NCBI GenBank assembly: GCA_017515325.1
Contig: JAFWGA010000060.1
Span: forward strand, 1-43,255
Source of the DNA: Blautia sp.
Lineage (GTDB): Bacteria; Bacillota; Clostridia; Lachnospirales; Lachnospiraceae
Direction of reading: 5' to 3'
DNA: 43,255 nucleotides
Part shown: piece by piece, positions 1 through 43,255 of the stretch
Numbering within the stretch: the first letter of the stretch is position 1
How the letters are laid out: every line of letters starts with the position of its first letter
Notes under the pieces: model-generated
The model's database searches: none
Seen by the model: the letters and a program-made list of their open reading frames with translations, nothing else
What the model was told of the DNA's origin: nothing
Position numbers and translations under genes: made by a program

Positions 1-351
1 TCCATGCACAAATTCTTTGAATGCCATCGCAATCACGTCGGCATCCCTGCCCTTGAAGAAAACAACATACTTTGGCGGATCCACGGTCTTGTCTTTTTTC
101 ACGGCAAAATCAACATTGTACTTCTTCGCAACACGCTCAAAAGATTTGATGTTATTCTCCGTTATTTCCATGGTATTCGCACCCTGATCCTTGCCCATGA
201 GCTTCTTTACGGAAATCTTTCCATGCCAGTTAGCCTGTTTGTTCTTAAGGTGATTCAAATAGGCAATCATGGCTTTCTTAAGCACATCGGCAGTCAGTTT
301 GGAGGTTCTGATCACAAGGGCAATAGATTTTTGTGTTACTTCTTCCTGCAT
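1..351 (-). CDS. pcfB: PcfB-type (DUF3801) conjugation protein, 3' end cut by window edge
   Basis: The reading frame is open from an ATG at 351 to base 1, giving 117 visible codons. The protein begins MQEEVTQKSIALVIRTSKL and continues with a basic stretch around NHLKNKQANWHGKISVKKL and a late VVFFKGRDADVIAMAFKEF block. This matches my recollection of the PcfB/DUF3801 family, small cytosolic proteins of Gram-positive conjugative elements that work with the VirD4/TraG-like coupling protein. Family members are usually about 150 residues, so the last 30 or so lie outside the window. A strong CAGGAGGA ribosome site (357-364) precedes two tandem ATGs (354 and 351); the second has the better spacing. 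It is the last visible gene of the ICE module, downstream of hairpin A. A coupling-protein gene would be expected just outside the window. Confidence 0.8.
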   Translation of the reverse strand, partial: MQEEVTQKSIALVIRTSKLTADVLKKAMIAYLNHLKNKQANWHGKISVKKLMGKDQGANTMEITENNIKSFERVAKKYNVDFAVKKDKTVDPPKYVVFFKGRDADVIAMAFKEFVHG

Positions 352-372
352 CATTATCCTCCTGTCTTTCGT

Positions 373-480
373 TTATCTTCCGGTAATGTTCACAGCCAGG
401 GAGGCACCAGCAGCCTCCGCAGATATATTTTTCTCATATAGTTCCTTTCCTCCGGTCTCCTGCCGGATAATAATCTCCAT
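373..480 (-). CDS. possible 35-residue ORF between a terminator and pcfB
   Basis: A short frame (MEIIIRQETGGKELYEKNIS... ending AVNITGR) starts just after the T-run of hairpin A and stops 21 bases before the pcfB start. It has no convincing ribosome site, because the bases before its ATG belong to the terminator. I recognise no family. It could be noise or a translated leader of pcfB. It is listed because nothing else fills the 354-490 gap. Confidence 0.2.
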   Translation of the reverse strand: MEIIIRQETGGKELYEKNISAEAAGASLAVNITGR

Positions 481-485
481 AACGC

Positions 486-542
486 AAAAAGGAGCAGCCT
501 TTACGTCTCCGAAGAGATATAAAAACTGCTCCTATCGCTGTA
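486..542 (-). terminator. hairpin A: intra-operon intrinsic terminator fused to repeated motif copy A
   Basis: Read on the minus strand, the motif TACAGCGATAGGAGCAG (542-526) runs straight into a stem with arms GGAGCAG (532-526) and CTGCTCC (497-491). An inner stem of TCTC/GAGA closes the loop, and TTTTTGCG follows at 490-483. This has the form of a Rho-independent terminator. It lies 19 bases after the stop of the unknown gene at 561-1241 and ahead of pcfB in the same direction, so it would reduce or gate transcription into the conjugation genes. Confidence 0.75.
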
Positions 543-560
543 TCTACTGTTTTGTTGTTC

Positions 561-1241
561 CTACCGTAGTAAATATATCGTATACAGATTTGCAAATACC
601 ATGCCGTTTTCAATCTTAAGATCATCCAGTAAAAGGCACTGAAAAAGAACTGCTCTGATTACATCATCATTCAGCCTGAAAAGCTCACTGTATTTTCCAT
701 AATCCGCCTGCTGTGTGCCTTCATCAGTGGCATGTGGTGTAACTTCATCCCATTCCATATTCTTTCTGTACTCAAGGCAATCCGCATAAAGAGAACGAAT
801 CTGATATTTTCCAAAATAGAAAGAATAGGCTTCTTTCCCATCATAGGTTTTCTTACATTTCTCCAGTTCATCATCTGCTATGGAAAAAGCGCATACATCA
901 GTCTCTATCACGGTTTTTCCATTATAATCCGGCTTAAGCTTTCCGCCGTACCAGTTGATGTGCTGATAAATTTCTTCACGCCCGGTAATGAGCGCAGCTC
1001 TGTGAAAGTCTGTCTTGCCAAGGAATACATCCATATAGACATTGTTGGCAGACAGGGTATCGTTCCAGATGAGCTTTTTATGCTCTCTCACCCGGAGAAG
1101 ATACTGAAGGATATTGATGAGACGCTCTCTGCTATCTATATCCCTGAAGCCCTCTACCGGAACCATAACACTGTCGAGCTTTAACGGCGTCGATCCCTTC
1201 TGAATTTCTTTTTCTACTAGCGATTCTATACTCTTTGCCAT
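561..1241 (-). CDS. ICE protein of unknown function (tentatively DUF6710-like)
   Basis: A 226-residue soluble protein without signal peptide or membrane segments. GGGAGG lies five bases before its ATG (1241). Residues about 39-90 (RERLINILQYLL, then WNDTLSANNVYMDVFLG, then FHRAALITG) resemble from memory the core of DUF6710-type proteins of mobile elements, where a related W...D..NH..V..LP.....H..AAGI pattern occurs. I hold this only as a weak likeness. The middle is rich in aromatic and acidic residues and the C-terminus is short and hydrophobic (VFANLYTIYLLR). The gene is isolated between two intrinsic terminators, one just upstream of its ribosome site and one just after its stop, so its expression is probably gated separately from the rep/par genes. 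Its role in the ICE is unknown. Confidence 0.75.
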   Translation of the reverse strand: MAKSIESLVEKEIQKGSTPLKLDSVMVPVEGFRDIDSRERLINILQYLLRVREHKKLIWNDTLSANNVYMDVFLGKTDFHRAALITGREEIYQHINWYGGKLKPDYNGKTVIETDVCAFSIADDELEKCKKTYDGKEAYSFYFGKYQIRSLYADCLEYRKNMEWDEVTPHATDEGTQQADYGKYSELFRLNDDVIRAVLFQCLLLDDLKIENGMVFANLYTIYLLR

Positions 1242-1262
1242 TCCATCCTCCCTTTTTCAAAT

Positions 1263-1309
1263 AAAAAAGGCAGCTACAAGATCTCTCTCATAACTGCCCT
1301 ATCGCTGTA
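1263..1309 (-). terminator. hairpin B: intra-operon intrinsic terminator fused to motif copy B
   Basis: On the minus strand, TACAGCGATAGGGCAG (1309-1294) leads into a stem with arms GGCAGTTA and TAGCTGCC (one G-T wobble), followed by TTTTTTA (1268-1262). The stop codon of the zinc-ribbon gene (1290-1288) lies inside the loop, so terminating ribosomes would cover the hairpin. Only 22 bases separate the T-run from the next start codon, so the terminator must be read through to reach the downstream ICE genes. Confidence 0.75.
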
Positions 1310-2526
1310 TATTTATCAAATAGATGTGGTCGGTCTGCTTTTACATCAATGCTTATTTCTATCCTCAGTATATGAAGCGCCAGTTCTATGGCATCCCCAA
1401 GTGCTTCATCTGAATCGTTGAGCCTTGTGATGCATACGCAGTCCTCAAACTCCTTATCTCTTTGCCTTAGAATACGGATCAGTTTTATTCTTGCGTTTTT
1501 GCATAGCTGCGTCTTCGCAAACTCCCATCTGTATCCGTCTTTTGTATTATAAAACGGTTTTGAGAATTCAATAACCGCATTCTTTTCCTTTATGTAATTT
1601 GCAAGAGGAATGCCAATCAGCTCTTCCTCATCTATGATAACCTCATATCCTGCCTGCTTTAAGTAATGCATCAAAAGGATATCGGGGAACTCCTTATCAA
1701 ATTCTTTTCTGCATATATGGCAAGGCTCCTTATCAATGGCTCTGTCAGCTATTTTAGCCCGCCATCTGTGACCTCGACTACATCTCCACCAGACTATCCT
1801 CAAAGAATTCCGATGCACCTGTTCCGGGGAAATCATCGTATTACGATCATAGTCCCATTCAGATATCAGTTCGGGATCCGTGGTAGCAAGGTCATTCACA
1901 CCGGCTACAACAACTCTGTCAGAGCATACCGGACAGGATGAACCCTTTACTCTGCTGTCTATGACTGCCCGCCATTCATAACCGCATACACGGCACTTCC
2001 ACCAGACATTTTCCCTGGACTTCGGAAATACTTCATCAGCCCTCTTTGGAGCATTTTTCTCTGACCACTCCTTGGCAAGTTCAGGATAATTACTGGCAAG
2101 ATCATTGAAGCCCTTATAAAGCATGTGTCCTTCACAATACGGACACTGGCTCCCATAGTACCTGTCAGCTATCTTTGCTATCCACTCATGCCCTTGGATG
2201 CATCTCCACCATACGGATTTGTTGGTGCAGGATAAAACCATATCCGGCATAAGCGGATGATTTTTATCTGACCACTCGGATACAAGCTCAGGCTTCATCG
2301 TAGCAAGGTCATTAAAGCCTTTTAAGAGCTGATTGCTGTTGCAATACGGACAATCTGAACCATTAACTCTGTTCTTCACTATTGCCTGCCATTCATGTCC
2401 GCAGGAGCCTCTCCACCACACACGCTTATGTGATCCAATCGTAACATCAGATGGCATAAGGGGAAGATTTCTGTTACTCCATTGTGCGGCAAGCTCCGGA
2501 CATTTCTCAGACACCGTTTCCTTCAT
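1288..2526 (-). CDS. zinc-ribbon repeat protein with degenerate Vsr/DUF559-like C-terminal domain
   Basis: A 412-residue cytosolic protein. Residues 1 to about 275 hold four tandem repeats of roughly 65 residues with the pattern L...PEL..EWS.KN.....V......VWWRC..GHEW.A.I..R..GS.CP.C. This is the treble-clef zinc-ribbon family DUF4379 (PF14311), often linked to nucleic-acid-binding proteins of mobile elements. The fourth unit ends in CHIC. Residues about 278-385 form another domain: KEFPDILLMHYLKQAGYEVIIDEE, then NAVIEFSKPF, then TQLCKNARIKLIRIL. This order resembles Vsr/DUF559-type endonuclease folds (D-x-h then hhhE, then the K...C...IKLIRI strand), but the usual leading Asp reads Asn (LANY). 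A binding-only or altered nuclease is therefore likely (inference). The gene starts three bases after the stop of the small membrane protein gene. Confidence 0.7.
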   Translation of the reverse strand: MKETVSEKCPELAAQWSNRNLPLMPSDVTIGSHKRVWWRGSCGHEWQAIVKNRVNGSDCPYCNSNQLLKGFNDLATMKPELVSEWSDKNHPLMPDMVLSCTNKSVWWRCIQGHEWIAKIADRYYGSQCPYCEGHMLYKGFNDLASNYPELAKEWSEKNAPKRADEVFPKSRENVWWKCRVCGYEWRAVIDSRVKGSSCPVCSDRVVVAGVNDLATTDPELISEWDYDRNTMISPEQVHRNSLRIVWWRCSRGHRWRAKIADRAIDKEPCHICRKEFDKEFPDILLMHYLKQAGYEVIIDEEELIGIPLANYIKEKNAVIEFSKPFYNTKDGYRWEFAKTQLCKNARIKLIRILRQRDKEFEDCVCITRLNDSDEALGDAIELALHILRIEISIDVKADRPHLFDKYTAIGQL

Positions 2527-2529
2527 GCA

Positions 2530-2850
2530 TCACAACCTCCCCGTTATGACCTGTACGGTCGTTGCTACCGCTTTTATCGCAGCCACAATAGCCATAAAAC
2601 CGCCTATGATTCCTCCAACGATACAATCCAGGGCTATCACACCAAGAGAGCCTGCAATGCCGTAATTCCTCGGTATCAGCCACAACCACATCCGTCTGAT
2701 GCCGAATGGAAATCCTACGAGGATCCAGAACAAAAAGAAATCAAATCCTTCAGGTTTATTGCAGACCGGATAGCAGAACAGCACCATAAAGCTGATTGCC
2801 AGTACCGGCAATATAACTTTAAATATCATCGCTGATAATCTCTCACTCAT
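2530..2850 (-). CDS. small polytopic membrane protein of ICE (DUF6050-like)
   Basis: A 106-residue protein with three or four hydrophobic segments: about 8-28 (IFKVILPVLAISFMVLFC), 36-58 (FFLFWILVGFPFGIRRMWLW) and 66-100 (two short helices rich in Gly, Ala, Ile). There is no signal peptide. From memory it fits the DUF6050 family, found between the replication initiator and conjugation genes of Lachnospiraceae ICEs. Its start overlaps the end of the initiator gene by eight bases, which implies translational coupling. Function unknown; a membrane-associated accessory of transfer or exclusion is a guess from position only. Confidence 0.65.
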   Translation of the reverse strand: MSERLSAMIFKVILPVLAISFMVLFCYPVCNKPEGFDFFLFWILVGFPFGIRRMWLWLIPRNYGIAGSLGVIALDCIVGGIIGGFMAIVAAIKAVATTVQVITGRL

Positions 2851-3958
2851 TGGCTGCCCTCCTCATGTTTTCTTCGTCACTTGATAATTGACCGATTTGC
2901 CTTTCTTCAAGCTCCTGTATCTGTGCGTTTCTCTCAGCCTCCCTTTGACGAGCCATCTTCTGAGACATCTCGTACCATTCCTCTGTGTGCATATCGTGAT
3001 GGACAAGCTGTGTGAAGTAATTATCCATCGTTGTCGGCGCATTAAAGAGTGATGCAATCATATACTTCCGCATATTGTGTATCTTGCCGAGATTCTCGGC
3101 TATCATCCCCATAACATACTCAACATGGCTTGCTGTCAGTGATAAGATTCTTTTACGAACAAGCCATTGGGGATACTCTGTTCCTCCAATATTCAGCGAC
3201 TCTCTTTTTCCGGCTATGAGATCAACCATAACTTCAAACAGTTCGTCAAATCGGCTGTTATATTCTGCTCTGTACCTTGCAGACATTTCGTCGTAATAGA
3301 TATTCTCCTTGATCTGTGCAATATCTTCACGTATCACATCCTCATCCCATCCTGAGTTATCCACAGGCGAAGCCGCTTCTGTAGTATTACCAGTAACCTG
3401 GATAAGATTATGATTAGGCTCAATAATATTTTTTAAATAATTATTAGGATCTATTGGTGCGGAATTTCCCACTTCAAGAACAAGGAAATCCCCATCTCTA
3501 GAGATTGGTTTTTCATCATTCAAGACTTCGGTTTTTCCTGTTTCAGAAAAAAGTTTTCCACAATCATCCGTTTCTTCAGAGTACGATTTTTCCGACTTCT
3601 TGCTGACAAAATTCTTCACATAAATGATATCCGGTTTGCCCTGCCCTCTACGTTTTTTCTCGATAAGTCCAAATTCTATGAGATTTTTCAGAGTTGACCT
3701 TGCTTTATCAGCACTGCAATCATGAAGCAGTTTCTGTATGGATTCCAGTGATCTTATGACATAGGTTTTTCCTGCCTCATCAACCCATCCGTTCTGCTTT
3801 GAAAATGCAACCTGCTCATGTAGAAAACCATACAGGATGCATTCTGCTAGACCTAAATCCAAGTAATCAGGATCCTCGAAAAACACTTTCGGTATCTTCA
3901 AGAATCGGAATTGTTCACTTTCTGCACCAGAATAGTAATCGTAATCGAACTTTGGCAT
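2843..3958 (-). CDS. replication initiator protein, RepA_N type with DUF6017-like C-terminus
   Basis: A 371-residue DNA-binding protein. The start at 3958 is chosen because GGAGGTG sits six bases before it and it follows the parB stop by one base; an upstream in-frame ATG (3994) lies inside parB. Residues about 15-115 (FRFLKIPKVFFED..YLDLGLAECILYGFLHEQ, ending LIEFGLIEKKRRGQGKPDIIYV) form the winged-helix RepA_N domain of Firmicutes plasmid and ICE initiators. A low-complexity linker of about 100 residues follows. The C-terminal part (about 215-330, including YPQWLVRKRILSLTASHVEYVMGMI and YMIASLFNAPTTMDNYF) matches what I know as DUF6017. It would allow autonomous rolling or theta replication of the excised element, and sits with parAB as a maintenance module. 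Confidence 0.85.
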   Translation of the reverse strand: MPKFDYDYYSGAESEQFRFLKIPKVFFEDPDYLDLGLAECILYGFLHEQVAFSKQNGWVDEAGKTYVIRSLESIQKLLHDCSADKARSTLKNLIEFGLIEKKRRGQGKPDIIYVKNFVSKKSEKSYSEETDDCGKLFSETGKTEVLNDEKPISRDGDFLVLEVGNSAPIDPNNYLKNIIEPNHNLIQVTGNTTEAASPVDNSGWDEDVIREDIAQIKENIYYDEMSARYRAEYNSRFDELFEVMVDLIAGKRESLNIGGTEYPQWLVRKRILSLTASHVEYVMGMIAENLGKIHNMRKYMIASLFNAPTTMDNYFTQLVHHDMHTEEWYEMSQKMARQREAERNAQIQELEERQIGQLSSDEENMRRAANE

Positions 3959-3959
3959 T

Positions 3960-4880
3960 TTACACACCTCCATGCGTCTTACGGTAATCTGCAAGGAGTC
4001 TTACGATCAGACTCTCAATTTCTGCATCGCTTGCCTCTGCGGGGAAATACTGCATAATCACTTCATGCTTAATGACAACATTTCTTTCCTTAATACTGGC
4101 TACCGCCAACAGAGCGTGGAGTGCTTCCTTTGTGCAGCGTTTTTCCTGTGAGAGCTTCTTTATCTGCTGTGCCTGCGAAAGAGACGGAACAACATTATCC
4201 TCTTCCATGACTTCCATAAGAAGAAACTGCTCACTCGGAGTGATATATGATAACTCAACTGCCGGGTTGAACTTTATCTTCTTGTTATCAACCATTTCCA
4301 ACAGCTGCGGCAGAAGCTCTGTGAGACGGATATACCGCTGAATAGTTCTTGCACTATCACTGTTACCATCGCTGAGTTGATTCACGCTCCATAAATTCTC
4401 GCCAACTTGGCGAGAATTATTTGATTCAGGTCTTCCCGCTTTATTCTGTCTTTTGATTGCATCAAGCTTCATCTTGTAAGCAAACGCCTTCTCACTCGGC
4501 AGAATCTCTTCCCTCTGGAGATTAGCGTCCACCATCGCAATCACAGCTTCATCATCGGTCAGATCCCTTATGATAACAGGAACCGTCTCCAGTCCGACTA
4601 TCTCAGCCGCATGTTTACGCCTGTGACCGGATATCACTTCATAGCCGCCTTCAGGTCTATTACGAACCATGATCGGTACGAGGATACCGTTCTCACGGAC
4701 GCTTTCAACTGTCTGAGCCATCTTTTCATCATCCAAGACCTTAAACGGATGATTCTGAAATGGGAAAAGCTCTCTGATTGGAACCTCAAGCACCTGTCCG
4801 GTCTGCTCCTGATCAATACCAAAAAGAGAATCCAGTCCTTTTAGCTGTACCCTGTCCGGAAGTGGTTTCTTAGCAGCCAT
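3960..4880 (-). CDS. parB: ParB/Spo0J-type partition protein of ICE
   Basis: A 306-residue protein. Residues about 30-115 carry the ParB N-terminal domain with ENGILVPIMVR (63-73) and the CTP-binding SGHRRKHAAE box (84-92). A short linker with SRQVGEN follows, then a helix-turn-helix region about 155-235 (SARTIQRYIRLTELLPQLLEMV). It would bind a centromere-like site and partner with the ParA encoded directly upstream; the two genes overlap by 11 bases. The linker-coding DNA contains a near-perfect 25-bp palindrome (4394-4418), listed separately, which may be the binding site. The length is typical for element-borne ParB proteins. Confidence 0.88.
   Translation of the reverse strand: MAAKKPLPDRVQLKGLDSLFGIDQEQTGQVLEVPIRELFPFQNHPFKVLDDEKMAQTVESVRENGILVPIMVRNRPEGGYEVISGHRRKHAAEIVGLETVPVIIRDLTDDEAVIAMVDANLQREEILPSEKAFAYKMKLDAIKRQNKAGRPESNNSRQVGENLWSVNQLSDGNSDSARTIQRYIRLTELLPQLLEMVDNKKIKFNPAVELSYITPSEQFLLMEVMEEDNVVPSLSQAQQIKKLSQEKRCTKEALHALLAVASIKERNVVIKHEVIMQYFPAEASDAEIESLIVRLLADYRKTHGGV
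4394..4418. promoter_or_regulatory. 25-bp palindrome inside parB, candidate parS/operator
   Basis: The arms are AATTCTCGCCAA (4394-4405) and TTGGCGAGAATT (4407-4418) around a single central C at 4406, so all 12 pairs match. In the parB frame it encodes N-S-R-Q-V-G-E-N, in the linker between the ParB N-terminal domain and the helix-turn-helix. Centromere sites of ParB systems are palindromes of similar size and are often located in or beside parAB. The assignment as parS is inference. Confidence 0.55.
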
Positions 4881-5655
4881 ACGCCAGCACCTCCTTTGTC
4901 AGTTCTTCAAACGCCCTTGCAACCTTGCACTTAGGATCATGCTTATATATGCTGTGTCCGTATGCAGTACACTCCTTTGCCCTTACGGACTCCGGTATCA
5001 TCACATCAAATACCTTTATCTGACTGCCATAGGCTTCACGGAGCTTTTCTATGATATCTTTCTCATGGTTGGTACGGGTATTTACCTTATTGATAACGAT
5101 GCCCTCAACCTCCAACTTACGATTGAGTTTTCTCTTTGTAGAGCCTATTGAAGCAAGTAGCTGTTGAAGACCTGCCATTGAAAGATACGATACCTCCACC
5201 GGAATGATCACAGAATCCGCAGTTGTCAGCACGTTGATTGTCACAAGATTAAGGCTGGGAGAACAGTCGATTAGGATATAATCGTATTCGTCCCTGACGC
5301 TTGATACAAAAGCATCCAGCAGATGCTCTCTGCTGAGAGCGTTCATTATCATGTAGTCCATACCGGCAAGCTTTATATTGCACGGCATGAGATCCACGCC
5401 TTCATCGTTATGTAGAATATACTCCGCAGGATCTATCGGATCCTCATTTATCTCACGCTCTATGAAAGAAGCAAGAGTGTTCTCCAGTTCATCCGCATTA
5501 TCTATACCGAGACTGGATGTTAAATTTCCCTGGGGATCAGCATCAATGACCAATACCTTTTTGTCATTCATGGCAAGACCAACGCTCAAATTGCTTGCCA
5601 ACGCTGTCTTCCCGACACCCCCTTTTTGATTAGCTACTGCGATTACTTTAGCCAT
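4870..5655 (-). CDS. parA: ParA-family partition ATPase of ICE
   Basis: A 261-residue cytosolic ATPase. It carries the deviant Walker A box KGGVGKT (11-17), the A' box VLVIDADPQGNLTSSLG (about 34-50) and the Walker B region YDYILIDCSPSL (about 126-137), as in ParA/Soj/MinD proteins. There is no N-terminal DNA-binding extension, so it is the short (type Ib/Soj-like) form. With ParB it would keep the excised, replicating ICE from being lost. The gene follows the DUF3970-like gene by 22 bases and overlaps parB at its end. Confidence 0.9.
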   Translation of the reverse strand: MAKVIAVANQKGGVGKTALASNLSVGLAMNDKKVLVIDADPQGNLTSSLGIDNADELENTLASFIEREINEDPIDPAEYILHNDEGVDLMPCNIKLAGMDYMIMNALSREHLLDAFVSSVRDEYDYILIDCSPSLNLVTINVLTTADSVIIPVEVSYLSMAGLQQLLASIGSTKRKLNRKLEVEGIVINKVNTRTNHEKDIIEKLREAYGSQIKVFDVMIPESVRAKECTAYGHSIYKHDPKCKVARAFEELTKEVLAYGC

Positions 5656-5677
5656 AACCGTTCCTCCTGTTCTTTTT

Positions 5678-5875
5678 TTATCTGTTGCCCTGCCTTTTGC
5701 GGGCTTCTATTTTTGTTCTTTTGTCCACATCCGAAAACACTCGGAAGATCTTGTTGGTTCCCTTATTCTTTAAGGGCTTGGATTGGCTTGTGACCTGGTA
5801 CACCTTGTCTTTTTCCATGTGTTCCAGATAATCTTTCAGCTCGTAGGTCGGTCCCGAAACTCTTACTTTTAACAT
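5678..5875 (-). CDS. small DUF3970-like protein, first clear gene of the ICE module
   Basis: A 65-residue basic protein starting MLKVRVSGPTYELKDYLEHM. It has a conserved-looking V-R-V-S-G-P opening, a central VTSQSKPLKNK and an FRVFSDVD strand, which matches the small DUF3970 family known from Gram-positive mobile elements as I remember it. Function unknown. A GGAGG lies 11 bases before its ATG. An upstream short frame (5763-5978) overlaps its first 113 bases in another phase. Stop to parA start is 22 bases, so it is co-transcribed with parAB. Confidence 0.7.
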   Translation of the reverse strand: MLKVRVSGPTYELKDYLEHMEKDKVYQVTSQSKPLKNKGTNKIFRVFSDVDKRTKIEARKRQGNR

Positions 5876-5978
5876 ACTCGTTCATTCCTCCTCTAATTGG
5901 GTATAGTCTCTGTCTTAGTTCGGGAACGGTTATCATCATAATCGCTCTGCCTGCACCTATCGCTGTACTTATTTTCAT
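5763..5978 (-). CDS. possible leader ORF containing motif copy C (only its first ~34 codons look plausible)
   Basis: An ATG at 5978 has the strongest ribosome site of the module (AAGGAGG, seven bases upstream). It opens MKISTAIGAGRAIMMITVPE. The first codons encode the repeated motif TACAGCGATAGGTGCAG (5967-5951). The second half is simply the out-of-phase reading of the DUF3970-like gene and looks non-native. This may be a translated leader that couples translation to the next gene. It lies directly downstream of hairpin C. Confidence 0.35.
   Translation of the reverse strand: MKISTAIGAGRAIMMITVPELRQRLYPIRGGMNEYVKSKSFGTDLRAERLSGTHGKRQGVPGHKPIQALKE
5951..5967 (-). repeat. repeated ICE motif TACAGCGATAGG(N)GCAG, copy C
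   Basis: Reads TACAGCGATAGGTGCAG on the minus strand. The 12-base core is identical to copies A (526-542) and B (1294-1309), followed by GCAG with zero or one intervening base. Unlike A and B, I see no terminator stem built on this copy. It lies near the start of the module rather than between genes. Confidence 0.7.
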
Positions 5979-6013
5979 GGCATCTCCTCCTTGTAAATGT
6001 ATTTTTGACCATA

Positions 6014-6059
6014 ACAAAAAGGACACTCTCAAAAGATTTCTCTTTTAGAAAGTGTCCTT
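6014..6059 (-). terminator. hairpin C: strong intrinsic terminator between lysS/att and the ICE genes
   Basis: Minus-strand arms AAGGACACT (6059-6051) and AGTGTCCTT (6027-6019) enclose a second stem, AAAAGA-GAAA-TCTTTT, and are followed by TTTTTGTTATGG. It is the most stable-looking terminator in the ICE part. It would stop read-through from lysS into the element, or act as a leader attenuator if the ICE promoter lies upstream of it in 6060-6150. Confidence 0.8.
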
Positions 6060-6201
6060 AATTTTGCAAAATATTTGATTGACTACCCAAGGAGTAAATG
6101 CATTATCATGTACTGTTCTGCATCTACAATTGGAACTATTGTGGCACTTTTGTGGTACCTAAGTTCCTTTTACCACTTGAAACCCTTGATTTTACTGGGG
6201 T
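6060..6201. other. ICE-chromosome junction with integrase arm-like repeats (probable att region)
   Basis: No gene fits here. The stretch lies directly after the lysS stop and before the first ICE hairpin. It contains inverted pairs GGAACT (6132-6137)/AGTTCC (6162-6167) and GTGGTA (6152-6157)/TACCAC (6171-6176), plus the close repeats GTGGCAC and GTGGTAC. This is the style of arm-type binding sites of tyrosine recombinases. A perfect 12-bp palindrome ATTTTGCAAAAT (6061-6072) lies beside hairpin C and may be an operator. The crossover itself is probably within the last codons of lysS. The second att copy is not in the window, so the core cannot be fixed. Confidence 0.55.
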
Positions 6202-7692
6202 TTACTTGCTTGTTGACTTCAAGGTCGGGAACAGGAGCACGTCCCTGATGGCCTGGCTGTCCGTCAGCAGCATGCACATACGGTCAATCCCGTACCCGAT
6301 GCCGCCCGTCGGCGGCATCCCGATCTCCAATGCGTTGAGGAAGTCCTCGTCTGTGGTATTGGCCTCCTCATCGCCCTGAGCCAGAGCTTCCTCCTGCGCC
6401 TTAAAGCGTTCCCTCTGGTCGATGGGATCGTTCAGCTCTGAATAGGCATTGGCCATCTCCCAGCCGTTCATAAAGAATTCAAACCGCTCCACGTACTCCG
6501 GATCATCCGGCTTTTTCTTGGTCAGGGGAGAAATCTCGATGGGATGATCCATGACAAAGGTAGGCTGGATCAGAGTCTCCTCCACAAACTGTTCGAAGAA
6601 GAGATTCAGAATATCCCCCTTCTTATGGCGTTCCTCATATTCCACATGGTGTTCCTTGGCTGCTGCCCTTGCTTCTTCCAGGGTATGGATGTCATGGAAA
6701 TCAACGCCCGTGCGTACCTTCACAGCATCTACCATTGTGATACGTGCAAAGGGCTTGCCCAGATCCATCTCTACGCCATTGTAGACGATGGTGGTGGTGC
6801 CCAGCACCTCCTGAGCCACATAACGATAAAGATTTTCTGTCAGATCCATCATACCATGATAGTCCGTGTATGCCTGATAGAGCTCCATCAGAGTAAACTC
6901 CGGATTGTGGCGGGTGTCAAGACCCTCGTTCCGGAAAACACGGCCGATTTCATAAACCCTCTCCAGGCCTCCCACAATCAGGCGCTTCAGATACAGCTCC
7001 AGGGATATCCTGAGCTTGAGATCCTCATCCAAAGCATTGAAATGGGTCTCGAAGGGTCTGGCGGCAGCGCCGCCGGCATTCGCCACCAGCATAGGGGTTT
7101 CCACTTCCATAAAGCCCTGACTGTCCAGATAGCGGCGGATCGCGCTGATGATCTTCGACCGCTTGATAAAGGTGTCCTTCGCCTCGGGATTCATGATCAG
7201 ATCCACATACCTTTGACGGTAGCGCAGATCACGATTGGTCATGCCATGGTATTTTTCCGGGAGAACCTGGAGACTTTTGGAAAGAAGAGTCAGCTCAGAA
7301 GCATGGACAGAGATTTCTCCCGTCTTTGTCCGAAAAACCTCCCCCTTCACGCCAATGATATCACCGACATCCAGCTTCTTGAACTCCTTATAGGGTTCTT
7401 CGCCCAGAGAATCCCTTGCCACGTAGACCTGGATGGTTCCCTGAAGATCCTGTACATGGCAGAAGGAGGCTTTGCCCATCACACGCTTCGACATCATTCT
7501 GCCGGCTATGGTCGCCTGCTGCCCTTCCAGTTCCTCAAACTGATCTTTAATCTCCTGGCTGTGACGGGAAACCTCATATTTTACCAGTCGAAAGGGATCC
7601 TTTCCCTCTGCCTGCAGCTGGGCGAGCTTCTCCCTGCGCACCGCTCTGAGATGATTGATATCCTGCTCCTGCTCCATTCTGACTTCAGCCAC
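6202..7692 (-). CDS. lysS: lysyl-tRNA synthetase, class II
   Basis: A 496-residue cytosolic enzyme charging tRNA-Lys. The N-terminal OB-fold anticodon-binding domain (about 55-160) has [21 protein letters not shown]. The class II catalytic core carries motif 2 FRNEG (253-257) with RHNPEFT (261-267), and motif 3 GIGYGIDRM near the C-terminus, so it is complete and functional. The start is a GTG at 7692 with AAGGAGGG six bases upstream; the in-frame ATG five codons later lacks such a site. The protein ends [11 protein letters not shown]. The last few residues look replaced or trimmed relative to usual tails, as expected if an ICE inserted at the 3' end and restored a stop. A promoter is visible at 7722-7750. 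Confidence 0.96.
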
Positions 7693-7721
7693 CTTTATCC
7701 CTCCTTGTAATTCCTGCGCAT

Positions 7722-7750
7722 ACTATACCCGCGTCCACAATGATAGGCAA
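7722..7750 (-). promoter_or_regulatory. probable lysS promoter
   Basis: On the minus strand TTGCCT (7750-7745), a 17-base spacer and TATAGT (7727-7722) fit a sigma-A promoter, 30 bases before the lysS start codon. This gives lysS its own start independent of greA. Confidence 0.6.
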
Positions 7751-7814
7751 CAACACATATCATGCCCCGTTGTCTATAAGCCTCCGGTATATAAAGCCAC
7801 ACCCTTATGGATCA

Positions 7815-8297
7815 TTATGATGGGCGGATAATCTCCAGGATCTGATAGGAAATCGTGTCCTCCGGAGCCTCCACCTCGACAACATCTCCTACCCGGGCAC
7901 CCAGCAGAGCCCTGCCAAGAGGAGATTCATTGGAAATTTTACCTGACAGGCTGTCCACCTCTGTAGAGCCCACGATCATGAATTCATCGTTCTCATCGTC
8001 CTCGATATCGTGGATCACCACCTTGCAGCCGATCCCGACCACATCCGGATCCCCTTCATCGTCGCCGACCACCTCTGCGTTTTTCAGGATCTTTTTGATT
8101 TCCTCGATACGGGCATAGATATCCCGCTGTTCATCCATGGCGGCATCATATTCCGCGTTCTCGGAAAGGTCACCCTGCTCACGGGCTTCCTTGATGATCT
8201 GGGCTATCTCCTGGCTGCGGACAGTCTCCAGCTCTTCGAGCTCGAGTTCAAGCTTCTGCATACCATCACGGGTAAGAATATTCTTCTTCTCTTCCAT
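7815..8297 (-). CDS. greA: transcription elongation factor GreA
   Basis: A 160-residue protein that rescues backtracked RNA polymerase by stimulating transcript cleavage. The N-terminal coiled coil (about 1-75) has the hallmark GDLSENAEYDAAMDEQ with the acidic tip. The C-terminal FKBP-like domain includes SPLGRALLGARVGDVVEVEAP. The ATG at 8297 (MEEKKNILTRDGM) is chosen over an upstream in-frame ATG at 8369 because the longer N-terminus is not GreA-like and GGAG sits in the leader. It lies upstream of lysS in the same direction, a pairing common in Firmicutes. Confidence 0.95.
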   Translation of the reverse strand: MEEKKNILTRDGMQKLELELEELETVRSQEIAQIIKEAREQGDLSENAEYDAAMDEQRDIYARIEEIKKILKNAEVVGDDEGDPDVVGIGCKVVIHDIEDDENDEFMIVGSTEVDSLSGKISNESPLGRALLGARVGDVVEVEAPEDTISYQILEIIRPS

Positions 8298-8335
8298 TGC
8301 ACTCCATCTCCTATGACTGATACTGGGCAAACCAC

Positions 8336-8355
8336 CAAAATGCTTGCATTTTGAT
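8336..8355. repeat. 20-base inverted repeat shared exactly with 19166-19185
   Basis: CAAAATGCTTGCATTTTGAT: arms AAAATGC and GCATTTT around TT. The identical 20 bases form the upper stem of the repeat element at 19156-19250. It lies in the greA leader region between dus and greA. Confidence 0.7.
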
Positions 8356-8394
8356 CCATCGGCGGCCACTTCCTGTGTGCGGCTCGGGGATACA

Positions 8395-8434
8395 AAAGAA
8401 GCACGCCATTTAACTTAGCGTGCCTCTTCTTTAC
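8395..8434 (-). terminator. intrinsic terminator after dus
   Basis: On the minus strand AAGAAGAG-GCACGC, loop, GCGTGC-TTCTTTTG: a 6-bp GC stem extended by AAGAAG/CTTCTT, with a T-rich 3' side. It lies 28 bases after the dus stop codon. Confidence 0.65.
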
Positions 8435-8461
8435 AAAAGAATCAATATACTCGCATAAAAT

Positions 8462-9571
8462 TCATGAAAAATCATTGTAATAGCTTTTCGTATATTTGTC
8501 AAGCAGTTCCTGAAGCGCGGCATAGGTTTCGACGGTGTTTGCTTCCCGTCGAAGGACCGCTCCATGGGGCATTCCGGCAGTATACCAGGCGATATGTTTG
8601 CGCATTTCCCGCATACCGGCCTTCTCCCCGTGATACTCCACCTGCATCCCGGCATGCCGAAGAATCATGGCACATACTCTTTCCAGATGCGCAGGATCAT
8701 ATGGCCTCCGCCCTTCCTGCTGCTTCTCGGCCCTTCTCCAGCCTTCCGGTGGCTGCTCAGTCCCGCAGATGATCCGGCTCTCCTGCCGTGCCCCGGCAAA
8801 GTATGAATTCAGCTCCTGAAAGATCCAGGGATTTCCCCTTGCCGCCCTTCCCACCATCACGGCGTCACAGCCGCTCTCTATCATCCTCTTTAGCGCCGTC
8901 CTGCCGGAATCGATGTCTCCGTTTCCTATGACCGGGATTGTCACGGCCTCCTTCACCAGACGGATGGCTTCCCAGTCCGCCTTCCCGGAATAATACTGCT
9001 GCCTGGTTCTGCCGTGGACGATGATCGCTGCCGCTCCGGCATCCTCCAGCCTTCTGGCAAGATCAGGGATATCCACCGATACCCCCTCAAAGCCGATCCG
9101 GATCTTGGCCGTGACAGGCTTGCTCACAGCGTGGGAAACGCTTGAGACAATCCTTGCCACCAGTACCGGATCCTTCAGAAGGGCGGAACCCTCATTGTTA
9201 TTTACCACCTTTGGGACAGGGCATCCCATATTCAGATCCAGAATATCGAAGGGAAGCTCTTCAATGCTTTTTGCCACTTCCCCCATCAGCTCCGGCTCAT
9301 TACCGAAGAGCTGCAGGGAGACAGGATGCTCTGCGGGATGAATTTCCAGGAGAGCCTGCGTATTTTTATTATGGTAGGAGATTGCCTTCGCGCTGACCAT
9401 TTCCATACAGATCAGGCCGGCGCCCTGCTCTTTGCACAGCAGACGGAAGGGAAGATCCGTCACCCCGGCCATAGGGGCCAGTGCGAAACGGTTGGGAATC
9501 ACTACCCTTCCGATCCGCCAGGCCGACTCCGGCATCTTCCCCTCCGTCTGCAAAAACAAGGGCTCTTCCAT
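8462..9571 (-). CDS. dusB: tRNA-dihydrouridine synthase, DusB/NifR3 type
   Basis: A 369-residue flavoenzyme reducing uridine to dihydrouridine in tRNA. The TIM barrel shows PMAGVTD (33-39), LNMGCPVPKV with the catalytic Cys at 117, the FMN-contacting Lys in AKIRIGF (about 156), HGRTR (186-190) and GNGDI (216-220). It is slightly longer than usual. An extra Arg/Glu/Gln-rich segment of about 35 residues lies near 272-305 (REQ-rich EGWRRAEKQQEGRRPYD) between the barrel and the helical C-terminal domain. AAGG precedes the ATG. The sirtuin gene lies 83 bases upstream in the same direction. Confidence 0.92.
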   Translation of the reverse strand: MEEPLFLQTEGKMPESAWRIGRVVIPNRFALAPMAGVTDLPFRLLCKEQGAGLICMEMVSAKAISYHNKNTQALLEIHPAEHPVSLQLFGNEPELMGEVAKSIEELPFDILDLNMGCPVPKVVNNNEGSALLKDPVLVARIVSSVSHAVSKPVTAKIRIGFEGVSVDIPDLARRLEDAGAAAIIVHGRTRQQYYSGKADWEAIRLVKEAVTIPVIGNGDIDSGRTALKRMIESGCDAVMVGRAARGNPWIFQELNSYFAGARQESRIICGTEQPPEGWRRAEKQQEGRRPYDPAHLERVCAMILRHAGMQVEYHGEKAGMREMRKHIAWYTAGMPHGAVLRREANTVETYAALQELLDKYTKSYYNDFS

Positions 9572-9654
9572 CCTTTTGTCTCCTTATCTGTAATTATCAG
9601 TTTTTCGGACGTTTTTGACTGTTGCTGCCGAGAGGGCAGCGAATCAAACCGTTT

Positions 9655-10602
9655 TCAGGATCTCTTTAGAAGCTGCTCCAGAACATCTCCGATATCTTCA
9701 TTCAGACAGATCGATTGTTTTCTGATTTCCTCAGCCGCAACCGCCTCCCCGTCATTTACACATGCATATGTAATATTGGAGTGATCCGCCGTCAGCTTCC
9801 AGAAGGGATACTTGATGATTCCCGGCGATGCGGTTCCCACCCCCAGCTCAAGCAGCAGAAGAGAATCCTTTGACCATTCCCGCAGGAAGGCGGAATACCG
9901 TTCGGAAGCGTTTCTGAATCCATCATCCTCCACAAAGGTTTCGTCAAAACGCAGATTCATTGTCATTGGCTCTCCGCAGACCGAGCAATAGGGTACCATT
10001 TCTGAAGGGATATGCATTTTCAGGCTTGCATAGTCCGTCTTTCCCTCCTCAGTTCGGAAGGGAGAGAGATTCCCCTGATCATCTATGCCAAAGCCCTGGG
10101 ACAGAACCATTTTGATCACCTTTGATTTGTTATCATAATTGCGGAAATGGCAGGGTTTGCTGCACTGCCAAAGCCCATAATCTCCCTGGGTATAAAAAAT
10201 CCGTTTTTTGTCGAATCCGGCCTTCTGGAATTGATGATCGGCATTGCTGGTCAGGACAAAATAATCCTTGTCCTCAAGAAGCTTCAGAAGGTTTTCATAT
10301 ACGGGAAGGGGCGGAAGCTCATAACGGTTGATATAAATGAGCCGGCTCCAATATGCCCAATACTCCTCCAGTGTCTCATAGGGATAAAACCCGCCGGAGT
10401 ACATATCCGAAAAGCCATACTTTTCGGAAAAATCCCCGAAATACTTCTCGAATCTTTCACCGGCAGAGGAAAGACCTGCAGAGGCAGATAATCCTGAGCC
10501 GGCTCCGATCACTACCGCATTTGCGTTTTGCAGGGCTTCACCCAGCTTGCGAATGCCGTCACGCGTATCCTGTGTCTGAATGCCTCTCCTTCTTCCAAAC
10601 AT
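9655..10602 (-). CDS. SirTM-like sirtuin (probable protein ADP-ribosyltransferase)
   Basis: A 315-residue NAD-binding Sir2-family protein. The start at 10602 (MFGRRRG) is preceded by GGAAGGAGG; an in-frame ATG at 10653 lacks this. The Rossmann NAD motif GAGSGLSASAGL lies at 33-44 and TSNADHQF at 118-125. A zinc ribbon uses C147/C151 and C206/C209. At the position where deacetylase sirtuins have the catalytic His of the HG motif, this protein reads Y-T-Q-G-D-Y-G (Gln139). Loss of that His, and the overall sequence style, are features of the SirTM class, whose studied members ADP-ribosylate rather than deacetylate. The usual SirTM partners (macrodomain, GcvH-like, lipoate ligase) are not next to it here. 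Substrate unknown. Confidence 0.85.
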   Translation of the reverse strand: MFGRRRGIQTQDTRDGIRKLGEALQNANAVVIGAGSGLSASAGLSSAGERFEKYFGDFSEKYGFSDMYSGGFYPYETLEEYWAYWSRLIYINRYELPPLPVYENLLKLLEDKDYFVLTSNADHQFQKAGFDKKRIFYTQGDYGLWQCSKPCHFRNYDNKSKVIKMVLSQGFGIDDQGNLSPFRTEEGKTDYASLKMHIPSEMVPYCSVCGEPMTMNLRFDETFVEDDGFRNASERYSAFLREWSKDSLLLLELGVGTASPGIIKYPFWKLTADHSNITYACVNDGEAVAAEEIRKQSICLNEDIGDVLEQLLKRS

Positions 10603-10616
10603 ATTCTGCCTCCTTC

Positions 10617-10703
10617 CATAACACGGCTTTATACCTTGACTCAATCTCTTCAAATGACGTTTTTTCGCCCTGGTATCGCTCCCTTTAGTGACCGCACAGG
10701 TCG
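10617..10703 (+). repeat. dispersed repeat family R3, copy 1
   Basis: The stretch between proB and the sirtuin holds CATAACACGGCTTTA (10617-10631) and, further on, TGGTATCG with CCCTTTAGTGACCGCACAGG (10671-10700). Both modules recur with few changes at 37722-37780, and the second at 14566-14601. GACC-GCACA-GGTC forms a small stem. No gene is seen in 10704-10790. Confidence 0.6.
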
Positions 10704-10790
10704 GATTTTTGCTTGAGCTGACAGGACTGACGAAGACAGAATCTGTCTCCTCCCTGAAAGCGATGACCGGATTACCGGCTCACCGGCATC

Positions 10791-11588
10791 TTAACGCTTT
10801 GCCACAAACAGCGTTCCTACTTTTTTCCCCCCAACGATATCATACAGAGCTTCAGGATTCTTTCCGTTGGTCACAATGGTATCTATACCCTGGGACATGG
10901 CCAGCTCTGCTGCCTGCAGCTTTGTGCGCATTCCCCCGGTTCCTCTGCGGGATCCGGCGCCGCCGGCCAGCTCGTAGGTTGAAGCATCGATATTCTCGAT
11001 CCGGCTGATCAGCTTTGCATCCTTAAACAGGCGGGGATCCTTATCATAAAAGCCCTCGATATCCGAAAGGATAATCAGCTTATCTGCCCGGCAGAGCACG
11101 GCCACAACCGCACTGAGCATGTCATTGTCCCCAAAGAGCTTATCCTCGGACTCGATCTCTGTATAGCTCACCGAATCGTTCTCATTGACGATGGGAATAA
11201 TCTTCTGCTCCAGCAAGGCTTCAAAGGTATTGGCAAGGTTCTCCTTTTTTACCTCCTGGGCGATATCCTCTGCATTCAGCAGGATCTGAGCCACGGTCTT
11301 ATTGTAATAACCGAAAAACTTGTCATACAGAAACATATTCTCGCACTGGCCCACTGCAGCGGCAGCCTGCTTCATCCGCATTTCCCTTGGCCTTTCCGGC
11401 AGGTGCATTTTGTTTGCGCCGACAGCAATGGCCCCGGAAGATACCAGGACCAGTTCATTCCCCATGTTCTGAATATCAGCCAGGGTCATGGCCAGCTGCT
11501 CCATCGTCCTCAGATTAGAATTTCCCAATTCATTTGTCAGGGTAGAGGTGCCTACCTTAACCACAATACGATTCCGTTTGATGCCCAT
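10791..11588 (-). CDS. proB: glutamate 5-kinase, short form without PUA domain
   Basis: A 265-residue amino-acid kinase making gamma-glutamyl phosphate, the first step of proline synthesis. Visible are VKVGTSTLT (9-17), LVSSGAIAVG, the substrate-binding NENDSVS and the nucleotide-binding DIEGFYDKDPR. It ends at the kinase domain (GGKKVGTLFVAKR), lacking the C-terminal PUA domain of the roughly 365-residue enzymes, as is common in clostridia. No proA (glutamyl phosphate reductase) is adjacent. The ATG has AAGGAAA upstream and a good promoter lies at 11654-11682. Confidence 0.93.
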   Translation of the reverse strand: MGIKRNRIVVKVGTSTLTNELGNSNLRTMEQLAMTLADIQNMGNELVLVSSGAIAVGANKMHLPERPREMRMKQAAAAVGQCENMFLYDKFFGYYNKTVAQILLNAEDIAQEVKKENLANTFEALLEQKIIPIVNENDSVSYTEIESEDKLFGDNDMLSAVVAVLCRADKLIILSDIEGFYDKDPRLFKDAKLISRIENIDASTYELAGGAGSRRGTGGMRTKLQAAELAMSQGIDTIVTNGKNPEALYDIVGGKKVGTLFVAKR

Positions 11589-11653
11589 ATAAATTTCCTT
11601 CTTTATATAATATATTGATGATCCGGCTTTTCCTGCTGATCTGTATTGTCCGT

Positions 11654-11682
11654 ATTATATATGCATCCCGGCAAAATCACAA
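11654..11682 (-). promoter_or_regulatory. probable proB promoter
   Basis: On the minus strand TTGTGA (11682-11677), 17 bases, TATAAT (11659-11654). It lies 66 bases upstream of proB. On the plus strand a TATAAT at 11736-11741, with a poor -35, may serve the malic enzyme gene. Confidence 0.6.
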
Positions 11683-11819
11683 GAAGCAACCATAAAAAAT
11701 TCCATTCTTCTCTTTCCTTTTTTCCTGCTATCAGCTATAATCTATACATAGCGCCCCGGAATATTTCTCTCATTCTGGGTAACCTGCACAATTATTTCAC
11801 ATCAAAGGAGGAATCACCT

Positions 11820-12992
11820 ATGAACTATGCAGAAGAATCCCTCAGACTTCACGGCGAATGGAAAGGCAAAATTGAGGTTATCTCTCGCGTACCCGTCAAG
11901 ACAAAGGATGATCTTTCCCTGGCTTACACTCCCGGTGTTGCCCAGCCCTGCCTGGAGATCCAGAAGGATGTCAACAAATCCTATGACCTGACCCGCCGCC
12001 ACAATATGTGCGCTGTCATCACAGATGGTTCCGCAGTCCTTGGCCTGGGAGATATCGGACCGGAAGCCGGCATGCCCGTCATGGAAGGAAAGTGCGTCCT
12101 GTTCAAATCCTTTGGCGATGTAGACGCATTCCCGCTCTGTGTCAAGACAAAGGATGTGGATGAGTTTGTAAAGACAGTCGCCCTCATCTCCGGCTCCTTC
12201 GGAGGCATTAACCTGGAGGACATCTCTGCTCCCCGCTGCTTCGAGATCGAGCGCAAGCTGAAGGAGTGTACAGATATCCCCATCTTCCATGATGATCAGC
12301 ATGGCACGGCCGTCATTACCCTTGCCGGCCTGACCAATGCCCTCAAGGTTGTCGGCAAGAAGAAAGAGGATGTCAGGATTGTCACCTCCGGTGCCGGTGC
12401 TGCCGCCATCGCCATCGTGAAGCTTCTCCTCTCCGCCGGCTTCAGGAACGTCATCATGTGCGACCGTAAGGGTGCCATCTATGAAGGACGCGATGGCCTG
12501 AACTGGATCAAAGAGGAGATGGCCAAGGTCACCAACCTTGAGAAGAGATCCGGCAGCATTGCCGAGATGCTGGTTGGCGCTGACGTCTTTATCGGCGTTT
12601 CCGGCCCCGGGACCATCACTACCGAAATGGTCAGGACCATGAATAAGGACGCCATCGTATTTGCCTGTGCCAACCCCACACCGGAGATCTTCCCGGATGA
12701 TGCCAAGGCAGGCGGCGCTGCCGTTATTTCCACCGGCCGCAGCGACTTCCCCAACCAGATCAACAACGTCCTTGCCTTCCCCGGCATTTTCCGTGGTACC
12801 TTCGATGTCCGGGCCAGTGATATCAACGAGGAGATGAAGATGGCTGCTGCCAAGGCTCTGGCGGATCTGATCCCGGAGAACGAGCTGAATGCAGACTACA
12901 TCATCCCTTACGCCTTTGATCCCAAGGTCGGTCCGGCTGTGGCAAAGGCTGTCGCCCAGGCTGCCGTCGACAGCGGCGTTGCCAGGATCTGA
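11820..12992 (+). CDS. malic enzyme (malate dehydrogenase, oxaloacetate-decarboxylating)
   Basis: A 390-residue cytosolic enzyme converting malate to pyruvate and CO2 with NAD(P). The ATG at 11820 follows AAAGGAGG; longer in-frame starts have no such site. Tyr36 lies in YTPGVAQP and Lys91 in KCVLFKSFGD. The metal-binding HDDQHGTA is at 157-164, the Rossmann GAGAAAIAI at 191-199 and CANPTPEI further on. The length fits the short bacterial class. Directly downstream (55 bases) is a 2-hydroxycarboxylate transporter, so the pair forms a malate uptake and decarboxylation operon. The cofactor cannot be decided from sequence alone. Confidence 0.93.
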   Translation: MNYAEESLRLHGEWKGKIEVISRVPVKTKDDLSLAYTPGVAQPCLEIQKDVNKSYDLTRRHNMCAVITDGSAVLGLGDIGPEAGMPVMEGKCVLFKSFGDVDAFPLCVKTKDVDEFVKTVALISGSFGGINLEDISAPRCFEIERKLKECTDIPIFHDDQHGTAVITLAGLTNALKVVGKKKEDVRIVTSGAGAAAIAIVKLLLSAGFRNVIMCDRKGAIYEGRDGLNWIKEEMAKVTNLEKRSGSIAEMLVGADVFIGVSGPGTITTEMVRTMNKDAIVFACANPTPEIFPDDAKAGGAAVISTGRSDFPNQINNVLAFPGIFRGTFDVRASDINEEMKMAAAKALADLIPENELNADYIIPYAFDPKVGPAVAKAVAQAAVDSGVARI

Positions 12993-13047
12993 TCTGTCCT
13001 GATGTTACCCTGATCATTCGTACTCAAGGATAAGAAAGGATTGGAAT

Positions 13048-14430
13048 ATGGATAATAAAGAACTCAAGCTCTTTAATATGCCGTGGAAGATGTTCCTCTT
13101 TATCACGATTATCATTCTGATCGCCACCTACATTGGCGTCCTTCCTCCCGGCATGACCGGCTGCTTTGCCTTCATGATCATCGTAGGCACCTGGCTCGAT
13201 CTGATCGGCAACAAGACCCCTATCATCAAGGATTTCTTTGGCGGCGGAGCCATTGTCATTCTTTTTGGTGTGGCTGCCCTACATTATTTCCATCTCTTCC
13301 CGGAGACCATCACCGATGCGGAAGGAGTCGCCACCACCTATATGCAGTTCTGGAAGAGCTTTGATCTGGTGGGAAACATCAACACCTTCTTCAAGCCCAC
13401 CGGAGCCTTCCTTGACTGGTATATCGCAGCCCTGATCACAGGCTCTATCCTGGGCATGAACCGCAAGCTCCTCATCAAGGCAGCAGCCAGGTACTTCCCG
13501 GCTATCTTCGGTGGTCTGATTCTCGCCTTCGGCCTCTGTATGGGTGTAGCCCATCTGATGCACTACGGTGAGATCAAGGCCCTCCTTCTGATCGCCCTTC
13601 CTATCATGGGCGGCGGAATGGGCGCAGGAGCTTCACCCCTTTCCAAGATCTTTGACGCCTCAGGAACCATGACAGCCTCGGAAGCCCTGTCCGTTATGAC
13701 CCCCGCCGTTGCTATCGGCAATGCCATCTCCATCGTCCTCGGCGGACTCCTGGTCAAGCTCCTCAGGGGAAGCTGGTGGAATGGTCAGGGAACTCTGATG
13801 CAGGCCTCCTCCATGGATCCCTCCGAGCTGGAAATCAGCCCGGAAATGAAAGAAAAGCGTGAAAAGATCTCCGTCACCAACCTTGGCATCGGCCTTCTGG
13901 TCTCCGGCGCTTTCTTCACCTGGGGTTATATCTGCTCCAATATCTGGTCTCTGCTGGTACCTGCGGTTACCATCCATGCCTATGCCTTCATGATCATCAC
14001 TGTCGCCATCTTCAAGATCGGCAACTTTATGCCGGAATGGATCGAAATTGCCTGCTATCAGTGGTTCCAGTTCATCATGAAGAACCTGACCAACGTCCTT
14101 TTGTTTGGTATCGGTCTGTGCTACCTGGATCTGGGACAGGTCATCGAGAGCTTCTCTCTGACCTATCTGGCCCTGTGCGGCATCACCGTTGTCGGCGCAT
14201 TCTTTGGGGCAGCCCTCGTCGGCAAGATCGTGGGCTTCTATCCGGTAGAGGCTGGTATCACAGCCGGTCTTTGTATGTCCAATATGGGCGGTACCGGCGA
14301 CGTTGCCGTTCTTTCCGCGGCAGACCGTATGGAGCTTATGCCCTTCGCGCAGATTTCTTCCCGTCTGGGCGGCGCCATCATCCTGCTGATCGGCTCACTG
14401 CTTCTTTCCACTCTGGGAGGATTGCTATAG
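13048..14430 (+). CDS. 2-hydroxycarboxylate transporter (2-HCT; malate/citrate symporter)
   Basis: A 460-residue inner-membrane protein with about 11 hydrophobic segments. The two signature re-entrant loops of the CitS/MleP/MaeN family are present: GGGMGAGASPLSKIFD (about 188-203) and NMGGTGDVAVLSAADRM (about 412-428). It imports malate or citrate with Na+ or H+, or exchanges with lactate. Co-location with the malic enzyme points to malate. AAAGGA precedes the ATG. A strong terminator follows at 14498-14533. Confidence 0.93.
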   Translation: MDNKELKLFNMPWKMFLFITIIILIATYIGVLPPGMTGCFAFMIIVGTWLDLIGNKTPIIKDFFGGGAIVILFGVAALHYFHLFPETITDAEGVATTYMQFWKSFDLVGNINTFFKPTGAFLDWYIAALITGSILGMNRKLLIKAAARYFPAIFGGLILAFGLCMGVAHLMHYGEIKALLLIALPIMGGGMGAGASPLSKIFDASGTMTASEALSVMTPAVAIGNAISIVLGGLLVKLLRGSWWNGQGTLMQASSMDPSELEISPEMKEKREKISVTNLGIGLLVSGAFFTWGYICSNIWSLLVPAVTIHAYAFMIITVAIFKIGNFMPEWIEIACYQWFQFIMKNLTNVLLFGIGLCYLDLGQVIESFSLTYLALCGITVVGAFFGAALVGKIVGFYPVEAGITAGLCMSNMGGTGDVAVLSAADRMELMPFAQISSRLGGAIILLIGSLLLSTLGGLL

Positions 14431-14497
14431 CAGCATAAGAGCAAAGCCTTCTCTGCCGGAATAAGTCATAGGGTGGAAGAAGTCTCTGCCATAGTGA

Positions 14498-14533
14498 AGG
14501 GCGTCAGTACCTTTCGGTACCGACGCCCTTTTT
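14498..14533 (+). terminator. intrinsic terminator of the malate operon
   Basis: GGGCGTCAGTACC - TTTC - GGTACCGACGCCC followed by TTTTT: a 12-bp stem with one bulged or mismatched A and a stable tetraloop, 70 bases after the transporter stop. Confidence 0.85.
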
Positions 14534-14544
14534 CCTTCTATGCC

Positions 14545-14640
14545 CGCGCATGTTTTGTGAATACCGTTGGCATCGGACACTTTAGTTGACCGTACAGGCC
14601 GCATGATAAAACGCCTAAGCGGCGTTTCTGCGCAGCAAGA
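14545..14640 (+). repeat. dispersed repeat family R3, copy 2, with adjoining stem-loop
   Basis: GTTGGCATCGGACACTTTAG (14566-14585) then TTGACCGTACAGGCCG, matching the copies near 10671 and 37746. It is preceded by GCGCAT as at 37720. It is followed by a stem AAACGCC-TAAGC-GGCGTTT (14610-14628) and CTGCGCAG, similar in layout to the stem-then-GCGCC arrangement of family R1. It fills the gap before the 14680 gene. Confidence 0.55.
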
Positions 14641-14679
14641 ACCTGTGAATCCATTCCATTTTTGTACAAGGAGGCTCTC

Positions 14680-15282
14680 ATGGAAACCTGTATCTCCTGC
14701 CAGCAAAACAGTTCCTGCATTACCTTCCATGCCCTGGAGGTCCAGACCCTTCCGGTCCGCGGCTTCACGGGTGAAAACCGGGTACAGGCACTGGGCTCTT
14801 TTCACGATTTCTCTGTCTGCCGGGACTGTGCCGCAAAGCGACTGGAGAAAGACCTGGCACCCTTTTCAGCATGTCGTTCCCGGAGCCTGAAATTCGGAGC
14901 AGTCCTCCTGGCCGGGCTGGGGCTTGCCATGGCAGATTTTACCATCCTGAATACCGACCGGGTCTTTCTGATGCTTTCTCTGGCCGCCATAGCCTGCGGC
15001 CTGATCGGAGCTGTCCAGAGCTACCGCGAAGCTGCCGCCCGGGCAAAGGAACTGAGTGCCATGAAAAAAGAAAAAGCCCTCTCCCACGTTGCCTGGGAGA
15101 TCGCCGCCGAAAAAGCCCCCAAAAAATATAAGGATTCTGACTTAACCTACATTCCCGTTACCTCAGCCACCCTGGCCATGAAAAACGGGGATCTGATGAT
15201 AGCCTACCACCTTCTGCCGGCTATCGCCGTGGAAGCCTGCAAAAGAATCCATCAGGAACGGTCTGCTGCCGTAAAGGGATAG
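14680..15282 (+). CDS. unknown two-TM protein with paired CxxC motifs
   Basis: A 200-residue protein; the ATG at 14680 follows AAGGAGG. The N-terminus has CISC (4-7), C13 and CRDC (47-50), a likely small zinc or redox site. Two hydrophobic segments follow at about 71-90 and 95-114. A charged, probably cytoplasmic tail (115-200) carries AARAKELSAMKKEKALSH and YHLLPAIAVEACKRIHQE. I do not recognise the family. It stands alone on the plus strand after the malate operon terminator and ends 9 bases before the convergent sugar transferase gene. Confidence 0.75.
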   Translation: METCISCQQNSSCITFHALEVQTLPVRGFTGENRVQALGSFHDFSVCRDCAAKRLEKDLAPFSACRSRSLKFGAVLLAGLGLAMADFTILNTDRVFLMLSLAAIACGLIGAVQSYREAAARAKELSAMKKEKALSHVAWEIAAEKAPKKYKDSDLTYIPVTSATLAMKNGDLMIAYHLLPAIAVEACKRIHQERSAAVKG

Positions 15283-15291
15283 GTTTGACAG

Positions 15292-16683
15292 TCACTCTCT
15301 TTTGGATTTCATCTCATCCACACTTTTTTCGGATTCCATAGCGGTTGTCTGCCCATCCTTTATCCCTTCCGTGCTCTCCGGCAGGAAAAGAATCTTGATG
15401 GTGGCGAAAATGATGCGCATATCCTCCAGAAGGCTGGGATGGGCAAAATACATGAGATCCATCTGAAGCTTGTCATAGGGCTGGGTATTATACTTCCCAT
15501 ATACCTGGGCATAGCCGGTAAGACCCGCTTTCCCCTGCAGCCTGAGGCGGAATTCCGGCATCTGAGCCTCGTACTGAGCGGCAATCTCCGGTCTTTCCGG
15601 TCTTGGTCCGACCACGGACATGCTTCCCGAAAGAATGTTCAGCAGCTGAGGCAGTTCATCGATCCGCAGCTTGCGGATAAAGGATCCTACGCGGGTGATC
15701 CTGTCGTCATTCAGTCCAGTGGACAGCCGTGCTTCCCCATTCTTCTCTGCGTCCACGCGCATGCTTCGGAACTTGATAATATCAAACTCTCTGCCATCCT
15801 TGGTCAGGCGCCTTTGCCGGTAAAAGACGGGACCGCCGTCTTCCATTTTGATCGCTGCGGCAGTGACCAGGAAAAGAGGACATGTCAGGATCAGAAGCAA
15901 GGCTGCACTGACAATATCAAACAGACGTTTGACCAGAACAAATTCCGGTGTGGGATTATATCTTCTCACCCGCAGCATGGGCAGATGAAACATGTGTACC
16001 TGCCTGGCACTGTCCATCAGGGTATCCCCAATCCTGGGAATGACGTAGACGTCTATATCATGCAGGATGCAATACTTCAGGATAATATTCCTGTCATGGC
16101 TATGGATCCCGCTGAGGAACACCACTTCCGCTTCTTCCAGCATGGAAATATCCCTGATACAGCTTTGGGCATCCGCTGCCACCGTGACATCAAATTTCCT
16201 GGCCAGGCCATATTGGTGGATCAGTTCCTCCATCCCCAGCCGGACATCATAGATAATGGCCGATCTGCGTCTCGGAAAGACCCAATAGTACCACTTGTTG
16301 GAAAGCCAGCTCCAGGCCAGGGCAAGCCCCTCCTGGATGGCAAATACCAGAAGCATAGGCTCCATCTCCGGCATATCCCTGGTCAGTAATATCAGCACCA
16401 GATACATGAGCAGATCTGAGAAAAAAATCGACAGGCTCTGACTGTAAAATATCTCCTGAACCCGATTCCCTGAGATATGAAAGGCTTCATAAGTCCGTCC
16501 GAAGACAGCAAACAAAGTAATATAGATAAAATCCACCAGGATCTGTCCCCTGTCGCTGAAGGGCAGGTTTAACATCCTGTTGTAATAATAATGCCAGCAG
16601 GCGCAGAAGGGGATCGCCACCAGAAGAACATCCCCCACCTTCACCATGCGCAGCAAAAGGTCATGTCTGAATCGGCTGCTCAT
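15292..16683 (-). CDS. polyprenyl glycosylphosphotransferase (exopolysaccharide priming enzyme)
   Basis: A 463-residue membrane enzyme that transfers a sugar-1-phosphate from a UDP-sugar to undecaprenyl phosphate. Four N-terminal membrane segments (about 10-125) and a CoA-binding-like domain (about 135-235) precede the catalytic half. That half shows KRLFDIVSAALLLILTCPLFL, GPVFYRQRRLTKDGREFDIIKFRSM, then LRIDELPQLLNILSGSMSVVGPRPERPE. The catalytic Asp-Glu pair (DELPQ) and the GPRP motif are intact. It resembles WcaJ/PssY-type priming enzymes. The next gene upstream encodes a paralogue with altered catalytic residues. Confidence 0.92.
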   Translation of the reverse strand: MSSRFRHDLLLRMVKVGDVLLVAIPFCACWHYYYNRMLNLPFSDRGQILVDFIYITLFAVFGRTYEAFHISGNRVQEIFYSQSLSIFFSDLLMYLVLILLTRDMPEMEPMLLVFAIQEGLALAWSWLSNKWYYWVFPRRRSAIIYDVRLGMEELIHQYGLARKFDVTVAADAQSCIRDISMLEEAEVVFLSGIHSHDRNIILKYCILHDIDVYVIPRIGDTLMDSARQVHMFHLPMLRVRRYNPTPEFVLVKRLFDIVSAALLLILTCPLFLVTAAAIKMEDGGPVFYRQRRLTKDGREFDIIKFRSMRVDAEKNGEARLSTGLNDDRITRVGSFIRKLRIDELPQLLNILSGSMSVVGPRPERPEIAAQYEAQMPEFRLRLQGKAGLTGYAQVYGKYNTQPYDKLQMDLMYFAHPSLLEDMRIIFATIKILFLPESTEGIKDGQTTAMESEKSVDEMKSKRE

Positions 16684-16730
16684 TTATTTTTCTTCCTCAC
16701 TCTTCTCCAACCGATTTCATCGTCGTTGTG

Positions 16731-18050
16731 TCAATCCTTCTTAACCTTTTCCACCCATCTCTTGATGGAATAGAATATAATCCGCAGATCCGTGTAGATC
16801 GACATCTGGCTGCAATACACGATATCCATCTTCAGCCTGTCCTCAAAGGATGCGTCCTTGCTGCAGCAGACCTGGGCGTATCCCGTGATTCCTGCCTTGG
16901 CATTATGACGGATCCGGTAGTCCGGTACCGTATCAATATAGGACCAGGCGGTCTCCCTGTCCACAGGACTGGGGCCGACAATGCTCATCGTCCCTTTCAG
17001 GCTGCAGAGAAATTCGGGAAGCCTGTCCAGCCTTACCCGTCGTACCCCCTTGCCAAAGGCGGTCGGATTGTCGGCCAGTCCGGCGAATTGAAAGAGATGA
17101 AAGACATAGCCGCCTTTGGTCAGACATTTGGTCCGGGAAAGAAAGCCCTGCCGACAGATGCACTGATTAATCAGGCCCACGATGAGAAAGGCCGGAGAAA
17201 ATGTCAGGAGGACAACGGCGGAAGCCACCAGATCAAAGGCTCTTTTGGCAAAGCCATAATACCATTCCGTCTCCAGTCCCTTGACCTCGATAAAGGGAAT
17301 GCCAAAAGTCACAGAGGTCCGTGTTTTCAGGCTGAGGATATCACTCACCTCAGGCGTAAAAAAGATTCGTCGGTGTCCGATACTTCCCTGCACCACTACC
17401 TTTTCCCGGAAATCCCTCTCCACATGGCAAAGATAAACCTCCTGGGAAAAACCCAGGGCTTCCCTGATATCCTGCCAATCCGCCGTCTGAGGCAGACAGG
17501 ACTCCAGGCAGTAGTGTTGCTTCCATTTGCTTTTTTTCAGGATATTGACAAAGTCTTTATAAGAATCATCTCCATAGATGACGAGCACCTTCCTGGGAAC
17601 GGCAAATCTCTTGTAAAGCTTACAGAACAGGTAGGTAAGCCCTGCACTGAGCAATACCTGGATCAGGTAAACCAGGGCAAATCGGGAGATATAAATCTCG
17701 CTGAAATTGTGGAACCAGACAAAAGCGGCTCCATACAGGCAGATATCCGACAGAGCATAAGCCAGCATCTGGGAAAAAACCAGATCTGAAAAACGTTTTC
17801 CCTCAATCTGATTTGCGCCGTATACGCCGGAAAAAAAACCATAGGTCAGGCTATAGATGATTCCTTCCACAAAAAGGGTAGCGGATATCTCCGATCCTCT
17901 CCTCCAATCGATGCGGACATTGATATACCACAAAAAAATGGCAGTCAGAAAAACAATAATAAAGGTGAGAATAAGATAGATAATCCTCAGCGTACTTCTG
18001 ATCTCATAGGGATAACCAACCCCTGTCTGTGTCACATTGTTCTTTCCCAT
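16731..18050 (-). CDS. degenerate polyprenyl glycosylphosphotransferase paralogue (probable pseudoenzyme)
   Basis: A 439-residue paralogue of the downstream gene with the same layout: N-terminal membrane segments to about 125, a middle nucleotide-fold domain, and a C-terminal transferase-like half beginning KRAFDLVASAVVLLTFSPAFL. Key positions differ. KFRSM is replaced by FQFAGL. The catalytic DELPQL reads DRLPEF, so the Glu of the Asp-Glu dyad is Arg. GPRP reads GPSP. Other structural blocks (LKGTMSIVGP, KAGITGYAQV, DLRIIFYSIKRW) are well kept, so the frame is not decaying. It probably cannot catalyse transfer and may act as a partner or regulator of the intact enzyme 47 bases downstream. 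Confidence 0.85.
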   Translation of the reverse strand: MGKNNVTQTGVGYPYEIRSTLRIIYLILTFIIVFLTAIFLWYINVRIDWRRGSEISATLFVEGIIYSLTYGFFSGVYGANQIEGKRFSDLVFSQMLAYALSDICLYGAAFVWFHNFSEIYISRFALVYLIQVLLSAGLTYLFCKLYKRFAVPRKVLVIYGDDSYKDFVNILKKSKWKQHYCLESCLPQTADWQDIREALGFSQEVYLCHVERDFREKVVVQGSIGHRRIFFTPEVSDILSLKTRTSVTFGIPFIEVKGLETEWYYGFAKRAFDLVASAVVLLTFSPAFLIVGLINQCICRQGFLSRTKCLTKGGYVFHLFQFAGLADNPTAFGKGVRRVRLDRLPEFLCSLKGTMSIVGPSPVDRETAWSYIDTVPDYRIRHNAKAGITGYAQVCCSKDASFEDRLKMDIVYCSQMSIYTDLRIIFYSIKRWVEKVKKD

Positions 18051-18091
18051 AGCTTCCTACTCCCAGCATAACGCAGTTTTGTACGTTGATA

Positions 18092-19036
18092 CTAAAATAC
18101 CCCTATCGTCTTCATGAAATAGATCCAAGCCACCAGAGTTACCCCGGACGCTGCCGTACTGAAGACGACAATCTCGGCCGCCAGCTCGGAATCCCCGCCC
18201 AGCTCCTGGGCCATGGGGAAGGAGGCAGCCGCCACAGGCGTTGCAAAAAGACAAAAGGCTACAAAACGCTGCAGCGGACTGAATCCCAGTGACACTGCCA
18301 GGGCAAGGATCAGGGCGGGAACAGCCACCAGCTTTGTGAACAGAATCGGCAACAGATACTTCAGGTTTCCTCCCACTGACGAAAGGGTCAGGCTTCCTCC
18401 CAGGATAAACAGACACAAGGGAGAGGTGAGCTCTGCGATTTTTGTGACAGGAATCCACAGGCATTCAGGCATCCCAAAGGGCAGGAGCTTATAAGCCAGG
18501 CCGGCGATTGCCCCAAGGACCAAAGGATTTTTCAGGACATTCTTCAAAAGCCCCAGCGGGTCAATATTCTTCTCATGATAGTATTCCAGGATCACAACAG
18601 AGAGCACGTTGTAGATCGGAACCATAAAGGAGACAATCAAACCTGCCAGAGAAGCTCCCTCCTGGCCGAATACGCTCTGAGCAAGGGGAATTGCAAAAAA
18701 GACGGAATTGCTGCGGTAAATCCCCTGCATGACGACCCCCCGCTTTTCATTTTCTTTCACACAGTGGGGAACGACCAGCAGAAGGATTACCATGAAGACT
18801 GTAAAGCTGATGAGGACAAACAAGGCCAGCCTGCCATGTTCTCCTGTGTTGAAATCAGCCTGGCAGACGTTGTAGAAGGAAATGAATACATAAAATACCC
18901 TAAAGCAGAGGCGGTTCATCCGCCGGAACATCTCTTTGTCCGCCACACCCCTGGCGCGGGTGATATACCCCAGGCAGATATAAAACAAAAGCGGTACAAC
19001 CGCATTGATCGCAATTCTGAAATTCTCCATTTCCAT
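18092..19036 (-). CDS. AEC-family transporter
   Basis: A 314-residue integral membrane protein with about ten hydrophobic segments arranged as two five-helix halves. The family-typical IYRSNSVFFAIPLAQSVFG and LKNPLVLGAIAGLAYKLL segments and the late FATPVAAASFPMAQELGGD are visible. AEC (auxin efflux carrier) proteins in Firmicutes export or exchange organic acids such as malate and lactate. The substrate is not predictable here. The start has the in-frame choice MEMENF or MENF. It is divergent from the PfkB kinase gene, with a repeat-containing intergenic region between them. Confidence 0.88.
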   Translation of the reverse strand: MEMENFRIAINAVVPLLFYICLGYITRARGVADKEMFRRMNRLCFRVFYVFISFYNVCQADFNTGEHGRLALFVLISFTVFMVILLLVVPHCVKENEKRGVVMQGIYRSNSVFFAIPLAQSVFGQEGASLAGLIVSFMVPIYNVLSVVILEYYHEKNIDPLGLLKNVLKNPLVLGAIAGLAYKLLPFGMPECLWIPVTKIAELTSPLCLFILGGSLTLSSVGGNLKYLLPILFTKLVAVPALILALAVSLGFSPLQRFVAFCLFATPVAAASFPMAQELGGDSELAAEIVVFSTAASGVTLVAWIYFMKTIGVF

Positions 19037-19118
19037 CCCTGCCTTCTATCCATTACGGTACACAATAGGTAAGTAATTATAATAATAGCAAGAGAAGAAA
19101 ACAGTGTCAAATCCTATA

Positions 19119-19147
19119 TCGACAATTATCTCCTTTTGTATTATGTT
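19119..19147 (+). promoter_or_regulatory. possible promoter for the PfkB kinase gene
   Basis: TCGACA (19119-19124), 17 bases, TATGTT (19142-19147). If used, the transcript leader would include the whole structured repeat at 19156-19250 ahead of the kinase start at 19296. Confidence 0.4.
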
Positions 19148-19155
19148 ATATTTAT

Positions 19156-19250
19156 AGTAAACGAACAAAATGCTTGCATTTTGATTCGTTTACTGCGCCG
19201 AATTTACGCCGCTGCAAGCAGCATGATTCCACAGTAAATTCGTGCGCATA
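19156..19250 (+). repeat. dispersed structured repeat R1, copy 1
   Basis: A 39-base stem-loop opens with AGTAAACGAA and closes with TTCGTTTACT (19156-19194); its upper stem is CAAAATGC-TT-GCATTTTG. It is followed by GCGCCGAATTTACGCCGC and, about 30 bases on, AAATTCGTGCGCAT. The same order recurs at 27513-27605. The outer stem differs by compensatory pairs (T-A to C-G, A-T to C-G), so structure is under selection. Confidence 0.7.
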
Positions 19251-19295
19251 CGATATCTGTGTTTACTGATAACCAAATCCAGAAAGGAAAAAAAC

Positions 19296-20315
19296 ATGAA
19301 AAAAGACTTTGATCTTTTGGCCTTAGGTGAAGCCCTGCTGCGCTTGTCTCCTCCGGGAAATGAAAGAATCGAGAGGGGCGATGTCTTCGAGAAGCGCATT
19401 GGCGGGGCCGAACTCAATGTCGTATCCGGTGTATCCCAGCTCGGCCTCAGGACCGGCCTGATCTCCAAGCTGCCGGATAATCTCCTCGGTGCCTTTGCCA
19501 AAAACAGAATCCGCTTTAACGGCGTCAGCGATGATTATCTTGTCTATGACAAGGATAAGGACGCCAGGCTTGGCCTGTATTGCTACGAAAGCGCTGCTTA
19601 CCCCCGTAAGCCCAGGGTTATCTATGACCGAAAGGGCAGCTCCATGACCAAGATCTCCCTCTCGGACTTCCCTGACACCATGTTCTCCTCCACCCGCTGT
19701 TTCCAGACCACCGGTATCACCCTTGCTCTGTGCGAGAACTGCCGGGAGGTTGCCATGGAAATGATCCACCGTTTTAAGGAGGGAGGAGCCTTGATTGCCT
19801 TCGACGTTAACTTCCGGGGCAATCTCTGGACCGGTCAGCAGGCCCGGGAAACCATCGAAAGGATTCTTCCCTACGTGGACATTTTCTTCTGTTCGGAGGA
19901 CACCGCTCGTCTCACCTTCGACAAAAAGGGGACAGCAAAAGAGATCATGAAGAGCTTCACGGAAGAATACCCCATCTCCATCATTGCCTCGACCCAGCGT
20001 ATCGTCCACACCCCCAAGAGACACACCTTCGGTTCCGTCATCTATGATGCCAAAAGCGGCATTTATTACGAAGAGGAGCCCTACCATGACATTGAGGTGG
20101 TTGACCGGATCGGCAGCGGAGACGCCTACATTGCCGGTGTTCTCTACGGTCTTCTTTCCAGCGGAGACTGTCAATGTGCCCTGGAGTACGGCAATGCTGT
20201 CAGCGCCGTCAAAAATACCATTCCCGGGGATCTTCCTTCTGTGGCTCTTGACGAGATCGAACGGATCATAGCAGAGCATAAGGCGGGAGGAAAAGCCTCC
20301 GAGATGGATCGTTGA
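19296..20315 (+). CDS. PfkB-family sugar kinase (2-keto-3-deoxygluconate kinase-like)
   Basis: A 339-residue ribokinase-fold enzyme. The ATG at 19296 follows AGAAAGGA. The N-terminal signature IGGAELNVVSGVSQLGLRTGL (about 32-52) and the C-terminal catalytic block DRIGSGDAYIAGVLYGL, with the general-base Asp, are intact. FDVNFRGNLW is the substrate-lid strand seen in KdgK-like members. It would phosphorylate a sugar or keto-deoxy sugar acid in the cytosol. No aldolase is adjacent, so the pathway is unresolved. A large inverted repeat follows the gene. Confidence 0.85.
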   Translation: MKKDFDLLALGEALLRLSPPGNERIERGDVFEKRIGGAELNVVSGVSQLGLRTGLISKLPDNLLGAFAKNRIRFNGVSDDYLVYDKDKDARLGLYCYESAAYPRKPRVIYDRKGSSMTKISLSDFPDTMFSSTRCFQTTGITLALCENCREVAMEMIHRFKEGGALIAFDVNFRGNLWTGQQARETIERILPYVDIFFCSEDTARLTFDKKGTAKEIMKSFTEEYPISIIASTQRIVHTPKRHTFGSVIYDAKSGIYYEEEPYHDIEVVDRIGSGDAYIAGVLYGLLSSGDCQCALEYGNAVSAVKNTIPGDLPSVALDEIERIIAEHKAGGKASEMDR

Positions 20316-20358
20316 TTCGACGAATTGTAAACACTCCCGTTTCTTCACCGTTACGTGA

Positions 20359-20402
20359 CAGGGGCAGGCGCCTATCGTCTCCTGCGAAGGCGCCTGCCCC
20401 TG
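20359..20402. terminator. 14-bp perfect inverted repeat between convergent genes (probable bidirectional terminator)
   Basis: Arms CAGGGGCAGGCGCC (20359-20372) and GGCGCCTGCCCCTG (20389-20402) with a 16-base loop. It lies between the PfkB gene and the convergent gene at 20427. The T-rich tail is weak (ACTGTTCAACTGTTTTC), so termination efficiency is uncertain. Confidence 0.55.
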
Positions 20403-20426
20403 ACTGTTCAACTGTTTTCGGAAATT

Positions 20427-21497
20427 CTATATAGCCTTCAAAGCATCCCGTGCCGTATCCACTGCCTTGGCAGCCTCGTCAAAACAGCCCTGCTGTCTCA
20501 GACATTCATAGACACGACTGGCCAGCTTTCTGATATCCGACTTTTTCAGTTCCTCCTGAGACGATTCCAGAACGATCAGATGATTGCCGAATTCTGCCTT
20601 CATCGCTTCCGGTATGGTCTCATCCCTCTCCTCTTCCTCCCCCCTCTGACAGATCACAGCATAGAGATCCGGGTTGCTCTGCCGGCTGGCCAGGATATCC
20701 TTGATATCCTGGATATACCCTGAAGCATTCTCCGGGTCAAAAGCCATCCAGATGACCGGGACGTAGTCCTGATTGGCCTGGGCTCCTTCGATCAGAACCG
20801 GGCTTCCTTTCGGAACCACCAGACTTTCTCCCCCCCTTGACCTTCCGAAGGAGAGCTGATAATGAACGCCGTCGTAGGCCACATCTGACAGATACAGGTG
20901 TCCCACAATTCCCAGGATTTGTGCCTGCCCAAAACGGACATACCTCTGACGGGAAAAATACAGAAGCTCCCCCCTCTCATCCGCCAGACTGATGGGGGTC
21001 GGATCTGTTTTGGAGGATATCGTAAAGTCCTCGGCCAGCCGGATCTGTCCAGCTCCGTACCTGACCATGATCTCCGCCCTGCTTTCCCCGATTACAGCCA
21101 TATTTACCACCGGAAACAAGCCATTGATCGTATTGTAAAGATTGGCGTGCCGATAAAAATCCCTCGACATATCGACAAATAGTTTATCTGTGATGATTTC
21201 CTTCAGACACTGAGTCAGGGAGCCGTAGAAGCCGCCTGCCATGCTCTCGTCACCCAGACAGACAATCCCTGGGACAGAGTTCTTCACTGATGCCTGCAGC
21301 ACCTCATAGATGCTTTCTCCCTTTTCTCTCCTGGGACTCCTCTCCTCCTCTTCCAGACGGATTTCCTCTTCCCATCGGGAATACCTGATATTTTTCCTCA
21401 CACCGGAATAGACAAAAAGCGCCAACAAAAGTGCCAGGAGCAGAGCAACCTCTACCACAAAGGGTTTGTTGTATCTGAGCCAGTCCTTCCCCATCAT
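20427..21497 (-). CDS. membrane-anchored SGNH-hydrolase-like protein
   Basis: A 356-residue protein with one N-terminal membrane segment (about 13-31, VVEVALLLALLLALFVYSG) and a short basic/acidic linker, so the bulk lies outside the membrane. IVCLGDESMAGGFYGSL (about 78-94) looks like a block I GDS motif with an Asp-Glu-Ser variation. VVNMAVIGESRAEIMVRYGA (about 130-149) resembles block II/III of SGNH folds. The C-terminal third contains a surface-exposed helical region (about 290-356). I infer an SGNH-like esterase or a non-catalytic relative acting on cell-surface glycans. A catalytic His block is not obvious. GGAGGG lies seven bases before the ATG-ATG start. Confidence 0.6.
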   Translation of the reverse strand: MMGKDWLRYNKPFVVEVALLLALLLALFVYSGVRKNIRYSRWEEEIRLEEEERSPRREKGESIYEVLQASVKNSVPGIVCLGDESMAGGFYGSLTQCLKEIITDKLFVDMSRDFYRHANLYNTINGLFPVVNMAVIGESRAEIMVRYGAGQIRLAEDFTISSKTDPTPISLADERGELLYFSRQRYVRFGQAQILGIVGHLYLSDVAYDGVHYQLSFGRSRGGESLVVPKGSPVLIEGAQANQDYVPVIWMAFDPENASGYIQDIKDILASRQSNPDLYAVICQRGEEEERDETIPEAMKAEFGNHLIVLESSQEELKKSDIRKLASRVYECLRQQGCFDEAAKAVDTARDALKAI

Positions 21498-21705
21498 CCA
21501 TGCTCCCTCCTAGACTTTAAGCCTCCGCCCGTATGCGAAGACATGATACTCGTTTACGATAGTTTACCATAATTGTAAGCACATCCCGGTTTTCTGTCAA
21601 GAAAAGGGCACTTACATGGCAGCAAAGGGCTTGAGACTCATCCATTCGTCCTGCAAATTCCGCAAAGTGCCTGGAAAAAGCTACCATTTTTATAGGTTAC
21701 ACATA

Positions 21706-21759
21706 AATGTCTACTCAAACTTCTTGTCAATTTGCCAATTTCGTTATACAATGTCTACT
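21706..21759 (+). promoter_or_regulatory. promoter flanked by direct repeats, upstream of the GGDEF gene
   Basis: TTGTCA (21724-21729), 17 bases, TACAAT (21747-21752) is a good sigma-A promoter, 67 bases before the start codon. The 10-mer AATGTCTACT occurs at 21706-21715 and again at 21750-21759, bracketing the promoter with 44-base periodicity (about four helical turns), as an operator pair would. I see no gene in the rest of 21498-21818. Confidence 0.55.
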
Positions 21760-21818
21760 ATAAATCTAATCCCATGTTTTGGTTGAGAATTTTGGCAGAT
21801 CGAGGGGGGTGATCATAA

Positions 21819-23762
21819 ATGTTCCACAATGGCCGGAAAAGCATCGGGGTTTTTATTAACCGGGCAGAACAGCACTACCAAAGGGAAATAGCCAGCAGCC
21901 TCATCCAGGCAGCCCAGGATTACGACTATAATCTTGCTTTTATGACAGCCTATCAGATCCGCCAAACGCAAAGTGCTTATGACAGCTGTGGAAGTATCCT
22001 CGTGGATTTTGCCCCGATTGAGGATTTTTCCGCTGTTATTCTCGCCCTGGATACCTTTGATGAACCCAATATCTGCCGTAAGCTGTTACATGATGTACGC
22101 CAGCGCACAACCGCTCCCGTCATCACCCTCCGGGAAACCAAGCCCGATTTTTACAGTGTCCTGAGCGATGCCAATTACCGTGTAGCAGATCTTGTCCATT
22201 ACCTGCATAAGGAAAGAGGCGCACGACGTATTTTCTTCATGGGCGGTTACGAGGGCCATTATGAATCTCGGCTTCGCCAGGACATTTTTATGGAAACTAT
22301 GGCTGAGTTAGGTCTTCCTGTACCCGAACATGGTATTTTTCCCGGAGATATGTGGCGAAAAAAAGGCTGCGAAGCCTTCTCCCACTTTTTTTCCAATCCG
22401 GCAGAACCGCCGGATGCCATTATCTGCGCCAACGATTTTATGGCCAGAGCTCTCTGTGAGGCCTGTCTTGAACACGGTCTTCGGGTTCCGGAGGATGTGA
22501 TGATCACCGGCGTTGATGATGAATATGAAGCAAGATCCCTTGCTCCCGGCCTCACCACAATTTCTCAGCATTCCCCTGAAATGGCTCGCGAAGCCATCCG
22601 TATGATAGACGACATTCTTCATGGAAAAGAAAGAGCCAGGACCAGTGTCATCCAGGGAAAGATCATTTACCGCAAGAGTACGGACCCCTCCATCCCGGAA
22701 CACGATTCCATCGAAATGAGCCTGGCTTATTTTCGGCAGTATAAAGCCATGGTAGAAGAGCATACCCAGCAGAGTTATTTCCGGATCGATATGGAGGGCT
22801 GCCGGGAAAAAGATACCTTTCTGGATATCATCCGCAGGAATCTGAACATCATCGGAGATTACCAGGATTTTTATCTTTGCATGCTTGCGGAGCGGTTCTC
22901 TGATAAACCCCCTGTTTTTTCCAAGGAGCTGCTGCCCACGGCGGAAGTCCTTATGGCAGTGCAGGATAAAAAGAGCCTTGCTATCGAAAGCCCCGCCGTA
23001 ACCAGCCTGGATCAACCGGCTTCCCTTGTCTGCGACCGTTTTTTCCCCACCCGGGAACTCCTGCCGCCTCAGGCCTGCCAGAATTATCCCCAGCACTTTT
23101 ATTTTACCCTGCTCCACGACCGGGAAAACACCTTTGGCTATACAGCAGTCTCCTTCAGGGAGCCTACCGACGGCATCCGGGAATTCTTCCATGACTGGAA
23201 TCTGACCATCGGCCTTAATCTTTACGAATACGTCAGCTACCATTACCTCCAGTATCTGCTGCGGGAAACCAAACGTATGAGTGGGACAGACTTTCTCACA
23301 GGTCTGCTCAACCGTCAGGGAATTGAGGAGTACGTCGCTGCCAACTGGGCCGACTGGGAAGAACAGAAGACAGAAATTCTGTTTTTCAGCATTGATCTGA
23401 ATAAGCTCAAACAGATCAACGACACCTACGGTCATAGGGAAGGGGATGTTGCGATTATCGCTGTGGCAAACGCGATCCGTACGGTCTTCCCTTCCTACGC
23501 TGCCCAGGCTCGTACCGGCGGCGATGAGTTTACCGTCCTTTTGAGACGAGAAGACAATGACCCTGAGGAGCTCAAGCTAAAAGTCAATCAGGAGCTTTCC
23601 CTCTTTGCAAATCAGAGGCGGCTTCCCTACTATCTCAGCGCCTCGATCGGCTATTATTCCCAGACACCCGGCCCGGATTTTAACTATGAGCATTGTCTGC
23701 GATTCAGCGATCAGGCCATGTACAGAGAAAAAAAGCCGACTGCTCGCCACAGTCAAGGCTAA
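21819..23762 (+). CDS. LacI-type sugar-sensor domain fused to GGDEF diguanylate cyclase
   Basis: A 647-residue soluble protein. Residues about 8-290 follow the periplasmic-binding-like core of LacI/GalR regulators (IGVFINRAEQHYQREIASSLIQAAQDY, PDAIICANDFMARALCEACLEHGLRVPEDVMITGVDD), but there is no DNA-binding helix-turn-helix before it and no signal peptide. Residues about 300-470 are a linker/sensor region of unclear type. Residues about 480-640 are a GGDEF domain (DFLTGLLNRQGIEEY, FSIDLNKLKQINDTYGHREGD) with an intact GGDEF at 567-571. No RxxD inhibition site is seen just upstream. It probably makes cyclic di-GMP in response to a cytosolic sugar-like ligand. It converges on the sugar-kinase operon. 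Confidence 0.88.
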   Translation: MFHNGRKSIGVFINRAEQHYQREIASSLIQAAQDYDYNLAFMTAYQIRQTQSAYDSCGSILVDFAPIEDFSAVILALDTFDEPNICRKLLHDVRQRTTAPVITLRETKPDFYSVLSDANYRVADLVHYLHKERGARRIFFMGGYEGHYESRLRQDIFMETMAELGLPVPEHGIFPGDMWRKKGCEAFSHFFSNPAEPPDAIICANDFMARALCEACLEHGLRVPEDVMITGVDDEYEARSLAPGLTTISQHSPEMAREAIRMIDDILHGKERARTSVIQGKIIYRKSTDPSIPEHDSIEMSLAYFRQYKAMVEEHTQQSYFRIDMEGCREKDTFLDIIRRNLNIIGDYQDFYLCMLAERFSDKPPVFSKELLPTAEVLMAVQDKKSLAIESPAVTSLDQPASLVCDRFFPTRELLPPQACQNYPQHFYFTLLHDRENTFGYTAVSFREPTDGIREFFHDWNLTIGLNLYEYVSYHYLQYLLRETKRMSGTDFLTGLLNRQGIEEYVAANWADWEEQKTEILFFSIDLNKLKQINDTYGHREGDVAIIAVANAIRTVFPSYAAQARTGGDEFTVLLRREDNDPEELKLKVNQELSLFANQRRLPYYLSASIGYYSQTPGPDFNYEHCLRFSDQAMYREKKPTARHSQG

Positions 23763-23802
23763 ATGGCAGGATTGACATTCTTCCGACAGTTTGCCTTACC
23801 CA

Positions 23803-23843
23803 AAAGGGAGGAGAAGAAAGCAGTACTTTCTTCTCCTCCCTTT
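23803..23843. terminator. bidirectional terminator, 18-bp stem
   Basis: Arms AAAGGGAGGAGAAGAAAG (23803-23820) and CTTTCTTCTCCTCCCTTT (23826-23843), loop CAGTA. It serves the GGDEF gene (plus) and the sugar operon (minus). The 11-mer TGGCAGGATTG occurs on both sides (23764-23774 and 23854-23864). Confidence 0.85.
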
Positions 23844-23882
23844 CTCTGCCCATTGGCAGGATTGTTGAACACTGTTCACCCT

Positions 23883-25418
23883 CTATTCTTCTACCAGCTT
23901 CTGCATTTCATCCCAAAGGCCATCAAGGCAATCAATGGTGCGGACATAGAGATGGTATTTCCTGTCATAGATCTCTGCCAGATCCGGATTGGGTAAAACA
24001 GCAGGATGAATCACCGTCATCTGCGCAATCGCTTCATCCAGCGAAGCATACTCTCCTGTGGCGACTGCCGCAGCGATGGCACAACCGAGAGCTCCCGCCT
24101 CGTCCGCTTCTACCGTCTCCACCGGAATCTTCATGATGTCGGCAAACATCTGAGCCCAAACCGCCGATTTGGCTGCGCCGCCGGAGAGACGGATCGCCTT
24201 CGGCGGCTCCTCTCTGGTTGCCAGGAGCTTTTCCAGATGATAGCGGTGGCAGAATGCAATTCCTTCATATACACTCCGCGCCAGATGTTTACGGGTATGG
24301 GAAATATTCATGCCCACAAAAGATCCCTTCGCATTGGGATGAACATTGGAAGCCATCAAAAATGGCAGGAAGACCGGCACAAAGGTCTCGGGGGATATGG
24401 AAGCTACCCACTCGTTCACGATCTCATAGACACTTCTTCCCTCCTCCTTGCTCTGGGCACGGACCTCGGGCAGAAGCTGATTGATAAACCACTCGTTATT
24501 CCCTGCGGAAGTAGGACTGGACTCCTCAATCAGGTAATACTGGGGCAGGCAAAAGAGGGAATTCATCAATACCTTGCCGTCCAGTACCGGCTCCGTCTTC
24601 ACATATTCATTAATCGACCAGGTGCCTGCGATCATACAGATGGTCTCCGGATTGATCACGCCGGAGGCTACTGCGCCCGCATTGATGTCAAAGAAACCAC
24701 CCACCACAGGAGTCCCTTCCCTCAAACCTGTTTTTGCCGCAGCCTCCGCCGTGACATAACCGGCGATCTCGTCTGCCCGGCACAGCGGCGGAAGGGCCGG
24801 CTCGATCTCGGGAATGCCAAAGAGCTTCAGAAGCTCCGGATCAAAGCTGCGCGTTTTAAGGTTCATCAGGTTCGCCCCGGAATAGTCCGTGATCTCCGCC
24901 CTTGCTTCTCCGGTAAGGCGAAAACGGACATAGTCCTTGCACTCAAACACAAACTGAATATTCGCGTAGCATTCCGGTTCATGGTCCTTCAGCCAGGCCA
25001 GCAGGGCGACCGGCTGGCAGTTCATGATATGCTGGCAGGAAATCTCAAAAATCTTATCCTCAGTCCCGTCAGACCTCCACTGATCCACATACTTATAGGC
25101 TCTGTTATCTGTGGAAATGATACCGTTACGGGCGGGTTTTCCGTCCTTGCCCCAGAGGTAGAGTCCCTTCCCATGACCGGCAATGCCAAGGCCTGCCACA
25201 GCATCGCCGGGGATCCCGGTCTTTTCAAGGACGCCCTTGACCACTGCACAGTTCGCCTCCCACATCTCCTCCATGTCCCTCTCGACGAACTCTGGCCTGG
25301 GAGTAAGTGATTTTGTCGCCATACTGCAGCTGCCCAGCTGTTTTCCCTTGCTGTCAAAAATTGCCGCCTTGGTCGTTGTCCCACCGTTATCCAATCCTAT
25401 ATAATACCTGTTTTCCAT
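23883..25418 (-). CDS. FGGY-family sugar kinase, LyxK (L-xylulose kinase)-like
   Basis: A 511-residue cytosolic kinase. The N-terminal phosphate loop is YIGLDNGGTTTKAAIFD (about 5-21). GIAGHGKGLYLW, ISTDNRA and DYSGANLMNLKTRSFDPELL follow, then the FGGY central GTPVVGGFFDINAGAVASGV, SPTSAGNNEWF, and the C-terminal IRLSGGAAKSAVWAQMFADI. The succession ERDMEEMWE, GLGIAGHGKGL, LKDHEPECYA and ASPTS.GN.EWF is close to what I remember of E. coli LyxK, so L-xylulose or a related ketose is the best substrate guess. It is the last gene of the ABC/dehydrogenase operon. Confidence 0.85.
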   Translation of the reverse strand: MENRYYIGLDNGGTTTKAAIFDSKGKQLGSCSMATKSLTPRPEFVERDMEEMWEANCAVVKGVLEKTGIPGDAVAGLGIAGHGKGLYLWGKDGKPARNGIISTDNRAYKYVDQWRSDGTEDKIFEISCQHIMNCQPVALLAWLKDHEPECYANIQFVFECKDYVRFRLTGEARAEITDYSGANLMNLKTRSFDPELLKLFGIPEIEPALPPLCRADEIAGYVTAEAAAKTGLREGTPVVGGFFDINAGAVASGVINPETICMIAGTWSINEYVKTEPVLDGKVLMNSLFCLPQYYLIEESSPTSAGNNEWFINQLLPEVRAQSKEEGRSVYEIVNEWVASISPETFVPVFLPFLMASNVHPNAKGSFVGMNISHTRKHLARSVYEGIAFCHRYHLEKLLATREEPPKAIRLSGGAAKSAVWAQMFADIMKIPVETVEADEAGALGCAIAAAVATGEYASLDEAIAQMTVIHPAVLPNPDLAEIYDRKYHLYVRTIDCLDGLWDEMQKLVEE

Positions 25419-25499
25419 CCATACCTCCCCGAATTATCATACTTGTGGCCATGTTCTATCCAAAGGTGTATGAAAGAAGCAAGCATGGCTCTGCTTCTT

Positions 25500-26489
25500 T
25501 CATTCTTTTTTGATCAGGTCCGGGTTCAGAAGATCTCTTCCGATATCCTTGCCGTCCAGGAAATCAGCCGCCACATCGATGGCCTTCTCGTACATATTCC
25601 AGAGCGCTTCGCGGGTCTGGGCGGACACATGGGGAGTCAGGATGATATTGTCCAGCGTAGTCAGGGGCGAATCCACCGGAAGCGGTTCCACGGCATAGAC
25701 ATCCAGGCCGGCACCCAGGATCCGGTTATTCTTTAAGGCTTCATAGAGGGCATCCTCATCCACAAGACCGCCTCTGGCCGTGCAGACAATGACTGCCGTT
25801 TCCTTCATCATCGCCAGTCTCTCGGCATTTACGATATGATGGTTTTCCTTGGTATATGGTACATGAATGCTGATGGCGTCGCTTTCGCGGAAGATCTCTT
25901 CCAGATCAACCTTGCGGGCTCCTGCTTCCTCACAGGCTTCCGTAGTCAGGAAAGGATCATAGACCAGGATCTCACAGTCAAAGCCGGAGAAAAGCTTTGC
26001 CAGCCTTCTTCCGATGGCTCCAAAGCCCAGGATTCCTACCTTTTTTCCCAGCATCTCTGACCCCACATGCCTTACCCAGTTTCCCGTTTTCACACAATCC
26101 AGATCACGGATCAGAAAGCGTTTTGCCGCCATGATCATAGAAAAGGCCATCTCCGCCACGCTCTCAGAGTTCGCCGCCGTTGTACGGGAAATGGCAATCC
26201 CCGCATCCGTGGCGTCCTTCAGATTCACCGCGTCAAAGCCCACGCCGTAACGGACAAGGATTTTTATGGAATCATTGATTTTCTCAAATATCTCTTTGTC
26301 GTAAGTCTGTACATCAATGATTCCGGCATCTGCTCCGGAAAGGGCTTCCACCGCCGCCTCGTTGCTGAATGGCTGCATAGGCTTCCAGATAAAATCCAGC
26401 CCTTTGGAAGCTGCGTATTCCTTTGCCTGTTCATTCAGCATGTCGTAAAGGGGTGACGGGGTTCCGTAGAGAGAAACCAATTTCTTCAT
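25500..26489 (-). CDS. D-isomer-specific 2-hydroxyacid dehydrogenase
   Basis: A 329-residue NAD-dependent enzyme. The ATG at 26489 has CAGGAGG eight bases upstream; an earlier in-frame ATG (26510) overlaps that site. The NAD-binding GFGAIGRRLAKLF lies at about 144-156. The catalytic Arg lies in CTARGGLVDEDAL, the Glu in YAVEPLP, and the His in LTPHVSAQT, so the active site is complete. It resembles the catalytic and NAD domains of 3-phosphoglycerate dehydrogenase without the regulatory ACT domain. In this operon it probably oxidises or reduces a sugar-acid intermediate. The exact substrate is unknown. Confidence 0.87.
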   Translation of the reverse strand: MKKLVSLYGTPSPLYDMLNEQAKEYAASKGLDFIWKPMQPFSNEAAVEALSGADAGIIDVQTYDKEIFEKINDSIKILVRYGVGFDAVNLKDATDAGIAISRTTAANSESVAEMAFSMIMAAKRFLIRDLDCVKTGNWVRHVGSEMLGKKVGILGFGAIGRRLAKLFSGFDCEILVYDPFLTTEACEEAGARKVDLEEIFRESDAISIHVPYTKENHHIVNAERLAMMKETAVIVCTARGGLVDEDALYEALKNNRILGAGLDVYAVEPLPVDSPLTTLDNIILTPHVSAQTREALWNMYEKAIDVAADFLDGKDIGRDLLNPDLIKKE

Positions 26490-26530
26490 GATATAATCCT
26501 CCTGTTTCAATCAGGGGCCTTCTGGTACGC

Positions 26531-26556
26531 GCGCCTGGCAGCGAGATGCCAGGCGC
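26531..26556. repeat. 10-bp perfect stem-loop between operon genes
   Basis: GCGCCTGGCA - GCGAGA - TGCCAGGCGC, in the 78-base gap between the amidohydrolase and dehydrogenase genes. No T-run follows on either strand, so an mRNA processing or stability element is more likely than a terminator. Confidence 0.6.
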
Positions 26557-26567
26557 TGGCTCAAGGG

Positions 26568-27482
26568 TCACGAAAAATAGACCTTAGCGGCATTATGATA
26601 ATAGATATTCTCAAGCTCCTCCTGCGTCAGTTTATCCGTTTTCAGCAGATAATCCGTCAGGTGCTCATAGCTGTCCTGGGTGGCTGCGAAGGGGGCGTCC
26701 GTCCCCCACATCAGCCGGTCCGCGCCTAGAATATCCTTGGCTGTGACAAGGTAATCCACGGTTTCCGGATAGGGATACTTATCCGGAGCCATGATCTTCG
26801 GCATAGCGGCAATGTCAAACCAGATATTTGCCTGGGAAAGGAGAGCCAGCTCTGCCTCCCACTCCCGCTTCTTCTCCCTCATGGGGGCCAGGAGGTGGCA
26901 AATCACTACCTTAAGGTCCGGGCAGCGGTCGGCCAGCCGCATCAGAGCGGTGGTCTGATGGCTTTCCATCTCGATGTCGCCCACATCCAGAGCCACCACG
27001 CCATGATACTTCTCGATCATTTTATAGATCTCCATCATCCTGTCTCCGGACAGATCGAAGGGATCATGACAGCCCATCAGACCACCACCGGAGCTGACCT
27101 CGAATTTCACCAGGTGGAAATGCTTTTCGGCCAGGAAGCGCTCCAGAGCCTGCATATGATTTGTGGCAAAGGGATCTACCTCGCAGGAAGGGCAGAAGCG
27201 ATCCGGATATTTCACCAGCAGCTCTTCATGGTAAATATTCTGGAAGCCATACATGCTGCCATTCATGAGGACTGCCTTTTCTACATCGTTTTTGTCCATG
27301 ATGGCAAGAGCCATCTCAGCCGTAAAGCAGTCGTCGCCATACTCCCCTGTGGTGGGAAGAAGCTGGAAAACCTCCCCGTTTCCCCACTGGGCTTTGCCTC
27401 CACCGATACCGCGAAGCTCACCCCTTCTGCAGTAGCCGGCAAGAACCTTGGCCAGGTGCAGATGTGCATCTATCTTTTTCAT
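26568..27482 (-). CDS. amidohydrolase_2-type metal-dependent hydrolase (lactonase-like)
   Basis: A 304-residue TIM-barrel hydrolase. The metal site opens with DAHLHL (5-10). A barrel His is seen in VVICHLLAP and the late metal Asp in MWGTDAPF. This is the PF04909 family, which includes sugar lactonases, 2-pyrone-type hydrolases and decarboxylases. Placed between a sugar ABC transporter and a 2-hydroxyacid dehydrogenase plus sugar kinase, a lactone-opening role on a sugar acid is a reasonable inference but unproven. AGAGGAG lies 11 bases before the ATG. Repeat R1 copy 2 sits between it and the upstream permease gene. Confidence 0.8.
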   Translation of the reverse strand: MKKIDAHLHLAKVLAGYCRRGELRGIGGGKAQWGNGEVFQLLPTTGEYGDDCFTAEMALAIMDKNDVEKAVLMNGSMYGFQNIYHEELLVKYPDRFCPSCEVDPFATNHMQALERFLAEKHFHLVKFEVSSGGGLMGCHDPFDLSGDRMMEIYKMIEKYHGVVALDVGDIEMESHQTTALMRLADRCPDLKVVICHLLAPMREKKREWEAELALLSQANIWFDIAAMPKIMAPDKYPYPETVDYLVTAKDILGADRLMWGTDAPFAATQDSYEHLTDYLLKTDKLTQEELENIYYHNAAKVYFS

Positions 27483-27512
27483 ATATCTGTTGTCTCCTCT
27501 TGTACTTTCACT

Positions 27513-27632
27513 ATAGCAAACGACAAAGTTTACTTTACTTTGTCGTTTGCTGCGCCGGATTTGCGTCGCCTCTGGCGGTATATTTCCTTAGCAGATCCGT
27601 GCGCATCCGCATTTTGCTCATTCCATTGGTGG
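27513..27632 (+). repeat. dispersed structured repeat R1 copy 2, joined to module R4
   Basis: The stem-loop has arms AGCAAACGACAAAGT and ACTTTGTCGTTTGCT (27513-27549), 15 bp with a 7-base loop. Then come GCGCCGGATTTGCGTCGC and AGCAGATCCGTGCGCAT, parallel to 19156-19250. It is followed by module R4, CATCCGCATTTTGCTCATTC and on to GGTGG (27604-27632), present in reverse at 37674-37702 with two differences in 29 bases. It sits inside the operon, between the second permease and the amidohydrolase. Confidence 0.7.
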
Positions 27633-27647
27633 TAACTTCGTTGAAAA

Positions 27648-28631
27648 TTAAGCCTGTGCTTTCTTTACCTTCTTCACTTTCTTTCTGGACTGGTCCGCAT
27701 GCTGCATGGCATCGAAGGCCACCGCGACGATGATGACAAGACCTTTGACCAGGCCTGCATGGGTACTGGGTACCGAGAGAAGGTTGAGGCCGTTATTCAG
27801 AAGGCCCATCAGGACAGCGCCGAAGATGGCTCCGGTAACCGTTCCTTCTCCGCCCAGAAGGGAAACGCCTCCGATAACGCCGGCTGTGATGACATCGTTT
27901 GTATAGCCCGCACCCGTGGAGGAAGAAGCCTGCTGGGTCATGGAAGCCAGAACGATACCTCCCAGAGCAGTAGTCAGGCCTGAAATCATATAGCACATGA
28001 TGGCAGAACGGCGGGTATTGATACCGGAAATGGCCGCTGCTGTCTCATTGCCACCCACGGCGTATACGTAACGGCCAAATACAGTCTTGCGAAGGACAAA
28101 CCAGCTGATCACGGCAATGACAATCATGAAATATACCGGCATAGGGAAGCCCAGGATCTTACGTGAGCCGATTGCGGTAAAGGCGGGAACCGTGCAGCTG
28201 ACAATCTTGTTGTTGGTAAAGACCATGGCCAGGCCGAGGAAAATACTCTGGGTGGCAAAGGTCACCAGGAAGGCAGGGATATGGAAGGTAGTAATGATAA
28301 TGCCATGCAGCAGTCCTGCCAGAAGACCAACCGCGAGAGCCGCTGCCACGCCGATGGCAACTGCCTTCGGGGTATCCCCCAGGTAATGAGTCACCTCCAC
28401 CACTACGACCGCGCTGAAGGCGCAGAGTGTCGCGATAGAAAGATCAATACCCCCGATCAGGAAGACAAAGATGGTTCCGCTGACCATGATACCGATAACG
28501 GAAACAGACCAGAGGACATTGCTGAAGTTGTTCAGGGACAGAAATGCCTTCGGGCGGAGGATCGACAGCAGAATGATAAACACCACAAGGATAATCGGTT
28601 TACTGTATTTGCCCCAGTTTATATTCTTCAT
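27648..28631 (-). CDS. sugar ABC transporter permease, RbsC family (second)
   Basis: A 327-residue membrane protein with about ten hydrophobic segments. IMVSGTIFVFLIGGIDLSIATLCAFSAVVV is the typical RbsC/AraH N-terminal block. GGNETAAAISGINTRRSAIMCYMISGLTTALGGIV is the cytoplasmic coupling loop that contacts the ATPase. GGVSLLGGEGTVTGAIFGAVLMGLLNNGLNL is the C-terminal block. Its ATG overlaps the ATPase stop by one base (TAATG), showing translational coupling. Together with the first permease it probably forms a heterodimeric channel. Confidence 0.9.
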   Translation of the reverse strand: MKNINWGKYSKPIILVVFIILLSILRPKAFLSLNNFSNVLWSVSVIGIMVSGTIFVFLIGGIDLSIATLCAFSAVVVVEVTHYLGDTPKAVAIGVAAALAVGLLAGLLHGIIITTFHIPAFLVTFATQSIFLGLAMVFTNNKIVSCTVPAFTAIGSRKILGFPMPVYFMIVIAVISWFVLRKTVFGRYVYAVGGNETAAAISGINTRRSAIMCYMISGLTTALGGIVLASMTQQASSSTGAGYTNDVITAGVIGGVSLLGGEGTVTGAIFGAVLMGLLNNGLNLLSVPSTHAGLVKGLVIIVAVAFDAMQHADQSRKKVKKVKKAQA

Positions 28632-30151
28632 TACTTCGCCTCCTCTTCCGTAACGCCCTGCCCGGCTGCCAAAACCTTCGACTGCGTTACCTCTTCATTC
28701 TTGAATTCCCTGACAATATCGCCCTTGCGCATGACGAGGATTCGATGGGAGACTCTCAGAAGCTCCTGCAGGTCTGACGTCACTACGATGACAGCGACTC
28801 CCTCGGAGGCAAGCTTCTCCAGGATGGAATAGATCTCATCCTTGGCGCCGACATCGATACCTGCCGTGGGCTCATCCACAATCAGAAGCTTCAGGTCACG
28901 CATCAGCCATTTGCCAAGGACAACCTTCTGCTGATTTCCGCCTGACATGACGCCGACCTGCTTGTCCGGATCGGAGGGACGAATATCGATAGCCTGGATG
29001 GCCCTTTTGCTCATATCAAGCTCATCCCCATCGGAGATAGCTAGTCCGTTCTTCTTCACGATATCATAGTTGGTAAGAGCCACATTTTTGGTGGTGGAAA
29101 GCAAGGGAATAAAGCCCTGGTTTCTTCTGTCCTCGGGTACAAAGCCGATCCCTGCCCGGATGCTGGCCTTGGGTGAAGGAGAGAGCTTCTTTCCATCCAG
29201 TGTCACCTCGCCGGCGGCAGCCTTGTCTATCCCATAGATGGCACGTACCACCTCCGTACGGCCGGCGCCGATCAGGCCGCCAAAGCCAAGGATTTCTCCT
29301 TTGTGGACCTGGAAGCTGATATTCCGGAAACGGTCTGTGGCATCTGTGAGCCCTTTCACATCCAGAGCTACCGGAGCGCTGTCATCTGAATGAAGCATTT
29401 TGCGGGAACCGGCGGATTCGTCTACGACCTTTCCGATCATGGTCTCGATGACCTTGGCCGGAATAATCTCTTCCTTTTCCAAAACGGCTGCATTCTTGCC
29501 GTCGCGGAGAATCGTCAGTCTGTCGGAAAGCATATAGACCTCTTCTAGACGGTGGGAAATATATATAATGGAAACCCCCTGTTCCCGCAGCTTCTGGATG
29601 ATTTTGAACAGCATTTCCGCTTCTTTTCCGGAAAGTGAAGCGGTAGGCTCATCCATGATCAGAAGCTTTGAGTTCTGGGAAAGACCCTTGAGGATTTCGA
29701 TCAGCTGTCTCTGGCCTATGCCTAAGTTATCCACAACAGTGGTGGGCTTTAAGGGGAACTGATAACGGTCGATCAGCTCCTGGGTCATCTTGTTCATCTT
29801 GGCGTAATTGATAAAGGGGCCGATCCGGGGCTCCCTTCCCAGAAAGACGTTCTGTGCCACGGTCAGAGGCGGGATCACAGAAAGCTCCTGGTAGATACAG
29901 GCAACGCCAAGCTTCTGGCAATCCTGATAATTCCGGATCTCCACCGGTTTACCTTCCCATTCAATCTGACCTTCGTCCTTGGAATAGACTCCGGTGATGA
30001 TTTTGATCAGGGTGGACTTGCCGGCACCGTTTTCTCCCATCAGTGCATGGACCTCTCCGGCCTTCACTTCAAAGTGAACATCCTGGAGGACCGGTACGCC
30101 TGAAAAGCTTTTATAAATGTTCTTCGCTTCAAGAATCGTAGATCCTGCCAT
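28631..30151 (-). CDS. sugar ABC transporter ATP-binding protein, double cassette (RbsA/MglA type)
   Basis: A 506-residue cytosolic ATPase with two nucleotide-binding domains. The first (about 5-235) has Walker A GENGAGKST, signature region NLGIGQRQLIEI and Walker B LLIMDEPTASL. The second (about 255-500) has the degenerate Walker A of this family (GLIGAGRTE), signature VMSGGNQQK and LLIVDEPTAGIDVGAK. This asymmetric layout is typical of carbohydrate importers of the RbsA/MglA/XylG group. The gene overlaps both flanking permease genes by one base. Confidence 0.93.
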   Translation of the reverse strand: MAGSTILEAKNIYKSFSGVPVLQDVHFEVKAGEVHALMGENGAGKSTLIKIITGVYSKDEGQIEWEGKPVEIRNYQDCQKLGVACIYQELSVIPPLTVAQNVFLGREPRIGPFINYAKMNKMTQELIDRYQFPLKPTTVVDNLGIGQRQLIEILKGLSQNSKLLIMDEPTASLSGKEAEMLFKIIQKLREQGVSIIYISHRLEEVYMLSDRLTILRDGKNAAVLEKEEIIPAKVIETMIGKVVDESAGSRKMLHSDDSAPVALDVKGLTDATDRFRNISFQVHKGEILGFGGLIGAGRTEVVRAIYGIDKAAAGEVTLDGKKLSPSPKASIRAGIGFVPEDRRNQGFIPLLSTTKNVALTNYDIVKKNGLAISDGDELDMSKRAIQAIDIRPSDPDKQVGVMSGGNQQKVVLGKWLMRDLKLLIVDEPTAGIDVGAKDEIYSILEKLASEGVAVIVVTSDLQELLRVSHRILVMRKGDIVREFKNEEVTQSKVLAAGQGVTEEEAK

Positions 30152-31161
30152 TATTCCAGTCCCTCCTTTGCTCCCTGCTCTTTCGCCGCTTTGTCGATCC
30201 GTGACTTATAGACGGCGTCGAAGATGACGACTGCGATAATGATAATGCCCTTGATAATATACTGATATGATGTGTTCATATCCAGCTTACGGACACCGTT
30301 CTCCAAGGTAGCCATAAATAGAGCACCGATCAGAGTACCGATCACATCGCCGGAACCGCCGGAAAGAGCCACGCCGCCGACAACTGCTGCCGCGATGGGA
30401 TTGAACTCAAAGTTTGTGCCGATGGCCGTTGTCGCGCTCTGCAGTCTTGCCGTGGTAAAGATGGCACCAATGGCAACCGTAAAGCCAGTGAAGATATAGG
30501 CAACCATCTGAACCCGTTCGACATTGATACCGGAAAGAGTTGCCGCCTTTTTGCTGGCTCCGACAGAATAAAGGTTTGTGCCATAACGGGTATAGCGCAG
30601 GATGATCTGTCCAATAACCACCACAACCAGCATCACCATAATCAGGTAGTAAAACTTGCCAATGCCGTAGCCCAGCCATACATATTGGGAATGGGTCATG
30701 GGCTCACTCTGGATGACCCCGTTGGCATCCTTGATCGCGATGATATAGGTCAGGGCGCGATATACGCTCATGGTAGCGAGGGTTCCGATGAACTCCGGAA
30801 CATGCAGCTTTGCCACAATAATGCCGTTGATCAGTCCGCAAAGAATACCCACCAGGATTCCGCATAATACCATGACCTTAAAGGGCCACAGGGTATATTC
30901 ATAGATATTTGCCATCACCATACCGACGAGAGCCATGGCGCTTCCGGTAGAAAGGTCAATGCCCGCGGTAATAATGATAAAGGTAACGCCAACACCGATA
31001 ATGGCAGGAATCGACGCGTCGCGTACGATCTCAATCAGGTTATCGAAATGAAGGAAATTTCCTTTTCCTGCGCCGGCAAGTATCGTAAACAAGATGACGA
31101 GCACAGCCAGCATTCCGACGGAAATCAGTCTTCGCATGGTAGTCTGATTCATTTTTTTCAC
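30151..31161 (-). CDS. sugar ABC transporter permease, RbsC family (first)
   Basis: A 336-residue membrane protein of about ten segments. IGVGVTFIIITAGIDLSTGSAMALVGMV and IAAAVVGGVALSGGSGDVIGTLIGALFM are family blocks. VGASKKAATLSGINVERVQMVAYIFTGFTV is the ATPase-coupling loop. The start is a GTG at 31161, eight bases after GGAGGAG; the ATG four codons on has poorer spacing. It follows the binding-protein gene by 80 bases containing a partial terminator. Confidence 0.9.
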   Translation of the reverse strand: MKKMNQTTMRRLISVGMLAVLVILFTILAGAGKGNFLHFDNLIEIVRDASIPAIIGVGVTFIIITAGIDLSTGSAMALVGMVMANIYEYTLWPFKVMVLCGILVGILCGLINGIIVAKLHVPEFIGTLATMSVYRALTYIIAIKDANGVIQSEPMTHSQYVWLGYGIGKFYYLIMVMLVVVVIGQIILRYTRYGTNLYSVGASKKAATLSGINVERVQMVAYIFTGFTVAIGAIFTTARLQSATTAIGTNFEFNPIAAAVVGGVALSGGSGDVIGTLIGALFMATLENGVRKLDMNTSYQYIIKGIIIIAVVIFDAVYKSRIDKAAKEQGAKEGLE

Positions 31162-31193
31162 TGGGTCTTCTCCTCCTCTCTGAGGTAAGAAAT

Positions 31194-31221
31194 AAGGACG
31201 GCCCCATCAGGTGCCGCCCTT
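31194..31221 (-). terminator. weak intercistronic stem-loop after the binding-protein gene
   Basis: On the minus strand AAGGGCGGC, loop, GCCGTCCTT (one G-T pair) then ATTTCTTA. Such partial terminators or stabilising stems after binding-protein genes give more binding protein than permease. Confidence 0.55.
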
Positions 31222-31241
31222 TAAGCTACAAAGTGATTTTT

Positions 31242-32276
31242 TTACCAGCGGTCTTCCTCTGCAATAGTGTCAACATTCTCAGCCGTAACAACGATAGGCT
31301 CCATGATAACCTTTGGAGTCTGAGTCAGGCAGGTGTAGTCATATTCGGAACCGATCATAAGCAGAGCGATCTTTGCTGCAGTAGAACCTTCGTCCCAGCT
31401 GTTTGTATAAATCGTACCGGCCATATCACCGCTCTCGATCATAGCCAGAGCATCCTTCTCACCGTCAGCGCCCCAGATGCAGATCTCACCCTTCTTGTTG
31501 GCGGACTCGGCTGCCAGTGCAGCTCCTTCTGCCATTGCGTCGTTGATGGCGAAGACACCCTTCAGATCCGGATAAGACTGAAGGAAGGAGTTCATGACCG
31601 TCATGGCAGCATCCTTCTGGAAGGAAGCGGACTGAGCGTCAACAATCTCGATACCGGAGTAGTTGGCGATGGTGTCACGGAAGCCCTGCTCCAGATTGTC
31701 TGTACGAGCCAGGCCGGGAACACCCTGGATGATGGCGATCTGCCCTTCTTCACCCAGCTGTTCTGCCATCTTCTCCGCTGCCATACGCCCTGCGTCATAG
31801 TCAACAGCCATGACAAGCGCGCTGTGGATGGTGCTGCTGGAGCAATCCAGATTGACAGTGATGACCGGGATGCCGGCTTCCTCAGCCTGCTTGACAGAGG
31901 GAGCAAGGGCTGTTCCGTCTGAGCATTGGAGGATAATGGCATTGTAGCCCTGGTTGATGCAGTCCGTCATAATCTGAACCTGCTTTTCTGCGGACTCTTC
32001 TGCGCCATAGGAGTCTACCTTGATGTTTGACCAGGATGCGCACTCGCGCTCGATTCCCTCTTTCCAGCCCTGGTTATTGGGTGTGCCGATATCATGGGCG
32101 ATGTAGGCGATCTTCACTTCATCTCCTGCATAGGGATCCACGCGGACCTTGTTGCTGTTGCCGCCGGCGGGAGCTGCTGCCTCTGCTGCTTCATCCCTGC
32201 GGGCTGCACTGGCAATGCTCGTCATGCCAAGAACCATGACGGCAGTCATCAGAATTGCCAATACTTTTTTCTTCAT
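31242..32276 (-). CDS. periplasmic-binding-type sugar ABC substrate-binding protein
   Basis: A 344-residue exported protein; the ATG at 32276 follows AAAAGGAGG. The signal peptide is MKKKVLAILMTAVMVLGMTS with an ASAA-type cleavage region at about 23-25. There is no lipobox Cys, which is odd for a Gram-positive binding protein that must stay at the membrane. A Gly/Ala-rich spacer is followed by VKIAYIAHDIGTPNNQGWKEGIERE, YNAIILQCSDGTALAPSVKQAEEAGIPVITVNLDC, a central LKGVFAINDAMAEGAALA and KGEICIWGADGEKDALAMIESGDMAGTI. This is the RbsB/XylF fold. It is the first gene of the operon. Confidence 0.9.
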   Translation of the reverse strand: MKKKVLAILMTAVMVLGMTSIASAARRDEAAEAAAPAGGNSNKVRVDPYAGDEVKIAYIAHDIGTPNNQGWKEGIERECASWSNIKVDSYGAEESAEKQVQIMTDCINQGYNAIILQCSDGTALAPSVKQAEEAGIPVITVNLDCSSSTIHSALVMAVDYDAGRMAAEKMAEQLGEEGQIAIIQGVPGLARTDNLEQGFRDTIANYSGIEIVDAQSASFQKDAAMTVMNSFLQSYPDLKGVFAINDAMAEGAALAAESANKKGEICIWGADGEKDALAMIESGDMAGTIYTNSWDEGSTAAKIALLMIGSEYDYTCLTQTPKVIMEPIVVTAENVDTIAEEDRW

Positions 32277-32305
32277 GAAAGTTCCTCCTTTTCTAAGAAA
32301 GAGAC

Positions 32306-32406
32306 TTGTATACATCAGACACCTTCATGTAAAAATGAGCCTGTCTGATGCGTTACGATATGTTTGTTGATTTTTATAGTATAAATGATGGATATACCGG
32401 TGTCAA
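32306..32406 (-). promoter_or_regulatory. promoter and leader operator of the ABC/kinase operon
   Basis: TTGACA (32406-32401), 17 bases, TATACT (32383-32378) is a near-consensus sigma-A promoter reading toward the binding-protein gene. In the leader lies TTGTATACAT (32306-32315), a palindromic core of the kind bound by GntR/FCD regulators, overlapping an inverted repeat CATCAGACA (32313-32321)/TGTCTGATG (32342-32350). A regulator bound there would block elongation. Confidence 0.65.
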
Positions 32407-32530
32407 CCGACAATAACTCCAAATCATTCTGTCCGATTTTGTGCATATTTTATAATCTGTTCTTCTTTTTTTTTGACAAGCATCTGCTTCTTTTATTTGT
32501 TATGCGATATCCCCCGTTCCATCTCAAATC

Positions 32531-32540
32531 TTGTATACAT
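32531..32540. promoter_or_regulatory. second copy of the TTGTATACAT operator-like site
   Basis: TTGTATACAT again, with a shared preceding C, between the operon promoter and the GntR gene. Two identical 10-mers in a 528-base divergent intergenic region suggest looping or autoregulation by the adjacent GntR protein. Apart from these sites and the promoters I see no gene in 32277-32804. Confidence 0.5.
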
Positions 32541-32681
32541 AGGCTGTCCAAAGATTCCATGTAACGATACAGTTCAACAGCAATTTGACTTTGAATGATT
32601 TGCATTCCTCAGGACTCTGTTCTCGTCTGTCGGCATTTTTCTCCTTACGATAAGCCTGTGGCAGATTCTCAGAGGATGTTC

Positions 32682-32710
32682 TTGTTATTCTTTCAGATGT
32701 TTTATATAAT
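32682..32710 (+). promoter_or_regulatory. probable promoter of the GntR regulator gene
   Basis: TTGTTA (32682-32687), 17 bases, TATAAT (32705-32710), 95 bases before the start codon. The leader contains TTTACTTTGTCGTTTAC (32728-32744), nearly the same as the 3' stem strand of repeat R1 copy 2. Confidence 0.6.
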
Positions 32711-32804
32711 GTATCTAAGCGCACGAGTTTACTTTGTCGTTTACAATCATTACAGTGCCTTAGAGCCGCCAGACAACCTTTCCTGTTATTTAAAGGTTCA
32801 TATT

Positions 32805-33491
32805 ATGGAGAATAAAACGTCAGCCCATGGCGGGCTCAATCTGAAGCATCAGATCTATCAGGATTTGAAAAAGAAATTAATCCACTGTGTCCTCCCCCCT
32901 GGTTCTGAGCTGAATGAACTGAGCCTTACCGAAGAATACAAGGTCAGCCGCACTCCTATCCGTGAGGCCATCAGCCAGCTTGAACTGGAGGGATATGTGA
33001 AGGTCGTGCCCAAAAAGGGGATTTATATTTCGGATATTTCTGTTGACAGTGTGGTGGAGATTTTTCAGACGAGGACGGAAATTGAACCACTTGCCCTGCG
33101 GATGGCTTTTCCTTTTCTTGATATCAAAACACTTCTGGACTTCCGGCAGCGTTTCGAAGAGGAAAGAGAGGATGAGCTGGTTCCCACCTCCCAGCTTGAC
33201 ATGGATATGCATTTATATATCATTGACTGCTGCCGCAACAGCTACCTGATCGATATGATGCACCGCCTCTTTGATGACAACCTGCGGCTGGTTATCTCGA
33301 CGGGATTGAACAGTGTCCAAATCCATAATGCCCGAGTTGAACATATCGGCATTCTTGATTCTCTGATTACCGGTCAGGATCCGGAGGCTTCTGCCAGTCT
33401 TTTAAAAGAACATATTTTTACCTGCCGCACGGCAGCCCTCAAATATTTCAGTTCGGAAGGCTACAAAAACTATCGTTCCAGGCAAAGCTGA
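32805..33491 (+). CDS. GntR-family transcriptional regulator, FadR/FCD type
   Basis: A 228-residue DNA-binding protein. The N-terminal winged helix (about 12-75) reads LKHQIYQDLKKKLIHCVLPPGS, then YKVSRTPIREAISQLELEGYVKVVPKKGIY, which is textbook GntR. The C-terminal FCD domain (about 85-215) has the metal-ligand set DMDMHLYII, EHIGILDSLI and LKEHIFTC. The start at 32805 is chosen because the protein upstream of it is not GntR-like; AAAGG lies nearby. It is divergent from the ABC/dehydrogenase/kinase operon and most likely its local repressor, responding to a sugar-acid-like effector. Confidence 0.88.
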   Translation: MENKTSAHGGLNLKHQIYQDLKKKLIHCVLPPGSELNELSLTEEYKVSRTPIREAISQLELEGYVKVVPKKGIYISDISVDSVVEIFQTRTEIEPLALRMAFPFLDIKTLLDFRQRFEEEREDELVPTSQLDMDMHLYIIDCCRNSYLIDMMHRLFDDNLRLVISTGLNSVQIHNARVEHIGILDSLITGQDPEASASLLKEHIFTCRTAALKYFSSEGYKNYRSRQS

Positions 33492-33510
33492 CAATATTTC
33501 ATTTTGCTGG

Positions 33511-33609
33511 TTAAAATGGTAGAGGGAGGCGCAGCCGACTCTCTACCTGACGGCAGGGTTCCGTCACCGTCAGGTGATATCTTTCTTTCGGCGCCCCTGC
33601 CATTTAAAA
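33511..33609. repeat. nested inverted-repeat element between gntR and gpmA
   Basis: The outer arms TTAAAATGG (33511-33519) and CCATTTAAAA (33600-33609) continue into GGCGC-type arms. An inner stem CCTGACGG (33546-33553)/CCGTCAGG (33567-33574) is perfect. An alternative stem GGTAGAG (33518-33524)/CTCTACC (33541-33547) would compete with the outer one. No coding capacity is seen. Confidence 0.6.
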
Positions 33610-33650
33610 AGACGGTTTCTTTCATTCGTGAAAGAAACCGTCTTTTTTTT
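33610..33650. terminator. strong bidirectional terminator between gntR and gpmA
   Basis: AGACGGTTTCTTTC - ATTC - GTGAAAGAAACCGTCT followed by TTTTTTT on the plus strand. The minus strand also has a T-run after the stem (TTTTTAAATGG). Confidence 0.9.
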
Positions 33651-33681
33651 CATGATTTCATTTTCCTGAGAAGAAAATCCA

Positions 33682-34425
33682 TTACTGCTTCTTGCCCTGG
33701 TTTGCTACAGCTTCCATCTTGGCCTTCAGTGCTTCCTGGTCGCCGAGATAATAATGACCGGTCACCTTGAAGTTCTCATCAAATTCATAAACCAGAGGGG
33801 TTCCTGTCGGAATGTTTACGCCAATGATCTCCTCGCTGGAAAGGTTGTCGAAGTATTTTACCAGTGCACGAAGGGAATTGCCGTGAGCAGCAATGATGAC
33901 TCTCTTGCCGGCCTGCATATCCTTCTTGATCACATCGTTGAAGAAAGGAACGACACGCTCAATAGTGGTCTCCAGACTCTCGTTATCCGGAAGGAGGGCA
34001 GGATCTACATCACGGTACATTGCCTGCTTCTTGGCAGATCTCTCGTCATCTGCTTCCAATGCGGGCGGTTTGATATCGAAGGAACGTCTCCAGATCTTCA
34101 CCTGCTCTTCACCATACTTCTCGGCTGTCTCAGACTTATTCAGTCCCTGAAGGGCACCATAATGGCGCTCATTCAGTTTCCAGGTCTTGATCACCGGCAG
34201 CCAGCAGCGATCCATCTCATCCAGGATATGGTTCAGAGTATGGATAGCTCTCTTCAGATAAGAGGTATAGCAGACATCAAAGTCATAACCTTCAGCCTTC
34301 AGGGTACGTCCTGCCGCCTTGGCCTCTTCATGTCCTTTCTCCGAAAGATCCACGTCTGTCCAGCCAGTAAACAGGTTCAGTTTGTTCCACTCACTTTCTC
34401 CATGTCTTACCAGTACTAATTTCAT
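33682..34425 (-). CDS. gpmA: 2,3-bisphosphoglycerate-dependent phosphoglycerate mutase
   Basis: A 247-residue glycolytic enzyme interconverting 3- and 2-phosphoglycerate. It carries the phosphohistidine motif [10 protein letters not shown] (5-14), [40 protein letters not shown] and the second catalytic His in [15 protein letters not shown] (about 180-194). It is full length and canonical. A TATAAT-like box at 34473-34478 (minus strand) with a weak -35 overlapping the end of the upstream adhesin gene may be its promoter. Confidence 0.96.
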
Positions 34426-34497
34426 GATGCGTGTCCTCCTTTGTCCTTATATATTTGATTCAGGGGTTCTTTATTATATCCACGTCTTATATCACTG

Positions 34498-37482
34498 TTA
34501 TTTTCTGCCTCGCCTTTTCAGCACGACGATTACCACCAGGCCCGCTGCAATGGCCAAAAGGATGACATAAAGAGCAATGGGGGTATCATCTCCGGTAGGA
34601 ACTCCGCCCACCTTAGTTGCGCCCGGAGTAAGCTGTGTCACTGCCCCTGGCGTCAGGGTAGCACCGGGAGCCTGGGTAATCTGTGCACCTGCTTTTTCGG
34701 TGTTTCGGATCACAATGCTTCCGTTGTTACCGGCCGATAAGGTAATGGCACCTGCGATAGAAGCATCCACCGAGCTGCTGTTGCTCATGGCAAAGGTATA
34801 GTTAAAGGTCGCGGAATCTACCGGCACACCAGATGCATTGGTCTCCATGACATAGAGTGTCACCGGATTGGAATCCGAGAAATATACGGTCGTAGAAGAA
34901 GTCACGCTGGCGCTGCCGCCCAGGCTGAGGGTCAGAATCGGGTTTGCAACGATACTGGAGGCCAGCTGGGTATGGTCTTTATCCAGGAATACACCGGCGT
35001 AGAAGGTTGCCGTACTGTTCACCGGGGCATTCTGCGTGCCATAGTACTGCTTCGTCACACTCAGGGTAGCCGTGTTTCCGGGAGCCTGCGTGGGCTGTGC
35101 AGGCTGTGCCGGGGGATTGTTAAACACATTGGTCAGATACAAAGAAGTAACACTGGTAGATTCGAGATAAACCTCATAGCTCGGCTCAGCAAAATCACCA
35201 AACTCCGGTGTGAATTCTCCGTTGTTCTGCAGGATGGGATTACCATATGCGTCCGTCTCTGCCAGATAGTAGGTCGTATGCTCAGGCATACGCAAGGTAC
35301 GGCTCCAGGAATTTCCACTGGCAATCTGCATCGCGATCGGATCTGCCGCGCGGTTTGTCAGAGCAGTATCAGTAAAGAAGGTAATATAAAATGTCCTGTC
35401 CGTCACCGTGTAAGGAACCGTCTCATACGTGACAGGATCTGTGTAAACCAGATTCAGGGTAAAGGAAAGGTCAGCCATCTCGGTGGATGGAGCTGCTGTC
35501 GGCTCTGCCGCGCCCTTTCGCTGATTGGTAATGGTAAGATATTGGCCATTCTCGTCCGCAAAGGTCATGGCTCCGTCTGTACTGTAGGATACGGAATAAT
35601 TAAAGGAATCGTCAACCGGGTTGCCGTTGGCATCTGTCTCCATCACATATAGGAATTCCGGGATGATCCCTCCGGCTTCATCATGGGTAAGAAACACCTG
35701 AACCCACTGATCTGCAGATGTACTCTGGCCATCCATGGCGAATTCGACCAAATCAGCGTCAACGATCTGGTCTTCTTCACTCATACCGGTATTGGCCAGC
35801 ATGAGATTCCCTGCTTCATCCATCCGGAAAATACCGACATAGAAAACATCATTAGTCGGTACTTCGGCTCCGGTCTCATCTAACGTTACCATAGTGATGG
35901 TCAACGTGCTTGCCGTATCGAAAGCAACATCGCCTTCGCCTTCGTCGATAGGAACATCCTCGTCTCCGAAAAAGTTATCTTCCGTCTCCCACTCCGTATC
36001 GTCAAATTGTTCCCATTCCAGGTCGCCGAAATCGTCCTCGTCAGAACCGACTCGCTTCACTGGCCCATAAGCATCCTCTGCGAGGTCGGAATCCGCATCC
36101 TTTTCTCCGACAAACGGATCTGCCTCTTCCGTTCCGACGAAGGGATCTTCCTCGGACTCCTCGTCGGATGCAGCGGCTTCTTTGGATTCCTCTGTATCTA
36201 CGGATTTCTCATCTTCTTCGTCAGAAGCAGCGGTCTCTTCTGATTCTTTGTCTTCTTTGTCAGAAGCAGCGGCTTCTTCTGATTCTTTGTCTTCTTCGTC
36301 AGATGAAGCGGTCTTTTCGGATTCCTCGTTTTCTTCTCCGGATTCTACCGCTTCGACGGATCCTTCGGTCTTTTCCTCAGCTTCTGCGGCTTCGAAGGAC
36401 TCCTCTGTTTTTTCTTCTGTCTGGGAATCCCCCTCAGAATCAGCCTCGTCGGTCTTTACTTCCTCTGCGGAAGCCCCGTTTCCGTCGGCCTGATCTGTTT
36501 CACTGTCTGACACCTGCGCCGCAGCTTCTACGCTGTCAGAAGCCTCTTCCGCCTCAACAAAAGCCGCAAGCAGGACGACATCAAAATCAGCTGCGACAAA
36601 AGCCGCATCCGTAAACTGTTCTGGCATTCCGTCAGCCCCGCTGATAGCTGCCGTGCTGTCTGACAGGATTCTCGCCTTGTTCTCCCCATCAGAGAACAAC
36701 ACTACTTTGTAAGTCATATCCGGCTCAAATCCGGTCATCTGGGAATCCGGGATATCAACAAACCGCAAAGACAGAGTCAAAGGCTCCTGGTTTTCCGGCC
36801 ATACCTGGCCGCCGGCGCTGGCCGACACAAAATATACCCTGAAGGCAAGGCCGTACAGACTCTGCGCTTCCCCTTCTTCCCAGGCGGCAACGGCAAGATC
36901 GGCATAACGCTTCAGTACAGCCTCATCCGTTACCTGTTCAAAACGGAGCTGTGTATCCGCAGGCAGATGAGCGGATTCGCTTATCCCGGCATTGACCTCA
37001 ATCTGACCGTCCAGATGGAATCTGGTAGCATACTGCTGCGCCGGAACCGTTTCCTGAGCGCCTGCCAGCTCGGCCTGGGGCATAGCTGCCGCGGCGGCTT
37101 CCGGCTCTGTTGATGCCTCCGGCATAGATATAGCCTGCTCCGGAACCGCTAAGCTCTCGGAAGCCTGCTCCGTCCATATTTCATCCGGAATATCTGGAAG
37201 CGGCGGTATGGCTTCATAGGTCTCTTCCTGACCAGGAATGACTATGTCGTCCCCCATATCTCCGGTAACAAACACATTCTCCGGGACTTGTTCTGTCAGA
37301 GCAGCTGTATCCTCATAAACAGCCTCCTCCGGAGCATCTCCTGCCACAAAAATATCCTCTGCCATGGCAGGGGCAATCAACTGTAGTAACAGAGCCACCA
37401 TCACAAGAAGCACTAATGAGGCTCTTACTGTTCTTCTTATTCTCATTACTCGTACCTCATCTCTCATGCGATTCTTACGCAT
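34498..37482 (-). CDS. large acidic cell-surface protein with pilin-type repeats and sortase-like anchor
   Basis: A 994-residue exported protein. The N-terminus MRKNRMRDEVRVMRIRRTVR leads into a hydrophobic signal segment (about 20-40, ending PAMAED). Residues about 165-325 are an unassigned globular domain. Residues about 330-530 are extremely acidic low-complexity repeats (ESEE-AAASDEED-KESEE, DPFVG twice). Three pilin-type isopeptide-linker-like domains follow (about 545-670, 690-815, 820-945), with recurring FYVGIF/FYAGVF and YVMETDA/YLAETDA strands. The tail has TPGA-type Thr/Pro spacer, GVPTGD, a membrane span (TPIALYVILLAIAAGLVVIVV) and a KRRGRK stop-transfer. GVPTGD is a non-canonical sorting motif. 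AGGTGAG precedes the chosen ATG. No sortase is in the window. Confidence 0.8.
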   Translation of the reverse strand: MRKNRMRDEVRVMRIRRTVRASLVLLVMVALLLQLIAPAMAEDIFVAGDAPEEAVYEDTAALTEQVPENVFVTGDMGDDIVIPGQEETYEAIPPLPDIPDEIWTEQASESLAVPEQAISMPEASTEPEAAAAAMPQAELAGAQETVPAQQYATRFHLDGQIEVNAGISESAHLPADTQLRFEQVTDEAVLKRYADLAVAAWEEGEAQSLYGLAFRVYFVSASAGGQVWPENQEPLTLSLRFVDIPDSQMTGFEPDMTYKVVLFSDGENKARILSDSTAAISGADGMPEQFTDAAFVAADFDVVLLAAFVEAEEASDSVEAAAQVSDSETDQADGNGASAEEVKTDEADSEGDSQTEEKTEESFEAAEAEEKTEGSVEAVESGEENEESEKTASSDEEDKESEEAAASDKEDKESEETAASDEEDEKSVDTEESKEAAASDEESEEDPFVGTEEADPFVGEKDADSDLAEDAYGPVKRVGSDEDDFGDLEWEQFDDTEWETEDNFFGDEDVPIDEGEGDVAFDTASTLTITMVTLDETGAEVPTNDVFYVGIFRMDEAGNLMLANTGMSEEDQIVDADLVEFAMDGQSTSADQWVQVFLTHDEAGGIIPEFLYVMETDANGNPVDDSFNYSVSYSTDGAMTFADENGQYLTITNQRKGAAEPTAAPSTEMADLSFTLNLVYTDPVTYETVPYTVTDRTFYITFFTDTALTNRAADPIAMQIASGNSWSRTLRMPEHTTYYLAETDAYGNPILQNNGEFTPEFGDFAEPSYEVYLESTSVTSLYLTNVFNNPPAQPAQPTQAPGNTATLSVTKQYYGTQNAPVNSTATFYAGVFLDKDHTQLASSIVANPILTLSLGGSASVTSSTTVYFSDSNPVTLYVMETNASGVPVDSATFNYTFAMSNSSSVDASIAGAITLSAGNNGSIVIRNTEKAGAQITQAPGATLTPGAVTQLTPGATKVGGVPTGDDTPIALYVILLAIAAGLVVIVVLKRRGRK

Positions 37483-37800
37483 GGATATTCTCTCACCTGA
37501 AACAGAGATTTGTGAGATTTATCCTATTTTCACTATCCGCTCTATAGTATATCATTTTTCCGGTTTTTCACAAGATGATTTTTTAACAAATTTATTGAAC
37601 TGTGCAGTGACCGTAAGTATATGATGTAATGACTGAATTTATCCAGGCATTACATCGCAAATTTACAAGTTGTCCACCAACGGAGTGAGCAAAATGCGGA
37701 TGGGAAGAAGCCGAAAAAGCGCATAACACGGATTTTAGGAATGTCGTTGGTATCGAGCACTTTAATGGCCGCACAGGTCGAACTTTTCTTTTCGCGAAAG
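37483..37800. repeat. non-coding gap with dispersed modules R4 (reverse) and R3 (copy 3)
   Basis: No gene is supported here. CCACCAACGGAGTGAGC (37674-37690) onward to 37702 is module R4 in reverse orientation. CATAACACGGATTTTA (37722-37737) and GTTGGTATCGAGCACTTTAA (37746-37765), followed by GGCCGCACAGGTCG, form R3. The AT-rich 37483-37620 part presumably contains the promoter of the 34498-37482 gene, but I see no clear box. Confidence 0.6.
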
Positions 37801-37885
37801 AAGAGACCCCTGATCCAATCATTCATAGATCAGGGGTCTCTTCCCTTTATGATCCGTGGCTGTCATGTTGCCTGGACAGCCACGG
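37801..37885 (-). terminator. tandem stem-loops after the giant adhesin gene
   Basis: Two perfect stems: AAGAGACCCCTGATC (37801-37815)/GATCAGGGGTCTCTT (37828-37842), 15 bp, and CCGTGGCTGTC (37854-37864)/GACAGCCACGG (37875-37885), 11 bp. Neither has a long T-run, but as a pair downstream of 37957 they probably terminate the adhesin transcript. Confidence 0.6.
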
Positions 37886-37956
37886 CTTACCTGTTACAGT
37901 GATTCTGCTTCCATCAGTGGACTAACCTTACTGATAATCTCCTGAACACCTTTTGT

Positions 37957-40900
37957 TTACCGCTGCCGTTTCTTCATCAGGAGAATCAGCATTGTGCCTG
38001 CGGCAAGAGCCAGCAGAAGCAGGTACAGTGATATCGGTGTCTCATCCACAGTCCTGGCGACAGATGCAGTTGTCACATTCTCTGTATAGGTCTGGGCCGT
38101 ATTGGTGGTGTAACTGCCGCCCGAATTCGTTGTTGTTGACGTATTCGATGTCGTACCAGAGTTTCCACCGTTGCTTGTCTGAACGGTATAACCGGATGCA
38201 GGTGCTGATGTGATATTTCTACTCACCGGAGTCGGTATGACGGTCACTGCCGGCGTCACTGTTATGGTCGGCGTAGCAGTGGCTGTAGCCTTCTCCGTGT
38301 TGGTAATCACTATCTCCACCCTTGTGGAAGCTTCCGCCTTGACCACACCGTTATTGCTGACAGTAACAGTATAACCGAAGTCGGAGCCTACCGGTTTGCC
38401 ATTCCTGTCCGTTTCAGTGACATAGAAGGTAAGACCTGCGTCAAGCTTCTCCTGGGTCAGATGGATAGTATTGGCAACCGTCACACTGGACTTTCCACCC
38501 ATGCTCAAGGTCATGACAGGATTCGCCACATCATTGGCAGTAGCCAGCCTGGTATGCCCCGCATCCAGGAAGACACCAGCATAGAAGGTCTCGCTGCTGT
38601 TTTTCTCCTTACCGTCTGATCCAAGAACCTTCTTGGTCACACTCATTGAAGCGTCCATTCCAGGTCCTTCTGGCAACTCAGTGAACATATTGACCAGAAG
38701 CACCTCGTTCTGTGAAGCCGGCTCGAAATTGAATTCCTGAGTCCTGGATTCTTCCTCACCGAATTGCGGCATGAATATCTCGGCCTCGGATATAGGATTG
38801 CCCTTCTGATCTACTTCAGCAAGATAGTAAGTCTCGCCAGCCGGAACAGTGATTGTCACCTTCGCGGAAGAAGCATTTCTCACAGGAATGGTATACAGCT
38901 TGTTTTCATAAGGCACTGTCAGCGCAGCATCCTTGAAGATTCGGACATAGAAATCATAGCTTGCCAGCTCAATTCCCATCGCTTCGGCTGTCTCCTCATC
39001 CGGCAGGAATTCTATCTTTTTAGTCAGAACCAGGGTTGCCGTCTCGGAAACAGGTTCTTCGGAAAGCTCCGTATTGGTGATCGTTGTCTTCGCCGTCAGT
39101 GAATCAGGCAGACTCATAATCACAGCCCCGTTTTCTACGCTCATCTCATAACCGAAGCCTTCTCCCACCGGCTTACCTTCAGCATCCGTCTCAGTAATGT
39201 ACAGCGTGCATTCCTGCCTGTTTTCTGACAGGTATACAGCCACATCTACGCTGTCGCCGTTGCCATTAAGAGCAACCACGTCCCTGGAAACATAAGCGCC
39301 CTCCGTCTCCTCATTGGCATTCGCAAGAATCGTGAAGTCCTCATCCAGGAATATTCCTGCGTAGAAAACTCCTTCCTCTGTGCTGACCTCGCCATCAGCA
39401 GTAAGCAAAATCTTGTTGAGACTCAGCCTGCCATCGATGTAGAAGCCATCCGGGATATGGGTCAGATAACGGTTCTTCACTGTCGCCTCAGATTCAGAAG
39501 CCGCCTCAGTCGTTATCTCGATAGGATCCTGACTCTCTGTCTTGCTTCCATCCTCTGCGATATGGACATAAACCGGTGCAAGCAGATCGCCTCCCTGCAC
39601 CACATTGCCCTCTGCGTCAACCTCTGCGATATAGTAGGTAGCGCCAGGAATCAGTTTATCATAGGTGACAGATGCCGAATCCGTACCCGAAAACTCAATT
39701 GCCTTAATCGAACCCGGATACATCTTTGTCAGAGAATCATCCTGGAACAGTGCTACGTAGAATACGTCATCACCTGTCAGGGGCAGATAATCCGTACCGT
39801 CATCCGTATGGTACTCAAGCTCCACATGCTTGGTAACAGTCAGGCTGGCCGCTTCGCCTTCCTTCCAGTCCTCGACCAAGATAACGTCGTCCGCGGATTC
39901 CTTCACGGTACTGGTGGTCTTATCTCTGTCGATATAGGTATGACCTTCGCCATCATCCTCCAGGACAAAGCTGGTGTCAACGGTGGTGTCATATCCTTCA
40001 GGAGCAGTGGTTTCACGCAGGATATAGGTAGTCCCAACAGTCAGGCCGATGATCTCATGGGCTTCCAGGGTGGAATCCCATTCCTCAACAATCACTTCCG
40101 TAGTCTCACCGGTCTCCTCGTCTGTCACAAGCTCGATAATCTGGATATGAGCGCCTTCAAGCTCTTCCCCGTTACCCAAGTCAACCTTACTGATGCTGAA
40201 GGAGGTCTTTTCATCCTCAATCAGCAGAATTGTGTTGCCCTCCTCATCAGTGGTACTGTTGCCCAAAGGAGTAATACTGCCGTCAGTCTCGATCTTGAAA
40301 TGATTATCGCTGGACACCAGATAGCCTGCCGGGGCGGTTTCTTCATGCAGCGTATACTGTCTGCCTGCTGTCAGCCCCTCAACTACATGTGTAATGCCTG
40401 CTTCAGAGATCCATTCGGCAACAACATTATTTCTGCTGTCAATGATCTGGATATGGGCTCCTTCCAGTTCTTCGCCAGTGGTGATATCTCTCTTACTCAC
40501 CGACACACTTGTCTTTGCGTCCTCGACAAGCAGGACCGTATTGCCATCCTCATCGGTGGTGCTGGTTCCGGTCGTGGTTACAACACCCTTCTCATCCATG
40601 CTGAAGGTTGTATCCGTAGTCACGGCATAGCCTTCCGGTGCAACAGTCTCACGGAGGATATATTCCACTCCCGTCTTCAGACCTTCGATCGGATGAGACT
40701 CTGTAGTAGAATCCCACTCCTCAACGATCTCCTCGGTTTCCTCTCCGGTCTCCTCATCCTTCACCACTTCAATGATCTGGATGTGGGCTCCTTCAAGCTC
40801 TTCTCCGTCTGCAATATCAACCTTGCTGACCTCGATATGTGTCTTTGCGTCTTCGACAAGCAGAACGGTTTTGCCATCCTCGTCGGTGGTGCTGGATCCG

Positions 40901-43255
40901 GTCGTGGTCACATTGCCCTTCTCATCGATGCTGAAGGTCGTATCCGTTGTCACGGCATATCCATCAGGAGCGACGATTTCGCGCAGAATGTATTCCACCC
41001 CTGTCTTTAGACCCTCGATCTCATGAGCCTCTTTAACAGAATCCCACTCCTCGACTACCGTCTCGGTCTTTTCTCCCGTCTCCTCATTTTCAACAATCTC
41101 TATGATCTGGATATGGGCTCCTTCGAGCTCTTCTCCATCGACAACATCTACCTTACTGACGAGGATCTTGTCGAAGTAAACATCTTCGATCCCTGCAATG
41201 GCAGCTTTCTCTCCGCCGACCAGCACTTCCTGCTCGAGTTCGGAGGATAGCTCACTGCGGAAATCGTAGCCTTCGATCAGCGCATTTGTCTCGCGAACAG
41301 TATAGGTACCGAGGTCAATTCCTGCGAACTTCTTGGTATAGTTGATGCTTCCGTCTTCCTCGACTACAGCCGTGAAACCATCCTTGATAGTCAGAACCAC
41401 CTTCGTATCGGACAGTTTGCCGTCCTTATCCAGCCACTGCGTAAACTCTGTGACTTCTCCTGTGGTTTCATCTGTTACGGTTTCCTTTTTGGTGATCTCG
41501 AAGGTCAGAGCGCCTTCCGCTTCTTCCTTGGTCACACCGCCTTTTACGGTCTTGGTGAACACTAGGTCTGCGATGTCTTTGTAGGCATCGACGATCTCAG
41601 CCTTTGCCGCATCTTCCCCGATATTCTTGTTGGTTACCGTAATCGTCTGGCCGGCCTTATCATAGCCACTGGAAAGCTCTTCCAGGAAAGCATAGCCTTC
41701 GATGATGGTATTGGTTTCCTTCACGGTATAGCTTCCGGCGACAACGTCCTCAAACCTCTTTGTGAAGTTCAGATCACCGTTATCATCCGTTACTGCCGTG
41801 AAGCCATCCGTCAGCTTCAGGACAACCTGGCTGTCGGACAGCCTGCCATCCTGATCCAGCCACTTCGTCACCTCTTTGGCCTCTCCGGTGGTTTCATCCG
41901 TCACAGTCATCTGTGTGGTGATTTCGAAGGTCAGTGCACCTTCAGCCTCTTCTTTGGTCACACCACCTTTCACGGTCTTGATGATCACCAGACTGGAGAT
42001 ATCCTGATATTCATCAATGATATCTGCCTTTGCCGCATTATCACCAACTGTTTCTTTGTCAACCTCTACCGTCTGTTCCGTATTGCTGGACTTATTCTCA
42101 AGGAATTCGTAGCCATCGATATCGGTATTGGTTTCTTTCACCGTGTAGGTGCCTGCCTCGATGTTTTCAAACCTCTTCTCGTAGTTAAGGTCACCATTCT
42201 CGTCAGTCACCTTCGTGAAGCCATCTGTCAGCGACAGGATCGCCTGGGTTTCAGACAACTCGCCATTCTCATCCAGCCAGAAGGTCTTCTGTGTCTCTAC
42301 TCCAGTCTTCTCGTCAATGACTGTCTTGCTGGTCGTGACTTCAAAGGTAAGAGCGCCTTCCGCTTCGCTTTCGGTTACGCCGCCCTTTACTGTCTTGGTT
42401 ATGATAAGGTCTCCAAGCTCGGTATAGGCGTCGATAATTTCTGCTGCTCCGGCCTCATCCTTGCTGACGGTGGTTTCTGCCTCCGTCACGGACTGGTCTT
42501 CCTCGAAGCGGTAGCCTTCGATGGTGCTGTTGGTTTCGATTACCTTATAGCTTCCGGCCTCGATGTCCTCGAAGGTCTTGCTGGCTGAGGTGATATTGCC
42601 TTCCTCGTCCTTGTTCACTTCATCGAAGTCTGCGATGGTCAGCTCTATCTGGTCTGTGACTTCCTTGCCTTCCACGTCGATGTAGCTGATATTGCCTTCC
42701 TCATCCTCAGTTGCGGTGGCCTCGATCAGCTTGCTGTCCTTGTCCAGATAGCCTTCTACATTTCCATCCTCGTCAAGCTTCTCTACCACGAATACCAGGG
42801 CTCCTTCAGCCTCTTCCTCCGTGATTCCTCCGCTGACGGTCTTGGTGATGGTCATGTCGCCAAGCTCAGTGTAGGCATCGATGATCTCAGCAGCTCCCGC
42901 CTCATCCTTGCTGACGGTGGTTTCGGCCTCCGTCACGGACTGGTCTTCCTCGAAGCGGTAGCCCTCGATGGTGCTGTTGGTCTCGATTACTTTATAGCTT
43001 CCGGCCTCGATGTCTTCGAAGGTCTTGCTGGCTGAGGTGATATTGCCTTCCTCGTCCTTGTTCACTTCATCGAAGTCTGCGATGGTCAGCTCTACCTGGT
43101 CTGTGACATCCTTGCCTTCCGCGTCGATGTAGGTGATATTGCCTTCCTCATCCTCAGATGCGGTGGCCTCAATCAGCTTGCCGTCCTTGTCCAGATAGCC
43201 TTCTACATTTCCATCCTCGTCAAGCTTCTCTACCACGAATACCAGGGCTCCTTCA
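37957..43255 (-). CDS. giant repeat adhesin (Cna-B/SpaA/pilin-type), N-terminal part beyond window
   Basis: About 1766 codons are visible and the frame runs open off the right edge. The order from the edge is: five roughly 140-residue repeats (TITKTV.GG.T.EEAEGAL ... GSYKVIETNS..EGY ... IIDAY); four SpaA/Cna-B-type repeats of about 105 residues (KVD..DGEELEGAHIQIIE ... GL..G..YILRETVAPEGYAVTTD); four pilin isopeptide-linker-like domains (e.g. KKVLGSDGKEKNSSETFYAGVFLD) like those in the 34498-37482 protein; a Thr/Ser/Pro/Val stalk (about 38040-38290); a membrane span; and KKRQR. Lys, Glu and Asn/Asp at the expected strand positions suggest intramolecular isopeptide bonds. Before the membrane span it reads ARTVDETPISLY with no LPxTG. 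The two edge repeats are almost identical in DNA. It probably binds host or mucosal ligands. Confidence 0.85.
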   Translation of the reverse strand, partial: EGALVFVVEKLDEDGNVEGYLDKDGKLIEATASEDEEGNITYIDAEGKDVTDQVELTIADFDEVNKDEEGNITSASKTFEDIEAGSYKVIETNSTIEGYRFEEDQSVTEAETTVSKDEAGAAEIIDAYTELGDMTITKTVSGGITEEEAEGALVFVVEKLDEDGNVEGYLDKDSKLIEATATEDEEGNISYIDVEGKEVTDQIELTIADFDEVNKDEEGNITSASKTFEDIEAGSYKVIETNSTIEGYRFEEDQSVTEAETTVSKDEAGAAEIIDAYTELGDLIITKTVKGGVTESEAEGALTFEVTTSKTVIDEKTGVETQKTFWLDENGELSETQAILSLTDGFTKVTDENGDLNYEKRFENIEAGTYTVKETNTDIDGYEFLENKSSNTEQTVEVDKETVGDNAAKADIIDEYQDISSLVIIKTVKGGVTKEEAEGALTFEITTQMTVTDETTGEAKEVTKWLDQDGRLSDSQVVLKLTDGFTAVTDDNGDLNFTKRFEDVVAGSYTVKETNTIIEGYAFLEELSSGYDKAGQTITVTNKNIGEDAAKAEIVDAYKDIADLVFTKTVKGGVTKEEAEGALTFEITKKETVTDETTGEVTEFTQWLDKDGKLSDTKVVLTIKDGFTAVVEEDGSINYTKKFAGIDLGTYTVRETNALIEGYDFRSELSSELEQEVLVGGEKAAIAGIEDVYFDKILVSKVDVVDGEELEGAHIQIIEIVENEETGEKTETVVEEWDSVKEAHEIEGLKTGVEYILREIVAPDGYAVTTDTTFSIDEKGNVTTTGSSTTDEDGKTVLLVEDAKTHIEVSKVDIADGEELEGAHIQIIEVVKDEETGEETEEIVEEWDSTTESHPIEGLKTGVEYILRETVAPEGYAVTTDTTFSMDEKGVVTTTGTSTTDEDGNTVLLVEDAKTSVSVSKRDITTGEELEGAHIQIIDSRNNVVAEWISEAGITHVVEGLTAGRQYTLHEETAPAGYLVSSDNHFKIETDGSITPLGNSTTDEEGNTILLIEDEKTSFSISKVDLGNGEELEGAHIQIIELVTDEETGETTEVIVEEWDSTLEAHEIIGLTVGTTYILRETTAPEGYDTTVDTSFVLEDDGEGHTYIDRDKTTSTVKESADDVILVEDWKEGEAASLTVTKHVELEYHTDDGTDYLPLTGDDVFYVALFQDDSLTKMYPGSIKAIEFSGTDSASVTYDKLIPGATYYIAEVDAEGNVVQGGDLLAPVYVHIAEDGSKTESQDPIEITTEAASESEATVKNRYLTHIPDGFYIDGRLSLNKILLTADGEVSTEEGVFYAGIFLDEDFTILANANEETEGAYVSRDVVALNGNGDSVDVAVYLSENRQECTLYITETDAEGKPVGEGFGYEMSVENGAVIMSLPDSLTAKTTITNTELSEEPVSETATLVLTKKIEFLPDEETAEAMGIELASYDFYVRIFKDAALTVPYENKLYTIPVRNASSAKVTITVPAGETYYLAEVDQKGNPISEAEIFMPQFGEEESRTQEFNFEPASQNEVLLVNMFTELPEGPGMDASMSVTKKVLGSDGKEKNSSETFYAGVFLDAGHTRLATANDVANPVMTLSMGGKSSVTVANTIHLTQEKLDAGLTFYVTETDRNGKPVGSDFGYTVTVSNNGVVKAEASTRVEIVITNTEKATATATPTITVTPAVTVIPTPVSRNITSAPASGYTVQTSNGGNSGTTSNTSTTTNSGGSYTTNTAQTYTENVTTASVARTVDETPISLYLLLLALAAGTMLILLMKKRQR

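Follow-up and report, generated by a model that had tools for sequence, protein, structure and literature searches.

A short sequence motif shared by the leader and the intra-operon terminators of a Lachnospiraceae conjugation module, with a DUF3970 protein as its candidate reader

The window, a 43,255-nucleotide stretch of a Blautia contig, carries at one end a conjugation module encoded on the minus strand. In the direction of the operon, it opens with a Shine-Dalgarno-like GGAGGAG (5984..5990), recognised from the sequence, and a leader ORF beginning MKISTAIGAG (5763..5978), for which searches of Pfam and NCBIfam gave no match at E 0.01. A gene for a 65-amino-acid DUF3970 protein (5678..5875), our candidate for binding the motif described below, overlaps the leader ORF in another frame; the protein scores 24.6 bits against PF13113, above Pfam's curated cut-off of 21.1. 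There follow genes for a ParA-type ATPase (4870..5655; PF13614, 1.3e-56), a ParB-type protein (3960..4880; PF02195, 1.4e-20), a RepA_N/DUF6017 protein assigned by profile match (2843..3994) and a DUF6050 protein (2530..2850; PF19517, 2.7e-14), an ORF with DUF4379, a treble-clef zinc finger (1288..2526; PF14311, 1.8e-61), a 226-amino-acid ORF without a Pfam match (561..1241) and a DUF3801 gene (1..354; PF12687, 1.1e-30), which is truncated by the contig end, leaving the far end of the element outside the window, and which we take to be pcfB. At the element end adjoining a tRNA-synthetase gene lies an insulator-like intrinsic terminator on the same strand, T1 (6019..6059; stem AAGGACAC...GTGTCCTT, -22.2 kcal/mol, followed by a T-run).

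The 12-mer TACAGCGATAGG occurs exactly at 542-531, 1309-1298 and 5967-5956, always on the minus strand, and continues as AGCAG, GCAG and TGCAG, giving motif copies A (526..542), B (1294..1309) and C (5951..5967). Copy A is intergenic, lying between the stop of the 226-amino-acid ORF (561) and pcfB (354) in a gap with no listed minus-strand ORF of at least 80 amino acids. Copy B covers the final codons of the DUF4379 ORF, while in copy C, the leader copy, ACAGCG begins 12 nt after the first base of the ATG. These three are the only exact copies in the 3.3-Mb genome, where a further 14 places match with one mismatch; the total of 17 matches compares with 21 for a backward-read control. Within 6.2 kb of the minus strand, TACAGCGATAGG is the only 12-mer found three times, and any 12-mer reached three copies in 3 of 2000 simulations under an order-2 Markov model. 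The first-pass annotation had held that a three-fold identity of 12 bases is not expected by chance and that copy C sits near the start of the module; both observations are borne out, copy C falling in a short leader ORF just past its start codon. It had further placed all copies on the coding strand of three proteins, of which the strand is right and the third protein, at copy A, is not.

At copies A and B, the AGG(N)GCAG end of the motif forms the 5' arm of a predicted hairpin with a T-tract, as had been proposed at first reading. Terminator A (485..533, minus strand) has a stem at 533-490 of -26.0 kcal/mol, and terminator B (1261..1300, minus strand) a stem at 1300-1267 of -20.2 kcal/mol, which in the sequence extends across the DUF4379 stop codon; the T-tracts lie close to the 3' ends predicted earlier (486 and 1263). 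The first 8-11 nt of the motif are unpaired at terminators, and this unpaired foot is ACAGCGNN. In the relative represented by L181 and L182, the 29 kb following the leader contain no hairpin in the operon's direction below -18 kcal/mol other than terminators B and A. Rfam models of riboswitches, leaders and attenuators gave no match in the window at the gathering score.

Among relatives the motif takes the form ACAGCGWNARG(N)GCA. Of 397 genomes of the family, 56 have a match to a leader copy that follows a start codon, against 4 of 397 for the reversed control. Of 64 leader-pattern matches, nine of them judged to be chance matches, 44 have a terminator 39-166 nt upstream. Cultured carriers of such an element include Lacrimispora amygdalina and Acetitomaculum ruminis. 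Six relatives retain the exact motif with DUF3970 proteins 34-47% identical to that of the window, and the flanking bases vary. The first-pass annotation had staked its proposal on homologous ICEs sharing the motif, and it is indeed conserved in related elements. Terminator copies were present in 13 of the 27 leader-bearing loci examined, and position 7 (A or T) agreed between the leader and its terminators in all 14 elements compared, window included; both are hand counts, and L332, L338 and L340, with too little downstream sequence available, are not among the 27. The earlier idea that the motif marks terminators holds for intra-operon terminators, together with the operon start, but 14 of the 27 leader loci have no motif terminators. 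A genome-level table (26/3/6/165) was likewise counted by hand from the leader-pattern and DUF3970 scans, both assumed to be drawn from G000-G199. For the terminators, 26 of 28 rows were kept, leaving out L098 (rearranged leader) and L154 (a chance match), and 19 were aligned. In this alignment 94.2% of cells are paired and 9 of 15 base pairs show double changes, a number reached by 2 of 500 shuffles; the covariation score was reached by none of the 500.

The motif is constrained at the nucleotide level. We scanned the 30 DUF3970-anchored loci for Thr-Ala-X-X-Ala, in any codons, following a start codon. The scan gave 26 distinct leader starts, all of which read ACA GCG xxA xxx GCA, with no constraint on base 3 of codon 4; across the ORFs of the window, ACA, GCG and GCA supply 38, 20 and 38% of the codons in their respective families. 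This codon-open scan is the unforced evidence for leaders, as are positions 7-12 for terminators. In the relatives' leader base counts and the terminator set, the search patterns fixed ACAGCG (with A9 and GCA in leaders, and GCAG in terminators), and these bases are invariant there because the patterns impose them. Terminator copies carry A9 and G11 in 19 of 19 cases, positions 7, 8, 10 and 12 vary and base 12 is sometimes absent, a pattern that fits a factor competing against the stem. GCA is kept in leaders in which no hairpin was observed; the portion that pairs at terminators is therefore probably read in the unpaired state.

The motif is most likely read by a DUF3970-family protein of about 60 amino acids. 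In a sample of 30 of 35 DUF3970 places chosen blind to the motif, 29 loci carried the leader motif; the sole exception, L319, has lost the NKGT loop. Two relatives scoring 17.8 and 15.6 bits, under the PF13113 cut-off, were joined to the family through alignment A2. DUF6075 loci, sampled equally blind (30 of 52 places plus the plasmid records L345-L347, all three without the motif), carried the motif in 17 of 17 cases with DUF3970 against 3 of 16 without (Fisher 9.8e-7), the three being broken elements. Among pcfB loci, DUF3970 is the gene with the strongest motif association, present in 11 of 12 loci with the motif (the twelfth lies on a short contig) against 1 of 32 others, in a comparison that includes L181, L184, L185 and L187, picked by motif, and L222-L226, picked for terminator variants. 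L237, a pcfB locus with DUF3970 that was counted as motif-free, has a leader variant. Class-wide, 5 of 391 genomes gave a DUF3970 match, two of them outside the family: L342 carries the motif, and L344, a weak match, does not. Queried with the window protein, plasmid and phage collections gave no DUF3970 match at E 1e-3, and comparison of the DUF3970 fold with Alba and other named RNA-binding folds gave no informative match.

Other candidate readers were also considered. The 226-amino-acid ORF occurs in 8 of the 12 motif loci and none of the 32 others and DUF6050 in 9 and 1, both weaker associations than that of DUF3970, while ParA and ParB are frequent in motif-free loci too. A motif intrinsic to DUF6075 was rejected because, the three broken elements aside, the motif is missing from the 16 DUF6075 loci that have no DUF3970. 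The first-pass annotation had proposed a factor or an antisense RNA and did not name DUF3970.

We propose that one recognition site, ACAGCGWNARG(N)GCA, would have two uses within one conjugation module. In the first, the site would act within the first ORF, following its start codon; in the second, it would supply the unpaired foot and first base pairs of the intra-operon terminators before pcfB. We infer that DUF3970 binds it, the candidate target being single-stranded nascent RNA, ACAGCGAUAGGNGCAG. Bound at the leader, DUF3970 would mask the region where translation of the leader ORF starts, repressing that ORF, and hence would exert feedback on its own gene, which overlaps the leader ORF in the window. 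Bound at B and A, it would keep the 5' arms of the terminators open, and with the stems open, transcription would continue into the transfer genes. The analysis shows the site itself, its conservation as nucleotides, terminator structures that are predicted and covary, and the linkage to DUF3970; the model as a whole, from binding through leader repression to antitermination at B and A, seems to us evenly poised between right and wrong. That a factor on the motif would open the stems and switch the module on had been suggested before, and a conserved, nucleotide-constrained motif at the operon start and terminators is in keeping with that part, leaving aside the antisense RNA.

DUF3970 could instead work mainly by repressing translation at the leader and, at terminators, stabilise or merely tolerate the hairpin, giving feedback termination. 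Leader copies are the commoner of the two, motif terminators being absent from 14 of the 27 leader loci, and the unpaired foot could be readable with the stem closed; yet leaders conserve GCA whatever the codon freedom, which implies recognition of bases that would be buried in the terminator stem, and we regard this reading as unlikely. Less probable still is another reader. It might be a NusG paralogue of the RfaH/LoaP type recognising an ops-like element, or some host protein; alternatively, DUF3970 or a different protein might act on the DNA. A short motif so close to the beginning of the operon does resemble the logic of ops, and the 226-amino-acid ORF and DUF6050 also track the motif; against this, the counted copies follow the direction of the operon and are in register with either a start codon or a stem, and DUF3970 is the best motif-associated gene. 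An ops DNA element is named in the abstract of PMC5449661.

A trans-acting antisense RNA pairing with all copies, the second option of the first-pass annotation, would account for both the sequence-level conservation and the mutual exclusion with the stem, but we think it very improbable. It is unsupported because no complement was found elsewhere: not as an exact opposite-strand copy in its own genome, not for the 16-17-base pattern in the three-copy genomes G203 and G080, and in the window a G-U-tolerant complement occurs only at the three copies themselves, where an antisense transcript of a copy may carry it. Equally hard to sustain is a leader copy that works as a peptide (TA[IL]xA), with terminator copies incidental. 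An in-frame copy does stand behind ATG in 29 of the 30 DUF3970-anchored loci, and TAIG codons without terminators, once named as grounds for doubt, do occur in the 14 loci above; however, all 26 starts use ACA, GCG and GCA, on which ground conservation at the peptide level was rejected, copy A is intergenic, some terminators cannot encode TAIG, having a stop in that frame (ACA GCG TAA in L224), and L300 carries an additional copy out of frame with the ATG. Chance, or passive inheritance among close elements, is scarcely credible: pattern scans of large collections did give matches in many unrelated genomes, one scan mixing true and chance matches among the matches listed, but the genome-wide count, the Markov control and exact motifs within varying flanks, beside divergent DUF3970 proteins, contradict it.

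More tentatively, and with rather less than even confidence, we suggest that DUF3970 founds a family of sequence-specific RNA-binding regulators of about 60 amino acids in Lachnospiraceae conjugative elements, using one 15-nt site for start-codon feedback and for a local, non-processive antitermination switch before the transfer genes. Since the motif recurs beside DUF3970, its probable reader, a role for DUF3970 is now testable, as is one for a second uncharacterised family, the DUF6075 N-terminal extension. The open-licence literature searched yielded no description of the motif, and the names DUF3970 and DUF6075 were absent from it.

In the BglG/SacY/LicT systems, the protein-binding RNA site (RAT) overlaps the 5' arm of a terminator, and binding excludes termination; the same overlap is found here. 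The RAT folds into a structured hairpin, and its readers are larger, PTS-regulated proteins, whereas the window site looks single-stranded, its candidate reader has about 60 amino acids and a second copy lies at a translation start. Ribosomal proteins, TRAP and CsrA bind RNA on their own leaders in autoregulation, and the proposed binding over a translation start, with operon feedback, would be similar; unlike in those systems, the identical site is reused in conjugation-module terminators.

The broader problem is how ICE operons of gut Firmicutes stay silent when integrated and are fully transcribed at transfer. Tn916 (PMC11658703) is likewise an ICE of Gram-positive bacteria: an insulator terminator lies close to one of its ends, others lie inside it, and antitermination is required before its transfer genes. 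Its canT is a long, structured cis-acting RNA (a 452-nt sequence was tested, and 341 nt were also active), located downstream of the promoter active after excision, that acts processively on unrelated terminators, unlike the 15-nt motif here, which lies at the leader and within terminators and is linked to a small protein. The bipartite conAn antitermination system of pLS20 (PMC8955417) also pairs a protein, ConAn1, with an RNA, conAn2, where a conjugation operon containing internal terminators begins; loaded there a single time, it acts processively and overcomes more than 20 of them, and the abstract and introduction of that paper describe no terminator-borne shared motif of the kind seen in the window. 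Tn916 and pLS20 represent two answers, and a third, if true, would be a local switch whose reader is a tiny protein.

The first-pass annotation had placed three copies of TACAGCGATAGG in one module, and each was confirmed as an exact minus-strand match, within 542-526 (copy A), 1309-1294 (copy B) and 5967-5951 (copy C). The 3.3-Mb genome, assembled in 68 contigs with the window at the beginning of one of them, contains no other exact copy, and any 12-mer occurred three times in the same 6.2 kb in 3 of 2,000 simulations using a trinucleotide-based Markov model. The terminators at A and B were also borne out, with T-tract hairpins downstream of both copies. The proposed location in three unrelated proteins was not right for copy A, which is intergenic; copy B overlaps the end and stop codon of a DUF4379 ORF, and copy C follows a leader ORF's start codon.

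On the minus strand, the gene order is a class II tRNA synthetase gene (PF00152; presumably lysS), the terminator T1, the leader ORF with copy C, DUF3970, ParA, ParB, RepA_N/DUF6017, DUF6050, DUF4379 ending in terminator B, a 226-aa ORF, terminator A and pcfB (DUF3801), the last truncated by the contig end. We take this module to be the leading end of an ICE that adjoins the synthetase gene at its 3' end. T1, a strong terminator between that gene and the leader ORF, would insulate the element from synthetase-gene transcription. The sequence points to the 3' end of the gene as the integration site. The element adjoins it at window positions 6019-6202, and a similar gene end occupies the corresponding place in three related loci (L181, L184 and L187). 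Another pcfB gene of this genome (G000:C44:2176-2550), on a contig without an exact motif copy, probably marks a second element of another type. Rfam families gave no matches in the window.

Exact three-copy arrays were found, among the matches listed, in Lacrimispora amygdalina, L. defluvii and two Lachnospiraceae MAGs (L059, L082, L061 and L088), and also in genomes G203 and G080; apart from the final gap in L061, their spacings are close to the window's. Among 397 family genomes, own genome counted, 9 had the exact pattern, and none had it when read backwards as a control. Pattern searches also returned many matches in unrelated genomes, which we take as chance. Diverged terminator copies such as AACAGCGTCAGGGCAG were found upstream of pcfB (30 pcfB genes) and are matched by leader copies such as ACAGCGTTAAGAGCA (20-kb stretches). 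The leader pattern of Shine-Dalgarno sequence, ATG and motif was present in 56/397 family genomes against 4/397 for the reversed control; of these 56 genomes, at least G061 seems to be a chance match. Two further copies were seen outside these arrangements: one at L300:520 (plus strand), about 540 nt ahead of the leader copy, preceded by a Shine-Dalgarno-like sequence and by an ATG in another frame, and an exact one at L189:9629 (minus strand), after a T-rich stretch and ahead of a Shine-Dalgarno-like sequence, not behind a start codon.

We searched 30 DUF3970-anchored loci for start codons followed by Thr-Ala-X-X-Ala, allowing any codons. In all 26 distinct starts, codons 1, 2 and 5 were ACA, GCG and GCA, and codon 3 ended in A (TTA in 23, ATA in 2, AAA in 1); the third base of codon 4 was free. 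The same codon pattern fitted 20 of 21 distinct starts from 30 DUF6075-anchored loci, the other being an unrelated alanine-rich start. This pattern places the constraint at the nucleotide level. Flanking bases mostly carried less than 1 bit, except the start-codon region and single positions. Among 19 aligned terminators, gathered by ACAGCG and GCAG and hence fixed at those bases by construction, A at position 9 and G at position 11, both left free by the search, were invariant, and base 12 was variable or absent. The stem past the motif varies with compensation: across 15 pairs, 94.2% of cells were paired, compared with 42.6-54.9% when slid; nine pairs showed double changes, a number reached in 2/500 shuffles, and no shuffle of 500 reached the covariation score. 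In the predicted folds, the aligned stretch begins with 8-11 unpaired bases. Position 7 (A or T) was the same in leader and terminators in 14/14 elements including the window, several being close relatives. We conclude that the motif is a real, conserved regulatory site.

Clustering ORFs from 44 pcfB-anchored or motif-anchored loci identified DUF3970 as the best-associated gene (11/12 motif loci versus 1/32 others, p 1.8e-8), followed by the 226-aa ORF (8/12 versus 0/32) and DUF6050 (9/12 versus 1/32). The sole motif locus without DUF3970, L222, is a short contig, and L237, which has DUF3970 and was counted among the non-motif loci, carries a leader variant. In a motif-blind sample of 30 DUF3970 loci, 29 had a leader motif. 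The exception, L319 (G078), encodes a DUF3970 with a degenerate or missing NKGT loop and has no leader motif beside the gene, making it a candidate natural test of that loop as the binding part. Counted by hand from two scans, both assumed to cover G000-G199, 26 genomes had DUF3970 and leader, 3 DUF3970 alone, 6 leader alone and 165 neither; of the three with DUF3970 alone, G104 and G190 have leader variants, and the six leader-only cases comprise two at a contig edge, three broken elements and one chance match. The N-terminal codons of the neighbouring gene DUF6075 frequently include the motif, which was present in 17/17 DUF6075 loci with DUF3970 and 3/16 without, those three being the broken elements counted above. 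In L335, L340, L332 and L341, a leader motif is present and DUF6075 is truncated or has unrelated genes after it, apparently an insertion-sequence protein in the case of L332; no DUF3970 was found in these four. Fusions of the motif to tiny leader peptides also occur, as does one to ParA (L318), and so the motif is tied to position rather than to one protein. AlphaFold gave DUF3970 a beta-alpha-beta-beta core (pLDDT 75 and 84), for which fold searches returned only generic matches; the fold speaks neither for nor against RNA binding. On sequence associations, DUF3970 is a strong candidate partner of the motif.

How the site acts we infer as follows. In the simplest reading, a factor, with DUF3970 as the candidate, would recognize the motif as single-stranded RNA, binding and hairpin formation being mutually exclusive, because the bases common to leader and terminators include stem-paired ones that are kept in leaders where no stem was seen. 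Bound at the leader, the factor would repress; bound at terminators B and A, which lie between the replication/partition genes and pcfB, it would permit readthrough. Over the 29 kb that follow the leader in one relative (L181+L182), no co-directional hairpin other than B and A falls below -18 kcal/mol; this stretch has three weaker hairpins (-12.4 to -17.7), and the next strong ones beyond it reach -18.9, -24.7 and -25.8. T1 lies upstream of the motif, so passing it would need another mechanism. A single neat story is weakened by the split among 27 leader-bearing loci, 13 with motif terminators and 14 without. Among the latter 14, two are broken and seven have, a few kb past the leader, a terminator whose arm is of the GCAGC or ACAGC type and that lacks the ACAGCG foot (operon-strand coordinates L231:7239, L228:4754, L326:5055, L328:4874, L336:4879, L322:4805 and L339:4842). 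Thus, the leader role may be older, and terminator use a feature of some lineages.

Elements of this group repeatedly contain a palindrome near CTTnTGGACAnnnTGTCCAnAAG, which in some cases directly follows a motif terminator. L333 has seven copies (820, 877, 5077, 7519, 7995, 9387 and 10396), L226 three, and L224, L255 and L185 two each; the core GGACAnnnTGTCC was absent from the window. The palindrome may serve as parS for the ParB of the element, or as an operator.

We found no description of the motif or of DUF3970 in the open-licence literature searched, and the site apparently has not been described before. RAT/LicT switches have a binding site that overlaps a terminator arm, as this motif does, and to our knowledge none of them places one shared site both at a translation start and at terminators in association with a protein of about 60 aa. 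Such a site is likewise absent from the accounts of Tn916 canT and pLS20 conAn, as far as the consulted portions of these sources extend; there, the same problem is solved by processive antitermination, in Tn916 by canT (PMC11658703) and in pLS20 by conAn (PMC8955417).
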